Notes under the pieces: generated by a model
The model's database searches: none
Seen by the model: only the letters and a program-made list of their open reading frames with translations
Told to the model about the DNA's origin: nothing
NCBI GenBank assembly: GCA_017465145.1
Contig: JAFTWU010000003.1
Span: 84,579-148,578, forward strand
Direction: 5' to 3'
DNA length: 64,000 nt
DNA from: Clostridia bacterium
Lineage (GTDB): Bacteria; Bacillota; Clostridia; Christensenellales; Borkfalkiaceae
Part shown: positions 1 to 64,000 of the stretch, piece after piece
How positions within the stretch are numbered: position 1 is the stretch's first letter
How the letters are laid out: each line of letters begins with the position of its first letter
Program-made: the position numbers and the translations under genes

Positions 1-2
1 AT

Positions 3-599
3 AAAAAGCAAACGGGTGGCGCAGGTCAGTTCGGCGTTGTTAACATTAAGTTCGAACCGGGCGCAGCAGACGGTATGTTTGAATTCGTTGACGCAGTAGT
101 CGGCGGTGCAGTTCCCCGTCAATTTATCCCCGCGGTTGAAAAGGGTTTAAGAGAAGCCATTTTAGAAGGCGTTTTAGCAGGCTATCCTATGGTTAACCTT
201 AAATGTACTTTATTCGACGGCAAATATCACCCCGTAGATAGTAAAGAAGTTGCTTTCGTTTCCGCTGCAAAACTTGCTTATGAAGACGCTTGCAAACGCG
301 CAAGACCTGTAATTTTAGAACCCGTTTATTCATTTAAGATTACCGTTCCCGATGCATACACGGGCGATATCCTTGGCGATATGAATAAGCGCCGTGGTAG
401 AATTTTAGGTATGGAAATGGTAGACGGCTTGCAAGAAATTTCTGCCGAAGCACCCCTTGCCGAAATGCTTAAGTATGCAACCGACCTTCGCAGTATGACT
501 CAAGGTCGTGGCAAATACGAAGGCGAATTTATGTGCTATGAAGAAGTTCCGTTTAGCGCTCAAGAAAAAATAATTGCAGACGCTAAAAAGAACGCTTAA
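3..599 (+). CDS. Elongation factor G-like GTPase, C-terminal part (5' truncated)
   Basis: The reading frame is open from base 3, so the gene starts outside the window; about 198 residues remain. They cover the end of domain IV and all of domain V of the EF-G family: a GGAGQFG stretch at the left edge, IPAVEKG, AGYPMV, RRGRILGME and ATDLRSMTQGRG. EF-G drives tRNA-mRNA translocation or, with RRF, ribosome recycling. The KKQTGGAGQFG and RRGRILGME forms look more like the EF-G2-type paralogue than canonical FusA, so I give no symbol. There is no terminator with a T-tract after the stop. A hairpin (GGCAC 683-687 with GTGCC 693-697) sits just before the next gene's ribosome site. Confidence 0.9.
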   Translation, partial: KKQTGGAGQFGVVNIKFEPGAADGMFEFVDAVVGGAVPRQFIPAVEKGLREAILEGVLAGYPMVNLKCTLFDGKYHPVDSKEVAFVSAAKLAYEDACKRARPVILEPVYSFKITVPDAYTGDILGDMNKRRGRILGMEMVDGLQEISAEAPLAEMLKYATDLRSMTQGRGKYEGEFMCYEEVPFSAQEKIIADAKKNA

Positions 600-712
600 T
601 AGTTCGTTACACAATTAAACACAATTAAAATATAAAATTACTACTGCCGGCGTTTGAAATATAGCGCCGGTAGGCGTGTAAAGGCACTTTCCGTGCCAAA
701 AGGAAGTTATAA

Positions 713-1639
713 ATGATTTTATCAATATGCCCAAACCCTAGTATCGACTGTACTATAGAGTTAGATTACCTTAACGTTGGTAAACTTAATCGTATAGACA
801 ATAAGGTGGAAACTTATTCGGGTAAGGCGCTTAACGTTGCAATAGGCGTTGCTAGACTTGGCGAAGAAAGTTTAGCCACCGGCTTTATGTTCGATAACCA
901 CAAAAGAATGTTCGAACACGCCCTATCGCAAGACAACGTAAAATATTCTTTCGTATATAATAAAGGTAATGCGCGCACTAACTATAAGATTATAGATAAA
1001 AAGGCTATGCTTACCGAAATTAACGATAAGGGCGAAGAAGTTTCCCTTGCGAAACAACAAGAACTAATAGACAGGGTTGCGTTTTTATCGCAAAACGTTG
1101 ATATTGCCGTTATGAGCGGAAGTCTACCCAAAGGCGTTCCCCACGAATATTACGGCGACGTAGTTAAGGCTATCCCCGATAACGTTAAAGTTATCATTGA
1201 TGCTGAAGCCGACAACACTAAAGCGGCAATGTTTAGCCGTGAAATACATATGGTTAAGCCTAACCTTACTGAACTTGAAGTGTATGCGGGCGAAAAAATT
1301 CGCACAAAAGCAGATATTATTCGCGCGGCTTGTAAATATATCGACCGCGGTGTAAAATACGTGCTTGCATCTATGGGACCAGAAGGCGCTATTATTACAG
1401 ACGGCACTACAAGTTGGTTTTGTAAATCGGCGTCGGTTGCGGTTAACTCTACGGTAGGCTCTGGCGACAGTATGGTTGCGGCGGCTAGCGTTGCTTTTTC
1501 TAAGGGCGCACCTATAGACGAACTGTTGCGCCAAGCGGTTGCAGCGGGTACGGCGGCGGTTACCACTAGCGGTACTAATTTATTCTATAAAGATAAATAC
1601 GAAGAAATTTACGCTAAAGTCCACGCCGTTAAAATCTAA
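713..1639 (+). CDS. PfkB-family sugar kinase (1-phosphofructokinase-like)
   Basis: This 308-residue protein is a ribokinase/PfkB fold kinase that phosphorylates a sugar or sugar phosphate with ATP. The N-terminus (LSICPNPSIDCTIEL) and the 1-PFK-like layout match FruK/LacC/Pfk2-type enzymes. The catalytic GxGDS signature appears as VGSGDS at about residues 247-252, with the Asp as general base, and SGSLPKGVP is the usual substrate-side segment. A good ribosome site (AAGGAAG) precedes the ATG. No PTS or fructose regulator is adjacent, so the substrate (fructose-1-P, tagatose-6-P or fructose-6-P) cannot be fixed. Family assignment is firm; substrate is inference. Confidence 0.88.
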   Translation: MILSICPNPSIDCTIELDYLNVGKLNRIDNKVETYSGKALNVAIGVARLGEESLATGFMFDNHKRMFEHALSQDNVKYSFVYNKGNARTNYKIIDKKAMLTEINDKGEEVSLAKQQELIDRVAFLSQNVDIAVMSGSLPKGVPHEYYGDVVKAIPDNVKVIIDAEADNTKAAMFSREIHMVKPNLTELEVYAGEKIRTKADIIRAACKYIDRGVKYVLASMGPEGAIITDGTTSWFCKSASVAVNSTVGSGDSMVAAASVAFSKGAPIDELLRQAVAAGTAAVTTSGTNLFYKDKYEEIYAKVHAVKI

Positions 1640-1720
1640 CGGGTTGAGTGGTTAAAAGTTAACTGTGCAAAGGCGTTAGAAATTAACGAAAAAATAGCGC
1701 GATTAAACTTAATAGAAAAT

Positions 1721-1751
1721 AAAAAAGCACGACTTAAAGTCGTGCTTTTTG
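1721..1751. terminator. Bidirectional intrinsic terminator
   Basis: Stem GCACGACTT (1727-1735) pairs with AAGTCGTGC (1737-1745), flanked by an A-run and a T-run. It ends the sugar kinase gene on the plus strand and the lipoprotein gene on the minus strand. Confidence 0.85.
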
Positions 1752-1779
1752 TGTTTACGTTTCGTATTAATTTACAAAA

Positions 1780-2388
1780 TTATAATTCCATTTGTTGAAT
1801 GGTTATATCTTGGTCCATAACGCCGGTAGGTTCGCCACCAGCAGGAGTCCAACCGCTAGCTGGTGCCGTTGTGAAAAGGGTAGCAACTGCGCTTGCACTT
1901 GCAAAGTTTACGTTTTCAAAAGGATTTAGGGGGATAGGTGAGCCTGCTTTAATGTAACCCCAGTTAGAAGTGGTTTCAAAGATAAGGGTATCAGTAGTCA
2001 TACCGTAGAATGCTGCACCGTTAATTTCGGTAACGTTTGAAGGAATGGTTATAGGTGCGCCGTGATAATCGCCGAACGCATAACCGTCTATCATGGTAAC
2101 GTTAGCGCCAATAGTAACTGAATCAATATCTAAACCGTCAAAAGCGTATGCTTCAATAGCAGTGATGGGGTGGCCGTTAAAGCTGTTAGGAATAAAAACG
2201 TCTTTAACCGTACTATCACTAACGCCAACTACTACGTAATAGATATCAGCGCCCATTCTTTTTTGTTCAAGTTCAACGTTCATTGAAGGTGGGGGCGTGG
2301 TGCCGGGGTCTTTAGGTCCGCATGCGGTAAGAGCAAGGCAACCAAGAGATAAAATAGCTGCAGATAAAAGTGCAATAATTTTTTTCAT
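1780..2388 (-). CDS. Small LRR_5 (BspA-like) lipoprotein
   Basis: This 202-residue protein begins with a lipoprotein signal peptide ending in a lipobox (LTAC, Cys at residue 23), followed by a Pro/Thr-rich linker. The body holds about three leucine-rich repeats of the BspA/LRR_5 type, each with the pattern I..YAF......V.I...V..I, so it is probably a surface-anchored adhesin or binding protein. It lies alone between two convergent neighbours with a clear AGGAGA ribosome site. A second protein of the same style is at 47574-48437. Ligand unknown. Confidence 0.75.
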   Translation of the reverse strand: MKKIIALLSAAILSLGCLALTACGPKDPGTTPPPSMNVELEQKRMGADIYYVVVGVSDSTVKDVFIPNSFNGHPITAIEAYAFDGLDIDSVTIGANVTMIDGYAFGDYHGAPITIPSNVTEINGAAFYGMTTDTLIFETTSNWGYIKAGSPIPLNPFENVNFASASAVATLFTTAPASGWTPAGGEPTGVMDQDITIQQMEL

Positions 2389-2497
2389 TTATTTTCTCCT
2401 CTTATTTAATTTACTCGTTTATTTTAGCATTGTAACCTTTACTATGTCAAGCAATAGTTAAAAAAAGGTTGCAAGGTGCTTTTTAAGTTAATTTATA

Positions 2498-3799
2498 TTA
2501 GCCAAGTTTTACTATAGAAGTGGTTTTTTCGTCAATTTTCACGTCGTTAGATATTGCCACACCCAAAATTGCCAAAACCTTTTGTCCGTCTGCGATAATT
2601 AACGTTTTATCGCGCAAGCGCAGGGGCAATTTAATATCGGTAAAATAGTCGGCAAGCGATTTAGTGCCACCGCCAAACTTGGTAAAGGTGTCGCCAGAGC
2701 GCACGGTGCGAATAACCGCGGTTTTAGGAATTTTATCAAGGTCAGCGTAAAAACCTTTTCTAATCATTTCATCGGTTAAGTCCCTTTTGTTTACTTTTTC
2801 GATATTAAAGGAAAGTTCGCCAAAATTAATTTTTGAACAAACGAAAGGAATTTCTATATTTTCGCTAGTATCGTCGCGATAGATAACAACGTTGTCGTAT
2901 TCTTTAACGGCTAGCACGCCTTTTGGTAAGTTTATAGTAGTTCCGTTTTCTTTGCTAGTTAAAGACAAAACGTCGTCAACGTGCACTTTTTCCCAATCTT
3001 TTGCAATTCCAAGATGCTTAAACGCCAAAATGGTTGCACGCCTAAACAAAACGGGGAAAGCGCAAGTTTCAATATATACGGCGTCGTCTTCAAAACGGGC
3101 GTGTTCTAAAGAGAGCCTATCTAAAAACTCATCTTCTTCGCTGGCAATTTCAGCAATTCTAGTTAAACTTTTTTCTGCTGTGGGGAAAGCCTTTTTAATT
3201 TCTGGCATAACGTTTAAGCGCAAGTGGTTGCGTGTGTAATCGTCGTTAAGGTTGGTGCTATCGGTAACGAAGGGGATGTTATTTTTTGCAATATATTCTT
3301 CAATTTCCGCCTTGCTAACCTTTAAAAACGGGCGAATAATTTGGTCGTTAAAGTTGGCTTTAATGCCTGTAAGCCCCTTTAATCCCGAACCGCGCAAAAG
3401 ATTAAATAAAATAGATTCGGCATTGTCGCTACTGTGGTGCGCCGTTGCAACTATATCACAACGTCCGCTTTTAATGGCGTCAAAAAAACAATCGTAACGC
3501 AAAATGCGTGCGCTTTCTTCAATAGAGAGTTTGCTTTTTTTAGCAAAGGTTAAACAGTCTATTTTATAAGATAAAAGTTCAATTTTATTTTTAGCGCAAT
3601 AATCTTCAACGAATTTACTGTCGTTTACAGATTCTTCGCCACGAATACCGTGTTCTACGTTTAAGGCAACAACCGTAAATGCGAATTTTTCCGCAATAGA
3701 TAGCATAAAATTAAGTAACGCCATACTGTCGCTACCACCAGAAACTGCTATTGCCACCTTTTTATTTTTGGTTAAATTGCCAAATTCATAGTTAAACAT
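2498..3799 (-). CDS. tilS: tRNA(Ile)-lysidine synthase TilS
   Basis: TilS converts C34 of tRNA-Ile(CAU) to lysidine using ATP and lysine, changing both codon and amino-acid identity. The PP-loop SGGSDS is at residues 20-25, the N-type ATP pyrophosphatase domain fills roughly the first 200 residues (HGIRGEES, TAHHSSDNAES, LLRGSGLKGLTG are typical), and the C-terminal TilS domain follows. Length (433 residues) is normal. The gene is divergent from the initiator tRNA. A promoter TTGAAT-N17-TACAAT ends only six bases before the ATG, so the mRNA looks leaderless; no Shine-Dalgarno sequence is present. Confidence 0.95.
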   Translation of the reverse strand: MFNYEFGNLTKNKKVAIAVSGGSDSMALLNFMLSIAEKFAFTVVALNVEHGIRGEESVNDSKFVEDYCAKNKIELLSYKIDCLTFAKKSKLSIEESARILRYDCFFDAIKSGRCDIVATAHHSSDNAESILFNLLRGSGLKGLTGIKANFNDQIIRPFLKVSKAEIEEYIAKNNIPFVTDSTNLNDDYTRNHLRLNVMPEIKKAFPTAEKSLTRIAEIASEEDEFLDRLSLEHARFEDDAVYIETCAFPVLFRRATILAFKHLGIAKDWEKVHVDDVLSLTSKENGTTINLPKGVLAVKEYDNVVIYRDDTSENIEIPFVCSKINFGELSFNIEKVNKRDLTDEMIRKGFYADLDKIPKTAVIRTVRSGDTFTKFGGGTKSLADYFTDIKLPLRLRDKTLIIADGQKVLAILGVAISNDVKIDEKTTSIVKLG

Positions 3800-3805
3800 G
3801 TCTAT

Positions 3806-3834
3806 ATTGTATCAAACCGTGTCGAAAAATTCAA
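3806..3834 (-). promoter_or_regulatory. tilS promoter, leaderless arrangement
   Basis: On the minus strand TTGAAT (3834-3829) and TACAAT (3811-3806) are separated by 17 bases, and the tilS ATG (3799-3797) begins six bases after the -10 box. Transcription would start at or within a base or two of the start codon. Confidence 0.65.
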
Positions 3835-3876
3835 CACAAAATAACTAAAAACAAGCAAAATAGTTGCCACATTTCG

Positions 3877-3905
3877 TTGACAAAGAAAAAAATATAGGTT
3901 ATTAT
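3877..3905 (+). promoter_or_regulatory. Promoter of initiator tRNA
   Basis: TTGACA (3877-3882), 17 bases, TATTAT (3900-3905), 44 bases before the tRNA 5' end. Confidence 0.7.
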
Positions 3906-3948
3906 ATTAAAGCGTTAAGCGTGAGCACGCTTTCCGCACCCCAAATAT

Positions 3949-4004
<56 letters not shown>

Positions 4005-4026
<22 letters not shown>

Positions 4027-5549
4027 CTAGATACTCGTTTGAACATTTTTGGTTCAAACGAGTTTTCTTTTATTTCTTCTAGGTTTTTGCCGTTTATTAT
4101 TTCCAAACACTCTTTTTTGTTAAGTCTTTTAGTTTCACGCTTATTGGTGTTGTATAGAATAATAACCTTATCATCAAATAAAAACACACGGTTAATAAAC
4201 GAGTTAAAGAACTCGTTTTTTTCTTGCCCATTTTCATACTGTTTTCTAGCGTAGTAGTTAAGAAACGTCCTAACGTCAACAAGTTCTAACGGCTTTATTT
4301 GTTTAGCTTTTTCAACGGCAATTTTTGCTTCCAAATCTTCTTGCGTGGCTTCCAAAGTTAGTAGTTTTTCTTTTGTGGACTTAGTGTAAATTCCTTCTTC
4401 TATCGCAGTTAATATTTTATCAATAGATTTTTTTACAGTTTTTAAGTCTTTTTCAAAGGCAAGTAGTGCCGTTGGCTTTTCAATTTCGGCGTTAAAGTTA
4501 TCAACTACCGTTTTAGCAATTTTATCAATGACCTTTGGTGTTAAAACGTATTCAACGGTTGCGCCGAAAACTACGCTTTCAATATAGTCTTGCTTAACAT
4601 TTTTCTTACTGCAACTATTTTTATCGGACTTTTTACCAAAACATTTATAGTAGTGGTAAACTCTTCCGTTGTGGCTTGTTCCCGTTTCTGCAGTAATAGT
4701 GTTACCACAATACCCACAGTACATTTTGCCACTTAAAATATACGGGTTTTCGTGGTAAACTTCACGCTGTCTATGTTTGTGTCCGTCCATAATTAAATTG
4801 CACTCCTTAAATAGTCTTTTGTCAACGATAGGTGGAACAACGTCGGGATAAGTTGTCCCATCAACTGTCACAATTCCTATATACTTTTCGTTACGAATCA
4901 TACGGCAAATTCCCGTCATCGTGAACGCTTTTCCATTTTTAGGCTTAATGCCTTGGCTGTTTAATCTATCAACTATTGATTTTCCTTTTTCGCCGTTACG
5001 ATAGCGATTGAAAACGTCTCTAACGATTTCGGCTTCTTCGTGGTTTACTACCCACTTTTTGTTAACGATATTATAACCAAGTAGGGTGTATCCACCAATA
5101 AAATGACCTTTTAGTAAACTTTCTTTAACGCCACGCTTTGTCTTTTGTGAAAGTTCGGCGGAGTAGTACTCCGCCATACTCTCTAAAACGCCTTCGATTA
5201 AAATTCCGCTTGCGTCGTCCGAAATGTTTTCTTTTGCCGATAAAACCCTAACGCCGTTTTTCTTTAACTTTGCTTTATAGTTTGCGCTATCGTACCTATT
5301 ACGAGCAAAACGGTCTAATTGATAAACTAAAACGTACTCAAAATGTTTCTTTTTACTATCGTCAATCATTTTAAGAAACTGCGGTCGTTTATCCGACGTG
5401 CCCGTAAGCGCACGGTCTATGTATTCGGCGATAATGGTAATATCATTTCTCCTTGCAAAATCGTAGCACTCACGTAGTTGCCCTTCAATAGATTGTTCGG
5501 TTTGTGCGTGTGAACTAAATCTTGCGTAAATTACTGCTTTCTTTTTCAT
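4005..5549 (-). CDS. Large serine recombinase (integrase of the element)
   Basis: This 514-residue protein is a large serine recombinase catalysing integration and excision. The resolvase-type catalytic domain spans about residues 3-150; Ser12 in YARFSS is the likely nucleophile, followed by the LVYQLDRFARNRYD core. The Recombinase domain follows (about 155-270), then a zinc ribbon starting CGYCG with further Cys in YYKCFGKKSDKNSC, then a coiled coil (about 360-425). The final codons lie inside tRNA-fMet, with the stop in the T-loop coding bases, so its C-terminus (GCGCGI) is partly borrowed from the tRNA. The start overlaps the stop of the small upstream gene (ATGA). Confidence 0.93.
4033..4070 (+). 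terminator. Element-supplied terminator behind the tRNA
   Basis: ACTCGTTTGAAC (4033-4044) pairs perfectly over 12 bp with GTTCAAACGAGT (4052-4063), loop of 7, then TTTTCTTTT. It lies inside the 3' coding part of the recombinase gene but reads as a rho-independent terminator for the tRNA. It may also serve as a recombinase arm site, which cannot be told from sequence. Confidence 0.7.
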
Positions 5550-5755
5550 AATTCCTCCTTGTTGCCGAAAAGTGTTTTCGGTGTTATGTTTTTAATATCT
5601 CCGCCGTTATTTGCGAAGTCTAAAATTTTGTTTGCAAGTATACTTGCGGCTTTTAAAATAGTGCTTTGGTCTGCTTCAAACGGATACTTTTCCGTTTCGT
5701 TTGTGGAAAGGTTTATTTCCACTTTGTTAATTTCGTCTAAATAATGTCTTTTCAA
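5546..5755 (-). CDS. Small protein translationally coupled to the recombinase
   Basis: A 69-residue ORF with TTG start (5755-5753) behind a strong AGGAGAA. It overlaps the recombinase start by four bases, so the two are coupled. The protein is acidic with one helix-rich core (STILKAASILANKILDFANNGG) and no recognisable domain. Small genes in this position often accompany element recombinases, sometimes as directionality factors, but nothing in this sequence proves that role. Confidence 0.6.
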   Translation of the reverse strand: MKRHYLDEINKVEINLSTNETEKYPFEADQSTILKAASILANKILDFANNGGDIKNITPKTLFGNKEEL

Positions 5756-6004
5756 TTCTCCTTAATTTTTTATTTGTGCGGATACAATGTTCTCTTTCCT
5801 GATGGTAGAGCACCAATAAACTACACCTATATAGATGCGTTGTGTTTGTTAGTAAATCTTTAACCATAAACCACAATTTTCCTCCTTAATTTTTTTGATT
5901 GGTTTTTGGCTTGCTTTACTCTTAAATTAAGGATTTATCCCGTTCATTAGGATTTTTGGTTTTGTATCCTACCCTAAATTTCGGAATAAAGCAAGCGATT
6001 TTGA
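5756..6004. repeat. Structured non-coding region after the mob gene
   Basis: No gene is visible. It contains a 10-bp inverted repeat, GCTTGCTTTA (5909-5918) and TAAAGCAAGC (5987-5996), enclosing a smaller hairpin TAGGAT (5948-5953)/ATCCTA (5966-5971). The words TATCCCGTTC (5936-5945) and CGTTCATTAGGA (5941-5952) recur upstream of the mob gene at 7233-7242 and 7277-7288. It may be a mob terminator, promoter region or part of the transfer origin. Confidence 0.5.
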
Positions 6005-7138
6005 TTAATATTTTATAAAATTATTAAATTTTTTCTTCGTGGGTTTTCTTGAAAGATTTTCACGTTGTTTAGCAACCAATTTTACTTCTTCAAGTTCGTT
6101 TGGTGCGTATTTAGATAAGAACTTTATAAATTCCTTATGTTGTTGTAGTTCGGGAATTTGCTTTTCGTATTTTCTTAGTTCATTAAAAAGATACTCTTTG
6201 TCCTTATCGGTTGTTTTCTTTTCTTCTTCAAGCAGTTTGTATTTGGCGATTAAGCCAACAACTTGCTTTTCAAGTCCACTCTTAAAGAAAGGCTTTTTGC
6301 CGTTAATAGCATCTTCAAACGCTATTAAATACTCTTCCAAAGGTTTTAATTCTTTTGAAAGGGTATTTTTCTTTTCTTCAAGTTTTTTCATTTCCCACTC
6401 GTATTTAGTTGTGTGTTTTTTGTTGCTTCCAATCTCGCCACGGTCTAAGCCGTAACGACAAGCAACTTGCTCGTAAAAATCATCTTGTAAATTTCCAAAC
6501 GAAACTTGTCCGCCTCGTTGTTCCCAAAAGTCAGAAGAACATATCTTAGGGAAAGAGAGAGCATTGTACTCGTATATCCCTTTTCCGTTAACGTCTTTTG
6601 CTTGTATGGGAGACCCTTTCTCGTTTCTTAAAACTTTTCCGTCACTACCTTTTGCGTAGACTTTCTTTTTGCCTTGGTCTACTATTGGGACGTAGTAAAG
6701 TTGCAAGTGCGGTGTAGTTTCATCAAAATGGATTACGGCAGACAAAATATTTTCGTCCGTGCCGTGATAACCGATTTCTCTAAGAACGAATTTATAACAA
6801 TCGTTAAAAAATTCTAAAACTTTTTGTGGTGGCTGTTCGCCTTGCACATAGCCAAGTCTTTCAAAGAACGTTTTATCCGACGTTACTATAATTCCTTCAA
6901 AAGCAACCGACTTTTTCGTGTCCTTAAAAGTAGCGTTTGTTTTGGTGGCGATACTTTTCCATTCGGCGTTCATACCGTTTGGGGACTTTTTGAAATATAG
7001 ATTTAGCGGAGTTCTTTCCACGTCTATATCTTGATTTCGGTTACTCCTTGACGTTCTTTCAGTTTCAGCACCGATTTTACCGAGCGAATTTTTTGTAAAC
7101 TTTTGAACTCTAATTACCTGATAACTAATATTTTTCAC
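6005..7138 (-). CDS. MobV-type relaxase (Pre/Mob family)
   Basis: This 377-residue protein is a plasmid mobilization/recombination enzyme that would nick one strand at an origin of transfer. The metal-binding motif HxDExTPH is intact (HFDETTPH, residues 137-144). The N-terminus has the conserved basic SYQVIRVQKF opening with an Arg/Ser/Asn-rich RTSRSNRNQDID segment typical of the family, and the C-terminal third is a coiled coil (about 245-375). No type IV secretion genes or replication gene are present, so the element must use a helper for conjugation. A ribosome site (GGAGG) precedes the start. Confidence 0.88.
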   Translation of the reverse strand: MKNISYQVIRVQKFTKNSLGKIGAETERTSRSNRNQDIDVERTPLNLYFKKSPNGMNAEWKSIATKTNATFKDTKKSVAFEGIIVTSDKTFFERLGYVQGEQPPQKVLEFFNDCYKFVLREIGYHGTDENILSAVIHFDETTPHLQLYYVPIVDQGKKKVYAKGSDGKVLRNEKGSPIQAKDVNGKGIYEYNALSFPKICSSDFWEQRGGQVSFGNLQDDFYEQVACRYGLDRGEIGSNKKHTTKYEWEMKKLEEKKNTLSKELKPLEEYLIAFEDAINGKKPFFKSGLEKQVVGLIAKYKLLEEEKKTTDKDKEYLFNELRKYEKQIPELQQHKEFIKFLSKYAPNELEEVKLVAKQRENLSRKPTKKKFNNFIKY

Positions 7139-7402
7139 CTCCTTTGACCGTTGTCAGTTATTGTTGAGCGTTTAATTTTTTGACACGGCTATTTCATAGC
7201 CATATCTCACTAAGATACAAACTTCGTTTTTGTATCCCGTTCGCTCTGCCGAGGGCTGATTTCCAACTTAAAATCTCGTTCATTAGGAAATAAAAAAGCG
7301 CAAGTGTTCATTACCTGCGCAAATTAAAAAGGAGCACCTAAATTGATGCTCCAAGGTTGGCGAAATTACCCCTCTATAAATCAAGCGGTTAAAACGCCGA
7401 AA
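7139..7402. other. Hairpin-rich region upstream of the relaxase, candidate origin of transfer
   Basis: No gene is visible. Hairpins: GGCTAT/ATAGCC (7187-7201), GATACAAA (7214-7221)/TTTGTATC (7229-7236), and GGAGCA (7331-7336)/TGCTCC (7347-7352). Directly after the second comes TATCCCGTTC (7233-7242), a word repeated at 5936-5945. MobV enzymes generally nick beside an inverted repeat just upstream of their own gene, which fits, but the classical pMV158 nick sequence is not present. Confidence 0.4.
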
Positions 7403-8527
7403 TTATTCCGTAATTTTTAAATTTTTTGTAACAACTTTATTTTTATACTTTTTATCAAGTTTTTTGCAATGCTCTATAAAGGCTGTAAGTTGTTCTTTTA
7501 TAGGACGTGTATCGTTCTCGTCAACAACCAAAACGTAGTTTTCGTCAAGATATTTTTGATAGCGTTTATTGCGTTTTTCAACGTAAGGTTTTGCGATGCG
7601 TTCTTCATAAAACTCTTCTGCCGTGCACTCAACACGCTTAACAATTTCTTCATACTTATCTAAAAGTTTTTGGAAGTTAACGTCGGTAGGTTTTGTTTCG
7701 CCTCTGCTTTTCATATCTTCAATGCGTTCAAAGAAAGCGATAAATAGCCATTGAAAACACGGTGGCTCGCATTCATAGTATTCGTAAAACCACTCTCTAA
7801 TTTGTCGTGGTAATTCATTAAGGCGGTTTCCAAGTTCTAACTCATCATACTTTTCCCAAACTCTCATAACAAGATATTTGATGGCGAAGTAGCAGTATTC
7901 TTTATAACTGTAAAACCAAGAACAAATATATTCTTGTAGTTGCAACGGCATTTCTACACGGAAAACGTCCCACAAAATATCTTCATCGCCATCGGTAACA
8001 CCTTTATTTTTGAATTTGCGCCATTGCTTAATAGCATAAATTTCATCGTCATTTTGCGTTTGACCTTTTAAGTCATCCGTTTCTATGGCAGAGAATATTT
8101 CAGTTAAACGTTTAGAAACTTCGCCTTGCGATAAGCCTACTTGTTTAGCAATCTCTTTTTGTGTAAATTTATCTTCGTAAAGGGCATAAATGTCACGGTC
8201 TAGTTCGCTAAATTCTCTTAGTAGAAGATTTTCGATATCTTTTTTACGCAAGAAATCATCTTCAGAGTCAAATTTTTTACTATGCAAAAACCCTTTTTCA
8301 GCATCAACGGCAGGCTTAACGTTATCAGTAAGTTTAACCGAGTGGTCTTTATGCCTACGATTTCCGTTATACATTTCAGTATCTAATTCAACCAACTTTT
8401 CCCACTGTTCTTCATCTACGGCAATAGAATCTAACTTGTGATTGTTATAAAAATAGTAAAGGAACTTGCCGTTTTCTTTGGCAGGTTGTTTTTCTTTATT
8501 TAACTTATATGCACGATTAACTTTCAT
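7403..8527 (-). CDS. Element protein with sigma-70 region 4-like HTH
   Basis: A 374-residue acidic protein. Residues about 95-150 (LLREFSELDRDIYALYEDKFTQKEIAKQVGLSQ in short pieces) read as a sigma region 4/LuxR-like helix-turn-helix that recognises DNA, and the N-terminus (KLNKEKQPAKENGKFLYYFY) resembles element-borne regulators. The C-terminal two thirds is helical, rich in Trp, Tyr and Glu, with no family I recognise. Its position between the relaxase and the small genes suggests a transcriptional regulator or an auxiliary mobilization protein. A ribosome site (AGGAG) precedes the ATG. Confidence 0.65.
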   Translation of the reverse strand: MKVNRAYKLNKEKQPAKENGKFLYYFYNNHKLDSIAVDEEQWEKLVELDTEMYNGNRRHKDHSVKLTDNVKPAVDAEKGFLHSKKFDSEDDFLRKKDIENLLLREFSELDRDIYALYEDKFTQKEIAKQVGLSQGEVSKRLTEIFSAIETDDLKGQTQNDDEIYAIKQWRKFKNKGVTDGDEDILWDVFRVEMPLQLQEYICSWFYSYKEYCYFAIKYLVMRVWEKYDELELGNRLNELPRQIREWFYEYYECEPPCFQWLFIAFFERIEDMKSRGETKPTDVNFQKLLDKYEEIVKRVECTAEEFYEERIAKPYVEKRNKRYQKYLDENYVLVVDENDTRPIKEQLTAFIEHCKKLDKKYKNKVVTKNLKITE

Positions 8528-8545
8528 ACTTTTCTCCTTTTAATT

Positions 8546-8923
8546 TTATTCTTCTATCAGTTGCAAAGATTGTAAAAATTCGGATTTGCTTATTTCGGGG
8601 GTTGCTTGTATTATTTGATAACTTTTTTCTAGATTGTCATCGTTTGTTGCTTTTATAATTGTAAATCTATCTGCTTTTATAGATTGAAGATAATTATTAA
8701 CAATTAGTTCTTTTTCGTATTTTATTAATAAAGCTTTTCCACCAATAGATAAAATCAAGTCGTCTAGTTCTTTTATTACTTCTGCTTCCGTATCGTTTCT
8801 AATTACTATTGAGTGGACTTTATGTAATCTATCAACAGATGTTACTATTCGAGAAATTTTAAGAATTGTAAACTTTGAATATGATTGAAGTTTTAATCTG
8901 TATTCCGTATTGTCATTTTTCAT
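8546..8923 (-). CDS. Unknown small element protein, paralogous tail
   Basis: 125 residues, no recognised domain. The last 25 residues (SYQIIQATPEISKSEFLQ and onward to LIEE) are nearly the same as the tail of the next gene upstream (8934-9125), so the two share a short helical module by duplication. It sits in the unit 9350-8546, presumably transcribed from the divergent promoter region near 9400. Function unknown. Confidence 0.6.
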   Translation of the reverse strand: MKNDNTEYRLKLQSYSKFTILKISRIVTSVDRLHKVHSIVIRNDTEAEVIKELDDLILSIGGKALLIKYEKELIVNNYLQSIKADRFTIIKATNDDNLEKSYQIIQATPEISKSEFLQSLQLIEE

Positions 8924-8933
8924 AAATCACCTT

Positions 8934-9125
8934 TTAGTCTCTTTCTTCTATTAGTTGCATTTTCTCTAAAAATTCTATTTTGCTTATATTGGGGTTTTCC
9001 TGTATTATCTGATAACTCTTTCTATAATTTTCGTTAGATACTGCCACCGCTATAGTTATAGGGTGAACGTCTAAATGTTCTAAATATTTTGCTATAATTG
9101 AGCCTTTTTTATATTGTTCAGTCAT
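8934..9125 (-). CDS. Unknown small element protein, paralogous tail
   Basis: 63 residues. The tail SYQIIQENPNISKIEFLE...LIEE matches the C-terminus of the 8546-8923 product at about 18 of 25 positions. Its ATG abuts the stop of the preceding gene (9126) and the ribosome site lies inside that gene (AGGAGAAGC), indicating coupling. Function unknown. Confidence 0.6.
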   Translation of the reverse strand: MTEQYKKGSIIAKYLEHLDVHPITIAVAVSNENYRKSYQIIQENPNISKIEFLEKMQLIEERD

Positions 9126-9350
9126 TTATGCTTCTCCTTTTGTAATTATTGATACTTGGCGAAGAATTTCTCGTTCGCAGTATTTTATTTTGTGTTCGGG
9201 CATATTTTCTTTTAGCCATTTTAAGAAAGTATAGATTTGCTTATCTTTCGTTAGTTCTAAGGAAATTAAAACTTTGTTTTCTTCTTTTATATCCATAGTC
9301 GATAATACTTTCATAAGATATTCTTGCATTCTGGATAATTGTTGAGTCAT
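9126..9350 (-). CDS. Unknown small element protein
   Basis: 74 residues, helical and charged (MQEYLMKVLSTMDIKEENK, then FLKWLKENMPEHK). It is the first gene of a leftward four-gene run in the element, with an AAAGGATG ribosome site. No family recognised; a small regulatory or antitoxin-like protein is possible but not shown. Confidence 0.55.
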   Translation of the reverse strand: MTQQLSRMQEYLMKVLSTMDIKEENKVLISLELTKDKQIYTFLKWLKENMPEHKIKYCEREILRQVSIITKGEA

Positions 9351-9390
9351 TTCGCGTTCACATCCTTTTTCTTTGAGTATAACATAGTAA

Positions 9391-9411
9391 ATATGACAGT
9401 TTATGTCATAT
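9391..9411. promoter_or_regulatory. Palindromic operator candidate between divergent units
   Basis: ATATGACA (9391-9398), five bases, TGTCATAT (9404-9411) is a perfect 8-bp inverted repeat in the leader/promoter region of the leftward unit. The TGACA/TGTCA core recurs in the repeats around the kinase promoter to the right. Confidence 0.55.
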
Positions 9412-9476
9412 ATTGTATGATATTATATAAAAAATAAGAAATTTTGCGAAAATTATAATTTATTTAATGACTAAAT

Positions 9477-9590
9477 GTGTCAAAATAAATTTATAACCCT
9501 ATTGACACTGATGTCATAAATGCTTGACAATGAATATTATGTGTGGTATAGTTATTGTGTCAAAAAAGAATTATAACCCTATTGATACTG
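9477..9590 (+). promoter_or_regulatory. Kinase promoter flanked by two 34-bp direct repeats
   Basis: A near-consensus promoter TTGACA (9524-9529), 17 bases, TATAGT (9547-9552). Copies of one sequence lie on both sides, at 9477-9510 and 9557-9590, exactly 80 bases apart and differing at four or five positions. Each copy is itself bounded by GTGTCAA and TTGACAC (TTGATAC in copy 2). This looks like a pair of operators for an autoregulated toxin-type operon. Confidence 0.7.
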
Positions 9591-9601
9591 AAGGAGTTAA
9601 T

Positions 9602-10459
9602 ATGATAGACTTTTCAAAATATGAAAAAACAAATACTTATTATGGTGGGACAGAGCGTAAATTTGGCGTGAACGTTGAAGGCTTTGAATATATGATTAAA
9701 TTTCAAAAACACGATAATTTTGGCGTAAAAAGAAATAATCATATATCGGAGTACCTTGGTTCTCATATTTTTGAATTGCTTGGATTTGAATCGCAAGATA
9801 CGTATCTTGGGACGTATGAAGAAGAGCAGGTTGTAGCGTGTAAAAATTTCGTTAGTGGTGAAACGCAATTCGTTCCTTTTAATGATGTAGGGGAAAGTTC
9901 TCTTGAACAAGACAAAGAAACGTACCAATATTCTTATCAAGATATTATGCAAATGCTCAGAGATAACGTAAAACTTACGAGTGTTGAAGAAACGATAAGT
10001 ATGTTTTGGGATATTTACGTAGTAGATGCTTTAATAGGAAATTTTGATAGACACGGTGGTAATTGGGGATTCTTAAAAAAGAATAATAAGTATACGCTTG
10101 CACCTGTTTTTGATAACGGCTCGTGTCTTTATCCTAAACTTAAAGATGAAGAAGAAATGCAAAGTATTATGGAATCTGAAGAGAAAACAAATTTAAGAGT
10201 ATATGGATATCCTACGTCACAAGTTCAGTTAAACGGCAAAAAGAGTTCTTATTTTGAGGTAATAAACTCCTTAGAGTTTAAAGAGTGTAACGATTCAGTT
10301 ATAAAAATTTGTGAAAGATATTCTCAAGAAAAAATAAACGAGTTAATAGATGAAACTTGCTTTATAACAGATATTCAAAAAAGTTTTTACAAATATATAT
10401 TAAGGCAAAGATTTGAAAAGATATTACTTCCCGCCTATAAGAAATTAACGGAGAAATAA
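9602..10459 (+). CDS. HipA/CtkA-like serine/threonine kinase (toxin candidate)
   Basis: 285 residues when started at ATG 9602, which follows AAGGAG; an upstream in-frame TTG is actually the -35 box and is not used. The protein is a single-domain HipA-type kinase: catalytic NFDRHGGN (Asp149) and metal-binding FDNG (Asp171) are intact, and no separate HipA N-terminal domain is present, as in CtkA-like proteins. Such kinases phosphorylate host targets (GltX for HipA) and cause dormancy. The next gene follows after one base, so they form a bicistron on the defence side of the element. The partner is not a standard HipB. Confidence 0.8.
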   Translation: MIDFSKYEKTNTYYGGTERKFGVNVEGFEYMIKFQKHDNFGVKRNNHISEYLGSHIFELLGFESQDTYLGTYEEEQVVACKNFVSGETQFVPFNDVGESSLEQDKETYQYSYQDIMQMLRDNVKLTSVEETISMFWDIYVVDALIGNFDRHGGNWGFLKKNNKYTLAPVFDNGSCLYPKLKDEEEMQSIMESEEKTNLRVYGYPTSQVQLNGKKSSYFEVINSLEFKECNDSVIKICERYSQEKINELIDETCFITDIQKSFYKYILRQRFEKILLPAYKKLTEK

Positions 10460-10460
10460 A

Positions 10461-11429
10461 ATGAGAAAGCTAACAACAACGGGCTTTATTTGTCTTGAAG
10501 ACGATTATAAGTTCATTTATAAAATTGCTAAAATTGAATACGAAGAATGGGAAGATGGAGCATTCAACTATAGATTCCGTCCGTTTTATAATGTTATCAA
10601 TATGCTTCCTCCAAATTTGTTTCAAGGTATACCAGGACTTGATTTGAGTTTAGAAAAAGCGGTATATGAACGAAAGAATATCGTTCCTACTTTTATTTCT
10701 GAAAGAACTCCAAGTGAACGCCGTGAAGATTTATGGGAGTTAATGGAAGAAAGTGGAATGCAAGCATTAAATCGCTTAGAATGGCTTATTAAAACAAATA
10801 AAAGATACTCTGGAGACAGATTCTTTGTTATGCCGTATGATGGAAAAGATTTTATAAATTACAACGTCGTTTCCATGTATGATTTGGTAAGAAGGTCAGA
10901 CAGTATAAACAAGAAACTACTTGATATTATTTGTTTCGGCGATTATCTTAATTCTAGTGAAATTATAATTGATGATAAGTCACGATTATATTATTATCAG
11001 TTATTGATGCCAATGTATATTCGTGAATTTACGAGGAAAGAAGAAATAAGACAACGAGGTATAGAACGAGCACGTGCAAACAATGTATATAGAGGTCGTG
11101 TGCAAATTAAAATAGACCCTTTGTTGTTTGATAGGGTTGCTAATGACTATATTCATGGAAGAATATCGGTAGACCAAGCGGTTAGTGTCTTAAAAGTAAG
11201 CAAGTCAACTTTTTTTAGAAGATTGTCTGAAAGACAGACGCGCTTTAAGAATTATATTTTACAAAAAGGTTTAGAAAAGGCAAAGGCGGAAATTTTAAAG
11301 CAAATAGTTTTTAATGACTCAAACTTGTCTAATCAACAAAAAGAAAATTTTCTAAACGTGATTGATTCTTATTCAAAAGTAAGCGATATTAAGGATATTT
11401 TAACTTTCTTAAATAACTTAAAAAAATAG
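10461..11429 (+). CDS. Unknown partner of the HipA-like kinase with C-terminal HTH
   Basis: 322 residues, starting one base after the kinase stop with GGAG as ribosome site. The N-terminal two thirds is not recognised (rich in Tyr/Arg; YRFRPFYNVINMLPPN). Residues about 215-255 (IDPLLFDRVANDYIHGRISVDQAVSVLKVSKSTF in sections) match the resolvase/Hin-type helix-turn-helix, so it should bind DNA. By position it may be the antitoxin and repressor acting on the flanking 34-bp repeats, or a substrate-recruiting partner. Both are inference. Confidence 0.65.
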   Translation: MRKLTTTGFICLEDDYKFIYKIAKIEYEEWEDGAFNYRFRPFYNVINMLPPNLFQGIPGLDLSLEKAVYERKNIVPTFISERTPSERREDLWELMEESGMQALNRLEWLIKTNKRYSGDRFFVMPYDGKDFINYNVVSMYDLVRRSDSINKKLLDIICFGDYLNSSEIIIDDKSRLYYYQLLMPMYIREFTRKEEIRQRGIERARANNVYRGRVQIKIDPLLFDRVANDYIHGRISVDQAVSVLKVSKSTFFRRLSERQTRFKNYILQKGLEKAKAEILKQIVFNDSNLSNQQKENFLNVIDSYSKVSDIKDILTFLNNLKK

Positions 11430-11495
11430 AAAAAGCAAATTTTTATAGAAACAACTAAACAATTGCAATAGTAGAGAAACAAAGGAGAAAATTTT

Positions 11496-12056
11496 ATGGA
11501 ATGGATAAATTTGGCGGCGCTAGTTATTATCCCGATTTTGGCTGTCATTATAGCACAAAACTTACAAGATAGAAGCGAAAAGCGCAAGGATAAAATGCGT
11601 GTTTTTTCTCACTTGATGTCTTATCGTTCTTTTGGTTACGTGGACCAATACTCGGTAAACGTTTTCAACTCAGTTCCTATCGTTTTTTATGACGATAAAG
11701 AAGTTATAGAGAAATATAATGCTTATTTGAAGTCGTTAAACATTAAGCCTGAGGATGTTCAAGTAAAACAAAAAGAAATCGAAGACAATAAAACAAAGAT
11801 GCTTGAAGCGATGGCAAAAGCGTTAAAATATAAAAACGTAAATTGGGAACTTATTCAAAATCCCTACGTTCCTAATGGGTTGATAGACCAAATTAATGCA
11901 GAAAACACCTATAAACGTGGACAATTAGAAGTTATTAAATTAGTTTCTACTATGGCGGCTGCGCAAACAGCTATGAATGCAAAGAATCCAAAAGTCGCGA
12001 GTAGTGAGGAACACATTGAAGAAATTAAAGAAGAAAAGAAAACGGGAGAACAATAA
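11496..12056 (+). CDS. DUF6680-like membrane-anchored protein
   Basis: 186 residues. A single N-terminal membrane segment (about 4-20, LAALVIIPILAVIIAQNL) is followed by a basic RSEKRKDKMRVFSHLMSYR stretch and a helical cytoplasmic part, ending in a Glu/Lys-rich tail. This is the layout I associate with DUF6680 proteins found beside restriction genes. The stop overlaps the mod start (TAATG), so it is cotranslated with the methyltransferase and belongs to the defence operon. It starts after AAAGGAG. Role unknown; anchoring or sensing at the membrane is a guess. Confidence 0.65.
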   Translation: MEWINLAALVIIPILAVIIAQNLQDRSEKRKDKMRVFSHLMSYRSFGYVDQYSVNVFNSVPIVFYDDKEVIEKYNAYLKSLNIKPEDVQVKQKEIEDNKTKMLEAMAKALKYKNVNWELIQNPYVPNGLIDQINAENTYKRGQLEVIKLVSTMAAAQTAMNAKNPKVASSEEHIEEIKEEKKTGEQ

Positions 12057-13591
12057 TGCCTACGTTAGAATGGATTGGAAAAGATAAGGTTTTAAATCAT
12101 CATCAAGAAGTGCCGTTTAGGATTCTTGATAAAAAATATACGTTTAATGCGGAAAACTCCGAGAATATGATTATTCACGGGGATAATTTGCTTGCGCTTA
12201 AATCCCTTCTTCCCCAATATGAAGGACGTATAGATTGCATTTATATCGACCCGCCTTATAATACGGGAAATGAAAAATGGGTTTATAACGACAATGTAAA
12301 CGACCCGAGAATTAAAAAATGGCTTGGTGAAGTTGTTGGTGCAGAAGGCGAAGATTTATCAAGACACGATAAGTGGCTTTGCATGATGTATCCTAGATTG
12401 AAATTACTTCATAAGTTGTTATCGGAAAAAGGCGTTATTTTTATTAGTATTGATGATAACGAGCAAGCAAACTTAAAATTGATATGTGATGAAATATTTG
12501 GTGTTCGCAATTTTATTGCAAATATATGCCACAAATCACGAAGTAGTATATCAAATGATTTAATTTTGAGCCCAAATCACAATATTGTACTCTTTTACGC
12601 AAAAAATATTGATAATGTTTTTGCAAGAAGAAGACAATTTAGAATGGTAGCAGATGAAACAGAATTTAAATTAGACGATAACGACGGAAAGGGAAAATAT
12701 AAGCTTGTACCAGTAGATGGCCCTGGCGGTGCAGCAAAAGGTAATCCATATTATGAGTTTTTAGGAGTTACTGGATATTGGAGATATAGTAAAGATACAA
12801 TGCAAGAGCTGTATGAAAAAGGAGAAATTGTTAAAAGAAAAACATCCTTGTCGCGTAAATATTATTACTCTAAAGCAATAGAAAAAGGTGGAAAATCTTA
12901 TTCTACTTGGTGGGATGATGCAGGTTCAGCAACAAATGGGACAAACTTAATAAAAGATATATTCAACGAAAAAACTTTTGATACTCCCAAGCCACTCGAT
13001 TTATTAGAGAGAATTGTTAAAATATCTACGCAAAGTAATTCAATAGTTTTAGATTCATTCGCTGGTTCAGGAACTACTGCTCAAGCGGTGCTAAATATAA
13101 ACAAGCAGGATAATGGGAAACGCAAGTTTATCCTTGTGGAAATGATGGATTACGCGGATACCATTACAGCTGAAAGAGTAAAACGTGTTATAAATGGTTA
13201 TGGCAAAGACGATAAAGCCGTTGCAGGTGTTCCCGGCGATTTCACTTACTATGAACTTGGACAACCTTTGTTTAAGGATGACAAAAACTTAAACGAAGAA
13301 GTTCCTGAAGAAGAAATCCGTAACTACGTTTATTATATGGAAACGAAAAAGCCACTTGATACGGAAACAACGGACAATCCTTATTTATTAGGCAAGAATA
13401 ACGACACGGCGTATTACTTCTATTATAAAAAAGATGAAATTACTACGCTTAACCACGAATTTTTATCTACGATAAACACAAAAGCAACGGAATACATTAT
13501 TTATGCAGATAAATGCGTGCTTGCACAAGAGGTAATGGAAAAATTCAATATCGTATTCAAGAAAATACCACGTGATATTACAAGGCTTTAA
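12056..13591 (+). CDS. mod: Type III restriction-modification DNA methyltransferase (Mod)
   Basis: 511 residues, N6-adenine methyltransferase of the beta class: motif IV DPPYNTG at residues 65-71 precedes motif I FAGSGTT at about 336-342, the order seen in type III Mod subunits. Mod gives sequence specificity to the Mod-Res complex and methylates one strand of a short asymmetric site. The middle (about residues 150-300), which holds the target recognition region, is more AT-rich than the ends, as is common where recognition domains are exchanged. It overlaps the preceding gene by one base; res follows after 11 bases. Confidence 0.92.
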   Translation: MPTLEWIGKDKVLNHHQEVPFRILDKKYTFNAENSENMIIHGDNLLALKSLLPQYEGRIDCIYIDPPYNTGNEKWVYNDNVNDPRIKKWLGEVVGAEGEDLSRHDKWLCMMYPRLKLLHKLLSEKGVIFISIDDNEQANLKLICDEIFGVRNFIANICHKSRSSISNDLILSPNHNIVLFYAKNIDNVFARRRQFRMVADETEFKLDDNDGKGKYKLVPVDGPGGAAKGNPYYEFLGVTGYWRYSKDTMQELYEKGEIVKRKTSLSRKYYYSKAIEKGGKSYSTWWDDAGSATNGTNLIKDIFNEKTFDTPKPLDLLERIVKISTQSNSIVLDSFAGSGTTAQAVLNINKQDNGKRKFILVEMMDYADTITAERVKRVINGYGKDDKAVAGVPGDFTYYELGQPLFKDDKNLNEEVPEEEIRNYVYYMETKKPLDTETTDNPYLLGKNNDTAYYFYYKKDEITTLNHEFLSTINTKATEYIIYADKCVLAQEVMEKFNIVFKKIPRDITRL

Positions 13592-13602
13592 GAGGTAAAA
13601 TT

Positions 13603-16215
13603 ATGGAATTAAAAAACTTTCAAAAACAAGTTATAAGTGATTTGAATCGCTATTGTGAGTTATTAAACTCTACGAATAGCGTTGTTAAAGCCTACAACGA
13701 TTATTGGTTAGAAAAAGGCGTTAGGGTTGGTTTTGATTCTATTCCTACATACAAAAACACGATTGAAAATACTCCGCACGTTTGTTTCAAAGTTCCTACG
13801 GGTGGTGGTAAAACATTTTTGGCGTGTAATTCGTTAAGAACTATTTTCGGCAACTTGCCAAGTAAAAAAGCAAAAGTTGTCGTTTGGCTTGTTCCGTCTG
13901 AAGCAATTCTTACGCAAACGTTAAAGAATTTATCAAATCCTGCACATCCGTATAGGCAAAAGATTGAGTCGGATTTTAATGGCAGAGTTCAAGTTTATAG
14001 CAAGCAACAAGTTTTAGACGGACAACAATTTAACCCTACTACAGTAAACGAGCAACTATCTATTGTGGTAATGAGTTTTGATAGTTTCCGTATTAAAAAC
14101 AAAGAAGGCAGAAAGGTTTATCAAGAAAACGGAAACTTGCAACAGTTTACCAAGTTTATTTCTACTCCTGAAACGCTTATAGAAGGGGTTGATGATACTG
14201 CGCTCATTCAAGTATTAAATCAACTTTCTCCCGTTGTGGTCGTTGATGAAAGCCATCATACTACGGGTGAATTAAGTGTGGAAATGCTTAAAAACTTAAA
14301 TCCTTGCTTTATTCTTGACTTAACCGCTACACCAAGAAAGAATAGCAATATTATTTCTTATGTAGATGCGGCACAACTTAAAGCGGAAAATATGGTTAAA
14401 CTTCCCGTTATTGTTTACAATCGCCCGTCGCAAGAAGAAGTTATTGCCGATGCGATTGACTTACGCAACCGTTTAGACGAACTTGCTAAAACGAATACGG
14501 GTGGACGTTATATTAGACCTATCGTCTTATTCCAAGCACAACCAAGAAATGGTGAAAACAAGGAAACTTTTGACAAGTTAAAAGAAAAACTTGTAGAAAA
14601 CGGCATTCCTGCGGAAGAAATTGCAATTAAGACGGCGGAAATCAATGAAATTAAAGATAAAGACTTAATGTCACCTGACTGCAAGATAAAATATATCATT
14701 ACGGTTAACGCTCTTAAAGAAGGTTGGGACTGCCCCTTTGCATATATTTTAGCAACGCTTGCAAACAAGACTTCAACTGTTGACGTAGAGCAAATTTTAG
14801 GACGTGTTTTGCGTTTGCCTTACACAAAACAAAATACGAGTAAGTTCTTAAACCTTTCCTACGTGCTTACAAGTTCTAACGATTTCCACGCTACGATTAC
14901 GAAAGTAATTCAAGGACTTAACGATGCTGGCTTTAGTAGTAAAGATTACCGTGTGGCAGAAGAAAAACCTGTTGTTGAACCAGCACCGAAGCCTGTACAA
15001 CAAGAAATTGCGTTTACACCGCCTACGGTGGATGAAGAAGAATTTTTGCAGTTTGATAGTTCGGCACTTAAAGCAATTATCGAAGAAAGGCAAAAAACGG
15101 AAACGCCTTCTACTGCTATTGACGATATGTTGGCAAGTGCAGAAGTTAAGAGTGATACTTATGATGAAGAATTAAAAGCTCTTCAAACTGAACCTTTAAG
15201 TGATTTACCGTTGGAGGTAAGAAGTAAAGTGACTACATATAGAATTTACGATGAATATAAAGACGAAGCCTTGGCGTTAGAAATTCCGCAGTTCTATTAT
15301 AAGTCCGAGAACAGTTTATTTGCTTTCTTGGATGGCGATTATAAAGAACTTGTTAGCAAGGAATTTTTATCCGACGGTTTTACGCTGAAAGATAAGAGCG
15401 TTGAAATTGATTTCCGTTCAGCAACCGAAGGCGTTGCAGAAGTTGACGTTAATAAAAACGAAAAACCGAAATATCGTTTTATGGCAGAAGCTGAAAGCGA
15501 ATATTTCAAAGAAATGTTCAAAAATCAAGCACCTGAAAGCCGTGTAAGGAATTGCAAATATCAAATAAAGAAAATTCTTGAAACGCTTGATATTGTTTCA
15601 AGTGGCGAATTGACCGCTTATATTGACCGTGTTGTGGAAAATATGAACGGTGACGAACTTGCAGCGCTTGAAAAGAACGTTCACGGTTTTGCTATTAGAA
15701 TTAAAGACAAAATCAATAAACTTCTTGATGAATATCGTCGTGATAGATTTAAGCATTTAATTGAAACGGGTAAAATTGTTTGCATTCCGTCGTTTAAGTT
15801 AAAAAGTGAAATCAATCCGGGCGAAACGTTCTCGTTCTTGTCAAAGTCTTTGTACGCTGAAGAACAAACGATGAACGCTTTTGAACGTAAAGTTATTGAA
15901 AAAGTTGCGTCTATGCCTAATATTAAGTGGTGGCATAGAAATATTGAACGTCACGAGTTCTGTATAAATGGTTTTATTAACCATTATCCTGACTTTATCG
16001 TTATGACGAATAGTGGTTATATCGTGATGATTGAAACGAAAGGCGAGCACTTAACGTCGAACGACGATAGCCGTGAAAAAGCCGAGCTTGGCAAGATGTG
16101 GCAAGCGCAAGCAGGTAGTAAGTTCCGTTATTATATGGTTAGCGAGAATGATATTGCAAGTAATCCTGACGCTACGTCTTTCGATAAATTCTTGAATATT
16201 ATTAAAGATTTATAA
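13603..16215 (+). CDS. res: Type III restriction enzyme, Res subunit
   Basis: 870 residues. SF2 translocase core: Walker A PTGGGKT (about 65), motif II DESHHT (about 214), motif III LDLTATPR, motif VI QILGRVLR. The C-terminal endonuclease has a PD-ExK pattern, YPDFIVM then IETKGEH (about 796-815). Together with Mod it cleaves unmethylated DNA bearing head-to-head sites. All key motifs look intact, so the system is predicted active. It shares the operon with the OLD-family gene that begins nine bases after its stop. Confidence 0.93.
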   Translation: MELKNFQKQVISDLNRYCELLNSTNSVVKAYNDYWLEKGVRVGFDSIPTYKNTIENTPHVCFKVPTGGGKTFLACNSLRTIFGNLPSKKAKVVVWLVPSEAILTQTLKNLSNPAHPYRQKIESDFNGRVQVYSKQQVLDGQQFNPTTVNEQLSIVVMSFDSFRIKNKEGRKVYQENGNLQQFTKFISTPETLIEGVDDTALIQVLNQLSPVVVVDESHHTTGELSVEMLKNLNPCFILDLTATPRKNSNIISYVDAAQLKAENMVKLPVIVYNRPSQEEVIADAIDLRNRLDELAKTNTGGRYIRPIVLFQAQPRNGENKETFDKLKEKLVENGIPAEEIAIKTAEINEIKDKDLMSPDCKIKYIITVNALKEGWDCPFAYILATLANKTSTVDVEQILGRVLRLPYTKQNTSKFLNLSYVLTSSNDFHATITKVIQGLNDAGFSSKDYRVAEEKPVVEPAPKPVQQEIAFTPPTVDEEEFLQFDSSALKAIIEERQKTETPSTAIDDMLASAEVKSDTYDEELKALQTEPLSDLPLEVRSKVTTYRIYDEYKDEALALEIPQFYYKSENSLFAFLDGDYKELVSKEFLSDGFTLKDKSVEIDFRSATEGVAEVDVNKNEKPKYRFMAEAESEYFKEMFKNQAPESRVRNCKYQIKKILETLDIVSSGELTAYIDRVVENMNGDELAALEKNVHGFAIRIKDKINKLLDEYRRDRFKHLIETGKIVCIPSFKLKSEINPGETFSFLSKSLYAEEQTMNAFERKVIEKVASMPNIKWWHRNIERHEFCINGFINHYPDFIVMTNSGYIVMIETKGEHLTSNDDSREKAELGKMWQAQAGSKFRYYMVSENDIASNPDATSFDKFLNIIKDL

Positions 16216-16224
16216 GGAGAAATA

Positions 16225-18084
16225 ATGTACATACATTCAATAAAGTTAACGAATTACAAGTCTATTGGCAGCTACGATGAAGATGAAATCATTATAGAGC
16301 CAAAAGTTACCGCTATTATAGGAAAAAATGAAAGTGGCAAGAGTAATGTTTTAGAAGGAATATCTAAAATAAGGTTTTTGTCAAAAAATGATGCTGCTTT
16401 TAACGTTGAATGCGTCAATAGACAGGCGGAAAGCGGAACCTTTAATTCATTTCTCGTAACATTAAAGCATAGTCAAGATGAAATTGAAAAGGGTGCTAAT
16501 ACTGATACGAAAATACTTATAACAAAGGATTCATGTTCTGCAACGGGAGGTGTTGTTGGTTTTTATACAAATACAATTAAAATTTTTCTTACTGTGTTAG
16601 TTGAATTTTTGAAAGGCATTAACAACAATCCTTTTGGTTTATCGGGACAAGACTACACTAATTATACAAACTGTTTGAATGAAACACAAAAGGAAGATAA
16701 TATAAATTTTTATAGAATAACCTATTTTATTAATTTGTGCAAAGGAAAAGTAAATAACATTCCACAAGATAAGCGTGAAAACTATAAAAACATATTGCAA
16801 GAAGTACAAACAGCGTGGGACCCCTTTGCTTCTGTTTTCCCGACTTTCTTCTATAGAAGTACAAACAAGACGCTTAACTCGTCATATAAGTATGATGATA
16901 TTAATAGTGAACTTAATAATCCAAATGTAAATCCTAATAGCTTAATAAGAGAGTTGGTAAAAATTATCGGCGTACCGCACAGCGACTTTCTTTCCGCTTG
17001 TCAACAAGGATACAATGCAACTCAAATAACTAAACGTGATAATATAAATAAGTTAATTAATGAAAAACTGAATAAAGCCTTTCATAGTTTTTATACAACG
17101 GAAAAATTATATTTAGGAATACAGTTTAATGCGGGTATTATAACCTTTACCATAAAAAAAGAAGATGGAGCAACTTTGGTCTTGTCAGAAAGAAGCAATG
17201 GTTTGAAGTGGTATTTAAATTTATTTATTGATATGCTTGCTAACGATGCTGTTAATAATAAAGTGGTATTCCTTTTAGATGAGCCGGGAACAAATCTACA
17301 CGTAAACGCACAAAGAGAATTATTACATTTATTTAATCACCTTGCAGAAAATGGAAATCAAATTGTTTATACAACACATTCACCTTATATGCTTGATATG
17401 GAAAACGACGGAATTCATCGAATTAGAGCAGTGGTTAAAAATGAAGATGAAAATACTTATATTTATAAAACAGCATACGATTCAAAAATTGCACCTGATA
17501 GTCAAAATGACACCTTAACACCTATTATTCGTGCCTTGGGTATGAATTTATTAGACACGTTTGGTCCTGCAAAAGACAAATTAAATATTATTACTGAAGG
17601 AATGAGTGATTATATTTATATTACTTTGATGGCAAAACAGTTGGGAATTGATTTAAGTAAAGTTGCCTTTATTCCTTCTCAAGGAGCAACAAACTGTGTA
17701 AACATTGCAATGATATTGCACGGATGGGGTTGTAAATATGTTGCATTATTTGATTACGACAAAGAAGGTGTTGAAGAGGGCGGCGAGCAGATAAGAAAAA
17801 CATTTGATTCTAAAATAGGGGAAAATTTTCAGTATATAGTTGATGTGAAACAGCAAGATGTTGACTCCTATACTTATAAACAGTCACCTAAAATGGTTGA
17901 AGATTTGATAACTCGTTCCGAAATTGATAGATTTTGCAATGATTTTGGTATATCGAAAAGAACAAGTAAATCATTAGTCGCAAAAATATTAAGCAACGCT
18001 GTTGAAGATGGTTCGTTTACATTGAACGAAAATGTTAAAACAAACTTTACCATGTTGTTTAACAAATTAGAATTGTTGGGATAG
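16225..18084 (+). CDS. OLD-family ATPase with C-terminal TOPRIM nuclease
   Basis: 619 residues. ABC-type ATPase: Walker A GKNESGKS at about residues 33-40, Walker B VVFLLDEPG at about 348, and a His switch in THSPYM. The TOPRIM domain follows with ITEGMSD (catalytic Glu about 458) and FDYDKEG (Asp-x-Asp about 510). OLD proteins are nucleases used in phage defence, alone or as part of Gabija-like systems; no UvrD-type partner is here. It begins nine bases after res with AAGGAG, so it is cotranscribed with the type III system and could be a second layer of it. Confidence 0.85.
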   Translation: MYIHSIKLTNYKSIGSYDEDEIIIEPKVTAIIGKNESGKSNVLEGISKIRFLSKNDAAFNVECVNRQAESGTFNSFLVTLKHSQDEIEKGANTDTKILITKDSCSATGGVVGFYTNTIKIFLTVLVEFLKGINNNPFGLSGQDYTNYTNCLNETQKEDNINFYRITYFINLCKGKVNNIPQDKRENYKNILQEVQTAWDPFASVFPTFFYRSTNKTLNSSYKYDDINSELNNPNVNPNSLIRELVKIIGVPHSDFLSACQQGYNATQITKRDNINKLINEKLNKAFHSFYTTEKLYLGIQFNAGIITFTIKKEDGATLVLSERSNGLKWYLNLFIDMLANDAVNNKVVFLLDEPGTNLHVNAQRELLHLFNHLAENGNQIVYTTHSPYMLDMENDGIHRIRAVVKNEDENTYIYKTAYDSKIAPDSQNDTLTPIIRALGMNLLDTFGPAKDKLNIITEGMSDYIYITLMAKQLGIDLSKVAFIPSQGATNCVNIAMILHGWGCKYVALFDYDKEGVEEGGEQIRKTFDSKIGENFQYIVDVKQQDVDSYTYKQSPKMVEDLITRSEIDRFCNDFGISKRTSKSLVAKILSNAVEDGSFTLNENVKTNFTMLFNKLELLG

Positions 18085-18150
18085 TATCACTTACCGTTAG
18101 AAGCATGATGAGGTAAAATATTAACTAATTAGAAAGGATATTGCTAAAAT

Positions 18151-18915
18151 ATGATAGATATAGGTATGCCAGATAGCGCAATAGAATATGATGGCTATAT
18201 GCTGATGAAGTTCACCACATCATACGAATATCAACAAGATTTTTTGAACGGAAATCTGTTTTTTAATACTGCTGATTTCTTCGCAAAATGCGATGATGAA
18301 GGACGAGGTGATCCCGACGAGGGAAATACATTTGTCGTAGATTATGAAAAACCCAATTTAATATCAGCAAACCTTGAAAAAGTAGGAGATGCCTACGCCA
18401 TAGTAGTGAGAGATTATTCCAATAATCCCGAATACTACAAGAGAGGAACAGTTTGGGATTACTCATCAGCTATCAACAGGCGTCGAAAAATCATTTCATT
18501 ATATACCGCCTTCGTAAACATCAAAGAGCAGCGAGTCGCACCTTTTGATAGCAGAATGAAAAAAGAATTTGGGGAATATGGAATTTTGATTTTGAATCGT
18601 CAAGAATTTTTTCAAAGAGTTTGGAAAACGATTTATGAATCAAAAAAATATTCGCAAGTGGCAATGGGGTTTTTAGAATATATTCCTCAAACTAAGCATC
18701 AAGGTCTCATTGACTGGAATCCTTTCTTAAAGAAAGAGAAGTTTGCATACCAAAATGAATTTAGAGCAACCTTTGTATCAGAGGATGATAAACCCATAAA
18801 AATAGAATTGGGGTTCTCTCTTCGAGATATCGCCGTTCCGATAATGATGAAAGATGTTAAAGAAATACATTTTGAAAATGGCAAACTGCTTTATCCGATA
18901 GCGTGTGATTCTTAA
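18151..18915 (+). CDS. DUF2971-like protein
   Basis: 254 residues. The N-terminus has the DUF2971-like layout: a short Lys-Phe strand (MLMKF), then FLNGNLFFNTADFF, then an acidic Gly-rich GRGDPDEG; near the C-terminus comes EFRATF and an Ile-rich end. I assign it by pattern only. Such proteins are frequent in defence islands, and the layout suggests to me an ADP-ribosyltransferase-like fold, which is speculative. AAAGGA lies 12 bases before the ATG. It forms a pair with the HNH gene 35 bases downstream. Confidence 0.55.
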   Translation: MIDIGMPDSAIEYDGYMLMKFTTSYEYQQDFLNGNLFFNTADFFAKCDDEGRGDPDEGNTFVVDYEKPNLISANLEKVGDAYAIVVRDYSNNPEYYKRGTVWDYSSAINRRRKIISLYTAFVNIKEQRVAPFDSRMKKEFGEYGILILNRQEFFQRVWKTIYESKKYSQVAMGFLEYIPQTKHQGLIDWNPFLKKEKFAYQNEFRATFVSEDDKPIKIELGFSLRDIAVPIMMKDVKEIHFENGKLLYPIACDS

Positions 18916-18950
18916 ATTTAAAAATCAAGTTGCTATAAGAGAGGAGAAAA

Positions 18951-19832
18951 ATGAACGATAGATGTATTATTTGTAACAACTTAGATGCTGAGTTTACACT
19001 GGAACATATAATTCCTTTTGCGTTGGGTAACAACAACTTTTCTTTGAGGAATGTATGTAAAAAATGCAATTCACTAATTGGTGAGAAAATCGATGTGTAT
19101 AGCACTAACAATATAATGGCTGAATTAATGCGAATGACAAAAAAAGTCCCCGGTCATTCAGGAAAAATTCCTTTCCCGTTTGCAAAAGGCAAAACAGAGG
19201 ATGGCTTTACTGTAAAGCTTTCATTAGAGATGAAACCCACAATTGAGCCCAAGGTATCTAAAAATGAAAATAAATACAATATTATAGCTGGCTCTCATGA
19301 TGAAGCAATTAACATTGCGGAAAAAATATTAAAAAGAAATGGTAAGCCTCCATTATCCAAATCTGCCAAAGAAATCATTCTATCAAAAGTGGCACACAAA
19401 GAACATCCAAGAATTAACTATAGTTTCGAATTAAACATTAACATGCTGAAAATAGAAGCTATAAAAATAGTTTTTGAGACAGTAGTATATAAACTCGGAA
19501 CATCATGTTTACAGGAAGCTGTGGTTGAAAAAATGCAGAATGTTATATTCAAGTACATATATGAGGATGTTTTGGATATTGAGTTTTTAAATGAAAATGT
19601 TTCATTTATAGATGGGGCAATGTTTAACTCTATCCGTGATGCGCTACAGGTTACGTTCAAAGAAGGTATTTTTCACATTATCCATTTTACTGTTAGAGAA
19701 AACGATACAGTGGTAACAGTGATTGTTGAGGGGATGCTCCCCATGGCAGTAAAATTAGACACAGTTGATTTAATAAACAATAATTCTCTGATTATTGTTG
19801 GATATCCGGGTAATCTTCTTATAAATGAATAA
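18951..19832 (+). CDS. HNH-type nuclease candidate
   Basis: 293 residues. The N-terminus carries a zinc-bound HNH pattern: CIIC (Cys5, Cys8), EHIIP (His19), Asn34 and CKKC (Cys36, Cys39). The remaining 250 residues are unfamiliar and may recognise the target. HNH nucleases of this form serve as restriction or abortive-infection effectors. It follows the DUF2971-like gene closely with a GAGGAG ribosome site and is the last gene of the element, ended by the terminator at 20048-20073. Confidence 0.7.
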   Translation: MNDRCIICNNLDAEFTLEHIIPFALGNNNFSLRNVCKKCNSLIGEKIDVYSTNNIMAELMRMTKKVPGHSGKIPFPFAKGKTEDGFTVKLSLEMKPTIEPKVSKNENKYNIIAGSHDEAINIAEKILKRNGKPPLSKSAKEIILSKVAHKEHPRINYSFELNINMLKIEAIKIVFETVVYKLGTSCLQEAVVEKMQNVIFKYIYEDVLDIEFLNENVSFIDGAMFNSIRDALQVTFKEGIFHIIHFTVRENDTVVTVIVEGMLPMAVKLDTVDLINNNSLIIVGYPGNLLINE

Positions 19833-19914
19833 TAGGTATAGTTGTCTGCATAGCTTAAGCAAATAAAGTTGATATACTTTCAAAAAATAAAAAATTTTTA
19901 AGTTTCGAAAGTGG

Positions 19915-20021
19915 ATTTGCTCCAGAAAATTGTGGAAAATACAACTATTCGGAGCGAATCTATTATAAAGTTGTTTATTTGCTCCAAAAAATACTATTTA
20001 ATGATATTATCTGGAGCAAAT
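19915..20021. repeat. Two evenly spaced inverted-repeat pairs near the element's right end
   Basis: ATTTGCTCCA at 19915-19924 and 19977-19986, and its complement at 20012-20021 (TGGAGCAAAT) and, with two changes, at 19950-19959 (CGGAGCGAAT). In both pairs the arms start 35 bases apart, and the pairs repeat with a 62-base period. The 344 bases 19833-20176 hold no gene apart from this array, the terminator and the right attachment site. Confidence 0.6.
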
Positions 20022-20047
20022 GCAATACTATCTAATTTTAACAAGTT

Positions 20048-20073
20048 AAAAGGCGAGAATTTTCTCGCCTTTT
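20048..20073. terminator. Intrinsic terminator at the element's right end
   Basis: GGCGAGAA (20052-20059) pairs with TTCTCGCC (20062-20069), extended by AAAA/TTTT on the outside. It ends the HNH gene. Confidence 0.8.
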
Positions 20074-20150
20074 ATGTTTAGGGTTTACAAACTTAAAATT
20101 ACGCCGACTGACCATTTGTAACTAAAAAGTTCAATTAGTTTAGCGCTTGT

Positions 20151-20160
20151 GCAACCACTA
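20151..20160. other. attR candidate (right end of integrated element)
   Basis: GCAACCACTA, identical to the tRNA-overlapping copy at 4020-4029. Joining the tRNA to what follows here restores a tRNA gene directly followed by a terminator, as expected for the empty site. Confidence 0.75.
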
Positions 20161-20161
20161 A

Positions 20162-20195
20162 AATAACGGTAGGCGTTTGCCTGCCGTTATTTTTG
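20162..20195 (+). terminator. Original terminator of tRNA-fMet, displaced by insertion
   Basis: AATAACGGTAGGC (20162-20174) pairs with GCCTGCCGTTATT (20179-20191) with one G-T pair, loop GTTT, then TTTT. No gene of the element reads into it usefully; in the uninterrupted chromosome it would stand a few bases behind the tRNA. Confidence 0.75.
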
Positions 20196-20206
20196 TGTTT
20201 CAGAAT

Positions 20207-20404
20207 ATGGTTTATGCCTTACGGCTTTTGGTATGGAGCTATATTTTGGGGTATAGCGACAAAAGACTTTTAACCGAGTTGCCGTTGTCAGAAAGTGGCT
20301 TATACCGTGTAAAAAGTAAAATAGAAGACAAAGTTTATCAGTTATACATAGTTAATGGGTTTGTTACCCTAGATGAAGTAATATCAAACAAAATAGTTGA
20401 ATAA
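20207..20404 (+). CDS. Doubtful small ORF beside the element
   Basis: 65 residues if started at ATG 20207; a longer version would start inside the terminator. The second half (LPLSESGLYRVKSKIEDKVYQLYIVNGF) reads like real protein, the first half less so, and there is no ribosome site. It may be a remnant. Low confidence. Confidence 0.3.
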   Translation: MVYALRLLVWSYILGYSDKRLLTELPLSESGLYRVKSKIEDKVYQLYIVNGFVTLDEVISNKIVE

Positions 20405-20564
20405 AAAAGAGAAATTAAAGAAAAATAAAAGTTTTTTAAAATAAATTATAGATTTTAGTTCGATTTTGTCATACATAGTTATAACTATTCTAAAAATAAT
20501 CTTAACTGTTTATAATTTTAATTAAAACTATCTATAATAATAATTAAGATTAATATGCGGGGCA
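20405..20564. other. AT-rich leader of the regulator operon
   Basis: No gene. Very AT-rich with several TATAAT-like words, probably holding the promoter for the XRE/sigma unit, but no single -35/-10 pair stands out. Confidence 0.4.
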
Positions 20565-20900
20565 ATGATGATGGATAGTATTGTTCGAATCAAATGGAAG
20601 ATAAAAGATTTGCTGGCTCAAAAGGGGATGTCTTATTATGAATTGTCAAATAAGGCAGACTTAACGGGCGCTTGCATCAGTAATTGGTACTCAAAGAGAA
20701 ATTATACCCCAAGTTTAGATGCTATTATTAAAGTGTGTAAAGTATTGGATATTTCCTTGGCAGAACTTTTTAAAGAAGAGGATGAGGAATTTGTTTGCGT
20801 TGGTAACGTAGAAAGAGATTTGCTTAATAAGTGGTCTGGGTTAAACGAAAAACAAAAGAAAAGCGTTTTAATGCAGATGGATGCATTTTTGGAAAAATAG
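20565..20900 (+). CDS. XRE-family transcriptional regulator
   Basis: 111 residues with a Cro/CI helix-turn-helix at about 10-65 (DLLAQKGMSYYELSNKADL, then SNWYSKRNYTPSLDAIIKVC and LDISLAELF). It ends with a short helical tail. Three consecutive ATG codons (20565, 20568, 20571) make the exact start uncertain. The ECF sigma gene follows after three bases, so the two are cotranscribed. Confidence 0.8.
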   Translation: MMMDSIVRIKWKIKDLLAQKGMSYYELSNKADLTGACISNWYSKRNYTPSLDAIIKVCKVLDISLAELFKEEDEEFVCVGNVERDLLNKWSGLNEKQKKSVLMQMDAFLEK

Positions 20901-20903
20901 AGT

Positions 20904-21440
20904 TTGATGCAAAATAGTTGTACGGTTAGAAGAAAACAATTTAAGAAGATTATTCGCTTAGTTGTTATAAATCCACAAAGGGGCTTAGAATTAATTGACA
21001 AACTTTATGGAAAACTAATTTATTGCACTGCTTACTCTGTTTGTCATAACAAATATAGCGCTGAATCTGTTAGAAACAAGGTTTTAATTAAAATTTGGCA
21101 AAAGGCAGATGAGCTAACAAACATTGATAACCCTGAAGGCTGGATATATGTAACAGCGAAAAATTTTGCAAAAGATGAAATTAGCGAAGGGCGTTTTGTT
21201 AAACTAGATGAAAATATATGCTGTGGCAAGGATTACATAAACGAATTTCTAGATGATGATTCGTTTTCTTTTTTAATAAGTGACTTAAAAGATGAAGAAC
21301 AAGAAATAATGATATTTAAATTTGCGCAGAGTTATATTTTTCGTGAAATTAGCGAGATATTAAACAAGCCAGAGGCGGCTATAATGTCCACTTTTTATAG
21401 GGCTTTGGACAAAATCAAACAAAAATTAACCAAAAATTGA
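20904..21440 (+). CDS. ECF-like RNA polymerase sigma factor
   Basis: 178 residues in sigma-70 region 2/4 layout: region 2 around ELIDKLYGKLIYCTAYSV and IKIWQKADELTNIDNPEGWIY in pieces, then DEEQEIMIFKFAQSYIFREISEIL and NKPEAAIMSTFYRALDKIK as region 4. It should direct RNA polymerase to a small set of promoters. A shared motif before the two neighbouring units (21471-21498 and 24129-24156) is the natural candidate. It lies between an XRE regulator and a secreted protein gene followed by a single-pass membrane protein, the usual arrangement with an anti-sigma factor. Confidence 0.75.
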   Translation: MMQNSCTVRRKQFKKIIRLVVINPQRGLELIDKLYGKLIYCTAYSVCHNKYSAESVRNKVLIKIWQKADELTNIDNPEGWIYVTAKNFAKDEISEGRFVKLDENICCGKDYINEFLDDDSFSFLISDLKDEEQEIMIFKFAQSYIFREISEILNKPEAAIMSTFYRALDKIKQKLTKN

Positions 21441-21470
21441 AAAAAATTAAAAAATTTTAAAAAAAGTGAA

Positions 21471-21498
21471 AGAAAACCTCCGTTTCTACCGTCTTATT
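21471..21498 (+). promoter_or_regulatory. Shared promoter-like motif, copy A
   Basis: AGAAAA, six bases, then TTTCTACCGTCTTATT, 30 bases before the start of the secreted protease-like gene. The same 6+16 bases with the same spacing occur inverted at 24129-24156. The CCGTCTTA part resembles an ECF -10 element. Confidence 0.65.
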
Positions 21499-21527
21499 AG
21501 TAACAAAACATTAAGGAGGAATTTCTT

Positions 21528-22715
21528 ATGAAGAAAATTTTAGCAACAGCAACTGCGCTTGTTCTATCTATTTGTTCTTTGGCATTTTTATTTGCGCCAA
21601 CAAATAAAGCAAGTGCATACAACCTTGATGAAGCAGACAAATACTTTGTAGAGTTTGTTACATCAGACACGACGTTTGAGGGTACTCTTTCGTTTTCGCA
21701 TAGACCGTTATACGATGAAGACTTTAACGTTAACGGCAGGGAATATACCTTTTCTATTGGTAACGTTAACGGGTATGCGTTAATGACTGAGTTTGCTACT
21801 GCAACCCAAACCTTTTACGAAATAGAAGAAGTATATTATAACGCTACTTCTCCATTTAGCAATTGTAATGGATTACCGGTTTATATAACCCATAACACTT
21901 ATTTAGAGTTTGTAAACGAAGCCTTTTATGACGTATTGACCGGTGCACAAATTACTGATGAAGTACTGCAAAGTTGTGTAGAACAAGGTTTTAACTACTT
22001 TGGTGGTACTACTGCAACGTTTACGAACACAACGGTGGATATAGAATACGCAACAAAGACCGTTGATGAATATAGTATACAATTAGATTTGCCTGATATA
22101 GTTGGATCAGTTCCGGGGGGGTCTTGCGCACATACGGCGGGCGCAATTATACTGACTTATTACGATAGGTTTTGTGAAAATATAATGCCTGATTTTGACC
22201 CGTGTCTTAGGTTTGGTAATTTCTTGTTTTATAGAGATACTGCAGAAGAAGTGTATAATATGACGTTAGAGCTAGTTGACTATATGTTAATTGGCGAGCC
22301 GCACCCTGGCACAACATTTACCGAATTCCAATACGGTATGCAAAACTTTGTTTCAGACTGTGGGTATACATATACGTCTACCGACCTTTTTACAAACGGT
22401 GCTTTTAATTTTAACAATTATAAAACGGCTGTAGAAAACAATCTCCCTTGTGCAATATTTTTAACTAACTTTACTATGTCTAATGGCATAAGACAAGAAG
22501 AGAATTTAGACTCCGTTGGTTTTGGATATTGCCCCGTATCGCACGTTGCTGCTGCATGTGGATACAAAGTGATAACCTATTATGATGCAAATAACAATGT
22601 TATAACGTCGAATACATATTTAAAAGTTGCTAGCGGATTGAATTCTTATGGCATAGGTTTTTTAAGTGTTAACAACAGTACGATTAGCAAAGCAATTTCA
22701 ATTTTAGTAAGTTGA
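21528..22715 (+). CDS. Secreted C39-like cysteine protease candidate
   Basis: 395 residues with a Sec signal peptide (MKKILATATALVLSICSLAF, cleavage near KASA-YN at about 30). The C-terminal half has a papain-like pattern: Cys200 in GGSCAHTAGAIILTYYDR and a His in CPVSHVAAACGY, spaced as in peptidase C39-like domains. The N-terminal half is unfamiliar. A strong AAGGAGGA ribosome site. It follows the sigma gene and precedes its probable anti-sigma gene by seven bases. It may process a peptide or cell-wall substrate outside the cell; this is inference from the two motifs. Confidence 0.65.
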   Translation: MKKILATATALVLSICSLAFLFAPTNKASAYNLDEADKYFVEFVTSDTTFEGTLSFSHRPLYDEDFNVNGREYTFSIGNVNGYALMTEFATATQTFYEIEEVYYNATSPFSNCNGLPVYITHNTYLEFVNEAFYDVLTGAQITDEVLQSCVEQGFNYFGGTTATFTNTTVDIEYATKTVDEYSIQLDLPDIVGSVPGGSCAHTAGAIILTYYDRFCENIMPDFDPCLRFGNFLFYRDTAEEVYNMTLELVDYMLIGEPHPGTTFTEFQYGMQNFVSDCGYTYTSTDLFTNGAFNFNNYKTAVENNLPCAIFLTNFTMSNGIRQEENLDSVGFGYCPVSHVAAACGYKVITYYDANNNVITSNTYLKVASGLNSYGIGFLSVNNSTISKAISILVS

Positions 22716-22722
22716 GGATAAA

Positions 22723-23388
22723 ATGCAAGATAAAGAGTTAGAACGAATACTGCAAGAAAAAGCAGATAAAACGGAAATGAGACCTTTTTCTGAAGTCTGG
22801 GAAGATATTAAAGGAGACGTAGTTCAACCAGAGCCAAAGAAGAAAAAATTTGAATTAAAAAAGTGGCTACCTATGTCGCTAGCCGCTACCTTTTTGGTTG
22901 CATGTATAGCGGTAACCCCCATTATTATAGAGAGTTTAAAACCTTTACCCCCGCAGGAAGAACTTTTTTTTACTGATGAGTTGGTTATACAAAACACAAC
23001 TAAAGAAGAAATGTTTCAGGGGCTATCTAGCGCACAAATCCACCACGTTGATTTAAGTTCATACTCTTTTGATAGTTGTAAATTGTATTATACTGAAAAT
23101 AACGTTGTTAAGGGGGCAGAGTTTAATTTTTACGAAAACGTGCCTATCCCCAGTTTTTTTGCAAAAATGCGAATATACGATAAAAGTGTAGACTTAAATT
23201 TGGACTTAGCGAAATACGATACGATTGTAAAGGTAAATTCGGCTGACGTCCATTACAAGTTCAACGGTCAAAATGGTGGAATGTATCAATACGAAGTATA
23301 CGCAGTGCATAACTCTGTTCAATACGCGATAGAGTATAATGGTTTTGCCGACAACTTAATGGAGTTCTTAAACGATTTTTTTGCATAA
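22723..23388 (+). CDS. Single-pass membrane protein, probable anti-sigma factor
   Basis: 221 residues: a cytoplasmic N-terminal part of about 50 residues (KELERILQEKADKTEM, SEVWEDIK), a Lys-rich stretch, one membrane helix at about 52-72 (LPMSLAATFLVACIAVTPII), then a 145-residue outer domain. This topology and its place after an ECF sigma gene suggest an anti-sigma factor, although the canonical zinc motif is missing. Start seven bases after the protease-like gene. Confidence 0.6.
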   Translation: MQDKELERILQEKADKTEMRPFSEVWEDIKGDVVQPEPKKKKFELKKWLPMSLAATFLVACIAVTPIIIESLKPLPPQEELFFTDELVIQNTTKEEMFQGLSSAQIHHVDLSSYSFDSCKLYYTENNVVKGAEFNFYENVPIPSFFAKMRIYDKSVDLNLDLAKYDTIVKVNSADVHYKFNGQNGGMYQYEVYAVHNSVQYAIEYNGFADNLMEFLNDFFA

Positions 23389-23400
23389 AATTATAAACAT

Positions 23401-23433
23401 AAAAAGCCGAAACCTTGTGGTGTTCGGCTTTTT
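23401..23433. terminator. Bidirectional intrinsic terminator
   Basis: GCCGAA (23406-23411) with TTCGGC (23423-23428) inside AAAAA/TTTTT arms, between convergent units. Confidence 0.8.
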
Positions 23434-23518
23434 ACGTTATTTGGTATTATGAATTGTGTTCTTTACACGGTGTGAGTAGGTTAAAGGTTTATAAGGTATT
23501 AAAGTCTTAGTCAAATCG

Positions 23519-23716
23519 TTATATTTTATATTTTTGCTCTATAACGTAGTCTAATTTTTTATGTTTTCTTCCAAGACTTTGTTGTATTATTTCAAGTGTT
23601 TCAACGTAGGCTGTCATTTCACCTAAAATAAAATCGTTACGGGGCAATGCGTTTAGTTCATCTAAATAAAACGTGTATAAGTCTATAATGTATTCTATTA
23701 ATTGTGTTATTGACAT
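23519..23716 (-). CDS. Unknown small protein
   Basis: 65 residues, helical, no family recognised (MSITQLIEYIIDLYTFYLDE). AGAGGAT precedes the ATG. It is the second gene of the leftward unit that carries motif copy B in its promoter region, and its start lies two bases after the upstream gene's stop. Confidence 0.6.
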   Translation of the reverse strand: MSITQLIEYIIDLYTFYLDELNALPRNDFILGEMTAYVETLEIIQQSLGRKHKKLDYVIEQKYKI

Positions 23717-23718
23717 TT

Positions 23719-24066
23719 TTAATCCTCTTTCGTGGTGGCTACTTCATAATCTATTAGGTTTTCTTCAATACAAAGATAAAAATCTTTGACTATTTGATTT
23801 CTATAATTAAATAAAGTTGTTCGCGATAGGTTGCACTTTATCGCTAGTTTCCAAGAAGGCATGTTCAGGTTTTGAATATAAATAGCCTCAAAAACACAAA
23901 GAATTGGTGTGTCTCCTGATAGGTCCTTCAACGTGTAATATTTATGTAAAAAATCAAAAGTTTGCGTAAATGCACTTTCGCCATGATAAATTGATTTTTT
24001 TATTCTATTTTCCTTATTTCTTAAAAATTCTTCATGGGTAAAAGTCATAACTACATTATCTACCAA
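23719..24066 (-). CDS. Small HTH protein of the motif-B unit
   Basis: Up to 115 residues; the start is uncertain (TTG 24066 or ATG 24048, neither with a ribosome site). The C-terminal half, SWKLAIKCNLSRTTLFNYRNQ, reads as a helix-turn-helix of the phage-regulator kind. With the next small gene it forms a leftward unit converging on the sigma/anti-sigma unit, and its upstream region carries the same unusual promoter motif, so both may be controlled together. Confidence 0.55.
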   Translation of the reverse strand: MVDNVVMTFTHEEFLRNKENRIKKSIYHGESAFTQTFDFLHKYYTLKDLSGDTPILCVFEAIYIQNLNMPSWKLAIKCNLSRTTLFNYRNQIVKDFYLCIEENLIDYEVATTKED

Positions 24067-24128
24067 ATCGAAAGGGGTAGAGTACGGATTTTTTGGACTG
24101 TAAACATGTTAAAGTTCATTGCCCAATA

Positions 24129-24156
24129 AATAAGACGGTAGAAAAAGACTTTTTCT
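24129..24156 (-). promoter_or_regulatory. Shared promoter-like motif, copy B
   Basis: Reading leftward: AGAAAA (24156-24151), six bases, TTTCTACCGTCTTATT (24144-24129), about 60 bases before the HTH gene. Matches copy A at 21471-21498 in all 22 defined positions. Confidence 0.65.
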
Positions 24157-24269
24157 TGCAAAAATTTGAAAAATTATTAAAAATATTTATTTTTTTTTAA
24201 AATTAAATGCTAAAAGGATGGTAATATAGAACCTATCGATAGATGGGTGTTTTTCTTTTTGTCAAGTTA

Positions 24270-24298
24270 TTTACAAAAGGGGCTTGGGTTGGTATAAT
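24270..24298 (+). promoter_or_regulatory. Promoter of the GH3 gene
   Basis: TTTACA (24270-24275), 17 bases, TATAAT (24293-24298). It lies inside the longest open frame, which shows that the real start is downstream at GTG 24329. Confidence 0.7.
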
Positions 24299-24328
24299 AC
24301 TATTAATTTATATAAAAAGGAAACGGGC

Positions 24329-26857
24329 GTGAAAGACTTAATTAGCAAAATGACGATAGAAGAAAAAATTGCAATAGTTTCGGGTACGAATTTTATGTAC
24401 ACGAACGCTATTTCGCGCCTAAATATACCGTCTATTTGTATGGCGGACGGTCCGCACGGACTTAGAAAGCAAACGGGCAAGATGGATAACGGCATAGCGC
24501 AAAGTTTACCGTCTACCGCTTTTCCAACGGCATCTACTACCGCGTGTGGTTGGAACGAAGATAACTTTTACAAAATGGGCGACGCCATTGCTAAAGAGTG
24601 CGCTTTATACGGCGTAGATACCTTGCTTGGCCCTGCAATTAATATAAAGCGCAACCCACTTTGCGGAAGAAATTTTGAATATTTTTCCGAAGACCCCTAT
24701 CTTGCGGGCAAACTTGCAAGCGCGCAGATTAAGGGTGTTCAACAAAATGGTATAAGCACTTGCCTAAAGCATTTTGCCCTTAATAATAACGAAGATTTTA
24801 GGTTTTACGGCGACAGCGTTTGCGACGAGCGTACCGCCCGTGAAATCTACCTTAAGCCGTTTGAAATAGCCGTTAAAGAAAGCGCGCCCCACTCTATAAT
24901 GTGCGCGTATAACAAGATTAACGGAGATTTTTGTTCGGAAAACAGTTGGCTTTTAACAGACGTTTTGCGCGATGAGTGGAATTATCAAGGTTTAGTAATG
25001 ACCGATTGGGGCGCAACCCACGATAGAGTTAAAGGGTTAAAGGCGGGGCTTGATTTAGAAATGCCCGGCGATACCGCTATTTGTAGACGTGCCCTATATA
25101 ACGCTATTAAAAGTGGCGAACTTGATGAAAAGACTTTAGATAAGTCGGTTGAAAGGGTGCTTAACCTTATAAATAAGCACTCGGAAGGCAAAGCGACAAA
25201 CTGCGGAACGGAAAAAGATTGCACGGAAAAAGATTGCAAGACAAACCTTGAAAATCCCCTTGACTTTGAAAACCACAACGATTTATGTGCGGAAATTGCA
25301 AAGGACTGTGCGGTGCTACTTAAAAACGACGGTGCTTTACCCTTAAACAAGAAAGAAAAGGTTTTAATCGTTGGCGATTTGTTTGAAAAAATGCGCTATC
25401 AAGGTGCGGGCAGTTCAATGATTAACGCTAAAAAGGTAACTTCGCCAAAGCAAGCCTTTGATAAATACGGGGCATTATACGATTTTGCGCGCGGATATAT
25501 AGCAAGCGAAAGCCAAACGGATGAGCCCCTTTTACAAGACGCCCTAAATAAAGCCGAAAATTTTGAAAAGGTGATAATTTTTGCGGGGCTTACCGACCTT
25601 GTTGAAAGTGAAGGTTGTGATAGACAAACTTTAAAATTACCTAAAAACCAACTTGATTTAATTAACGGCGTAATATCACTTAATAAAAAGGTGGTAGTGG
25701 TGCTTTACGGCGGTTCGGTAATAGAACTATCGTTTAACGATAAGGTAAACGCCATTTTAAATATGTTTTTGCCGGGGCAAAACGGCGGACAAGCAACTTA
25801 CGACCTTTTATACGGCAACGCGTGTCCTAGTGGGAAACTTAGCGAAACGTGGGTTAAAAATTACGATTGCGTGCCCTATGGCAAAGAATATCAAACTAGC
25901 CCCGTGCACCTTTATAAAGAAAGTGTTTTCGCGGGGTATAGATACTACGCCTATCATATGGATAAAGTGCTTTATCCTTTCGGTTACGGGCTTTCTTACA
26001 CTAACTTTAGTTACGCCGATTTGGCGGTAGAACGCGACAAGAAAAACGGGGAAATTCGCCTTGAATTTAACCTTTCAAACGTTGGAAACTTTGACGGCGC
26101 AGAAGTAGTTGAAATTTACGTTACCGCGCCAAGTGTCAATGTTTTCCGCCCTAAAAAAGAACTTAAAGCGTTTAAGAAGGTGTTTCTAAAAAGTGGCGAA
26201 ACAAAAAGGGTTGCGCTTACTCTTAACGAACAAGATTTTGCCTATTACAGCGTATCGAACGGCAAATATATTTTAGACGGCGGTAGATATCTTTTGCACG
26301 TTGCGTCTAGTAGTGTTAAAACCGAACTTTCCGCGCATATTTTAATTGACGGCAACGCCGACAACTATACCGCGGATATGGGCGATACTAATATGCAACC
26401 GCCCGAATATAGCGCCCGCGTTTTAGACGCTTACAGCAAAGACGTTGCTAAAATTAGTGACGATATTTTTATAGAGATGAGCGGGCTTAGTGTTCCCGTT
26501 GTAGAAAGTAAACTTCCCATAACTTTAGAGAGCAGGTTTTACGACCTTAACCAAACGTTTATGGGCAGAATTTTGTATTCTGCGGTAACGGGTGTGGCAA
26601 ACCGTAAACTTAAAAAAGCGAAAAAGTTGCCAAAAGGAGAAAGGCGCGACAACGAAATTAAAGGGGCAATTTTCTTAAAACGAATTTTCGATACGGAAAC
26701 GCTTATCGGTATGACGATGACGGCGGGTAAACAATTTCCCTATAACTTTGCCAAGGGTTTTATGCACCTTGCAAACGGTAAAATCTTTTCGGGTATAGGG
26801 TGTTTTTTGCGCCCGATTAAAGCACCAAAACTGCCTAAAAAGAACAAAAAGAATTAA
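24329..26857 (+). CDS. Glycoside hydrolase family 3 beta-glucosidase
   Basis: 842 residues from GTG 24329, which follows AAAAAGGAAA; the upstream TTG in frame precedes the promoter's -10 box. GH3 enzymes remove terminal beta-linked glucose or xylose. The N-terminal barrel contains ADGPHGLR, RNFEYFSEDP, KHFALNN and the nucleophile Asp in VMTDWGA. The second domain has KEKVLIVGD, and a fibronectin III-like part (YGLSYTNFSYADL) follows. The last 150 residues form a Lys-rich extension found in some clostridial enzymes. No signal peptide, so it acts inside the cell on imported oligosaccharides. It stands alone, with its own promoter and terminator. Confidence 0.93.
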   Translation: MKDLISKMTIEEKIAIVSGTNFMYTNAISRLNIPSICMADGPHGLRKQTGKMDNGIAQSLPSTAFPTASTTACGWNEDNFYKMGDAIAKECALYGVDTLLGPAINIKRNPLCGRNFEYFSEDPYLAGKLASAQIKGVQQNGISTCLKHFALNNNEDFRFYGDSVCDERTAREIYLKPFEIAVKESAPHSIMCAYNKINGDFCSENSWLLTDVLRDEWNYQGLVMTDWGATHDRVKGLKAGLDLEMPGDTAICRRALYNAIKSGELDEKTLDKSVERVLNLINKHSEGKATNCGTEKDCTEKDCKTNLENPLDFENHNDLCAEIAKDCAVLLKNDGALPLNKKEKVLIVGDLFEKMRYQGAGSSMINAKKVTSPKQAFDKYGALYDFARGYIASESQTDEPLLQDALNKAENFEKVIIFAGLTDLVESEGCDRQTLKLPKNQLDLINGVISLNKKVVVVLYGGSVIELSFNDKVNAILNMFLPGQNGGQATYDLLYGNACPSGKLSETWVKNYDCVPYGKEYQTSPVHLYKESVFAGYRYYAYHMDKVLYPFGYGLSYTNFSYADLAVERDKKNGEIRLEFNLSNVGNFDGAEVVEIYVTAPSVNVFRPKKELKAFKKVFLKSGETKRVALTLNEQDFAYYSVSNGKYILDGGRYLLHVASSSVKTELSAHILIDGNADNYTADMGDTNMQPPEYSARVLDAYSKDVAKISDDIFIEMSGLSVPVVESKLPITLESRFYDLNQTFMGRILYSAVTGVANRKLKKAKKLPKGERRDNEIKGAIFLKRIFDTETLIGMTMTAGKQFPYNFAKGFMHLANGKIFSGIGCFLRPIKAPKLPKKNKKN

Positions 26858-26875
26858 AAAGCATTAAAAATTAAC

Positions 26876-26905
26876 AAAAAAGGTGGCAAAAACGCCACTT
26901 TTTTT
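26876..26905 (+). terminator. Intrinsic terminator of the GH3 gene
   Basis: GTGGC (26883-26887) with GCCAC (26894-26898), A-run before and seven T after. Confidence 0.75.
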
Positions 26906-26916
26906 CATTTTCCATA

Positions 26917-26945
26917 TTGATTAATTATACTTTTAACCGTATAAT
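26917..26945 (+). promoter_or_regulatory. Promoter of the SDR gene
   Basis: TTGATT (26917-26922), 17 bases, TATAAT (26940-26945), 49 bases before the start. Confidence 0.6.
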
Positions 26946-26993
26946 AAAATTGATATTGACATAATATCAAAGATAGATAAGGAGGATAAATTT

Positions 26994-27752
26994 ATGAAAT
27001 TATTGGGGAAATCCATCGTGGTAACGGGCGCATCGTCCGGTATGGGTAAGAGCATAGTTGAATTGTTCGTTAAAGAAGGCGCAAACGTAGTTGCGGTTGC
27101 AAGACGTAAAGAACGCCTAGACGCTTTGGCTGAAAGCCTTAAGGGAGAAAAAGGCAAAATCGTGGTATATCAAGGAGACGTTTCTAAACGTGAAGATAAC
27201 GAAGGTATGATTGACTGTGCCGTTAAAGAATTTGGCAAGTTAGACGTTTTAGTTAATAACGCTGGCGTTATGGACGATATGGCACCTATTGCCGAAGCAA
27301 GTGATGAAAAATATGAAAAAGTTATGACTATAAACGTTTACGGTCCTCTTTGTGCAATGAGAAAGGCTTGTCAAGTATTCTTGGCACAAGGCAACGGCGG
27401 TAATATAATTAACGTTTCTTCGGTTGGTTCTATGCACCAAGCGGCAGGTCCTGTTTATTGTGCGTCTAAAGCGGCGCTTAACGCTCTTAGCAAAAACACC
27501 GCGTATATGTATATGAGAGATAAAATTCGTTGCAACGTAATCGCCCCCGGCGGTATTAAAACGGAAATAGGCACGGCAATGGGTATGCCTAATATGACGG
27601 GTTATCAAAAACTAGGTGGTATTCTTGCCCTTGCACCCGAACAAGGTGAAGCGGAAGATATCGCAAAGGCTGCGCTTTATCTAGCAAGCGACGACTCTTT
27701 GTACGTAAGTGGTATCGTAATGCCCGTTGACGGCGGTTGGATTGCTTTCTAA
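26994..27752 (+). CDS. Short-chain dehydrogenase/reductase (SDR)
   Basis: 252 residues, classical SDR: cofactor motif TGASSGMG (about 12-19), NNAG, and the catalytic Ser-Tyr-Lys set in NVSSVGS ... YCASKAA; the C-terminus VMPVDGGW is typical. The acceptor loop has RRKER after the second strand, suggesting NADP(H). Substrate unknown; similar enzymes reduce 3-oxoacyl groups, sugars or steroids. Strong AAGGAGG ribosome site; monocistronic. Confidence 0.9.
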   Translation: MKLLGKSIVVTGASSGMGKSIVELFVKEGANVVAVARRKERLDALAESLKGEKGKIVVYQGDVSKREDNEGMIDCAVKEFGKLDVLVNNAGVMDDMAPIAEASDEKYEKVMTINVYGPLCAMRKACQVFLAQGNGGNIINVSSVGSMHQAAGPVYCASKAALNALSKNTAYMYMRDKIRCNVIAPGGIKTEIGTAMGMPNMTGYQKLGGILALAPEQGEAEDIAKAALYLASDDSLYVSGIVMPVDGGWIAF

Positions 27753-27789
27753 ACGCAATGTCTTAGTGTTAAAATAAAACTAACAACGT

Positions 27790-27824
27790 AAAAACGCCCC
27801 TTTAATAACAAGGGGCGTTTTTTT
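27790..27824 (+). terminator. Intrinsic terminator of the SDR gene
   Basis: ACGCCCCTT (27794-27802) with AAGGGGCGT (27810-27818), then TTTTTT. Confidence 0.85.
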
Positions 27825-27848
27825 AACCTTAAAATATTACGGTATTTT

Positions 27849-27877
27849 TTGCTTTTTTATAAAAGGTGTAGTATAAT
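27849..27877 (+). promoter_or_regulatory. Promoter of the FliB-like gene
   Basis: TTGCTT (27849-27854), 17 bases, TATAAT (27872-27877). Confidence 0.55.
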
Positions 27878-27972
27878 ATGCGCGTGGCTTAGTTTCGCAT
27901 ATTGAAATGACACGATAAAAGCAAAACGGAAGTGTAATTACTGCAGAAAAAAAGGCTTGTTGGTGAATTTTA

Positions 27973-28908
27973 GTGAAGGAATATATTTTTAACTATTACC
28001 CACGTTTTAAGTGCATAGCGCAAGAGTGTAAGCATACTTGCTGTGCTGGGTGGGAAATGAATATTGACAGTAAAACGCTAGAAATCTATAAAAACGATAA
28101 GTCTAGTTTTTCTAGTGCGTTGAAATGCGGAATAAATTATAAAAAAAGTAAATTCAAGGCAGATAAAAACAAGCGTTGTGCTTTTTTGAACGAGCAAGGC
28201 TTATGTGAAATTATCTTAAATCTAGGCGAAAAAAGTTTATGTCAAGTATGCCGTGACCACCCTAGGTTTAGAAGTTTTTTTAGTGATAGAATAGAAACGG
28301 GTTTAGGCTTTTGTTGTGAAGAAGCGACAAGGCAAATTCTTTCGTTCGAAGATAAAATAGAGCCCGTGCTTGTAAGCGATAACGGTGCTAGCGGCACCCT
28401 TGACTATAACGAAAATAACGTTTTGCAGTTTAGAGAAAACGCGCTAAATATCCTTCAAAACAGAGAATTAGATATAAACCAAAGGATAGACGACCTATTA
28501 AAATTGTGCAAAGCAAAGGTTAGCGAAACCGACTTTGCAAAAATTGTAAAGGCGTTTTTACGCACCGAAAGACTAGATAAAGGTTGGACTAAAAGGGTTA
28601 AAAAAATTAACTTTGATAAGATAACCCCGCCAAAGCTTTCACTCTTTGCCGAACAGTTTTTGGTAAACTGTTTATATAGAAATTTATCTTATGCCGAAGA
28701 TACTATATGGGTGCGCGCAAGGGCAATAACTTGTATATTTGCTTGGTGGATAGTTAAAAGTATAATCGCGCAAGAACAAGGAGATAACGATAGTCTTTTA
28801 GAGTTGTGTGTAGACGTAGTAAGGGCATATTCTACCGAAATAGAATATAGTGAAAACAATTTAGAAAAACTTTTTTCGTTTGCGTATAAGTTTATTAAAA
28901 TCGGCTAA
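27973..28908 (+). CDS. FliB-family (flagellin lysine-N-methylase-like) protein
   Basis: 311 residues from a GTG start. The Cys-rich N-terminus (CIAQECKHTCCAGW at about 14-27, then CAFLNEQGLCEI and CQVCRDHPRF) is the signature of the FliB family, which methylates lysines of flagellin in Salmonella. The clustered Cys suggest a metal or Fe-S site. No flagellar gene lies in the window, and such proteins are common in non-motile Clostridia, so another substrate is likely. The ribosome site is weak. Confidence 0.75.
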   Translation: MKEYIFNYYPRFKCIAQECKHTCCAGWEMNIDSKTLEIYKNDKSSFSSALKCGINYKKSKFKADKNKRCAFLNEQGLCEIILNLGEKSLCQVCRDHPRFRSFFSDRIETGLGFCCEEATRQILSFEDKIEPVLVSDNGASGTLDYNENNVLQFRENALNILQNRELDINQRIDDLLKLCKAKVSETDFAKIVKAFLRTERLDKGWTKRVKKINFDKITPPKLSLFAEQFLVNCLYRNLSYAEDTIWVRARAITCIFAWWIVKSIIAQEQGDNDSLLELCVDVVRAYSTEIEYSENNLEKLFSFAYKFIKIG

Positions 28909-28963
28909 AACGCTATATTAAGTAAGCACGAAAAGGTAAAATAAAACCATAAAACAACAAAAC

Positions 28964-28992
28964 AAAAGGCAGGTGATTACCCTGCCTTTTCT
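28964..28992. terminator. Bidirectional intrinsic terminator
   Basis: AAAAGGCAG (28964-28972) with CTGCCTTTT (28982-28990), between the FliB-like gene and upp. Confidence 0.8.
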
Positions 28993-29038
28993 TTTTTAAC
29001 TATTAAATTTAAAGTTAACTAAATATTTAAGTTAAAAA

Positions 29039-29677
29039 TTATTTAGTGCCGAAAATTCTGTCCCCAGCATCTCCAAGTCCTGGTAAAATATAGCCGTGTT
29101 CGTTTAAGGTGCGGTCTAGGGTAGAAACGAAAATTTCAACGTCTGGGTGAGCAGACGCAACCTTTTCAACACCTTGTGGAGCGGCGATAATAGACATTAA
29201 CTTAATCTTTTTGCAACCGCGTTTTTTAAGCATAGTTACCGCGTCAACGGCACTACCACCCGTTGCAAGCATAGGGTCGACAACCATTACGACCTTATCT
29301 TCAATATTAACGGGTAATTTGCAATAATATTCGCAAGGTTCAAGCGTTTCTTCGTTACGGTATAGACCTATATGACCAACCTTTGCCGCGGGGAAGAGTG
29401 AAAGTATGCCGTCTACCATACCTAACCCTGCACGAAGGATAGGCACGATAGCGATAGAATTTTCTTTAACGACAGTTTGCGTTACCGTTTCAAGCGGGGT
29501 TTCCACCACGATTTCTTGGGTGGGAACGTCTTTGAAACTTTCATAAGCCATAAGAGTTGCAAGTTCGCTTATGATTTCGCGGAACTGTTTAGTGTTAGTG
29601 TTTTTGTCCCTTATTATAGCAAGTTTATGCCTAATTAAAGGGTGATCTAAAATATGAACGTTTTTGTATTTATCCAT
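29039..29677 (-). CDS. upp: Uracil phosphoribosyltransferase
   Basis: 212 residues. Makes UMP from uracil and PRPP in pyrimidine salvage. The PRPP loop [12 protein letters not shown], the RAGLGM segment and the C-terminal uracil-binding [13 protein letters not shown] are all present. Normal length. It follows uraA by 35 bases in the same orientation, so uptake and salvage of uracil are one operon, controlled by the attenuator at 31221-31386. Confidence 0.97.
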
Positions 29678-29712
29678 AATTTTTTCCTTAAATTTACTTA
29701 ATTACTAGTTAA

Positions 29713-31194
29713 TTACTCAGCCTTTTCTTCCGCTGTTTTTTCAGCTGCTGCTTTCTTGCTTGCCTTTAAGGTTAAAAGGTTGGTTAAAATACCAAGGATA
29801 AGAGCGCATGCGATAGAAGTGATGGTAATCTTACCAATGTTAAGAACCATACCGCCAACGCCAGCGATTAGAATAACTGATACCGTGAATAAATTGTGGT
29901 TTTGACTTAAGTCGACCTTTTGAATCATCTTTAAGCCTGATACTGCGATAAAGCCGTAAAGTGTCATGCAAACGCCACCCATTACGCAAGAAGGAATAGT
30001 AGCAAGTAAGGTCATTAAGGGAGCGAGGAATGCTGCAACGATACAGATAAAAGCGGCGGTTAAGATGGTTACTATTGATGCGTTACCAGAGATTGCAACA
30101 CAACCAACTGATTCACCGTAAGAGGTGTTGGGGCAACCGCCAAAGAAAGCACCTGCCATAGAGCCAACGCCGTCGCCAAGTAACGTTCTGTGAAGACCGG
30201 GGTCTTTCAATAAATCGGTGTCGATGATTGAAGAAATGTTTTTGTGGTCAGCAAGGTGTTCTGCGAATACAACGAATGCTACGGGGATATAAGCAACTGC
30301 GATAGAGCCGATATATGAGCCAACGCCACCTTCAATATTCTTAAATTCACTAAAACTCTTAATAGCGTTTACAAAAGTAAAGTCGGGCAACCATTGCATA
30401 TCTTTGAATAAGCCAAAGTTGATAATTTGCAATGCGGTGTTTTCCGTTAAAATACCGATAACGGTAAAGATTGCTGCTAATGCATAACCTGCTAAGATAC
30501 CGATAATGAAGGGGATAATCTTAAGCATCTTCTTGCCGTATACAGAGCAGATGATAACTACTGCAAGAGTAGTTAAACCGCAAAGTAAGCAAAGCCAAGA
30601 GTTAGCGGTGGGAACTAAAGAGTTAACGAGTTCAGGTAAACCGTTAGAATTGATAACCCATTGTTCAACGCTAGTCATAACGCTACCCTTAAACAAATCG
30701 CCGATAGCGTTGCCAGAAAGTGATAAACCGATGATAGCAACGGTCGGTCCAATAACTGCTGCGGGCATAAGTTTGTTAATCCAGTTAACGCCAGCGAACT
30801 TAACGATAAGAGCAATTACAACGTATACTAAACCTGCCATAATAGCGCCAAGTAAAATACCGAAGTAGCCAACGTAAGCCGTACCAACAGCACCGGCAAA
30901 AGCCGCAGTCATAGAGCCGATAAAGGCAAAAGACGAGCCTAAGAAAACAGGACTTTTGAACTTGGTGAATAGTAAGTATACTATCGTACCAACACCTGCG
31001 CCTAAAAGAGCCGCCGATTGACTCATAGCGGGAACGTCTGCTATGTGGCCTTGGCCTGCCATATTGCCGTTAATGATAACGGGCACTACGATAGTTGCTG
31101 CTAAAATAGCAAGAACTTGTTGTAATGCAAACAAAATGGTTTTCCAAATGCCTGGCTTATCTTTTACGCCATAAACTAAGTTTACATTTTTCAT
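29713..31194 (-). CDS. uraA: Uracil permease (NCS2 family)
   Basis: 493 residues with 12-14 membrane segments of the UraA/UapA nucleobase transporter fold; QQVLAILAATIVVPVI near the N-terminus, PVAFVVFAEHLADHK with the substrate-binding Glu, and GGCPNTSYGESVG in the second binding half are characteristic. It imports uracil with protons and feeds Upp downstream. AGGAGG lies ten bases before the ATG. The leader upstream has a coding minigene and a terminator, pointing to UTP-sensed attenuation. Confidence 0.95.
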   Translation of the reverse strand: MKNVNLVYGVKDKPGIWKTILFALQQVLAILAATIVVPVIINGNMAGQGHIADVPAMSQSAALLGAGVGTIVYLLFTKFKSPVFLGSSFAFIGSMTAAFAGAVGTAYVGYFGILLGAIMAGLVYVVIALIVKFAGVNWINKLMPAAVIGPTVAIIGLSLSGNAIGDLFKGSVMTSVEQWVINSNGLPELVNSLVPTANSWLCLLCGLTTLAVVIICSVYGKKMLKIIPFIIGILAGYALAAIFTVIGILTENTALQIINFGLFKDMQWLPDFTFVNAIKSFSEFKNIEGGVGSYIGSIAVAYIPVAFVVFAEHLADHKNISSIIDTDLLKDPGLHRTLLGDGVGSMAGAFFGGCPNTSYGESVGCVAISGNASIVTILTAAFICIVAAFLAPLMTLLATIPSCVMGGVCMTLYGFIAVSGLKMIQKVDLSQNHNLFTVSVILIAGVGGMVLNIGKITITSIACALILGILTNLLTLKASKKAAAEKTAEEKAE

Positions 31195-31220
31195 TTGTGA
31201 AAAACCTCCTAAAATTTAAT

Positions 31221-31251
31221 AAAAAATGAAGCCTAAAAAAATTAGACTTCA
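31221..31251 (-). terminator. Leader terminator (attenuator) of uraA-upp
   Basis: On the minus strand, TGAAGTCTAA (31251-31242) pairs with TTAGGCTTCA (31236-31227), one G-U pair, then six U. It lies between promoter and uraA, three bases after the stop of the leader minigene. Confidence 0.75.
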
Positions 31252-31253
31252 AT

Positions 31254-31328
31254 TTAAATTACGAAAAAAAGGGGTGCGGAAGAAAGGGGTAAACTTAAAG
31301 ATGAAATTTCACCATAACTTAGCGCCAT
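31254..31328 (-). CDS. Leader peptide of the uraA-upp attenuator
   Basis: A 24-codon minigene with a good ribosome site (GGGAGAAAG, seven bases before ATG 31328). The second half is encoded by pyrimidine-rich tracts (CCCCTTTCTTCC, CCCCTTTTTTTCG), and the stop falls three bases before the terminator hairpin. This is the architecture of the enterobacterial pyrBI leader: RNA polymerase pauses in U-rich tracts when UTP is low, the ribosome catches up and blocks the terminator. The peptide itself need have no function. Confidence 0.65.
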   Translation of the reverse strand: MALSYGEISSLSLPLSSAPLFFVI

Positions 31329-31357
31329 TTTCTTTCTCCCTTAAATACATTATATAA

Positions 31358-31386
31358 AGTATAGCACCACCGAAAGTAAAAATCAA
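31358..31386 (-). promoter_or_regulatory. Promoter of uraA-upp
   Basis: Leftward TTGATT (31386-31381), 17 bases, TATACT (31363-31358). A second TATAAT at 31354-31349 is possible. The leader is about 155 bases long. No PyrR-binding consensus was seen. Confidence 0.6.
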
Positions 31387-31438
31387 TACGCTTTTTGATT
31401 TTTGTCTTTTTTTTTACAAATTTTTTATTCTGCCGTAA

Positions 31439-31467
31439 TTGACTTTTTTTGCCCGCAGGAATATACT
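31439..31467 (+). promoter_or_regulatory. Promoter of the nitroreductase gene, leaderless arrangement
   Basis: TTGACT (31439-31444), 17 bases, TATACT (31462-31467), then six bases to ATG 31474. Confidence 0.65.
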
Positions 31468-31473
31468 TTAAGT

Positions 31474-32286
31474 ATGGAAAAATATTTTATTCATACAAGA
31501 AAAAGGGCAGGAAACGACATAGAGCACCTTGGGGATATTGCTCCCGTAGATTTAGCCCCATTAAAAGATTGTCTTTATAGGCGCAAATCGGTGCGCAAAT
31601 ATCAAAATAAAGCGGTAGAACCTGAAATTATAGATAAAATTATCAATTTCGTTAAACAGGTTAAGTGCTTACACCCGTCTATTAAATTTGCCGTGGAAGT
31701 AATTGACAAAAAGGATTATAAAGCGCCTTTTACTTGGTTACCGCAACAGGCAATAGCATTTTTTAGCACGGTAAGAACGGGCTATTTAGAAAACGCCGGT
31801 TTTATAATGCAACAAATTGAACTATATATTCAGTCGCTTGGTCTTGGCGCGTGCTATCTTGGAATAGGTAAACCCGACCTACATATTCGCGACCACGCCT
31901 TAAAGCAAGGGGATATGGAATATGTTATAATGCTTGCCTTTGGCTATCCTCAAGGCGAACAGTTCCGTCAAGAAAAAGACTTTAATCGTAAACCTATGGT
32001 TAAAATAAGCGACGCTTACGATGAAAAGTTATTCCCAGCGCGCTTTGCACCATCGTCTATTAACAGTCAGCCTTGGTATTTTACCCACGTTGGCGCTAAC
32101 GTTCATATGTTTTGCGTATGGCACGGCGTTCTTAAGGTGCTAAGTTTAACAGACCTTAACCATATAGATTGCGGTATTGCACTAGCAAACCTTTATATAA
32201 GTAATCCCACGCGTTTTACTTTTACAAAGAAAAAACCCGCGCCAGAGCGCGAAAACTACGTTTATATCGGCACTATCAAGTTTTAA
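31474..32286 (+). CDS. Nitroreductase-family flavoprotein
   Basis: 270 residues from ATG 31474; an upstream in-frame TTG would place the start before the promoter. RRKSVRKY near residue 40 and LGLGACYLGIG in the middle are the FMN-binding signatures of the nitroreductase fold; the duplicated half with FAPSSINSQPW suggests the single-chain TM1586-type with two fused halves. Such enzymes reduce quinones, nitro compounds or flavins with NAD(P)H; substrate unknown. The start codon lies six bases after the -10 box, so translation appears leaderless. Confidence 0.8.
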   Translation: MEKYFIHTRKRAGNDIEHLGDIAPVDLAPLKDCLYRRKSVRKYQNKAVEPEIIDKIINFVKQVKCLHPSIKFAVEVIDKKDYKAPFTWLPQQAIAFFSTVRTGYLENAGFIMQQIELYIQSLGLGACYLGIGKPDLHIRDHALKQGDMEYVIMLAFGYPQGEQFRQEKDFNRKPMVKISDAYDEKLFPARFAPSSINSQPWYFTHVGANVHMFCVWHGVLKVLSLTDLNHIDCGIALANLYISNPTRFTFTKKKPAPERENYVYIGTIKF

Positions 32287-32301
32287 AGTGTTAAAAAACG
32301 C

Positions 32302-32330
32302 TTGACAACGCCGTTACTAAATTTTATAAT
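32302..32330 (+). promoter_or_regulatory. Promoter of the Trp T-box transcript
   Basis: TTGACA (32302-32307), 17 bases, TATAAT (32325-32330). Confidence 0.75.
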
Positions 32331-32337
32331 TAAGAAA

Positions 32338-32640
32338 ACCGATGCGAAAGAGTAAGTAGGTTAGTCAATTTTTCTAAAGAGAGTCGTAGATGGTGGAATT
32401 ACGGCGAAAAAAACTATATCGAATGGGCTTTCAAGGGCAAGCGGAACTTTAATTTTTGCGGGCGCAAAAGTTAAATAGTATGTGCGACGGAGTGTGGCTC
32501 TCCGTAAACAAAGGTCGGCATATGTTGGTATGCAAGCGGGCGCTTGAGTTAAGCGTCAAAACGGGTGGCACCGCGGTATTAGATTATCGTCCCGAAAAAC
32601 AGTTTTTTGCTGTTTTTCGGGCTTTTATTTTTTACGGCGA
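32338..32640 (+). promoter_or_regulatory. T-box riboswitch, tryptophan-specific
   Basis: The T-box sequence ACGGGTGGCACCGCGG is at 32561-32576, and a terminator CCCGAAAAACAG/CTGTTTTTCGGG (32591-32602/32610-32621) with T-tract follows. In stem I, GAAAG (32345-32349) pairs with CTTTC (32428-32432) and the specifier loop reads GAA-TGG-G, giving TGG (Trp) at 32424-32426. The AGAGAG and GGTGGAA elements of stem I are present. The bulge TGGC pairs with a GCCA tRNA end, matching the G73 discriminator of tRNA-Trp. Uncharged tRNA-Trp turns on the trpB gene downstream. An ORF overlapping this stretch is not a gene. Confidence 0.93.
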
Positions 32641-32675
32641 TTTGCCCACTAAAATTTCGTTAAGGAGAGAGTATT

Positions 32676-34046
32676 ATGAAAGAACAAAAAATACCCTACA
32701 AAATATATTTAGAAGAAAGTGAACTTCCTAAAAAGTGGTTAAACCTAAGGGCGTTTATGGATAAAAAACCCGCACCCTTACTTGACCCCGTTACTCATAA
32801 GGTTATGAGTGCAAAAGATTTATCTGCAGTTTTTTGTGATGAACTTGCAAAGCAAGAAGTGGACGACACTTCAAAATATATAGATATTCCACAAGAAGTG
32901 CGCGATTTTTATAAAATGTATCGTCCCGCACCCCTTATCCGTGCTTATTGCTTAGAAAAAGCACTTGGAACTCCCGCAAAAATCTATTATAAATTTGAAG
33001 GTAATAATACTAGCGGTTCACACAAGTTAAACTCTGCTATCGCACAGGCTTACTACGCTAAGCAACAGGGGTTAAAGGGCGTTACCACCGAAACGGGTGC
33101 AGGTCAATGGGGCACGGCGCTTTCTATGGCTTGTTCTTACTTTGGGCTTGACTGCAAGGTGTTTATGGTTAAGTGTTCTTACGAACAAAAACCCTTCCGC
33201 CGTGAAGTTATGCGCACTTACGGTGCAAACGTAACCCCTTCACCATCAACTACTACTGAAGTTGGCAGAAAGATTTTAGAAGAATTCCCCGGCACTACGG
33301 GAAGTTTAGGTTGCGCTATTAGTGAAGCTGTGGAAACGGCAACTAAACTAGACGGCTATCGTTACGTTTTAGGTAGCGTGTTAAACCAAGTTTTATTGCA
33401 TCAATCGGTTATCGGTTTAGAAACCAAAACCGCGCTAGATAAATACGGCATTAAGGCGGATACTATCATCGGTTGTGCGGGTGGCGGTTCTAACCTTGGC
33501 GGTTTAATTGCTCCCTTTATGGTAGAAAAATTAGAAGGTAAGGCAGATTATCAGTTTATCGCGGTAGAACCTGCGTCTTGTCCCACTTTAACGCGCGGTG
33601 TTTACGCTTACGATTACTGCGACACGGGTAAGGTTTGTCCCCTTGCAAAAATGTACACTTTAGGTAGCGGTTATATCCCTTCTTCAAGTCACTCAGGCGG
33701 TCTTCGTTACCACGGTATGACTACTACTCTTTCAGAACTTTACCATCAAGGACTTATGGAAGCAAGGTCGGTTGAACAAACTTCAGTATTTGCGGCGGCA
33801 CAGCAATTCGCTAAAATAGAAGGCATTTTACCCGCACCCGAATCTTCACACGCTATCCGCGTTGCTATAGACGAAGCGTTAAAGTGCAAGGAAACGGGCG
33901 AAGAAAAGACTATCGTATTCGGTCTTACCGGCACGGGATACTTTGATATGGTTGCTTATCAAAAGTTTAACGACGGCGTTATGGGCGATTATATCCCCAC
34001 CGACGAAGAAATTGCCGTTGCAACTGCAAAAATTCCTAAAATTTAA
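32676..34046 (+). CDS. trpB: Tryptophan synthase beta chain, TrpB2 type
   Basis: 456 residues. PLP enzyme making Trp from indole and serine. The PLP lysine is in GSHKLNSAIAQAYYA and the phosphate loop is CAGGGSNLGG. Length, the N-terminal extension (EESELPKKWLNLRAFMD) and ARSVEQTSVFAAAQQFAKIEGILPAPESSHA in pieces place it with TrpB2, the form that works without TrpA. No other trp gene is nearby, so it probably salvages indole. The Trp T-box leader shows it is expressed under Trp shortage. Confidence 0.95.
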   Translation: MKEQKIPYKIYLEESELPKKWLNLRAFMDKKPAPLLDPVTHKVMSAKDLSAVFCDELAKQEVDDTSKYIDIPQEVRDFYKMYRPAPLIRAYCLEKALGTPAKIYYKFEGNNTSGSHKLNSAIAQAYYAKQQGLKGVTTETGAGQWGTALSMACSYFGLDCKVFMVKCSYEQKPFRREVMRTYGANVTPSPSTTTEVGRKILEEFPGTTGSLGCAISEAVETATKLDGYRYVLGSVLNQVLLHQSVIGLETKTALDKYGIKADTIIGCAGGGSNLGGLIAPFMVEKLEGKADYQFIAVEPASCPTLTRGVYAYDYCDTGKVCPLAKMYTLGSGYIPSSSHSGGLRYHGMTTTLSELYHQGLMEARSVEQTSVFAAAQQFAKIEGILPAPESSHAIRVAIDEALKCKETGEEKTIVFGLTGTGYFDMVAYQKFNDGVMGDYIPTDEEIAVATAKIPKI

Positions 34047-34075
34047 TAAATTTTACTTTAGTAAAAAATAACCTA

Positions 34076-34120
34076 AAAAGGCAGGTATAGGCGTAAAATC
34101 GTTGACAACACCTGCCTTTT
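34076..34120 (+). terminator. trpB terminator containing the next promoter's -35 box
   Basis: AAAAGGCAGGT (34076-34086) pairs with ACCTGCCTTTT (34110-34120). The 23-base loop carries TTGACA. Confidence 0.7.
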
Positions 34121-34130
34121 ATGTTAAAAT
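34102..34130 (+). promoter_or_regulatory. Promoter of the second T-box transcript
   Basis: TTGACA (34102-34107), 17 bases, TAAAAT (34125-34130), overlapping the trpB terminator. Confidence 0.65.
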
Positions 34131-34139
34131 CAAGGAAAA

Positions 34140-34450
34140 TAAAAGGTAATGACGGAAAGGTTTTAGTTAAACTAATCTTAGAGAGATGGCGGTTGGTGCA
34201 AGTCATCGTGCGGTTGACTAAAATGTAGTTCCCGAACCGGAGAGAAGAAAACGCGTTAGATTTTGCAAAGTTTTTTAAGAAAATCTTACCGTAAAAATAG
34301 GGCGCGCGTCGTAGAACTCTCTCGTGATTGCTGCGTTAAGGCATAAGGCTTGATGGAGTCTGAGTGGCGCTAAATATAAGGCGCAATTTGAGTGGTACCA
34401 CGGGTAAACTATCCCGTCTCAAAGAAATGAGACGGGCATTTTTTTTGCTC
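34140..34450 (+). promoter_or_regulatory. T-box riboswitch of unassigned specificity
   Basis: The T-box sequence GAGTGGTACCACGGG is at 34390-34404 and the terminator CCCGTCTCA/TGAGACGGG (34413-34421/34428-34436) with eight T follows. Stem I shows AGAGAG and the apical hairpin GATGGC/GTCATC around GGTTGGTGCAA. The antiterminator bulge TGGT pairs with ACCA, so the sensed tRNA has A73; that excludes tRNA-Trp if, as the first T-box implies, Trp has G73. I cannot assign the specifier; ATG, GTA and TTC near 34222-34231 are candidates. Confidence 0.88.
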
Positions 34451-34464
34451 GTAGGAGGTTTAGT

Positions 34465-36762
34465 ATGAACACCAAAGATTTAGAAATTAAAATATTAGAG
34501 ATGGCAGGGCGTATCAAAACCTTGCGTGAAATTGAAGGCCTTACCCCTGAAGAAATGGCGGTAAAGGTCGGTGTTTCCGCAGAAGATTACGCTAGTTACG
34601 AATCGGGCAAAAGGGACTTAAACTTTGCCTTTTTATACCGTTGCGCCGCAGCCTTAAACGTTGACGTTACCGATATTATCGAAGGTACTAGCCCTAAACT
34701 TGCAGGCTATACTTTAACCCGCCGTGGCGAAGGTCAAGAAATTCAAAAGGCACACGGTATGACTTACTTTAACCTTGCATCTGCATTTAAAAAGCGTATT
34801 GCAGAACCACTTTACGTTGTTGCCGACTATGAAGAGGGGGCGGAAGATAAGGAAATTGAAGTTACCACCCACGAAGGGCAAGAATGCGATATCGTAGTAT
34901 CTGGCGCGTTGAAAGTTCAAGTTGGCGAACACGTGGAAATCTTGCACGAAGGGGACAGTATTTATTACGACTCTTCTAAACCCCACGGTATGATAGCAGT
35001 TGAAGGTAGCGACTGTATTTTCTATGCAATCGTTCTTAATCCGTCGGGCGCACCTATCGACAAGTTGGTGCACGCGGGCACTAGGGAAATTAACCTTAAA
35101 CCCATAAAGAAACACGCTAAGTCTAACCGTCGCAGGGTTTGGGAAGATTTCGTTATCCCCACCGAAAACGAAGAAGGTATTTTACAAGCAATTGACTTTA
35201 AAAATCAAGATAAATTTAACTTTGCTTTCGACGTTATCGATAGACTAGGCGTAGAACAACCCGACAAGGTTGCTATGCTACACATCTCTAAAGATAAAAC
35301 GGAAAGAAAGGTTACCTTTGCAGACTTAAAAAGGGCGTCTTCACAAACGGCAAACTACTTTAAGTCGCTAGGCATTAAGAAAGGCGATAAGGTTATGCTT
35401 ATCTTAAAGCGCCACTATCAATTCTGGTTCAGTATGATAGCATTACATAAAATCGGCGCTATCGCAATTCCCGCAACCAACCAACTTAAAGAACACGATA
35501 TTACCTATAGACTTAATAAAGCAGGGGTTAAAATGATTATTTGTACCCCCGACGATAACGTTCCTGAAGAAGTTGAAAAGTCAAAGGCAAACAGCCCTTC
35601 TCTAGAAACTATGGTTATAGTTAACGGTAGCCGTGATGGTTGGCGCAGTTTTGACGAAGAATATTCGCTTTATACGGGTAAGTTTGAAAGAACGGAAAAT
35701 TCACCCTGTGGCGAAGATATTATGCTTATGTATTTTACTTCGGGTACTACGGGCAACCCCAAGATTGCTATGCACGATTATAAATACCCATTAGGGCACT
35801 TTATAACGGCAAAATATTGGCACTCAGTTAACCCAGACGGCTTGCATTTATCTATTTCAGATACCGGTTGGGCAAAGGCGGCGTGGGGTAAAATCTACGG
35901 TCAATGGCTTTGCGAAGCAGGTTTATTTATCTACGACTTCGACCGCTTTGACGCTAACGATATATTGCCTATGTTTGCAAAACATAACGTTACCACCTTC
36001 TGCGCACCACCCACTATGCTACGCTTAATGATAAAGCAAGATTTATCAAGATTCGATTTGTCTACCATAGAACATATGTCTACGGCGGGTGAAGCGCTTA
36101 ACCCAGAAGTATTTAAGCAATTTGAACTTGCAACCGGCTTAAAGATTATGGAAGGCTTTGGTCAAACGGAAACCACCGTTGCGCTTGCTAACCTTGCGGG
36201 CACTAGAACAAGGCTTGGTTCAATGGGTAAACCCGTTCCGCTATACGATATTAAACTTGTTAACAGCGAAGATAAAGAAGTTGGCAAGGGTGAAGTTGGC
36301 GAAATAGTTATTAACGTTGCAAACGGCCACCCCTGTGGTCTTTTCAAGGGTTATTATAAAGACGAAGAAAAGACTGCCGACGCTTTCCGTAACGGCTTAT
36401 ACCACACGGGCGACACCGCTTGGCGCGACGAAGACGGATACTTCTGGTACGTTGGTAGGGTAGACGACGTTATTAAATCTAGTGGTTACCGCATAGGGCC
36501 ATTTGAAATTGAAAACGTTATTATGGAACTACCTTACGTTTTAGAATGTGGCGTTTCTGCAGAGCCTGATGAAGTTCGCGGTCAAGTAGTTAAAGCAAGC
36601 ATCGTTTTAGTTAAGGGAACGGAACCCACCGACGCGCTTAAGAAGGAAATTCAAGAATACGTTAAACTTCATACCGCGCCTTATAAATATCCAAGAATTA
36701 TCGTTTTCCGTGAGGAACTTCCCAAAACGGCTAGCGGTAAAATTATGCGTAATAAACTATAA
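34465..36762 (+). CDS. XRE-cupin-acyl-CoA ligase fusion protein
   Basis: 765 residues in three parts. Residues about 12-72 form an XRE helix-turn-helix (RIKTLREIEGLTPEEMA, YESGKRDLNF). Residues about 95-195 form a small cupin (VVSGALKVQVGEHVEILHEGD, HGMIAVEGSD). Residues about 220-765 are a full AMP-forming acyl-CoA ligase: P-loop YFTSGTTGNPKIAMH, GFGQTET, YHTGD, and the catalytic Lys in KTASGKIMRNK at the C-terminus. It activates a carboxylic acid, perhaps aromatic or medium-chain, to the CoA ester and may itself sense a ligand. The T-box leader ties it to amino-acid supply, which is unusual for this enzyme class. Confidence 0.88.
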   Translation: MNTKDLEIKILEMAGRIKTLREIEGLTPEEMAVKVGVSAEDYASYESGKRDLNFAFLYRCAAALNVDVTDIIEGTSPKLAGYTLTRRGEGQEIQKAHGMTYFNLASAFKKRIAEPLYVVADYEEGAEDKEIEVTTHEGQECDIVVSGALKVQVGEHVEILHEGDSIYYDSSKPHGMIAVEGSDCIFYAIVLNPSGAPIDKLVHAGTREINLKPIKKHAKSNRRRVWEDFVIPTENEEGILQAIDFKNQDKFNFAFDVIDRLGVEQPDKVAMLHISKDKTERKVTFADLKRASSQTANYFKSLGIKKGDKVMLILKRHYQFWFSMIALHKIGAIAIPATNQLKEHDITYRLNKAGVKMIICTPDDNVPEEVEKSKANSPSLETMVIVNGSRDGWRSFDEEYSLYTGKFERTENSPCGEDIMLMYFTSGTTGNPKIAMHDYKYPLGHFITAKYWHSVNPDGLHLSISDTGWAKAAWGKIYGQWLCEAGLFIYDFDRFDANDILPMFAKHNVTTFCAPPTMLRLMIKQDLSRFDLSTIEHMSTAGEALNPEVFKQFELATGLKIMEGFGQTETTVALANLAGTRTRLGSMGKPVPLYDIKLVNSEDKEVGKGEVGEIVINVANGHPCGLFKGYYKDEEKTADAFRNGLYHTGDTAWRDEDGYFWYVGRVDDVIKSSGYRIGPFEIENVIMELPYVLECGVSAEPDEVRGQVVKASIVLVKGTEPTDALKKEIQEYVKLHTAPYKYPRIIVFREELPKTASGKIMRNKL

Positions 36763-36783
36763 TAATTATGCGAAATTAAAATT

Positions 36784-36810
36784 AACCCCTTGTTTACAAG
36801 GGGTTTTTCT
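36784..36810 (+). terminator. Intrinsic terminator of the ligase gene
   Basis: AACCCCTTG (36784-36792), loop TTTA, CAAGGGGTT (36797-36805), then T-tract. Confidence 0.85.
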
Positions 36811-36820
36811 TTTTTGCCTA

Positions 36821-36849
36821 TTGAAAAACAAGCGGGCGTATGATAAAAT
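36821..36849 (+). promoter_or_regulatory. Promoter of the Sel1-repeat gene
   Basis: TTGAAA (36821-36826), 17 bases, TAAAAT (36844-36849). Confidence 0.55.
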
Positions 36850-36876
36850 AAAACAAATTTATTCTAGGGGAATACT

Positions 36877-38880
36877 ATGTCAAGTTTTACCGACCAAATT
36901 GCATATGCCTATAAATTATACCAAAGGGGGGAACACCTTAAGGCGCACCAACTTGCAATTGACCTATACGTGCAAAACGAATTGCCGGAACTAGCCTTTT
37001 TAATAGGGCTTATAAGATTTGAAAACAAGTGCCCGTTGCCAAGGGGCTATGCAGAACTTTGGATGAACTTTATCTTAGAAGCCGCGAACGAAGGCTACGA
37101 CCCCGCTTGTCAATTTTTAGGCAACGCTTATTATAGCGGTAATAAAGTCCCTAAAGACTTCGATAAGGCGTTTAAGTGGTATACTAAGGCTGCTAATAAG
37201 GGCGACCCCTTTTCTTATTATATGCTTGGCAAAATGTACGAAAACGGTCTAGGTGTTAACGTTGACTCAAGCCTTTCTAAATGGTACTTTGAAACGGCTG
37301 CGCAAATGGGCTCGTATGACGCACAAAAATACCTTGCGGAACTTAGTTATTACGTAAAAAAAGATTATAAAAGGGCAGAGCAATTTTACTTGCTTCTTGC
37401 TGCAAACCAGTCCGCTCCGCTTAAAGAACGCGCTACGGCACAAAGTAGCTTGGCGTATTTTTATAGGGGCAATAATGGGTTTATTAAAGATGATGCAAAG
37501 GCAAGATATTATTCGGGCTTAGCGCTTAAAAATGGCGAAAAAGGGGAAGCAATTCATTATGCAAGTGCTTGTTTTAAGGGCGAAGGCGGTCCGAAAGATT
37601 ATAAAGAAGCGATTTACGGTTATAAAATCTTAGCCGAAAAGGGAGAGCCTGTCGGCTGGGCGTATCTAGGCTTAATTTACAATAACGGCGGTTACGGGTG
37701 TACTGCCGATTATGATATGGCGTTTAAGTGTTACGATAAAGGTGCTGTTTTAGGCGTTGCATCTTGCTATTTGGCACTTGCAAGATATTATTTTTGGGGG
37801 CGTGCCGTAATAAAGGACTATAACACGGCAATTTTTTGGTGCAATAAAGCCGTTGCCAAAAACGTTAACGGTGCAACCGAACTTTTAAAAGAAATTAACG
37901 ACACTATTAATAAAGAAGAAAAGGAAAAGCGCGAACAAAAAGAGAAAGAAGATAGAGAAAGGCGCGAAAGAGAAGAGCGTGAAAAAAGTGAGCGTGAAGA
38001 AAAAGAAAGAAAGGAAAGGGAAGAAAAAGCCCGTCGCGAAAGAGAAGAACGAGAACGTAGGGAAAGACAAGAGCGAGAAGAACGCGAAAGACAACTTGTC
38101 GAACGAAAAGCTAAAGAAGAAAAAGAGAAGCTTGAAAGACAAGAAAGAGAAAGACGCGAAAAAGAAGAGCTTGAAAGAAAGTTAGCTGAAGAAAGAAAAC
38201 GTAGAGAAAAAGCTGAACGTGAAAGGAGAATTGCCGAAGAAAGAGCCAAAGAAGAAAGACTAAAGGCAGAGAGAGAAAAACAAAAAGAGCAAGAACTTAA
38301 AAGGAAACAAAATCAATTAGATAATCTTATAGCAAACTCAGGTATTAATTTTACTGAAGAAGAAATAGCGTATATGAAAAGCGCTGCAAAGTGTTTAGAT
38401 GAAATAAGGGCGTTAGAATTGGATAAAAAGCCTATTGACCCTGCCTACGACCCAGACGGTGTGTTTGAAAAGGCTAAGGCAGGAGATATTTCTGCACAAA
38501 ACCAACTTGCACGCACCTTACAATCAAATAAAGTTCCTAAAAAAGATTATCAAAGTTCACTATATTGGTACTTAAAAGCGGCAGATAAATTAGATATAGA
38601 AGGCGTTGCTAATGTCGGTGCTTGCTTTTTTAGTGGCAACGGCATAGAAATGAGTAAAACAAATAATCTTGGCTACGCTTGTTTGATTGCCTTGTTATCT
38701 AAAGACAATATGATATTCTTTGCTCGTGCAGGTAGACTATATTTTGGTTATCACGGTATAAAAAAGAGTTTCGCAGATGCTAAAAGGTGGCTTAGCGAAA
38801 TGGAAAAACACGGCAAATATTGTGACGCTCAAATTATAGACGATTTTAGAGAAGAAATAAAAATAGAAGAATCGCGTTAA
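36877..38880 (+). CDS. Sel1-repeat protein with a long charged helix
   Basis: 667 residues. Residues about 40-345 hold seven or eight Sel1-like repeats (for example PACQFLGNAYYSG then DFDKAFKWYTKAANKG). Residues about 345-485 are almost only Glu, Lys and Arg (REREEREK, ERKEREEKARRE), the pattern of a stable single alpha-helix or coiled coil. Two or three more Sel1 repeats close the protein (AGDISAQNQLARTL, SSLYWYLKAADK). It has no signal peptide. Sel1 proteins are scaffolds, and the stiff helix would hold two such scaffolds some 20 nm apart. Partners unknown. GGGG precedes the start. Confidence 0.85.
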   Translation: MSSFTDQIAYAYKLYQRGEHLKAHQLAIDLYVQNELPELAFLIGLIRFENKCPLPRGYAELWMNFILEAANEGYDPACQFLGNAYYSGNKVPKDFDKAFKWYTKAANKGDPFSYYMLGKMYENGLGVNVDSSLSKWYFETAAQMGSYDAQKYLAELSYYVKKDYKRAEQFYLLLAANQSAPLKERATAQSSLAYFYRGNNGFIKDDAKARYYSGLALKNGEKGEAIHYASACFKGEGGPKDYKEAIYGYKILAEKGEPVGWAYLGLIYNNGGYGCTADYDMAFKCYDKGAVLGVASCYLALARYYFWGRAVIKDYNTAIFWCNKAVAKNVNGATELLKEINDTINKEEKEKREQKEKEDRERREREEREKSEREEKERKEREEKARREREERERRERQEREERERQLVERKAKEEKEKLERQERERREKEELERKLAEERKRREKAERERRIAEERAKEERLKAEREKQKEQELKRKQNQLDNLIANSGINFTEEEIAYMKSAAKCLDEIRALELDKKPIDPAYDPDGVFEKAKAGDISAQNQLARTLQSNKVPKKDYQSSLYWYLKAADKLDIEGVANVGACFFSGNGIEMSKTNNLGYACLIALLSKDNMIFFARAGRLYFGYHGIKKSFADAKRWLSEMEKHGKYCDAQIIDDFREEIKIEESR

Positions 38881-39005
38881 AAATACAAAAAAATTTTAAA
38901 AAACATATAGCGCAAATATAAAAGTTATGGTAAAATAATTTTGCATTAAGGAAATAACGCCTTTTTGCTAATAAATTTACAAAAAATCTTAAGGAGAATA
39001 AAATT

Positions 39006-39542
39006 ATGAATAAGTACAAGGGCACTCAAACTGAAAAGAACTTAGAAGCCGCTTTTGCCGGCGAATCTCAAGCAAGAAATAAGTATACCTATTTTGCATC
39101 AGTTGCTAAAAAAGAAGGTTACGAACAAATTGCTGCAATCTTCCAAAAGACTGCTGATAACGAAAAAGAACACGCAAAACTTTGGTTCAAAGAACTTCAA
39201 GGTATCGGCGACACCGCTGCTAACTTAAAGGCTGCTGCAGAAGGCGAAAACTATGAATGGACTGATATGTATGCTGGTTTTGCTAAAACCGCTGAAGAAG
39301 AAGGTTTCCCCGAACTCGCTGCACGTTTCCGTTTAGTTGCTGCCGTTGAAAAGGCACACGAAGAACGCTATCGTGCACTTCTTAAAAACGTTGAACTTGC
39401 AGAAGTATTTGCAAAATCTGAAGTTAAGGTATGGGAATGCCGTAACTGTGGTCATCTAGTTGTAAGCGACAAAGCACCTAAACTTTGCCCCACTTGCTTA
39501 CATCCCCAAGCATACTTTGAACTTCACGAAGAAAACTATTAA
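39006..39542 (+). CDS. rbr: Rubrerythrin
   Basis: 178 residues. The N-terminal ferritin-like domain has the two ExxH-type di-iron motifs ([10 protein letters not shown]-like [16 protein letters not shown], and EKAHEERY), and the C-terminal rubredoxin-like domain has CRNCGH and [11 protein letters not shown]. Rubrerythrin reduces hydrogen peroxide with electrons from NADH via rubredoxin and protects anaerobes from oxygen. Strong AAGGAG; codon use is the most biased here, in line with high expression. Monocistronic. Confidence 0.97.
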
Positions 39543-39577
39543 GATTTTATATAGTTTAACTTCTATTAGGTTAAAAT

Positions 39578-39607
39578 TAAAGCCACGCTTTCTAGCGTGG
39601 CTTTTTA
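39578..39607. terminator. Bidirectional intrinsic terminator
   Basis: AGCCACGCT (39581-39589), loop TTCT, AGCGTGGCT (39594-39602), then TTTT. Confidence 0.85.
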
Positions 39608-39643
39608 GTTGTTTTTTAGCGGGACGTTTTCGCTGTCCCGTGG

Positions 39644-41206
39644 CTATTTTATAACTACTTTTTCCCTTTTGTTTATCCTTTTTCGGCGTGTAATTTTGTC
39701 ATTTTTTAATAGTGAACTTTTCACTTTTTCTATAAGCGGTTTAACTTCAATAAGGTTAAACCCTAGGGCTAGCGCGCTATAAAAGGCTACCATAACCAAA
39801 GCGCAAACGACAAGGGTAAAGAAAGAACCTAAAAGAGATAAAAGCATTTTTTCTAGCATAATCCCCACTAGCGCGGTGGGAAAAAGCAGGGAAATAGTTC
39901 CAACCAAAAACCGCTTGTATCTAGGTTTTTCAACACAACTTTTGTTTATCAATCTTAGGTTTAGAATAGTAGTTAATCCGTAAACGAAAGTAAGCCCGAC
40001 GATTAGAGAATAAACCCCCATAACGCTTGGCAAAAACCATATAGAAAGAAGCATAAACACCCCGCTTATAACGTAGTAAATAAGCGTTTTGTTTTCTAGG
40101 CCGATAGAGTTTAGCATGCTTGTCGTAACGGAAGAAAGCGCCATAAAAATCATTAAAAAGCAACTTGCCGTCAGGTATTTTCCGCTTTCGTGTCCGCCGA
40201 AAATCAAAATGCCTATTTCTTCACCGCAAACCAAAAAAACGGGTATAAAAACGCAACTTAAAACGGTGGCAAACTTTATTGCCTTTTCAATATCGCGCCT
40301 TAAATAATAGTGGCGTTTTTTGTAATAATTTTCGGCAATTTCAGGCACTAAAACTAGGGTAAAACTGCCGATTAGCGTCGTTGGGATAAAAAGCAAGGGA
40401 ATTGCTTGCCCCATAGCAGAGCCAAACGCACTCATTGCCAAGGATTCGCTCATACCCGCAGCCACAAGCCTAATCGGTAAAATTACCGAAACAAGCGACA
40501 TAGCAAGCGAAGTTGCCGTGCGCATTGCCGTAATAGGCGCGGCGGATTTTATAAGAGGTTTTAACTCTGTTTTTGGGTTTTTAAGTTTATTCTTCCTAAC
40601 GAAAAATACTATGCTTGCCGTGGTAAACGAAAAGATATAAGATATTAAAACGGCAACGCCCGCGCGGAAAGCACCGTCGTAAATATCGGTGCAAAACGTT
40701 ATTAAAATTATGCCGACTATAATCATAACGGCTTCTTCTAAAAGTTCTATTATGCTATACGGTAAAAAGTCTTTGTTGCCCCAAAACACACCGCGAATAA
40801 CGGCGTAAAGAGAAGTGAAAACTAGCCCCGGCAACACTATCAAAAAGATTTTCAAGGCGCGCTCGTCTGCAAAAAGAAAGGAAAGTTTTCCACCTAAAAT
40901 ATAAAAAAGAGCGCATACGGGCACGGCTATAAGAAGGGTAAATCCAAGCCCCGCCGTTATCACTTTATAAACGGAATCGGTTTTGCCTTCCGCCTTATAT
41001 TTGGTCATAAGACGGGACACGGTAACGGGCGTACCCGAACTGCAAAGTGTTAGTAAAAGTGCAAAAATTGATAGAGCAACTTGATATAGCCCCATGCCTT
41101 CCGCCCCTATGGTGCGCGAAAGGTAAATTCTATACAAAAACCCAAGAAATTTTTCACATATCGAAAACACGGTAACTATAGCAACCGTCTTAAAAAACCT
41201 TCTCAA
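39644..41206 (-). CDS. SpoVB/MurJ-type lipid flippase of the MOP superfamily
   Basis: 520 residues with about 14 membrane segments. The N-terminus (TVFSICEKFLGFLYRIYLSRTIGAEGMGLYQ) matches the SpoVB/YtgP branch of the polysaccharide transporter family, which flips lipid-linked cell-wall or cortex precursors. The C-terminal tail is Lys/Arg-rich and cytoplasmic. It faces the LysM gene divergently. Whether it acts in sporulation or vegetative wall synthesis cannot be told. Confidence 0.88.
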   Translation of the reverse strand: MRRFFKTVAIVTVFSICEKFLGFLYRIYLSRTIGAEGMGLYQVALSIFALLLTLCSSGTPVTVSRLMTKYKAEGKTDSVYKVITAGLGFTLLIAVPVCALFYILGGKLSFLFADERALKIFLIVLPGLVFTSLYAVIRGVFWGNKDFLPYSIIELLEEAVMIIVGIILITFCTDIYDGAFRAGVAVLISYIFSFTTASIVFFVRKNKLKNPKTELKPLIKSAAPITAMRTATSLAMSLVSVILPIRLVAAGMSESLAMSAFGSAMGQAIPLLFIPTTLIGSFTLVLVPEIAENYYKKRHYYLRRDIEKAIKFATVLSCVFIPVFLVCGEEIGILIFGGHESGKYLTASCFLMIFMALSSVTTSMLNSIGLENKTLIYYVISGVFMLLSIWFLPSVMGVYSLIVGLTFVYGLTTILNLRLINKSCVEKPRYKRFLVGTISLLFPTALVGIMLEKMLLSLLGSFFTLVVCALVMVAFYSALALGFNLIEVKPLIEKVKSSLLKNDKITRRKRINKREKVVIK

Positions 41207-41280
41207 AAAACTTTAAGCCCCTTTTAGTGAAATAATCTAGTTTAATTCTATTCGCGCCCCACCTTAAATATAATATCGGT

Positions 41281-41562
41281 ATGAAAAAGTTTTTTTATCG
41301 CGTTTGTCGTGGCGACACTCTTTTAAGCGTTTGCAATAGACTAAACGCCCCCGTTTTTGCCGTAATAAAAAACAACAATATCACGCGTGAAATTAAAGAA
41401 GGCGACCTTATCTATATTGAAAGTTTTGAAAACGTTCACAAAGTTTTACCTTTTGAAGATTTACCCGCTTTGGCAAGGCGGTTAAGGGTAAGTGAAGGGG
41501 AAATTTTATTAAAAAACGGCAATCCGCCCTATTTTTATTACGGGCTAACGGTATATCTATAG
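41281..41562 (+). CDS. Small LysM-domain protein
   Basis: 93 residues without a signal peptide. Two LysM-like units: YRVCRGDTLLSVCNRLNAP with EGDLIYIE (about 6-50), and a shorter second one (DLPALARRLRVSEGEILLKN). LysM binds peptidoglycan or chitin; without an export signal it may act before secretion or in the mother cell of a spore. TATAAT (41269-41274) lies six bases before the ATG and no ribosome site is present, so it looks leaderless. The last codons are part of a 33-base direct repeat (41548-41580 and 41582-41614). Confidence 0.75.
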   Translation: MKKFFYRVCRGDTLLSVCNRLNAPVFAVIKNNNITREIKEGDLIYIESFENVHKVLPFEDLPALARRLRVSEGEILLKNGNPPYFYYGLTVYL

Positions 41563-41614
41563 CGCACTATACAAATTTTATACGGTATATCTATAGTGCA
41601 CAATATAAATTTTA
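41548..41614. repeat. Tandem 33-base repeat over the LysM stop codon
   Basis: Two copies, 41548-41580 and 41582-41614, each beginning ACGGTATATCTATAG and differing at three positions. The first holds the LysM stop. Confidence 0.7.
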
Positions 41615-41680
41615 TTAAGTTGCAAAATATAAGCCGTGCAATTTTGCCTTACTTTTTGCCGTATAAATATATCAAAAATA

Positions 41681-41712
41681 AAAAGCACCTAAATGGCGGG
41701 TGCTTTTCTTTT
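41681..41712 (+). terminator. Intrinsic terminator before ruvC
   Basis: AAAAGCACC (41681-41689) with GGTGCTTTT (41699-41707). Confidence 0.75.
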
Positions 41713-41721
41713 ACCCTTTTA

Positions 41722-41750
41722 TTGACTTTTTATATAATATAATATAAAAT
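41722..41750 (+). promoter_or_regulatory. ruvC promoter, leaderless arrangement
   Basis: TTGACT (41722-41727), 17 bases, TAAAAT (41745-41750), eight bases before ATG 41759. No ribosome site is present. Confidence 0.6.
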
Positions 41751-41758
41751 AAAATAGT

Positions 41759-42256
41759 ATGATAATAGTTGGGTTTGACCCCGGTCTTGCAACGCTTGGT
41801 TACGGGGTAATAAAAAAGGAAAAGGGCAAAAAGCCCGAAATGATTGATTACGGTATAGTTTCCACCCCTAAAGATGAAAATCTTGCCGTAAGACTTTGCA
41901 TGCTTGAAAAGGGCGTTAAGCAAATTATCGACACTTATAAACCCGATGAAATAGCAATAGAAGAACTGTTTTTTGCAAAGAACGTTAAAACGGCAATAGC
42001 CGTTGCCCACGCCCGCGGTGTAACTTTGCTTACTGCCGTTAAAGAGTGCGGTCAAATTTTCGAATATACCCCTTTGCAAATTAAACAAGCGCTAACGGGT
42101 TACGGCAGGGCGGATAAAAAGCAAATTCAACAAATGGTTAAAACCTTTCTTAACCTAAAAGCCGTTCCTAAGCCAGACGACGCGGCGGATGCCTTGGCGG
42201 TGGCGCTATGTCACGCGCAAACAAGTTCCATTTTAGGTGGCGCGTTTAGGATATAA
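41759..42256 (+). CDS. ruvC: Holliday junction endonuclease RuvC
   Basis: 165 residues. Dimeric resolvase that cuts Holliday junctions held by RuvAB. Catalytic acids: Asp in GFDPGLA (residue 7), Glu in IEELFF (about 68) and the DDAADALAVALCH end. First gene of a tight run with ruvA, ruvB, queA and tgt. It begins next to its -10 box and lacks a ribosome site. Confidence 0.96.
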   Translation: MIIVGFDPGLATLGYGVIKKEKGKKPEMIDYGIVSTPKDENLAVRLCMLEKGVKQIIDTYKPDEIAIEELFFAKNVKTAIAVAHARGVTLLTAVKECGQIFEYTPLQIKQALTGYGRADKKQIQQMVKTFLNLKAVPKPDDAADALAVALCHAQTSSILGGAFRI

Positions 42257-42337
42257 AGTTAATTTAGGTGGCGCTTTCGAATATAAAACTAGCGCAAGCG
42301 GAAAAGAAAAATTCAAGTAAAAATATAAAGGTAAATT

Positions 42338-42931
42338 ATGATAGGATACATTAGTGGCGAAGTAAAAAGCGCGCTAAACGGCGTGGTTTTACTCGTAAAT
42401 AACGGAATAGGCTATGAAATAACTTGTTCGGCATCGTCGTTTGACAAACTGTTAAAAGACGGGCGTGGCGAACTTTATACCTATATGGCGGTAAGAGAAG
42501 ACGGCGTTTCTCTTTACGGGTTTATAAGCCCAGAAGAAAAAAAGATGTTTTTACAATTAATTTCCGTTTCGGGCGTTGGCCCTAAAATGGGTATAACGGT
42601 TTTGTCGGGGTTAAGTTTAAGCGATTTGGCACTTAAGATTGCCACTAACGACGTTAAGGGGCTTTCCAAAGTAAAAGGTCTTGGCAAAAAGACGGCAGAG
42701 CGCATTATTTTGGAACTTCGCGAAAAGATAGGCACGGTTGATACCGAAACGGGCGAAGTTGTTACCGCCGTGGAAATTGACAAGGAAGAAGAAAACCAAG
42801 ACGCAGTTATCGCGCTTATGAGCCTTGGCTTTACCAAAATAGAATGCGTTAAGGCACTAGAAGGCGCAAAGCAAAGCGGTGCTAAAACCATTCAAGATTT
42901 TATCACTTACGCGCTTAAAAACATAAGGTAG
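42338..42931 (+). CDS. ruvA: Holliday junction protein RuvA
   Basis: 197 residues. Tetramer that grips the four-way junction and loads RuvB. Domain I OB fold ([11 protein letters not shown]), domain II with two helix-hairpin-helix units ([36 protein letters not shown]) and the C-terminal domain III that contacts RuvB ([17 protein letters not shown]). Four bases separate it from ruvB. Confidence 0.97.
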
Positions 42932-42935
42932 AAAA

Positions 42936-43976
42936 ATGGAAGAAGAAAGATTAGTTACAAGCACTAAAAACGATATAGAAACTGATATTGAAAACGTTTT
43001 GCGCCCAAAGTCAATGGAAGGCTACGTTGGTCAACAAAAAATTAAGGACAACCTTGCCATTTCTATCGCCGCTGCAAAAAAGCGTGGCGAAGCGCTAGAC
43101 CACGTTCTTTTATACGGTCCACCAGGACTTGGTAAAACTACGCTAGCGCACATTATCTCTGCTGAACTTGGCACGCAAATTAAGGTTACAAGTGGTCCTG
43201 CAATCTCTCATCAAGGCGACTTGGCGGCAATACTTACCAACCTTAACGACCGCGACGTGCTTTTTATTGATGAAATTCACCGCCTAAACCACCACGTAGA
43301 AGAAATTTTATATCCCGCAATGGAAGATTACTTTTTAGATTTAATCTTCGGTAAGGGCCCGTCTGCACAAAACGTGCAAATACCCTTGCCAAAGTTTACC
43401 TTAATCGGCGCAACTACTAAAGCGGGTATGTTATCTTCACCCTTGCGCGATAGGTTTGGCGTTATTTGTCGTTTGGAAAATTATTCTAAAGAAGAACTTA
43501 CCGAAATAGTTGAGCGCGCGGCAAAAATGCTTAACGTTGATATCGAAAAACAGGCGGCGGCGGAAATTGCTATGCGTAGCCGTGGCACACCGCGTATTGC
43601 AAACAGACTACTTCGCCGTGTCCGTGATTACGCCGACGTAAAGGGGCACGCTACCGTTCAACATTCCGATGCTAAAGGCGCACTTGCTATGCTTGAAATA
43701 GACGACCTTGGCTTAGATTTTATAGATATCCGCCTTCTTAAATCTATGGCGGAAAAATTTAACGGTGGACCTTGCGGTTTAGAAACTCTTGCCGCAACCA
43801 TTAACGAAGACGCCAACACTATAGAAGACGTTTACGAACCATATTTACTACAACTTGGCTTTATCGCACGTACACCGCGCGGTAGGGTTTTACTTAAAAA
43901 AGGTTACGACCACATAGGGCTTACCGCCCCCGAAAAAGACTTTAAGTTTACGGACAGTATAGATGAAAACAAGTGA
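42936..43976 (+). CDS. ruvB: Branch-migration helicase RuvB
   Basis: 346 residues. AAA+ hexameric motor that drives branch migration with RuvA. Walker [10 protein letters not shown], Walker [10 protein letters not shown], sensor [15 protein letters not shown], arginine finger region and winged helix ([12 protein letters not shown]). Its end overlaps the queA start by 14 bases. Confidence 0.98.
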
Positions 43977-44985
43977 TTTTGATTATTTTTTACCCGAAAA
44001 TTTAATTGCGCAAACACCCGCAGAACCGCGCGATTCGTCTAGGCTTTTGGTTTACGATAGAAAAGCAGATGCCGTTTATCACAAAACTTTTAGGGATATA
44101 AAACAGTTTTTGAAAAAAGGGGACTTGCTTGTTCGCAACAACACCAAAGTTTTGCCCGCGCGTATGTTTGCATATACGGTAAACGGGGGTAAAGTGGAAG
44201 TGTTACTTCTTAAGCGTTTTAACTTAAACGAGTGGGAAGTTTTGGTTAAGCCCGGCAAAAAGGCAAAACCGGGGGTAGTTCTTACCATTTCAAACGAACT
44301 GTCGCTAAAGGTTTTATCCACCGATGAAAACGCGGGCAGTAGGCGTGTTGAATTTATTTACGACGGCGTGTTTGAAGATATTATCTCTAGGGTAGGGGAA
44401 ATGCCCTTACCACCCTATATCACGGAAAAATTAAAGGACCGCGACCGCTATCAAACGGTATACGCCAAAGTTGACGGCTCTGCCGCAGCACCCACCGCGG
44501 GGCTACATTTCACTAATGAACTTTTAGCAGAACTAGAAGATATGGGCGTAGAAATTGCAGACGTTCTTTTACACGTTGGGCTTGGAACTTTCCGCCCCGT
44601 TAAAGCGGACGATATCACCGACCACCATATGCATAGCGAATATTACGAAATAGATAAAATAAACGCTGAAAAAATTAATAAAGCAAAGCGTGAAGGTAGG
44701 CGCGTTATAGCGGTTGGAACTACTGCCGTGCGCACGCTAGAAAGCGCTGCCGACGAGTTTGGGTTTGTGAAAGAAGGTGGCAAAGATACCGAAATATTTA
44801 TCTATCCGCCCTATAAATTTAAGTGTGTAGATGCACTTATCACTAATTTTCACTTGCCAAAGTCTACACTTTTAATGCTAGTATCGTCTCTTAGCACGCG
44901 CGAAAAGATGTTAGAATTATACAACACCGCAGTAAGCGAAAATTATCGATTCTTTTCTTTTGGCGACGCTATGTTGATTTTATAA
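43963..44985 (+). CDS. queA: S-adenosylmethionine:tRNA ribosyltransferase-isomerase QueA
   Basis: 340 residues. Converts preQ1 in tRNA to epoxyqueuosine. [59 protein letters not shown] and [16 protein letters not shown] are the family's conserved blocks (each quoted piece is separate). It overlaps ruvB and is followed, after a short structured insert, by tgt. Its last codons recur in front of tgt as part of a 19-base repeat. Confidence 0.97.
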
Positions 44986-45129
44986 ACGGCGTTATGCGTC
45001 GTTAACTGGCTACGCCGTGGACTTCGATGACCGAAAGGTCTATCTCACCCCACGCCTTGCCGAGCCTAGCCTAACTTGTTTCTAAAACCAACAGGGGCAG
45101 GTCTACGTAAGTTGATTTTATAAACGGCG
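44973..45129 (+). other. Structured insert between queA and tgt, flanked by 19-base repeats
   Basis: The direct repeats are 44973-44991 and 45111-45129 (GTTGATTTTATAAACGGCG), with weaker likeness continuing some 15 bases. The first covers the queA stop. The stretch between is richer in G and C and can fold as nested stems: GGCTA (45008-45012)/TAGCC (45067-45071), GTGG (45017-45020)/CCAC (45050-45053), and GATGACC-GAAA-GGTC-T-ATC (45026-45044). Candidate structured RNA or small mobile repeat. Confidence 0.5.
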
Positions 45130-45165
45130 CAATACTGCGTTACTTTTTGTATTAATATACTATAA

Positions 45166-46311
<1,146 letters not shown>

Positions 46312-46325
46312 GACTAAATATGCGT

Positions 46326-46343
46326 TAGAGTGCTAGCACTCTA
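46326..46343. promoter_or_regulatory. Perfect 18-base palindrome after tgt
   Basis: TAGAGTGCTAGCACTCTA with no loop and no T-tract; more like a protein-binding site than a terminator. Its half-sites resemble those of CIRCE but in the wrong order and without spacer. Confidence 0.4.
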
Positions 46344-46413
46344 TATAAAAAGGAAAAATTAAAGGATAATTAACGGCAAAAAAAGTCGAATTAAATAAAA
46401 TTTAATTTTTTAC

Positions 46414-46442
46414 TTGCAATATGGGTAAAAATACTTTATAAT
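46414..46442 (+). promoter_or_regulatory. yajC promoter
   Basis: TTGCAA (46414-46419), 17 bases, TATAAT (46437-46442). Confidence 0.65.
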
Positions 46443-46482
46443 CAATGTATCTAATTTAGAAATATTTTTAGGAGAATATAAA

Positions 46483-47019
46483 ATGAGCACTTTTTTACTA
46501 AAACTTTTTGACACGACAACTGGAGGTGGCACAGGCACGGCTGCTCCCGAAACCCCTAAGGGTAACGATTGGGGCACTTGGGTAATGCTTGGTGCAGTTG
46601 TTTTACTTCTTATCGGCTTTATGATTTGGTCACATTTTTCTAACAAGAAAAAACAAAAACAAGCACAAGAAAAGGTTGACTCTCTTAAAGTTGGCGACAG
46701 AGTTATGACTATCGGTGGTATTTGTGGTTTCGTTGCAGAAATCAACAAAGAAGAAAACACTTTCGTATTAAAAACCGGTTTAAACGGCAACGAATCTTAC
46801 CTTAAGTTCGACAGAAAGGCTATTTACGACACCGCACCCGCAGAAGGCTCTGCAGTAGCAGCTAAAGCCGCTGAAAAGGTAGAAGCAAAGGCAGAAGAAA
46901 AGCCCGCTGAAGAAAAGAAAGAAGCACCCAAAAAGGTTTATAACTTCCAAAAGAAAAAAGCGGTAAAACCCGAAGAAAAGCCCGCTGAAGCAAAAGCTGA
47001 AGAAGCACCTAAAGCGTAG
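46483..47019 (+). CDS. yajC: YajC, preprotein translocase accessory subunit
   Basis: 178 residues. One membrane helix (about 25-45, WVMLGAVVLLLIGFMIWSHF) and the YajC core (KVDSLKVGDRVMTIGGICGFVAEI). The last 75 residues are a low-complexity Ala/Lys/Glu/Pro tail, longer than in typical YajC proteins (about 90-110 residues). YajC associates with SecDF and YidC. Good AGGAG ribosome site. Confidence 0.92.
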   Translation: MSTFLLKLFDTTTGGGTGTAAPETPKGNDWGTWVMLGAVVLLLIGFMIWSHFSNKKKQKQAQEKVDSLKVGDRVMTIGGICGFVAEINKEENTFVLKTGLNGNESYLKFDRKAIYDTAPAEGSAVAAKAAEKVEAKAEEKPAEEKKEAPKKVYNFQKKKAVKPEEKPAEAKAEEAPKA

Positions 47020-47086
47020 TTTTTAAGGCTATTTTGGTTAGAAATCTTACCAAAAGTTATAACTAAAAAAAGAATATAAATGATTA

Positions 47087-47126
47087 CCCCCGCATATCTA
47101 TATAAAAATAGACGCGGGGGTTTTAT
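47087..47126 (+). terminator. yajC terminator overlapping the next gene's ribosome site
   Basis: CCCCCGC (47087-47093) with GCGGGGG (47114-47120), then TTTTATT. The G-run is also the only possible ribosome site for ATG 47128. Confidence 0.7.
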
Positions 47127-47127
47127 T

Positions 47128-47505
47128 ATGTCTAAATCTCAAGATAATTTTGCTATAATTCTATTAAAGGGGGTGTGCACGGCGCTTATTACCACCCTTG
47201 TTGGAATTTTACTTTTTTCCATCATCGTAAAGGTGGCATCCCTTAATACTACCGTTATAAAAGTAGTTAATCAGTTTATTAAACTTTTGTCGGTGTTTTT
47301 AGGGTGTTTCTTTTCGGTTAAAGGGGAAAAAGGCTTTATAAAAGGTCTTACAATAGGGGTTTTAGCAACGCTTATAACCTATCTATTATTTTCCCTTATC
47401 GGCGGACAAAAGTTTTTCAGTCTTGCGCTATTAATTGATTTATTGTTTGGAATTGCTATCGGCACGGTGTCGGGTATAGTTACCGTTAACGTAAAACGCG
47501 CATAA
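47128..47505 (+). CDS. TIGR04086-family membrane protein
   Basis: 125 residues from ATG 47128 with four membrane segments (about 10-30, 42-58, 65-85, 95-118). Clostridial proteins of this family sit directly after yajC, and the position fits here. In many relatives the SCIFF peptide and its radical SAM maturase follow; they are absent here, where an LRR lipoprotein comes next. Function unknown. An upstream ATG (47080) would start inside the terminator region and lacks a ribosome site. Confidence 0.75.
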   Translation: MSKSQDNFAIILLKGVCTALITTLVGILLFSIIVKVASLNTTVIKVVNQFIKLLSVFLGCFFSVKGEKGFIKGLTIGVLATLITYLLFSLIGGQKFFSLALLIDLLFGIAIGTVSGIVTVNVKRA

Positions 47506-47573
47506 CGAAAACTCTTGCAAAAAACTCCATTATATGATAAATTAATAGTATAAAACTATTCGAGAGCTTGCTG

Positions 47574-48437
47574 ATGAAAAAATTATCATTATTTTTCTTA
47601 AGTTTAATAATAGTGTTTTCTGGGGTGATAGGTCTTTTTGCGTGCAATAATACCCCACCTAGCGAAAGCGTTATACCTGAAACGTCAAATTTAGGGTATA
47701 CCTTTGACCAAATGGAAGACGGCTACGTGTTGACTTCGCTAAACGGTGCTACGGAAAGGGAAATAGGCGTTCCCGCAATGCACCAAGGCAAGCCCGTAGT
47801 TAAAATTGCAAGCGGTGTTTTTACAGCAGACTGTGGCGTTACCAAAGTTCAAATTCCCACGACGGTAAAAAATATTGAAAGTGGCGCGTTCGATAGTTGC
47901 GAAAGTTTAGAAAAGATAGCCGTGCTTTCCGGTAACCAAAATTTTTCAGCAAAAAGCGGTATTTTATATAACGCGCAAGGTACTGAATTCATTGCCGTTC
48001 CAAAGGCTATCAAGGGCACGATAACCTTACCACAAACGCTTAAGGCGATACCCGAAAGACAATTTGCTAACCGCGATGGGATAACCGAAGTTGTTTTCCC
48101 CGCAGGCTTTGAAAGGATAGAACATTACGCCTTTTATATGTGCACGTCTCTTGCTAAAGCCGATTGGCCCACGTCGATAATAAAAGTTGGGCACGGCGCT
48201 TTTTACGGTTGCAAAAAGATGACCACCCTTTTAATTCCAGGTGGCATTGAATATTTGGGCGGATATTGTTTTTACGGTTGCACCTTGCTTAAACTTACCT
48301 ATGATGGCACGCAAACAAAGTGGTATGAAATGCTAGAAGTCGCATACGCTGATAGTGATTTAACCACCGAAGAACAAGAAAAAATGTATTGGATTACTTG
48401 GGATAGGCACGTTCCCACCTTTTTAGTTGAAGAATAG
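47574..48437 (+). CDS. LRR_5 (BspA-like) lipoprotein
   Basis: 287 residues from ATG 47574. Signal peptide with lipobox LFAC (Cys about 24), then about seven LRR_5 repeats (VKNIESGAFDSCESLEKI, FERIEHYAFYMCTSL, IIKVGHGAFYGCKKMTTL and so on as separate units). Surface-anchored; binding partner unknown. Same style as the smaller protein at 1780-2388. The ribosome site is weak (GAGAG). Confidence 0.85.
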   Translation: MKKLSLFFLSLIIVFSGVIGLFACNNTPPSESVIPETSNLGYTFDQMEDGYVLTSLNGATEREIGVPAMHQGKPVVKIASGVFTADCGVTKVQIPTTVKNIESGAFDSCESLEKIAVLSGNQNFSAKSGILYNAQGTEFIAVPKAIKGTITLPQTLKAIPERQFANRDGITEVVFPAGFERIEHYAFYMCTSLAKADWPTSIIKVGHGAFYGCKKMTTLLIPGGIEYLGGYCFYGCTLLKLTYDGTQTKWYEMLEVAYADSDLTTEEQEKMYWITWDRHVPTFLVEE

Positions 48438-48490
48438 AACGCTGAATTTAATTGACTATATGGCGCGTAATTACAATAAATCTTAAAAAA

Positions 48491-48518
48491 TAAAGGAGCA
48501 GATTTCTGCTCCTTTTTC
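48491..48518. terminator. Bidirectional intrinsic terminator
   Basis: AAAGGAGCAGA (48492-48502) with TCTGCTCCTTT (48505-48515), T-tract after. Confidence 0.8.
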
Positions 48519-48548
48519 TTATCCGTAACTTTTACTTATATGTAACTT

Positions 48549-49775
48549 TTATATAATCCAATCGCCGTCTTTAAAGATAATAACCTTTTCACCGTTATCT
48601 TTTATGCCCGTAACCGTTAAATCGGGCGTTCCTATCATAAAGTCAACGTGTTCGATAGAATCGTTTACACCGCGTTTTTTAAGTTCCGCTTTAGTCAATT
48701 TGTCGCCGTTTTCAATTGTGGTGGGGTACGCTTTTCCTATCGCTAAATGACAACTTGCATTTTCATCAAATAAGGTGTTATAAAAAAGGACTCCGCTTTT
48801 TGCGATGGGAGAATTTTTACCTATCAACGCAATTTCACCAAGCCTTTTAGTGCCATTGTCGGTGTTGATAAGGGTGCAAAGGGTGTCGTAACCTTTTTCC
48901 GCAGAATAACTTTCTATTTTGCCCCTCTTAAAAGTAATGGTAAAATTATCTATAATTTGTCCGTTATAAGATAGGGGAAGAGCGGACTTCAAAACGCCGT
49001 CTACACGACTGCGGTGTGGTGCGGTAAACACTTCTTCGGTTGGCATATTTGCAACGAAACTAACGCCGTCTTTTGCCCTTTCTTTTGCCGATTGCCACTT
49101 GTGTCCTTCAGCAAGCCCAACGGTAAGGTCGGTCCCCTTTTCGTTCTTAAAATGAATATACTTAAAGTTAGCGTCGTTTAAAAACTTGGCGTGCCTATCA
49201 AGGTTATTGATATGTTCGTTCCAAACTTTAACGGGGTCTTCAGAATCTAGTCGCATTGCGCGTTCAATTTCTTTAGAGAGCATCTCTTCTGGGTTTTCAG
49301 CGTTTGGAAATACTTGCTTTGCCCACGCGTGAGTTGGCACGGAAACTACGCACCAACGGATACCGTTGCTCATAACGGCGTCAAAATATTTTTTTAGCGC
49401 CTTGCCCCTTGCAATAGCAGAAGCCGAAATTTTTTCGGCAGGTACACCGTTAAACGCCATAGGGTCTTCGGCAGAGATTGCAACGTAGCAAAAGTTTTCT
49501 TCAATCAGGTAATTGCGCGCGCCAACAAGCCATTTGGGAACTTCGGTAAGGCGACTATCGGTAGCGTTAAGGTAAAAAAGACGCTCTATCTTTTCGTTTT
49601 CCCACCTAACCCTAACTACGCTTGCGCCAAGCGAATAGGCTGTTTCAGTTAACACTTCAGCAACTAACGATTTTTCAACAGGGCAAACGATTTCTAAGCC
49701 TTGTCCTTTTTGAAGGTTTACGCCCTTTTGCAACACTAAATTAGCAAAGTTTTTCAACGTTTTTTCGGTAAACAT
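48549..49775 (-). CDS. M29-family metallo-aminopeptidase (AmpS/PepS-like)
   Basis: 408 residues. Cytoplasmic aminopeptidase with two metal ions, releasing N-terminal residues in peptide turnover. Conserved blocks: NMPTEEVFTAPHRSRVDG, RLGEIALIGKNSPI, LFYNTLFDENASCHLAIGKAY and HVDFMIGTPDLTVTG, which hold the metal ligands (Glu, Glu, His, His, Asp). AAAGGGAGA precedes the start. Confidence 0.93.
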   Translation of the reverse strand: MFTEKTLKNFANLVLQKGVNLQKGQGLEIVCPVEKSLVAEVLTETAYSLGASVVRVRWENEKIERLFYLNATDSRLTEVPKWLVGARNYLIEENFCYVAISAEDPMAFNGVPAEKISASAIARGKALKKYFDAVMSNGIRWCVVSVPTHAWAKQVFPNAENPEEMLSKEIERAMRLDSEDPVKVWNEHINNLDRHAKFLNDANFKYIHFKNEKGTDLTVGLAEGHKWQSAKERAKDGVSFVANMPTEEVFTAPHRSRVDGVLKSALPLSYNGQIIDNFTITFKRGKIESYSAEKGYDTLCTLINTDNGTKRLGEIALIGKNSPIAKSGVLFYNTLFDENASCHLAIGKAYPTTIENGDKLTKAELKKRGVNDSIEHVDFMIGTPDLTVTGIKDNGEKVIIFKDGDWII

Positions 49776-49887
49776 TATATTCTCCCTTTAAATTTTCAAT
49801 ATTGTATAACGGCACTATAACTTTGTCAAGTGGTAAAAATTCTTAAATTTTGGCGTAATTTGCCCCAAATTTACCCTTTTTTTGATA

Positions 49888-49916
49888 TTGACATCGTCTT
49901 ATTATTATAATATAAT
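49888..49916 (+). promoter_or_regulatory. dxs promoter
   Basis: TTGACA (49888-49893), 17 bases, TATAAT (49911-49916). Confidence 0.75.
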
Positions 49917-49964
49917 AATATTTAGGGTAAAACTACTTATTTAAGCAAAATTTTTAGGAGAAAA

Positions 49965-51782
49965 GTGAGATTTATGGCGCTACTTGATAATATTTCAACT
50001 TCATCTGATTTGAAAAAATTATCCATAAAAGAACTCTCTATTCTTGCGGAAGAATTGCGCGAAAAGATTTTGCAAACTATAACTAACAATGGTGGACATT
50101 TATCCGCTAACCTTGGCGTTGTAGAACTTACCCTTGCTATTCACTACGTATTCGATTTACCCAACGATAAACTTATATTCGACGTTGGACATCAATGCTA
50201 CGTTCATAAGCTTTTATCAAACCGTAGCGATAAATTCGATACTATCCGTACGGGTGGCGGGCTTTCCGGTTTCCCCGATAAAGACGAAAGTGAGTTCGAC
50301 CCCTTCACTACGGGGCATGCGGGCAACTCTATCGCATCGGCTCTTGGGCTTTGTGCCGCGCGCGACGCTTTAAACGAAGATTATACCGTTATAAACGTTG
50401 TTGGCGACGCGTCTATCGTAAACGGTCTTAACCTTGAAGCGATGTCCGCAAACAACAATAAACCAAAAAAACTTGTCGTTATTCTAAACGATAACGGTAT
50501 GTCTATATCTAAAAACGTAAACGGGCTTTATAAATATATCGCCGCGTCTACCACTAAAAAGGGTTACGAAAAAAGCAAGCGTGCGTTAAGAAAGTTCTTG
50601 GGTAGACACTTATCTAAAGTGGTTATATCTATCCGTAACTTTATTAAGCGCGTGTTCAGTAAAACCACCTTCTTTGAACTTTTTGGTTTTAAATATATCG
50701 GTGTCGTTGACGGTAACGATATTAAACAAACGATTAAATTTTTACAAAAGATAAAAAATTCTTCCGGTCGCGCCGTGCTTTTACACGTTAAAACAACTAA
50801 GGGTAAAGGACACGATGAAAGTGAAGAACACGCCGACGAATATCACGGCGTAGGCAAAAACTTATCGCACGGCACAAACGGAAACGCTTGCGTGCTAGGA
50901 AAGGAACTTAACGCCCATATAGAAAAAGAGAATCGCATAACGGTTATAACCGCGGGTATGAAGACGGGCACGGGGCTTAGTATAGTAGAAAAAGAACACC
51001 CCCAAAACTTCGTTGACGTTGGTATTGCAGAAGAATACGCCGTAACCTTAGCGGCAGGCATGGCTACGGGCGGGCTTAAACCTGTGGTCGCCATATATTC
51101 GACCTTTATGCAACGCGCTTACGACCAAATAGTGCACGACGTATGTATGCAAAATCTTCCCGTAGTATTTTGTTTGGATAGGGCGGGTTTCGTCGGAGAA
51201 GACGGGAAAACGCACCAAGGGTTGTTTGATTTAAGTTATCTATCGCATATACCCAACATGCACGTTCTTGCCCCGAACAACGAAGAAGAAGTTAAAGACG
51301 CGCTAGACTATGCGCTTTCGTTAAATTGTCCCGTGGCAATAAGGTATCCAAAATCTAACGGGCTTTCTCAAGAAGACTGTAAGGCTCTTATTAAAGACGA
51401 ACCTTGGGTTACCTTAAAAGACGGGGATAGGGTGACGATAATTGCCGTTGGTGGAAAAATGAAAGAACTTGCACTATCCGTGGCTAATGACGTTGACGGC
51501 GTTAAAGTTGTTTCCGCAAGGGTGGTTAAACCCCTTTGCGAAAGAGTGCTAGACGGCATTAGTTCACCGCTTATTATCACCCTAGAAGAAAACGTGGTTA
51601 CGGGCGGTTTTGGTAGTATGGTTGCAAGTTACTACGCTAAAACTAACGATAATAAAAAGATAATTTGCCTTGGTGCACCCGATAAATTTATCGCACACGA
51701 TAGTATAGATTCGCAATTAAAGGCGAACGGACTTGATAAAGAAAATATAATCACTTTATTGGCGCAAGCCGATACTAACTAG
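49965..51782 (+). CDS. dxs: 1-deoxy-D-xylulose-5-phosphate synthase
   Basis: 605 residues. First enzyme of the MEP isoprenoid pathway, joining pyruvate and glyceraldehyde-3-phosphate with thiamine diphosphate. HLSANLGVVELTLAIHYVF, FDVGHQCYVHK, TGHAGNSIASALG, VGIAEEYAVTLAAGMA and FCLDRAGFVGEDGKTHQG are conserved. The ThDP motif is GDAS rather than the usual GDG, followed by NGL instead of GGM; the ND of the motif (ILNDNGMSIS) is intact. The start is GTG 49965 or ATG 49974; AGGAG is four or thirteen bases away respectively. Confidence 0.93.
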   Translation: MRFMALLDNISTSSDLKKLSIKELSILAEELREKILQTITNNGGHLSANLGVVELTLAIHYVFDLPNDKLIFDVGHQCYVHKLLSNRSDKFDTIRTGGGLSGFPDKDESEFDPFTTGHAGNSIASALGLCAARDALNEDYTVINVVGDASIVNGLNLEAMSANNNKPKKLVVILNDNGMSISKNVNGLYKYIAASTTKKGYEKSKRALRKFLGRHLSKVVISIRNFIKRVFSKTTFFELFGFKYIGVVDGNDIKQTIKFLQKIKNSSGRAVLLHVKTTKGKGHDESEEHADEYHGVGKNLSHGTNGNACVLGKELNAHIEKENRITVITAGMKTGTGLSIVEKEHPQNFVDVGIAEEYAVTLAAGMATGGLKPVVAIYSTFMQRAYDQIVHDVCMQNLPVVFCLDRAGFVGEDGKTHQGLFDLSYLSHIPNMHVLAPNNEEEVKDALDYALSLNCPVAIRYPKSNGLSQEDCKALIKDEPWVTLKDGDRVTIIAVGGKMKELALSVANDVDGVKVVSARVVKPLCERVLDGISSPLIITLEENVVTGGFGSMVASYYAKTNDNKKIICLGAPDKFIAHDSIDSQLKANGLDKENIITLLAQADTN

Positions 51783-51795
51783 TATAGGGGGAAAA

Positions 51796-53640
51796 ATGAA
51801 TAAAGTATTTAGGGTTTTAACATTAGTTTTACTAGATATCATATTCGTTGTGGCGGCGTGGCTTTTAGCGGACGTTATTTTGAATTTAGAAATGACCGAA
51901 GCGGGCTTTGAAGGTATCTTAAAGGAAAATTGGTACTTTTTAGTTGCCACCATAGTTGCGGCAATAGCCTTTAACTTTATATTTAGAATTTACACTAAAC
52001 TTTGGAAATACGCAGGGCTTGCAGACGCGTTAAAGTTAATTGGCTCTGCAATCTGCACGATAGGAGTTGCAACTATTTCCGTTATAACGGAATCACATAC
52101 TAAACAATGGCTTATCGTTTTTACGGTAATATACCTTGTGTTGTTTGGCGCAAGCAGACTTTTCCAAAGATTATTTATTATGGTTGACCACTCAAGGAAT
52201 AAGCGTGGCAATTCTAAACTTAAACGCACTATGATAGTTGGCGCGGGCGAAACGGGTTCAATGCTTATTAAGGAAATGCAATTTGCCGACACCTTAAATT
52301 TAACCCCCGTATGCGCGCTAGACGACGATGAAAAGAAAATAGGGCAATACCTTAACGGCGTTAAAATAGTTGGTAAAATTTGCGATGCTGAAAAGTTTGC
52401 ACAAAAATATGCAGTTGATGAAATTATAATTGCAATACCTTCTGCTACTAGAGAGCAACTTAAAGTAATAATGGATTATTGTCAACAAACGGACTGCAAC
52501 ATTAAAGCCGTGCCAAGACAATACCGCTTTAGTGACGGAAAAGTAAGTTACGCAGACTTGAAAAAGGTAAGCATTTTAGACCTTTTAGGCAGAGAACAAA
52601 TCAAGGTTAACCTAGATGAAATTATGGGTTATATTGAAGATAGAGTCGTTCTCGTTACGGGTGGCGGTGGCTCTATCGGTAGTGAACTTTGCCGTCAAAT
52701 AGCAAGCCATAACCCCAAGCAACTTATCATTTTAGATATTTACGAAAATAACGCTTACGCTATTCAACAAGAACTTGTAAGAAATTATAAAGATAAACTC
52801 AATTTAACCGTATTAATCGCAAGTGTTCGCGACGAAGGTAAAATTGATAAGGTTATAGCCAATTACAAGCCGGAAATAGTCTTTCACGCGGCAGCGCATA
52901 AACACGTTCCACTTATGGAAGATAGCCCCAACGAAGCGGTTAAAAACAACGTTATAGGCACATATAACGTGGCTAATTCCGCAGGGAAGCACGGCGTTAA
53001 AAGATTTATTCTTATATCAACCGACAAGGCGGTTAACCCCACCAACATTATGGGCGCAAGCAAGCGTATGTGCGAAATGATTGTTCAAGCAATGGACAAA
53101 AAGTACGATACGGAATACGTTGCGGTAAGGTTTGGTAACGTGCTTGGCTCTAACGGTTCGGTAGTTCCTTTGTTTGAAAAACAAATTGCTGAAGGTGGCC
53201 CCGTAACCGTTACACACAAAAATATAGTTCGTTATTTTATGACTATTCCCGAAGCCGTAAGCCTAGTTTTACAAGCGGGTGCATACGCAAAGGGTGGCGA
53301 AATATTCGTGCTAGATATGGGCGAACAGGTTAAAATTTACGACTTAGCCGTTAAAATGATTAAACTTTCAGGTTTAGTACCCGGTGAAGATATTGAAATT
53401 AAAATTACAGGTCTTCGCCCCGGTGAAAAACTTTATGAAGAACGCCTTATGGAAGAAGAAGGGCTTACTAAAACGGCAAACGATTTAATTTCTATCGGCA
53501 AACCGCTAGAAGTTGATAAAAACTTATTTACCAAGATTAAAGAACTTAAAAAACTTGCCTATGCCGAAACGGACGAAATGAAAGAGTTAGTCCACGGCTT
53601 AGTGCCCACCTATACCATTGATAAACGCGATAAAAACTAA
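51796..53640 (+). CDS. UDP-sugar 4,6-dehydratase of the CapD/PglF type
   Basis: 614 residues. Four N-terminal membrane helices (to about 125), a Rossmann-like domain (MIVGAGETGSMLIKEM), then the SDR catalytic domain: GGGGSIGSELCRQI, FHAAAHKHVPLME, STDKAVNPTNIMGASKR, and RFGNVLGSNGSVVPLF. It makes UDP-4-keto-6-deoxy-GlcNAc for surface polysaccharide or glycoprotein. It follows dxs by 13 bases and is followed by polysaccharide genes. Confidence 0.93.
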   Translation: MNKVFRVLTLVLLDIIFVVAAWLLADVILNLEMTEAGFEGILKENWYFLVATIVAAIAFNFIFRIYTKLWKYAGLADALKLIGSAICTIGVATISVITESHTKQWLIVFTVIYLVLFGASRLFQRLFIMVDHSRNKRGNSKLKRTMIVGAGETGSMLIKEMQFADTLNLTPVCALDDDEKKIGQYLNGVKIVGKICDAEKFAQKYAVDEIIIAIPSATREQLKVIMDYCQQTDCNIKAVPRQYRFSDGKVSYADLKKVSILDLLGREQIKVNLDEIMGYIEDRVVLVTGGGGSIGSELCRQIASHNPKQLIILDIYENNAYAIQQELVRNYKDKLNLTVLIASVRDEGKIDKVIANYKPEIVFHAAAHKHVPLMEDSPNEAVKNNVIGTYNVANSAGKHGVKRFILISTDKAVNPTNIMGASKRMCEMIVQAMDKKYDTEYVAVRFGNVLGSNGSVVPLFEKQIAEGGPVTVTHKNIVRYFMTIPEAVSLVLQAGAYAKGGEIFVLDMGEQVKIYDLAVKMIKLSGLVPGEDIEIKITGLRPGEKLYEERLMEEEGLTKTANDLISIGKPLEVDKNLFTKIKELKKLAYAETDEMKELVHGLVPTYTIDKRDKN

Positions 53641-53691
53641 AGGGTTTTGCAATTCGCGCTCACTAATTGATACGGTAATAAAAAAATAGTA

Positions 53692-53722
53692 AAAAAAGCG
53701 ACCGATATGGTCGCTTTTTTGT
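53692..53722. terminator. Bidirectional intrinsic terminator
   Basis: GCGACC (53698-53703) with GGTCGC (53709-53714) in A/T arms. Confidence 0.8.
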
Positions 53723-53781
53723 TATACTCAGTTATTTAGGTTTAATTTTTTTGTTTAATCAGGCAAGACGGTTTCGCCAAA

Positions 53782-55260
53782 TTAAAGGCTATAAATCAGC
53801 TTTACAAGTTTATTTTGTTTTGGCGCTATCGTGTAAGGTTTATTTTTTAATATAGCGTTTTTCGGGTTGTGCCAAAGCGGGTCTTTATATTTTACAAAGT
53901 CGTTCATAATTTCCGCGCCCACGATAACTATGGTTGCAATAATCATACTTGGCATTACAACGAATTCGCAAGGGTCTAAACAGCCGTAAATTTCAAATAG
54001 ACCGAAAGAGAAGAACATCATTATATTAAACCTAGAGCGGTTTTCCGTAAGAATTCTAAACCTTACGAAGAAATAGCAAATATACATTATAAGCCCGAAT
54101 AACCCCATGGTTGCCATAACGTGAAGTGGAGTGCAATGGAAGTTAAATACCCTTATCAAACAGTCGCCGATAGGTTCGTAAAGTGAATCGTCGTAATAAC
54201 CAACGCCTATGCCGAAAATGGGGTTATGCTTAAATAGTTCCCAAGCCTTTTTATAAAGGGGGGTGCGGTCGTTATCGTTGGTTAACGCAACGTAAAGTTT
54301 ATTTATAAGTGAAGGTAATTTTCCGCTTGCAACAATAAGGGCGGCAAGGGCGATTAACACAAAAATTATAAGATAGATATAAACGCTAAACGTCTTGCGC
54401 TTTTCTAGGCGCATATTTTTATACACCATAAAGATAAGTAGCGGTGTAAACACGGCAAGTATTGCTAAAACGCCTTCACCGTCAGATAAAAGCGCACCAA
54501 GGAACATAAAAAATATCATTGCAAGATAAGGGAGTAAAACCTTTGCCTTGCAAAGAAGATACGCCGTTGCGGGAACGGATATTAAAAACATAATAGAGCC
54601 GATATTTATATTACCCCAACCCAAGTGATAGGTATTTAAATCGTTTAAGTGATAAGCCATCATTTGGCAAGCGATTATAAAGCCTATGCTCATTAAAGAG
54701 TATGCAAAAAACCACTTAAAGTCAAAATCTTTTCTAGGCTTAATATAGTTGATTAAGAAAATATAGATAATAAAAATTACCGGACCTATCGTTATTGCAA
54801 GGGGCACGCCTTCCCAATATTCTATGGGGGAAAGGGAGAAAATGCCACCTAAAAATAGCGCAACGGTTACCGCTAGAATAGGAACGAAAAGTTGCCCAAA
54901 CCTAAATTTTTCAGGGCGGAATCTAATCACGTGATAAATTAACGCCGCCGCAAGTGGAATAAGCCCTATGTAAAACCAAACGTTCGTGAAAGAAACGAAA
55001 GCAAGGTCGTGGAAAATAAACGATACCGATAGTAAACTTGGAATAAAGGGGGTAATATCGTCGTATTTAATAAGTGCAATACAGTTAAGCAAGCAAATGA
55101 CGATAAACGCTAAAGCAGTAACCTTCGAAAAATACGAAAGTAAGGCTATTAACGCTATAAAAGTGGGGTTTTGATAACTATAAAAGAAATTATCAATTAT
55201 CCAATTAAGGTTGTGTTTTTCCGAAAAAGTCTTAACGGAAGTTTTTAATTTGCTTAACAT
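53782..55260 (-). CDS. O-antigen ligase/polymerase-like membrane protein
   Basis: 492 residues from ATG 55260, with about 11-12 membrane segments. The large loop and following NPIFGIGVGYYDDSLYEP, with HCTPLHVMATMGLFGL after it, match the Wzy/WaaL ligase family (PF04932), which joins or polymerises lipid-linked glycans outside the membrane. A longer ORF upstream reads through the promoter. TTGCCT-N17-TATAAT ends six bases before the ATG, so it appears leaderless. Confidence 0.82.
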   Translation of the reverse strand: MLSKLKTSVKTFSEKHNLNWIIDNFFYSYQNPTFIALIALLSYFSKVTALAFIVICLLNCIALIKYDDITPFIPSLLSVSFIFHDLAFVSFTNVWFYIGLIPLAAALIYHVIRFRPEKFRFGQLFVPILAVTVALFLGGIFSLSPIEYWEGVPLAITIGPVIFIIYIFLINYIKPRKDFDFKWFFAYSLMSIGFIIACQMMAYHLNDLNTYHLGWGNINIGSIMFLISVPATAYLLCKAKVLLPYLAMIFFMFLGALLSDGEGVLAILAVFTPLLIFMVYKNMRLEKRKTFSVYIYLIIFVLIALAALIVASGKLPSLINKLYVALTNDNDRTPLYKKAWELFKHNPIFGIGVGYYDDSLYEPIGDCLIRVFNFHCTPLHVMATMGLFGLIMYICYFFVRFRILTENRSRFNIMMFFSFGLFEIYGCLDPCEFVVMPSMIIATIVIVGAEIMNDFVKYKDPLWHNPKNAILKNKPYTIAPKQNKLVKLIYSL

Positions 55261-55266
55261 ACGTCC

Positions 55267-55295
55267 ATTATAACTTAATTTTTTAATATAGGCAA
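55267..55295 (-). promoter_or_regulatory. Promoter of the ligase-like gene, leaderless arrangement
   Basis: Leftward TTGCCT (55295-55290), 17 bases, TATAAT (55272-55267), then GGACGT and ATG 55260. Confidence 0.65.
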
Positions 55296-55359
55296 GCAAT
55301 CGTTAAAACTTTCTAACTAGGCTTTACAAAACTAAACTATTATGATAGAATATAATAGT

Positions 55360-57069
55360 ATGAGTATAAGTTCAGCGCAAAAAAGAGAAAAACCGATTAA
55401 ATGGTTATATAAAAAAGCAAAAAAGCAACGGTGGAAAATATGGTTGCTTGTCCTTGCTAATATAGTTTTTTCCGTTTTGTCGGTGGCTTTTGCATTTGCT
55501 ATTAGGCATATAATTAACGGCGCTACTATCGACACTACCGTCTTTGCTAAAGAAGAAGGTACGAAAATGATTATAGACGGTTCTATCGCAATAGGCATTA
55601 TCGTTTTATTGCAAGCCCTTTTCCGTATAATCATAGGTGGACTTACCGAACATATCGCAGGTAGGCTTGATATAACCTTTAAGTCAAGTTTATTCGCAAC
55701 CATTTTAAGCAGAAAATATTCCGCTATAAACGTTTATCACAGCGGTGAACTTCTTAACAGATTAACTAGTGACGTTAAAATCGTTAGCGAAGGTATAGTT
55801 AACGTTTTACCAACGGCTATTGCCGCTATAACTAGACTTCTTTGTGCCGTTGCGGCGTTAATCGTTTTAGAACCCGTTTTCGCAATAGGTTTTACCGTTG
55901 CGGGCGCGTTGGTCTTTTTAACCATTGCAATTATGCGCGGAAAACTCAAAGGTCTTCACAAAAGTGCACAAACTAAAGACGGCGTTGCGCGTTCTTTTAT
56001 GCAAGAGTGCATTGAAAACTTGCTTGCCGTTAAAACCTTTTCGGTAAACGACCAAATTAATGAAAAAGCGACAGCCCTTCAAGAAGATAGTTTCCGTATT
56101 AAAATGAAACGTAAAAACTATGCGGTTGGCGGGCACACCGTTTACAACTTTATCTTTAGTGCCGGTTACGTTTTCGCTTTAATCTACGGTGGCATTAAAA
56201 TTCTTAACGGCGATATTTTTTACGGCGATTTATCTGCAATATTGCAACTAGTAAATAACGTTCAAGTGCCTTTCGCATCACTTTCTAACCTTCTTCCCAC
56301 GTATTATAGTATGATAGCGTCGGCAGAACGCCTTATGGAAATTGAGCAAATTGACGCGGAAACTAAAGAAACGGATAAAACAGAAAACGCTGTTTCCGAA
56401 ATTAAGGATATGCGCTCTATCGTTATTGATAACGTAACTTTTTCTTACGGGCGCGATACCGTTTTGCAAAACGCATCACTTAAGGTTAATCGCGGTGATT
56501 TCATTGCCGTTCTAGGTAGGTCTGGGATAGGCAAAAGCACGATACTTAAACTTTTACTTGGCGTTTATAACGTAAAAGATGGGGAATTATATATAGAAAC
56601 GGACGGCGGTAAGCATAATTTAGACGTTTATTCGCGTACGGTTTTCTCTTACGTTCCGCAGGGCAACCTTTTGTTTAGCGGTACTCTAAAAGATAACGTT
56701 GCTTTTATTAAAGCGGACGCTACCGACGAAGAAATTGAAAAGGCGCTTATAACTAGTTGCGCTTACGACTTCGTTAAAGAACTTCCCGACGGGCTTAATA
56801 CCGTGGTTGGTGAAAACGGTACGGGGCTATCAGAAGGGCAAATTCAGCGTATTGCAATAGCGCGCGCACTACTTTGCGGTGCACCCGTTATACTTTTAGA
56901 CGAAGCGACTAGCGCGCTAGACGATATAACGGAAAAGCAACTTTTATCTAACCTTAAAGAGTTACAAGACGTTACCGTGATTATCGTATCACACAGAAAA
57001 CAAGTGCTTAGCGTTTGCAACAGGGCTGTTGCCGTTAAAAATAAGCGCATCGAAGAAGTTGCGGTATAA
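55360..57069 (+). CDS. ABC exporter, fused membrane and ATPase domains
   Basis: 569 residues from ATG 55360 (an earlier in-frame ATG at 55342 overlaps promoter-like sequence). Six membrane helices in the first 300 residues, then an ATPase domain: Walker A GRSGIGKST, signature LSEGQ (variant of LSGGQ), Walker B VILLDEATSAL, His switch SHRK. Half-transporter that would dimerise to export lipid, peptide or drug. TATAAT at 55351-55356 is three bases before the ATG; TAGAAT 55345-55350 is another candidate. No ribosome site is seen. Confidence 0.9.
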   Translation: MSISSAQKREKPIKWLYKKAKKQRWKIWLLVLANIVFSVLSVAFAFAIRHIINGATIDTTVFAKEEGTKMIIDGSIAIGIIVLLQALFRIIIGGLTEHIAGRLDITFKSSLFATILSRKYSAINVYHSGELLNRLTSDVKIVSEGIVNVLPTAIAAITRLLCAVAALIVLEPVFAIGFTVAGALVFLTIAIMRGKLKGLHKSAQTKDGVARSFMQECIENLLAVKTFSVNDQINEKATALQEDSFRIKMKRKNYAVGGHTVYNFIFSAGYVFALIYGGIKILNGDIFYGDLSAILQLVNNVQVPFASLSNLLPTYYSMIASAERLMEIEQIDAETKETDKTENAVSEIKDMRSIVIDNVTFSYGRDTVLQNASLKVNRGDFIAVLGRSGIGKSTILKLLLGVYNVKDGELYIETDGGKHNLDVYSRTVFSYVPQGNLLFSGTLKDNVAFIKADATDEEIEKALITSCAYDFVKELPDGLNTVVGENGTGLSEGQIQRIAIARALLCGAPVILLDEATSALDDITEKQLLSNLKELQDVTVIIVSHRKQVLSVCNRAVAVKNKRIEEVAV

Positions 57070-57210
57070 TTAAAACAATTTTTTAGAGCGATTTAACCGC
57101 TACGGCGGTAGATAATATTAAACTCAAATTTCGTGACCAAAGATTAAAATTTTTCAATTAAAAAAGCGCAATATTATTTAGTAATTATTTAAGCGCTATC
57201 GGGGGAAATT
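57070..57210. other. Intergenic region without gene
   Basis: Nothing coding. CCGCTACGGCGG (57098-57109) can form a small hairpin, and GGGGGA (57201-57206) is the ribosome site of the next gene. Confidence 0.4.
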
Positions 57211-58311
57211 TTGACAATTTTTGACGTTTGTGCCTCGTTTGACGTAGGCGGAAAATACGTTGGTTGTAGAGAACTTTCTACGGGCAACATAAACAGTACC
57301 TATCAAGTGGAATACTTGCGTGACGGTGAAAAGAAATTTTATATCGTTCAACGCATAAACACACACGTTTTCCATAAGCCTATTGAACTTATGGACAATA
57401 TCGTGCGCGTAACTAAATACGTTCACGATAAAATTAAAGACGACGGTTTTTCCACTAAAAAGTTCGTGCTACACGTTTTCAAAACTAAAGAAGGCGATAA
57501 ACCCTATTTCGTAGATGATGAGGGCGGGTATTGGAGATGCTATCGCTATATTCCCAACTCTGAAACCTTCGACTCTTGCGACGATTTAGAAAAGATTAAA
57601 AGGGTAGGGCAGGCTTTTGGTAGATTTGAAAAATATTTAGACGGTTTTGACGCTGCAAGTTTACATATTCCCTTACCAGACTTCCACAACACGCCAAAGC
57701 GTTTCGATGCGTTGCAAGTGGCTATTAACGCCGACGTGTGCGGTAGGGCATCTAAATTAAAACCAGAACTAGATAGGCTTTTTGCCTTAAAAGAAGAAGC
57801 CTGTCTTTTACAAAAACACCTTGACAACGGTGATATCCCCTTGCGCGTAACTCACAACGATACCAAGTGCAACAACGTTGCATTTGATAAAAATACGGGC
57901 GAAGCACTTGCCGTACTTGACTTAGATACCGTTATGCCGGGTGCCGTTGCTTACGACTTTGGCGACGCTATTCGCTTTATTGCAAACACCCGTGAAGAAG
58001 ACGACCCTGACGTTGATAACGTAGGGCTTGACCTTAATAAATACGAGGCGTTTACTGCTGGCTTTATCGGCGAAATGAAAAACAGTTTAACTGATTTAGA
58101 AAAAGAAACGATAAATCTTGGCGTTTTAACCATGACGGTAGAACTTGCCGTAAGGTTTATGACAGACTATCTAAACGGCGATATATATTTTAAGACTAGA
58201 TACCCTGGTCATAACTTCGTAAGGGCGCGCAACCAACTTGCCCTTGCAGAAGACGTTTATAAGAAACGCAACGAAATGCAGAATATATTAGATAAATACG
58301 TTAAGGAGTAA
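57211..58311 (+). CDS. Sugar kinase of the aminoglycoside phosphotransferase fold (NahK-like)
   Basis: 366 residues from TTG 57211 with GGGGGA before it. The kinase pattern is present: catalytic RVTHNDTKCNNVAFD (HxD...N) and AVLDLDTVMPG (metal-binding Asp), with GNINSTYQVEY as nucleotide loop. This matches N-acetylhexosamine 1-kinases, which make sugar-1-phosphates for nucleotide-sugar synthesis; the neighbouring polysaccharide genes agree. Choline or other sugar substrates cannot be excluded. Next gene after seven bases. Confidence 0.8.
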   Translation: MTIFDVCASFDVGGKYVGCRELSTGNINSTYQVEYLRDGEKKFYIVQRINTHVFHKPIELMDNIVRVTKYVHDKIKDDGFSTKKFVLHVFKTKEGDKPYFVDDEGGYWRCYRYIPNSETFDSCDDLEKIKRVGQAFGRFEKYLDGFDAASLHIPLPDFHNTPKRFDALQVAINADVCGRASKLKPELDRLFALKEEACLLQKHLDNGDIPLRVTHNDTKCNNVAFDKNTGEALAVLDLDTVMPGAVAYDFGDAIRFIANTREEDDPDVDNVGLDLNKYEAFTAGFIGEMKNSLTDLEKETINLGVLTMTVELAVRFMTDYLNGDIYFKTRYPGHNFVRARNQLALAEDVYKKRNEMQNILDKYVKE

Positions 58312-58318
58312 AAACCTA

Positions 58319-59152
58319 ATGAAAGACGGTGCAACCAAAACAACTAAAAACGTTTTGCAAGATATTTTGTTTATTTTGAAAAAGAATATCTTGTGGATGT
58401 TAATTATCGTTATTGTGGCTACTGCCGTTGGCGTTGCTTGGGCTTACGTTAGAAAACCCAAGTATATCGCCAAGCAAGAAATTAACTATTACGTAAAGGA
58501 AAACGTGGCAAATCCTTCACAATCAAACGAAATTAACACCATGAACAAATACGTGCTTACAATGGTTGAATTTTGTAGGACGGAAAAGGTTTTAGACCTT
58601 GCCAACGCTTATTACGTTATGTATAAGCAAAGTGGACAAGACTTAAAGACCTTCTTAGAAACTGAAAAAGCGGCTACTAAACCCAGCGTTCAATACCGCG
58701 GGACAAGTTCACATTATAGCGCGTCTAACGTAGATACTTATTTTTATGAAAAAGACGCAACGACGTTTGAATTCGTTTTTGCAATTTCTTACCAAGAATC
58801 AAGTTTAACCGTTGCACAAGATAAAGTTCAAATTTTAGCACTTGCTTGCTATAAAGAAGCGCAAGATTTAGTTCCTGGCATAACCACCTATCTAGAAGCG
58901 TTAGGGTTTGATGCAGGCAACTATACTTTGGATATATCTAAAACGCGTATAGTAATGCTAGCGGCACTTATCGGCGTAGTACTAGCTATCGCTTTCGTGT
59001 TTATTAAAAATTTATTCGATTCTACCTTAAGAACTAAAGAAGATTTAGAAAAGATAACGGGTGTTAGCGTTTTTGCTTGCATTGACGATAGAGACGAATT
59101 AAATAGACCTTACGGAAAAGTTAAAAAATCTAGCGAAGGGGGTAAAGATTAA
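58319..59152 (+). CDS. Wzz/YveK-like polysaccharide chain-length protein (first copy)
   Basis: 277 residues: membrane helix at about 20-40, extracellular part, second helix at about 218-240 (IVMLAALIGVVLAIAFVFIK), cytoplasmic tail with LRTKEDLEKITGVSVFACI. That is the Wzz/capsule co-polymerase layout. It regulates polymer length or links to a tyrosine kinase, but no kinase gene follows. Overlaps the next gene by one base. Confidence 0.82.
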   Translation: MKDGATKTTKNVLQDILFILKKNILWMLIIVIVATAVGVAWAYVRKPKYIAKQEINYYVKENVANPSQSNEINTMNKYVLTMVEFCRTEKVLDLANAYYVMYKQSGQDLKTFLETEKAATKPSVQYRGTSSHYSASNVDTYFYEKDATTFEFVFAISYQESSLTVAQDKVQILALACYKEAQDLVPGITTYLEALGFDAGNYTLDISKTRIVMLAALIGVVLAIAFVFIKNLFDSTLRTKEDLEKITGVSVFACIDDRDELNRPYGKVKKSSEGGKD

Positions 59153-59925
59153 TGAGTGCTGAAGTTATCGTAAACGAAAAAGTTGATAATAAAGAAAACA
59201 CTTTCTTCCGCCAAAAGTTAACCCTTCTTTATAGAAAGTTATGGATTATTATTCTTGCTTTTATCGTTGGTATCGGTCTTGGCGTTACGGTAAACTATAC
59301 CCTTGTAAAACCCACCTATACCGCTACTGAACAAGTGTTTTTGGTTGCTAACCTAAACGGCGACGGCGGTGTGGAAAACAGCACGTCTTCTGCACAAACC
59401 AACGCAACGCTAGCGCAAATATTCTTACCCGAAACGGCTAGGTTTATTAAGAGTGCGCACTATGTTGAAAGCGCAAATAAAAAGATGCAAGTCGCTGGTT
59501 TAGACGCTTTATACGGCAAGATAAATTCTAAAAAGATTAAAGTTAACTACGGTGAAGACGTTTTAATTTTCACCATATCTTATACCGACGTTTCAGAAGA
59601 AGCAGCAAAGGAAAAATTAAAGGCTGTAGTTAAGAGTGCAGAAGAAAACCTTGCAAACGAAAAGATAGGTGTTCACGCAAGTGAAGTATCACTTAAGCCC
59701 ATGCAAAGCGAAGGCACGGATAACGTTAAAAAGAATAGTTCAGTCGTTATGTACGGTGTTCTAGGCGGTGCTATTGGACTAGTATTATCCGTTGCAATAA
59801 TTCTTCTTATCAACGCGCTAGACAACACCGTTAAATCTAAAGAAGATTTAGAAGAACTAACGGGTGCAAGCGTAGTTGCTTATATCGAAGACCGCGAAAT
59901 CTTTGCAAACGCTAAGAAAAAATAA
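59152..59925 (+). CDS. Wzz/YveK-like polysaccharide chain-length protein (second copy)
   Basis: 257 residues with the same plan as the preceding gene: helix at about 30-50, outer domain with a Gly/Ser-rich GDGGVENSTSSAQTN, helix at about 205-228, and VKSKEDLEELTGASVVAYIED tail. The two tails are clearly related, so this is an old tandem duplication. Start overlaps the stop of the first (TAATG). Confidence 0.82.
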   Translation: MSAEVIVNEKVDNKENTFFRQKLTLLYRKLWIIILAFIVGIGLGVTVNYTLVKPTYTATEQVFLVANLNGDGGVENSTSSAQTNATLAQIFLPETARFIKSAHYVESANKKMQVAGLDALYGKINSKKIKVNYGEDVLIFTISYTDVSEEAAKEKLKAVVKSAEENLANEKIGVHASEVSLKPMQSEGTDNVKKNSSVVMYGVLGGAIGLVLSVAIILLINALDNTVKSKEDLEELTGASVVAYIEDREIFANAKKK

Positions 59926-59947
59926 TTTAATAACGTAAAATACAATA

Positions 59948-59982
59948 AAAAAAGCCACTTAGAAAATTTAAGTGGCTTTTAG
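59948..59982. terminator. Bidirectional intrinsic terminator
   Basis: CCACTTA (59955-59961) with TAAGTGG (59969-59975) in AAAAAG/CTTTT arms. Confidence 0.8.
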
Positions 59983-60018
59983 TTTTTAAATTAATTTACT
60001 CATTTTTACGGTAAAATT

Positions 60019-60762
60019 TTAGAATAAGTCTTTTTCGCGCTCGTATCTATCAAATAGGTTATAGCGGTCTGGGTGTGTTAGCGCGGTAAACACCATTTCT
60101 CTTACGTTAGGTATATCCTTACCAACCGTTTTTAGAACGTCTTTAATATATTCTCTGCGCGTTTCTTTGTTGGCGGGGCAACAACTGTCCACAATCGGCA
60201 ACGTTTTAGCATAAGATACTACGTTACACTCTTTTATCATAATCATCGGGCGAATAAGAACTAAACCGCTACGGTCAAGATAACTTTTTGGGGCAAAGGT
60301 AGAAAGTCTTCCTTCGTAAAACATTGATAAAAATAAAGTGTCAATTAAGTCGTCGGCATGGTGTCCTAGCGCCACCTTATTGCATCCCTTTGCTTGTGCA
60401 ACGCCGTATAGCGCACCCTTTCTCATCTTAGAACATAGGGCGCAGGGATTAGTTTCCTTTCTAACGTCAAAAACAATTTGTCCTATGTCCGTTTTTTCCA
60501 CGATATATTCAATATTATATTCATCGCAAAGTGCTTTTATAGGGGTAAAATCCGCCTTTTTATCGGTAAAATTAAGGTCAACGGTTATGGCGACAAGTTC
60601 AAATTTTTCGGGTGAAAAGCGTTGATACTCTGCAAGCAATTTAAGTAGCGTTACAGAGTCTTTACCGCCTGATATCCCCACGGCAATTTTGTCGCCGTCT
60701 TTTATAAGATTATATTGTGATATGCCACGGCGCATATAAGATAGCATTTGTTGTGTCGTCAT
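60019..60762 (-). CDS. ttcA: TtcA-type tRNA sulfurtransferase
   Basis: 247 residues. PP-loop SGGKDS (about 30-35) and two CxxC-type Cys sets (CALC, and CCP near 190), as in TtcA, which thiolates C32 of certain tRNAs using a 4Fe-4S cluster; GHHADDLIDTLFL is the conserved middle. The related TtuA-like group has similar motifs, so the exact target base is less sure than the family. AAAGGTAC serves as ribosome site. Confidence 0.85.
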   Translation of the reverse strand: MTTQQMLSYMRRGISQYNLIKDGDKIAVGISGGKDSVTLLKLLAEYQRFSPEKFELVAITVDLNFTDKKADFTPIKALCDEYNIEYIVEKTDIGQIVFDVRKETNPCALCSKMRKGALYGVAQAKGCNKVALGHHADDLIDTLFLSMFYEGRLSTFAPKSYLDRSGLVLIRPMIMIKECNVVSYAKTLPIVDSCCPANKETRREYIKDVLKTVGKDIPNVREMVFTALTHPDRYNLFDRYEREKDLF

Positions 60763-60847
60763 AAAGTACCTTTTAACTAAAACGGTTGATTTTTTTACAT
60801 ATTCATATTATACTATTATTGAATAAAAATCAAGGTTTGGTGGTATT

Positions 60848-61507
60848 ATGACCGAATTTTTTGCAAATATCTTCGGTAATATATGGGGCACGCTCGTTAT
60901 GAGTTTTTTTCCGCTAATAGAACTTAAAGGCGGAATAATCTTTGCGCGCGGTGCGTCTTTAGGTTTTTTTGAAGCGCTAGGCCTTGCATACGCAGGTTCT
61001 ACACTTGCCTTCTTTTTAGTATTCTTTTTATTGCAACCTATATTAAAACTATTAAAAAAGATTAAGTTCGTAAAAAAACTTGCCGAAAAGGTTGAACTTT
61101 ATTTTAAGGATAAGGCGATGGAAACGCTAGAAAAACGCCAACAAAAGAACAAAAACTCTAAGATAAGCGAAACAATGCTTAAAGTCCTCGGCGTGTTTAT
61201 TTTCGTTGCAATACCCCTTCCTATGACGGGTGTTTGGACGGGAACGGCAATCGCGGTATTTTTAGACCTTAAGTTTAAAGACGTCGTTCTACCCGTAATG
61301 GCGGGCAACCTTGTCGCAGGGCTAATTATTTCACTTCTTGCACAAATTTGTTTATGGATTTGGGACTACGCCACCGCAGTTTTCGTGCTAGATATTATTC
61401 TTTACGCACTATTCGGCATTGCCGTTATATTGCTTGTAGTATTTATAGTTAAGGTTTTAACCAAAAAGAAAAAAGGCGATTCTACGGTTCAAAGTAAAAA
61501 CGATTAA
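60848..61507 (+). CDS. COG2426-type small multidrug exporter-like membrane protein
   Basis: 219 residues with five to six membrane segments and a Lys-rich central loop. FPLIELKGGIIFARGASLG near the N-terminus and FVAIPLPMTGVWTGTAIA in the middle are characteristic of the PF06695 family. Export of drugs is only a family label; substrate unknown. The next gene is 24 bases downstream. Confidence 0.8.
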   Translation: MTEFFANIFGNIWGTLVMSFFPLIELKGGIIFARGASLGFFEALGLAYAGSTLAFFLVFFLLQPILKLLKKIKFVKKLAEKVELYFKDKAMETLEKRQQKNKNSKISETMLKVLGVFIFVAIPLPMTGVWTGTAIAVFLDLKFKDVVLPVMAGNLVAGLIISLLAQICLWIWDYATAVFVLDIILYALFGIAVILLVVFIVKVLTKKKKGDSTVQSKND

Positions 61508-61531
61508 TTAAAGTATTTAAGGTAAAACTAA

Positions 61532-62347
61532 ATGGGTTTTTTAAGTTTCTTTTATAGGTTTAGACCTAAAAAAATTAAACTAGGCTTGGCGCTTGGCTCT
61601 GGTGGTGCAAAGGGTTTTGCAACACTTGGCGTTTTGCGCGCTTTAGAAGAAAACAACCTAGAATTCGACGTTGTTGGCGGTACTAGTATCGGCAGTATAA
61701 TAGGCGCGGCTTACGCTGACGGTTATACTTCTACCGATATTTTAGAACTATTAAAACGCGTTGATTTTACCGAAATTAAAAACCTTTTTATGATAAATAT
61801 GGATACCACGGGGCTTTTCGGGGTAATTGATAGAACGCTTGGCGGTAAAAATATAGAAGAACTTAAAAAGCCGTTTATCGCTATCGGTACCGAAGTTGAA
61901 ACGGGTGATGAGCACGTTTTTAAGTCGGGTAGCGTTGCAACCGCACTTTGCGCGTCGAGTAGTTATCCGCCCTTTTTTAAGCCCGTTGTTTCTAACGGAA
62001 AGCGTTATATAGACGGGGCGTTTTGTAATTCCGTACCTGCCGATAGAGTTAAAGAACTTGGCGCAGACTTTATTTTGGGGGTAGATTTATCCGACCACCA
62101 ACCTAAAGAGAATCAAAGTATTTTAAGTAAACTTATACCCACCTATGAAGGCAAGGTAGAAGAGCCTTGGGCAAAAGGGTATGAATATAGCGACGTTATG
62201 ATTAACCCAGACCTTACGGGTTACAACTCAGTTGCCTTTAGGGCAGGTGCAGAAATGTACGATATAGGCTATCGCGCCGCTATTGAAAAAATGCCGGAAA
62301 TTCTTAAAATCATTAACGATTTAAAATTAGGTAAAAAGAAAAAATAA
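61532..62347 (+). CDS. Patatin-like phospholipase
   Basis: 271 residues. Ser-Asp dyad hydrolase: oxyanion GSGGAKGF (about 23-30), nucleophile GTSIGS (about 50-55), Asp in DGAFCNSVP (about 165). Bacterial RssA-like proteins of this size act on membrane lipids. No signal peptide. The following gene starts six bases after its stop. Confidence 0.9.
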   Translation: MGFLSFFYRFRPKKIKLGLALGSGGAKGFATLGVLRALEENNLEFDVVGGTSIGSIIGAAYADGYTSTDILELLKRVDFTEIKNLFMINMDTTGLFGVIDRTLGGKNIEELKKPFIAIGTEVETGDEHVFKSGSVATALCASSSYPPFFKPVVSNGKRYIDGAFCNSVPADRVKELGADFILGVDLSDHQPKENQSILSKLIPTYEGKVEEPWAKGYEYSDVMINPDLTGYNSVAFRAGAEMYDIGYRAAIEKMPEILKIINDLKLGKKKK

Positions 62348-62353
62348 ACTGAT

Positions 62354-63349
62354 ATGTTTTACAAAAGAGCGCGCCGATTAATCGTCGGCGCTATTACTTT
62401 GCTTTTGCAACTTTCCATAATGCTTGGCGGGTGTTCCGCTATCCCTAAAGAGAGTAACGTACCTTACTATCAAGGGTTCAGCGTACATTTTATAGACGTT
62501 GGACAAGGGGATAGCGCCTTTATCAACTTGCCAGACGGAAAGACGGTGCTTATCGATTGTGGAATTTGCGACGATAGGGTTTATAAAAGCATAACTAGTG
62601 CGCTTGCCGTTTATTCGGTAAATAAAATTGATTATTTAGTGCTTACCCACCCAGATAGCGACCACGTTGGCAACGCTTATAAAATTATTACCGATTATCA
62701 AATAGGGGCGGTCATTTCGCCAAACGTTTATTATCCGCAGAACTTTGAAAGTTTTAATTTAGCATATCAACTTATTATAGAAAAGGAAATCCCCTTAATT
62801 TACGCCACGTTTAATCAAAGATTTGGCACAAGCGAATATGCTTTTACCGTTCTTATGCCAGATGCACCCACTATCAAAGGCGGTGCATATGCAGATTATT
62901 TAAGTTCAAGCGAGCCAACCGATACGCAAATAAACAACCTTTCAGTAGTAATTTATTTAGAATATGCGGGCGTAAGATTTTTGTTTACGGGCGATATGCA
63001 GTCTTTTGCAGACGGCTTGCTTGCCGATAACTATCTAGCGGGTATTTATAACTTTAATAACGGAACGGACCGCGGTGTAAACTTAAAAGAGATAGACTTT
63101 TTGAAGGTTGCACACCACGGCTCTAAAGACGGAAGTAGCGAAAAGTTTTTAAGCGTTGTAAAACCTAAAAACGCCGTCATTTCCGTTGGCGGACAAAACA
63201 GTTATCGCCACCCTTCAACTGAAACGATTACTAGGCTTTTAACTTCTAACCCCGCGTGCAATATTTTAAGAACCGACTATTACGGCGATATTTCCGTAAG
63301 CGTTTCTAATAGCGGAAATATAAGCATATCAACCCAAAGTCAAAGGTGA
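62354..63349 (+). CDS. ComEC-type metallo-beta-lactamase lipoprotein
   Basis: 331 residues. Lipoprotein signal with lipobox LGGC (Cys about 27), then the metallo-beta-lactamase fold: IDVGQGDSAFI, THPDSDHVGN (metal ligands), FTGDMQ, and HHGSKDGS. It matches the soluble nuclease-like domain of ComEC, here free and exported. It may degrade DNA or nucleotides at the cell surface. Shares an operon with the patatin gene. Confidence 0.88.
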   Translation: MFYKRARRLIVGAITLLLQLSIMLGGCSAIPKESNVPYYQGFSVHFIDVGQGDSAFINLPDGKTVLIDCGICDDRVYKSITSALAVYSVNKIDYLVLTHPDSDHVGNAYKIITDYQIGAVISPNVYYPQNFESFNLAYQLIIEKEIPLIYATFNQRFGTSEYAFTVLMPDAPTIKGGAYADYLSSSEPTDTQINNLSVVIYLEYAGVRFLFTGDMQSFADGLLADNYLAGIYNFNNGTDRGVNLKEIDFLKVAHHGSKDGSSEKFLSVVKPKNAVISVGGQNSYRHPSTETITRLLTSNPACNILRTDYYGDISVSVSNSGNISISTQSQR

Positions 63350-63381
63350 AAATGGTAAATTTATAGGCAAATTGTAAAAAG

Positions 63382-63409
63382 AAAAGACCGCATAGAGCGG
63401 TCTTTTTTA
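63382..63409. terminator. Bidirectional intrinsic terminator
   Basis: AGACCGC (63385-63391) with GCGGTCT (63397-63403) and TTTTT. Confidence 0.85.
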
Positions 63410-63420
63410 GTGGAAAAGTG

Positions 63421-63999
63421 TTATTGCGTTTTTAATACGGTAATCGACGCGTTAGATAGGGTTAAATCACCCGCAGAGCCGTTGTATAAGGAAAGAGTTC
63501 CCGCTCCCGTGGTGTTGATAAGCGCGGTTTTACTTAAAGAAGAAAGGGCGCCCGCGGTATTAACTTCGGTGATAGATTCATCCGCGATAGGGGTGCCGTC
63601 TAGATATAACTGCGCGGTAACGCTACCGTCTGCCGTAGAGCCGTTTACAAAGTAAGAAACCAAGTAACTGCCCGCCTCTGGTAAAGAAATTTCGCCCGCA
63701 GCGGAAACGCTCATCGTGTTGCCAGGGGTTGCAGCGTTAAGGGTTAGGGGAATAATTGCATCCGCACCCACCGTTGCCGTGGCGGAACTAGCGTAAATTA
63801 TATCGTTAGTGCCAGAAGGACCTTGCGGACCTGTTGCACCCGTCGCGCCCGTAGGACCAACGGGACCTTGCGGACCTGTTGCGCCTGTCGCACCTGTTGC
63901 ACCAGCAGGACCAACTGGACCTTGTGGGCCAGTTGCACCCGTTAAACCGATAGGACCTTGTGGACCAACCGCACCAGCAGGACCGACTGGACCTTGTGG
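63421..63999 (-). CDS. Collagen-like surface protein, C-terminal part (5' truncated)
   Basis: The frame is open to the window's right edge, about 192 residues. From the edge inward there are some 21 Gly-X-Y triplets ([20 protein letters not shown]) forming a collagen-like stalk. They are followed by a 120-residue globular domain ([10 protein letters not shown] ... ASITVLKTQ) like the C-terminal trimer domain of BclA-type spore-surface glycoproteins. The protein probably decorates the spore or cell surface. A shorter start within the globular domain would ignore the obvious triplet repeat. Confidence 0.9.
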
Positions 64000-64000
64000 A

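Follow-up and report, generated by a model that had tools for sequence, protein, structure and literature searches.

A type III restriction-modification operon with additional genes on a mobile DNA island of a gut bacterium

Type III restriction-modification (R-M) systems are commonly regarded as two-gene systems, in which Mod places its methyl groups on a single strand of an asymmetric site, and Res travels with Mod along the DNA and cuts it where it is unmodified, at sites that stand head to head. In the 64,000-nucleotide stretch of Clostridia DNA analysed here (the window), such a mod-res pair is enclosed by two tightly packed further genes, which raises the question whether the four genes form one defence system, as a sequence-only reading had proposed, or whether the outer two are accessories or chance neighbours.

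The four-gene run and its island

The genes for a DUF6680 protein, Mod, Res and an OLD-family ATPase-TOPRIM protein lie head to tail on the plus strand (11496-18084), spaced by -1, 11 and 9 bases, the DUF6680 stop codon and the mod start codon sharing one base (TAATG). This spacing and the intact catalytic motifs, both described in the sequence-only reading, were confirmed when coordinates, lengths and gaps were rechecked and the motifs aligned. The features of the region are as follows.

4005..5549, minus: large serine recombinase, the island integrase (Resolvase, Recombinase, Zn_ribbon_recom)
4020..4029, plus: GCAACCACTA, putative left attachment core; overlaps tRNA-Met (3948-4025) at its 3' end
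6005..7138, minus: Mob_Pre relaxase (PF01076, E 1.7e-26)
9476..9591, plus: promoter-like site (9524-9552, consensus match only) between 36-nt direct repeats (9476-9511 and 9556-9591)
9602..10459, plus: HipA-like gene, candidate PDC-M03A defence gene (PF07804, PDLC04340)
10461..11429, plus: possible partner of the HipA-like gene, weak PDC-M03B match (PDLC04347, E 7.5e-4)
11496..12056, plus: DUF6680 protein, at the place 5' of mod (PF20385, E 7.1e-36)
12056..13591, plus: type III Mod, N6-adenine methyltransferase (N6_N4_Mtase, E 1.6e-40)
13603..16215, plus: type III Res, SF2 helicase with C-terminal PD...ExK nuclease (ResIII, E 9.4e-18)
16225..18084, plus: OLD-family ABC ATPase with C-terminal TOPRIM, at the place 3' of res (AAA_21, AAA_15, OLD-like_TOPRIM PF20469 E 1e-5)
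18151..18915, plus: 254-aa protein with no assigned function (phrog_26561, E 1.3e-12), in the same block in the closest locus, L002
18951..19832, plus: HNH_5 nuclease gene (PF14279, E 4.1e-11), in the same block in L002
20151..20160, plus: putative right attachment core; like the left core a copy of GCAACCACTA, which occurs twice in the window
20160..20193, plus: strong terminator-like stem of 15 pairs

None of 100 shuffles contained two copies of GCAACCACTA, a pattern that was picked after reading the sequence; longer tRNA-Met ends do not recur in the window, even when three mismatches are allowed, and the repeat is confined to the 10-base core. The island is probably mobilizable, given its Mob_Pre relaxase, and the stem at 20160..20193 is perhaps the displaced terminator of tRNA-Met. 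Judged from the gaps and from consensus scans, the genes of the run may be co-transcribed, with the 9476..9591 site as a candidate regulated promoter of the co-directional run. The HipA-like open reading frame (ORF) is listed from a TTG at 9524, with an ATG at 9602.

The core of the run is a typical type III pair. Among the PADLOC matches listed, Mod corresponded to MTase_III (2.6e-182), and Res matched REase_III (3e-89). Mod has the β-class motif order, DPPY (65-68) preceding FAGSGTT (335-341) with the target-recognition part between them, and it is this stretch (about 12420-13038) that is unalignable with L002. DPPYN was present in all 27 aligned Mod sequences and FAGSGTT in 25-27 of them, depending on the position. 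All 23 aligned Res rows retained the Walker lysine K70, motif II D215-E216, the Q and both R (R401/R404) of QxxGRxxR, and P796-D797, E811 and K813 of the C-terminal PD...ExK nuclease. Compared with L002, dN/dS was 0.016 for Res and 0.20 for OLD; both are under purifying selection. Among solved structures, Mod matched the type III Mods 4zcf (EcoP15I, E 1.7e-40) and 6k0w (E 1.1e-48), while a sequence search with Res found no relative at E 0.001. EcoP15I and EcoP1I share with the window the order Mod then Res, DPPY before FAGSGTT and the SF2 helicase with C-terminal PD...ExK, but the window operon has further genes packed against this core and its Mod is short (511 aa).

Genes beside mod and res in related loci

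L002 has in common with the window a block that begins 12 bases upstream of mod and takes in mod, res, OLD, the 254-aa gene and the HNH gene, with 83-95% DNA identity in the common pieces between 12044 and 20234. In the place of DUF6680 it carries a SieB-family membrane protein (PF14163, E 3.5e-20), a domain that was not found in the window protein before mod, for which the only match is DUF6680. The unit seen in relatives thus differs from the four genes of the sequence-only reading, as it adds two downstream genes and leaves out DUF6680. Because the two loci are too close (Res 99%), they are not counted as independent.

At 36 further loci with a Mod relative, OLD is a direct neighbour once (L002) and DUF6680 never; in the remaining 35 neither gene lies beside mod-res. 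The mod-res core consequently has no need of either gene. Twenty-four of these loci came from IMG/VR, five of which show no Res, so that their far side is partly unseen; plasmid Mod matches were opened for 9 of 22 records (window Mod) and 3 of 15 (Mod of L048, a DUF6680 locus described below), and the row for L037 was dropped as its contig is the same as that of L013. No second locus with all four genes was found in the searches made, and a conserved four-gene unit was rejected; together with the SieB-family replacement in L002, this leaves the proposal of a single combined system unsupported.

The gene directly behind res is variable. L018 and L020 have their flanks, res and most of mod in common (83-94%), and behind res one carries Abi_C and the other AbiH. 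Elsewhere this place is taken by HamA (L076) or Piwi (L081), which may simply be the first genes of other systems. Speaking against a regular accessory position there, 16 of the 31 Res loci have no ORF on the same strand that begins in the first 60 nt past the end of res, counting type III operons alone; short ORFs behind res in L036, L046, L047 and L083 were counted as present, and the family scan leaves these four out. On the other side, a slot upstream of mod in E. coli is filled variously by OLD with DUF2130, by a UvrD-like protein and by a short remnant. These relatives suggest that mod and res have fixed neighbouring positions at which additional genes are swapped.

We therefore favour, at a probability of roughly one in two, a type III R-M operon whose two flanks are exchangeable slots for accessory anti-phage genes, with OLD as a second-line effector. 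In the window, DUF6680, as a membrane protein, would fill the 5' slot, and the OLD ATPase-TOPRIM nuclease, followed by the 254-aa protein and the HNH gene, would fill the one on the 3' side. The strongest competitor, which we consider plausible although less probable, is that an ordinary type III pair has acquired unrelated defence-island neighbours, in which case OLD (as class 1, e.g. P2 Old) and DUF6680 would each work alone and the short gaps would reflect compact packing. The scarcity of both genes beside related Mods is in its favour, as is the PDC-M03-like pair on the same island, and adjacency overstates cooperation because defence genes cluster in islands anyway; the exchange of one abortive-infection gene for another directly behind res in L018 and L020 argues against it.

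Contexts and relatives of the OLD and DUF6680 proteins

The choice between exchangeable slots and chance neighbours also depends on where the relatives of the two outer genes are found. The OLD protein combines an ABC ATPase with its signature motif and, following it, a TOPRIM domain with E and DxD. GKNESGKS, ERSNGL, DEPG, THS, E458 and D510/D512 were invariant in a five-row alignment (A3); in another of five rows that included more distant OLDs (A1), GxNESGK, RSxG, DEPG, THS, E458, D510 and D512 were retained, and in one of ten rows (A5) D510 was invariant and D512 variable.

When OLD relatives were sampled blind to their context, OLD immediately followed a type III res or a BREX operon at five of seven loci (four of six without the window), with gaps of 9-39 bases, which argues against chance neighbours. 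The gene lies directly behind res in the window and L011, and directly behind brxL or brxHI in L050, L052 and L051, with PglZ present in all three. Stand-alone relatives, which favour independent action, were found in L009 (behind glutamine synthetase) and L010, and a prophage of E. coli SCU-113 carries a stand-alone relative of the Citrobacter OLD. In a tree of 21 rows, the window, L002, the three BREX-linked rows and one solo row formed one group with a support of 98/100; the tree takes in 12 of the 15 IMG/VR OLD loci, leaving out L053, L063 and L066. The OLD of L053 is a fragment with an early end (44% identical, residues 1-225). A search of genome contigs with the OLD protein alone returned one locus, L002, and further searches around G442, G012, G589, G522 and G342 gave no new loci.

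Three unrelated arrangements place an OLD gene next to a type III operon: that of the window and L002, that of L011, and that of E. coli H6 and Citrobacter (L089). The order mod-res-OLD with tight spacing is found in the window, L002 and L011. The E. coli H6/Citrobacter island (helicase-DUF4391-OLD-DUF2130-Mod-Res) likewise has an OLD-TOPRIM gene packed against type III mod-res, but there OLD lies 5' of mod and is 19% identical to the window OLD over 233 aa, and the Mod and Res are distant from those of the window. An ABC-ATPase ORF about 3.3 kb before mod in L032, weakly like the Citrobacter OLD (E 1e-5), was not counted as adjacent.

The PADLOC matches listed for the window OLD included Old (3.5e-26), AriA (4.4e-22) and GajA (best 5e-14), and its best solved match was the T. 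scotoductus OLD 6p74 (E 1.3e-10). With this protein and P2 Old, both of class 1, it shares an ABC ATPase and a TOPRIM in a single chain. Excerpts of PMC10568477 describe class 1 OLD as a lone gene with no other candidate defence gene close by, and GajA as an OLD protein; the window OLD, 9 bases behind res, is not stand-alone and does not fit class 1. Gabija (OLD class 2) was rejected, since no UvrD/PcrA/Rep-like helicase (GajB) was found among the proteins of at least 111 aa scanned between 4005 and 22712, as was PARIS (AriA-AriB), since ATPase and TOPRIM are fused in one gene here rather than separate. OLD/TOPRIM modules have been described as backup effectors of BREX in excerpts of PMC12839542, which do not treat type III operons as OLD hosts, and our literature search found no paper on OLD as a backup effector of type III systems. 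The likeness to BREX lies in the three BREX-linked OLDs of the window branch, situated at the 3' end of their operons, and in the backup role proposed for both; the host operon of the window is instead type III R-M, and no BREX family (core PglZ, BrxC/PglX) was found among eight window proteins (Pfam) or the PADLOC matches listed.

DUF6680 overlaps a type III mod in three of the six contexts examined (the window, L008 and L048), which again is less easily reconciled with chance neighbours; the mods of L008 and L048 belong to another type III branch. In the other three (L049, Vibrio and Klebsiella) it lies apart from mod, in accordance with a gene that works alone. No match was found in viral contigs with the DUF6680 alignment A4, and the window protein had none among plasmids or phages. 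The L048 protein as query matched four Vibrio plasmid records and two records of one Yersinia phage (E 9e-3), and nine Burkholderia plasmid records matched a DUF6680 query over 46 residues only. The DUF6680 protein of the window probably has one N-terminal membrane helix, as predicted from its sequence; no relative was found among solved structures at E 1, and a single-sequence fold model reached a pLDDT of 41. A full-text literature search for DUF6680 found no paper, and the loci described here give the family a first context.

OLD and DUF6680 were thus never found together elsewhere, as random association would have it, while each is separately tied to restriction operons. They do not look like random passengers, and in this respect the sequence-only reading is supported, although not in its single four-gene system.

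Proposed action and wider meaning

In the exchangeable-slot reading, OLD would be kept inactive by its own ABC ATPase until an infection passes restriction. The trigger might be an anti-restriction DNA mimic, a stalled fork or DNA ends, upon which OLD would cut DNA, damaging the phage and possibly the cell. SieB is known for a role in superinfection exclusion, and DUF6680 could be a separate membrane effector, excluding phage or damaging the cell, like the SieB-family protein of L002.

A closer coupling, in which Res or Mod recruits OLD to link cleavage to end degradation and DUF6680 tethers the complex at the membrane where phage DNA enters, would agree with the tight mod-res-OLD order. We nevertheless consider it improbable, as both genes are missing from nearly all Mod-Res relatives examined, OLDs of this branch also follow BREX operons, where the partners are of quite another kind, the combination of OLD with DUF6680 was found at no other locus, and a SieB-family protein takes the DUF6680 place in L002. 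Least probable of all is that OLD or its neighbours serve not against phage but to shield the cell from its own R-M system or to punish the loss of that system (addiction), for instance by acting on broken DNA: the sole support for this is the general knowledge that DNA is the substrate of OLD and TOPRIM proteins and that R-M systems can damage their own chromosome upon methylase dilution, and the named alternatives in the 3' slot belong to abortive-infection or defence families, not to repair proteins.

Exchangeable flanks might tentatively be extended to a general rule, which we think rather unlikely to hold in full. Type III operons would then be a standard chassis with two fixed plug-in sites, the first upstream of mod and the second downstream of res, at which OLD-TOPRIM, Abi_C, AbiH, HamA, Piwi, DUF6680 and SieB are swapped whole while mod-res stays constant. 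The plug-ins would fire once restriction is defeated, one OLD branch would be common to this chassis and BREX, and DUF6680 would be a new SieB-like family of membrane effectors. Should type III flanks indeed be regular effector slots, the question of how cells survive anti-restriction proteins would gain a second class of host operon besides BREX, and a large number of unnamed genes beside res or before mod would become anti-phage candidates that can be listed and tested.

Four genes with a Mod-Res core

The four genes lie on one strand at the coordinates proposed in the sequence-only reading, with spacings of -1, 11 and 9 bases, and their families were assigned by Pfam and PADLOC:
11496-12056, + strand, DUF6680 gene
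12056-13591, + strand, type III methyltransferase gene (mod)
13603-16215, + strand, type III restriction enzyme gene (res)
16225-18084, + strand, OLD-like ATPase with TOPRIM domain (OLD)

Their catalytic motifs are indeed intact, and they are conserved in alignments of Mod, Res and OLD with relatives. DPPYN is present in 27/27 aligned Mod proteins, and 23/23 aligned Res proteins have the Walker lysine, motif II (DE) and both halves of PD...ExK (P-D and E-K), the window being included in both sets. GxNESGK, RSxG, DEPG, THS, E458 and D510/D512 are common to all five rows of the closer OLD alignment (A1); D512 varies among the ten, more distant rows of a second one (A5). The N-terminus of DUF6680 comprises a single hydrophobic stretch, WINLAALVIIPILAVIIAQ, and then a charged Lys/Arg-rich segment, which makes one membrane anchor likely.

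The four genes had been read as one combined system, a view not supported by the 36 loci with a related Mod examined besides the window (24/24 from IMG/VR, 2/2 from genomes, nine of the 22 listed plasmid records, and L002, from a second Clostridia genome): OLD adjoins mod-res in one of them (L002) and DUF6680 in none. Res is visible in 19 IMG/VR loci; some of the other five stop within or just past mod, their 3' side unseen. OLD and DUF6680 are outside the Mod-Res core, and each is separately tied to restriction or defence operons.

OLD and DUF6680 beside other defence operons

The window OLD, used as query twice and blind to neighbours, identified seven distinct loci at E <=1e-20, with matches in four genomes each from the order (248 searched) and the phylum (398 searched), the genome of the window counting in both. 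OLD lies directly 3' of a defence operon in five of the seven (4/6 excluding the window). In L011, the C-terminus of a type III Mod (PADLOC E 4.1e-16) and a Res (3.7e-141) are followed 23 bases on by an OLD with 26% identity to that of the window; in L050 and L052 OLD is found 3' of pglZ and brxL (gaps of 32 and 39 bases), which in L052 are separated by a 303-aa gene, and in L051 24 bases 3' of pglZ-brxD-brxHI. The remaining two loci, L009 (downstream of glutamine synthetase) and L010, have solo OLD genes. A 21-member tree of OLD-like proteins, rooted for drawing only and with unusual composition in L009, L050 and L052, unites the window, L002, L009 and the three BREX-linked rows in a single group (support 98/100). 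A GmrSD_N gene stands behind the BREX-linked OLD of L050 (6986-8602), and L053 (2445-3125) contains an OLD fragment, cut short, with 44% identity to window OLD residues 1-225, perhaps a decayed solo copy.

A third, unrelated arrangement, helicase-DUF4391-OLD-DUF2130-Mod-Res, was identified in Enterobacteria (E. coli H6 and a Citrobacter plasmid). A DUF4391-to-Res query matched 57 of 5,426 E. coli genomes, with at least 80% covered in two. Four of the 57 were inspected (H6, two others and SCU-113): in the two others the DUF4391-mod interval is occupied by a UvrD-like protein of 900 aa in one case and by a 41-aa ORF with an ATP-binding annotation in the other, the aligned flanks of H6 and both slot variants showing 79-93% identity, and the match in SCU-113 is a solo OLD within a prophage.

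DUF6680 is present in 2 of 248 genomes of the order and 3 of 398 of the phylum (again with the window's genome in both), as well as in Vibrio (four near-identical records) and one Klebsiella plasmid. It overlaps a type III mod by 1-4 bases in three of six distinct contexts, namely the window, L008 (Mod ~30% identical to that of the window) and L048, and lacks this overlap in L049, Vibrio L068 and Klebsiella L073. Weak matches on Burkholderia plasmids and a Yersinia phage are outside this count.

Gene exchange, a probable island and its promoter- and terminator-like sites

Among 31 loci with a Res relative (E <1e-20; window and L002 excluded, L037 dropped as duplicate), a same-strand ORF of at least 60 aa starts at most 60 bases from the end of res in 15 and is absent in 16, the ORFs being called mechanically and counted without a control set. 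Families were scanned for 11 of the 15: four have a match to an established defence family (Abi_C in L018, AbiH in L020, HamA in L076, Piwi in L081), another three to DUF4268, DUF4357/RAMA or SEC-C, and four had nothing above the Pfam cut-off. The Piwi-domain gene, directly behind res, occupies 10509-12800 of a Fibrella plasmid. Two IMG/VR contigs differ directly behind res:
L018, 13382-14233, Abi_C
L020, 13377-14903, AbiH

These contigs are closely related and share stretches in both flanks, most of mod, and res to ~20 bases before its stop (83-94% identity); past res, L018 carries Abi_C and a 264-aa ORF and L020 AbiH, and likeness is back at 15156 and 15748. Being alike on both sides and unlike just past res, the pair represents a gene exchange at the res end. 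L016 and L078 also share mod-res (88%) and diverge directly behind it; this pair is less telling, since their outer flanks are unlike too. The site 3' of res is more generally a variable slot.

L002 (Clostridia MAG, JAFXHX010000004.1) has three pieces in common with the window, 12044-12420 (89% DNA identity), 13038-19959 (95%) and 20006-20234 (83%). The unshared 12420-13038 corresponds to the target-recognition part of mod; within OLD, likeness drops to 78% at ~16554-16853. Protein identity is 99% for Res, 92% for OLD, 95% for the 254-aa protein (18151-18915), 99% for the HNH protein (18951-19832) and 63% for Mod, with dN/dS of 0.016 (Res), 0.20 (OLD), 0.27 (Mod) and 0.28 (254-aa gene); the HNH gene has a dS of 0.011, too low for such a reading. 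DUF6680 was not found in L002, where its place, 12 bases 5' of mod, is taken by a 213-aa member of the SieB superinfection-exclusion family (PF14163, E 3.5e-20). The 254-aa protein, whose gene accompanies OLD and HNH in L002, has no Pfam match and matches two PHROG families without assigned function.

The 10-base GCAACCACTA has two copies in the window, at 4020-4029 (3' end of tRNA-Met) and 20151-20160; two copies occurred in 0/100 shuffles, for a pattern chosen post hoc from the sequence, and longer tRNA-Met end pieces have no second copy within the window. Two further genes are relevant here:
4005-5549, serine recombinase
6005-7138, Mob_Pre relaxase

Together with the repeated core, they suggest a ~16-kb integrated island in tRNA-Met, probably mobilizable, with the core at either end. 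The island ends and the relatives show boundaries other than those first drawn for the unit. In L002 an arm with terminal GCAACCACTA also lies 3' of the HNH gene; the stem-loop behind it is unlike that of the window, and likeness is back afterwards for tens of bases. Another such arm, with terminal GCAACCACT (15420-15428), adjoins a recombinase gene that matches the window recombinase at its start, and L002 may hold two elements in tandem at one site. A HEC-05 gene, behind the L002 block, lies between the arms at 12868-12877 and 15420-15428, ~2.5 kb apart.

From the HipA-like gene (9602-10459) through the HNH gene, all described genes point rightward. The best + strand promoter-like site of a consensus scan is at 9524-9552, between two 36-nt repeats, and the 60 sites listed of 66 (49 expected from shuffles) include no + strand site in the 66 nt between DUF6680 and the gene 5' of it. 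The sole 15-pair terminator-like stem is at 20160-20193; three weak + strand stems (5-6 pairs) are at 10668, 13680 and 15819, among nine found on both strands together against six expected. As these signals are consensus matches, a single transcript for the run is putative, and the defence genes may be expressed from the site 5' of the HipA-like gene. That gene and a weak PDC-M03B partner, with 1 base between them, fall within 9476-11429, and the two 36-nt repeats resemble operators.

Known systems and proposed working

Type III systems and OLD nucleases are already known, as is the role of OLD as an accessory of BREX, and Mod-Res as the first line of defence is established for the family. The literature search, with most subscription papers outside its coverage, found no title or abstract start describing OLD with type III restriction; none was found describing such an arrangement for DUF4391 or for SieB with restriction operons, nor was any mention of DUF6680. 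The OLD-type III arrangement may be in print in an ABC-ATPase survey, since PMC12839542 cites it (ref 52) for OLD in R-M-like systems. The context of the window OLD matches none of the classes given in PMC10568477, i.e., class 1 (single), class 2 (Gabija) and class 3 (retron).

In PMC12839542, OLD/TOPRIM modules are viewed as backup effectors of BREX, and PARIS is reported to respond to Ocr, an anti-restriction protein. By analogy with both, the window OLD is most likely a second-line nuclease behind Mod-Res, which its own ATPase would keep silent as long as restriction is not evaded. Because a SieB-family protein occupies the place of DUF6680 in L002, DUF6680 itself most likely represents a separate membrane effector.
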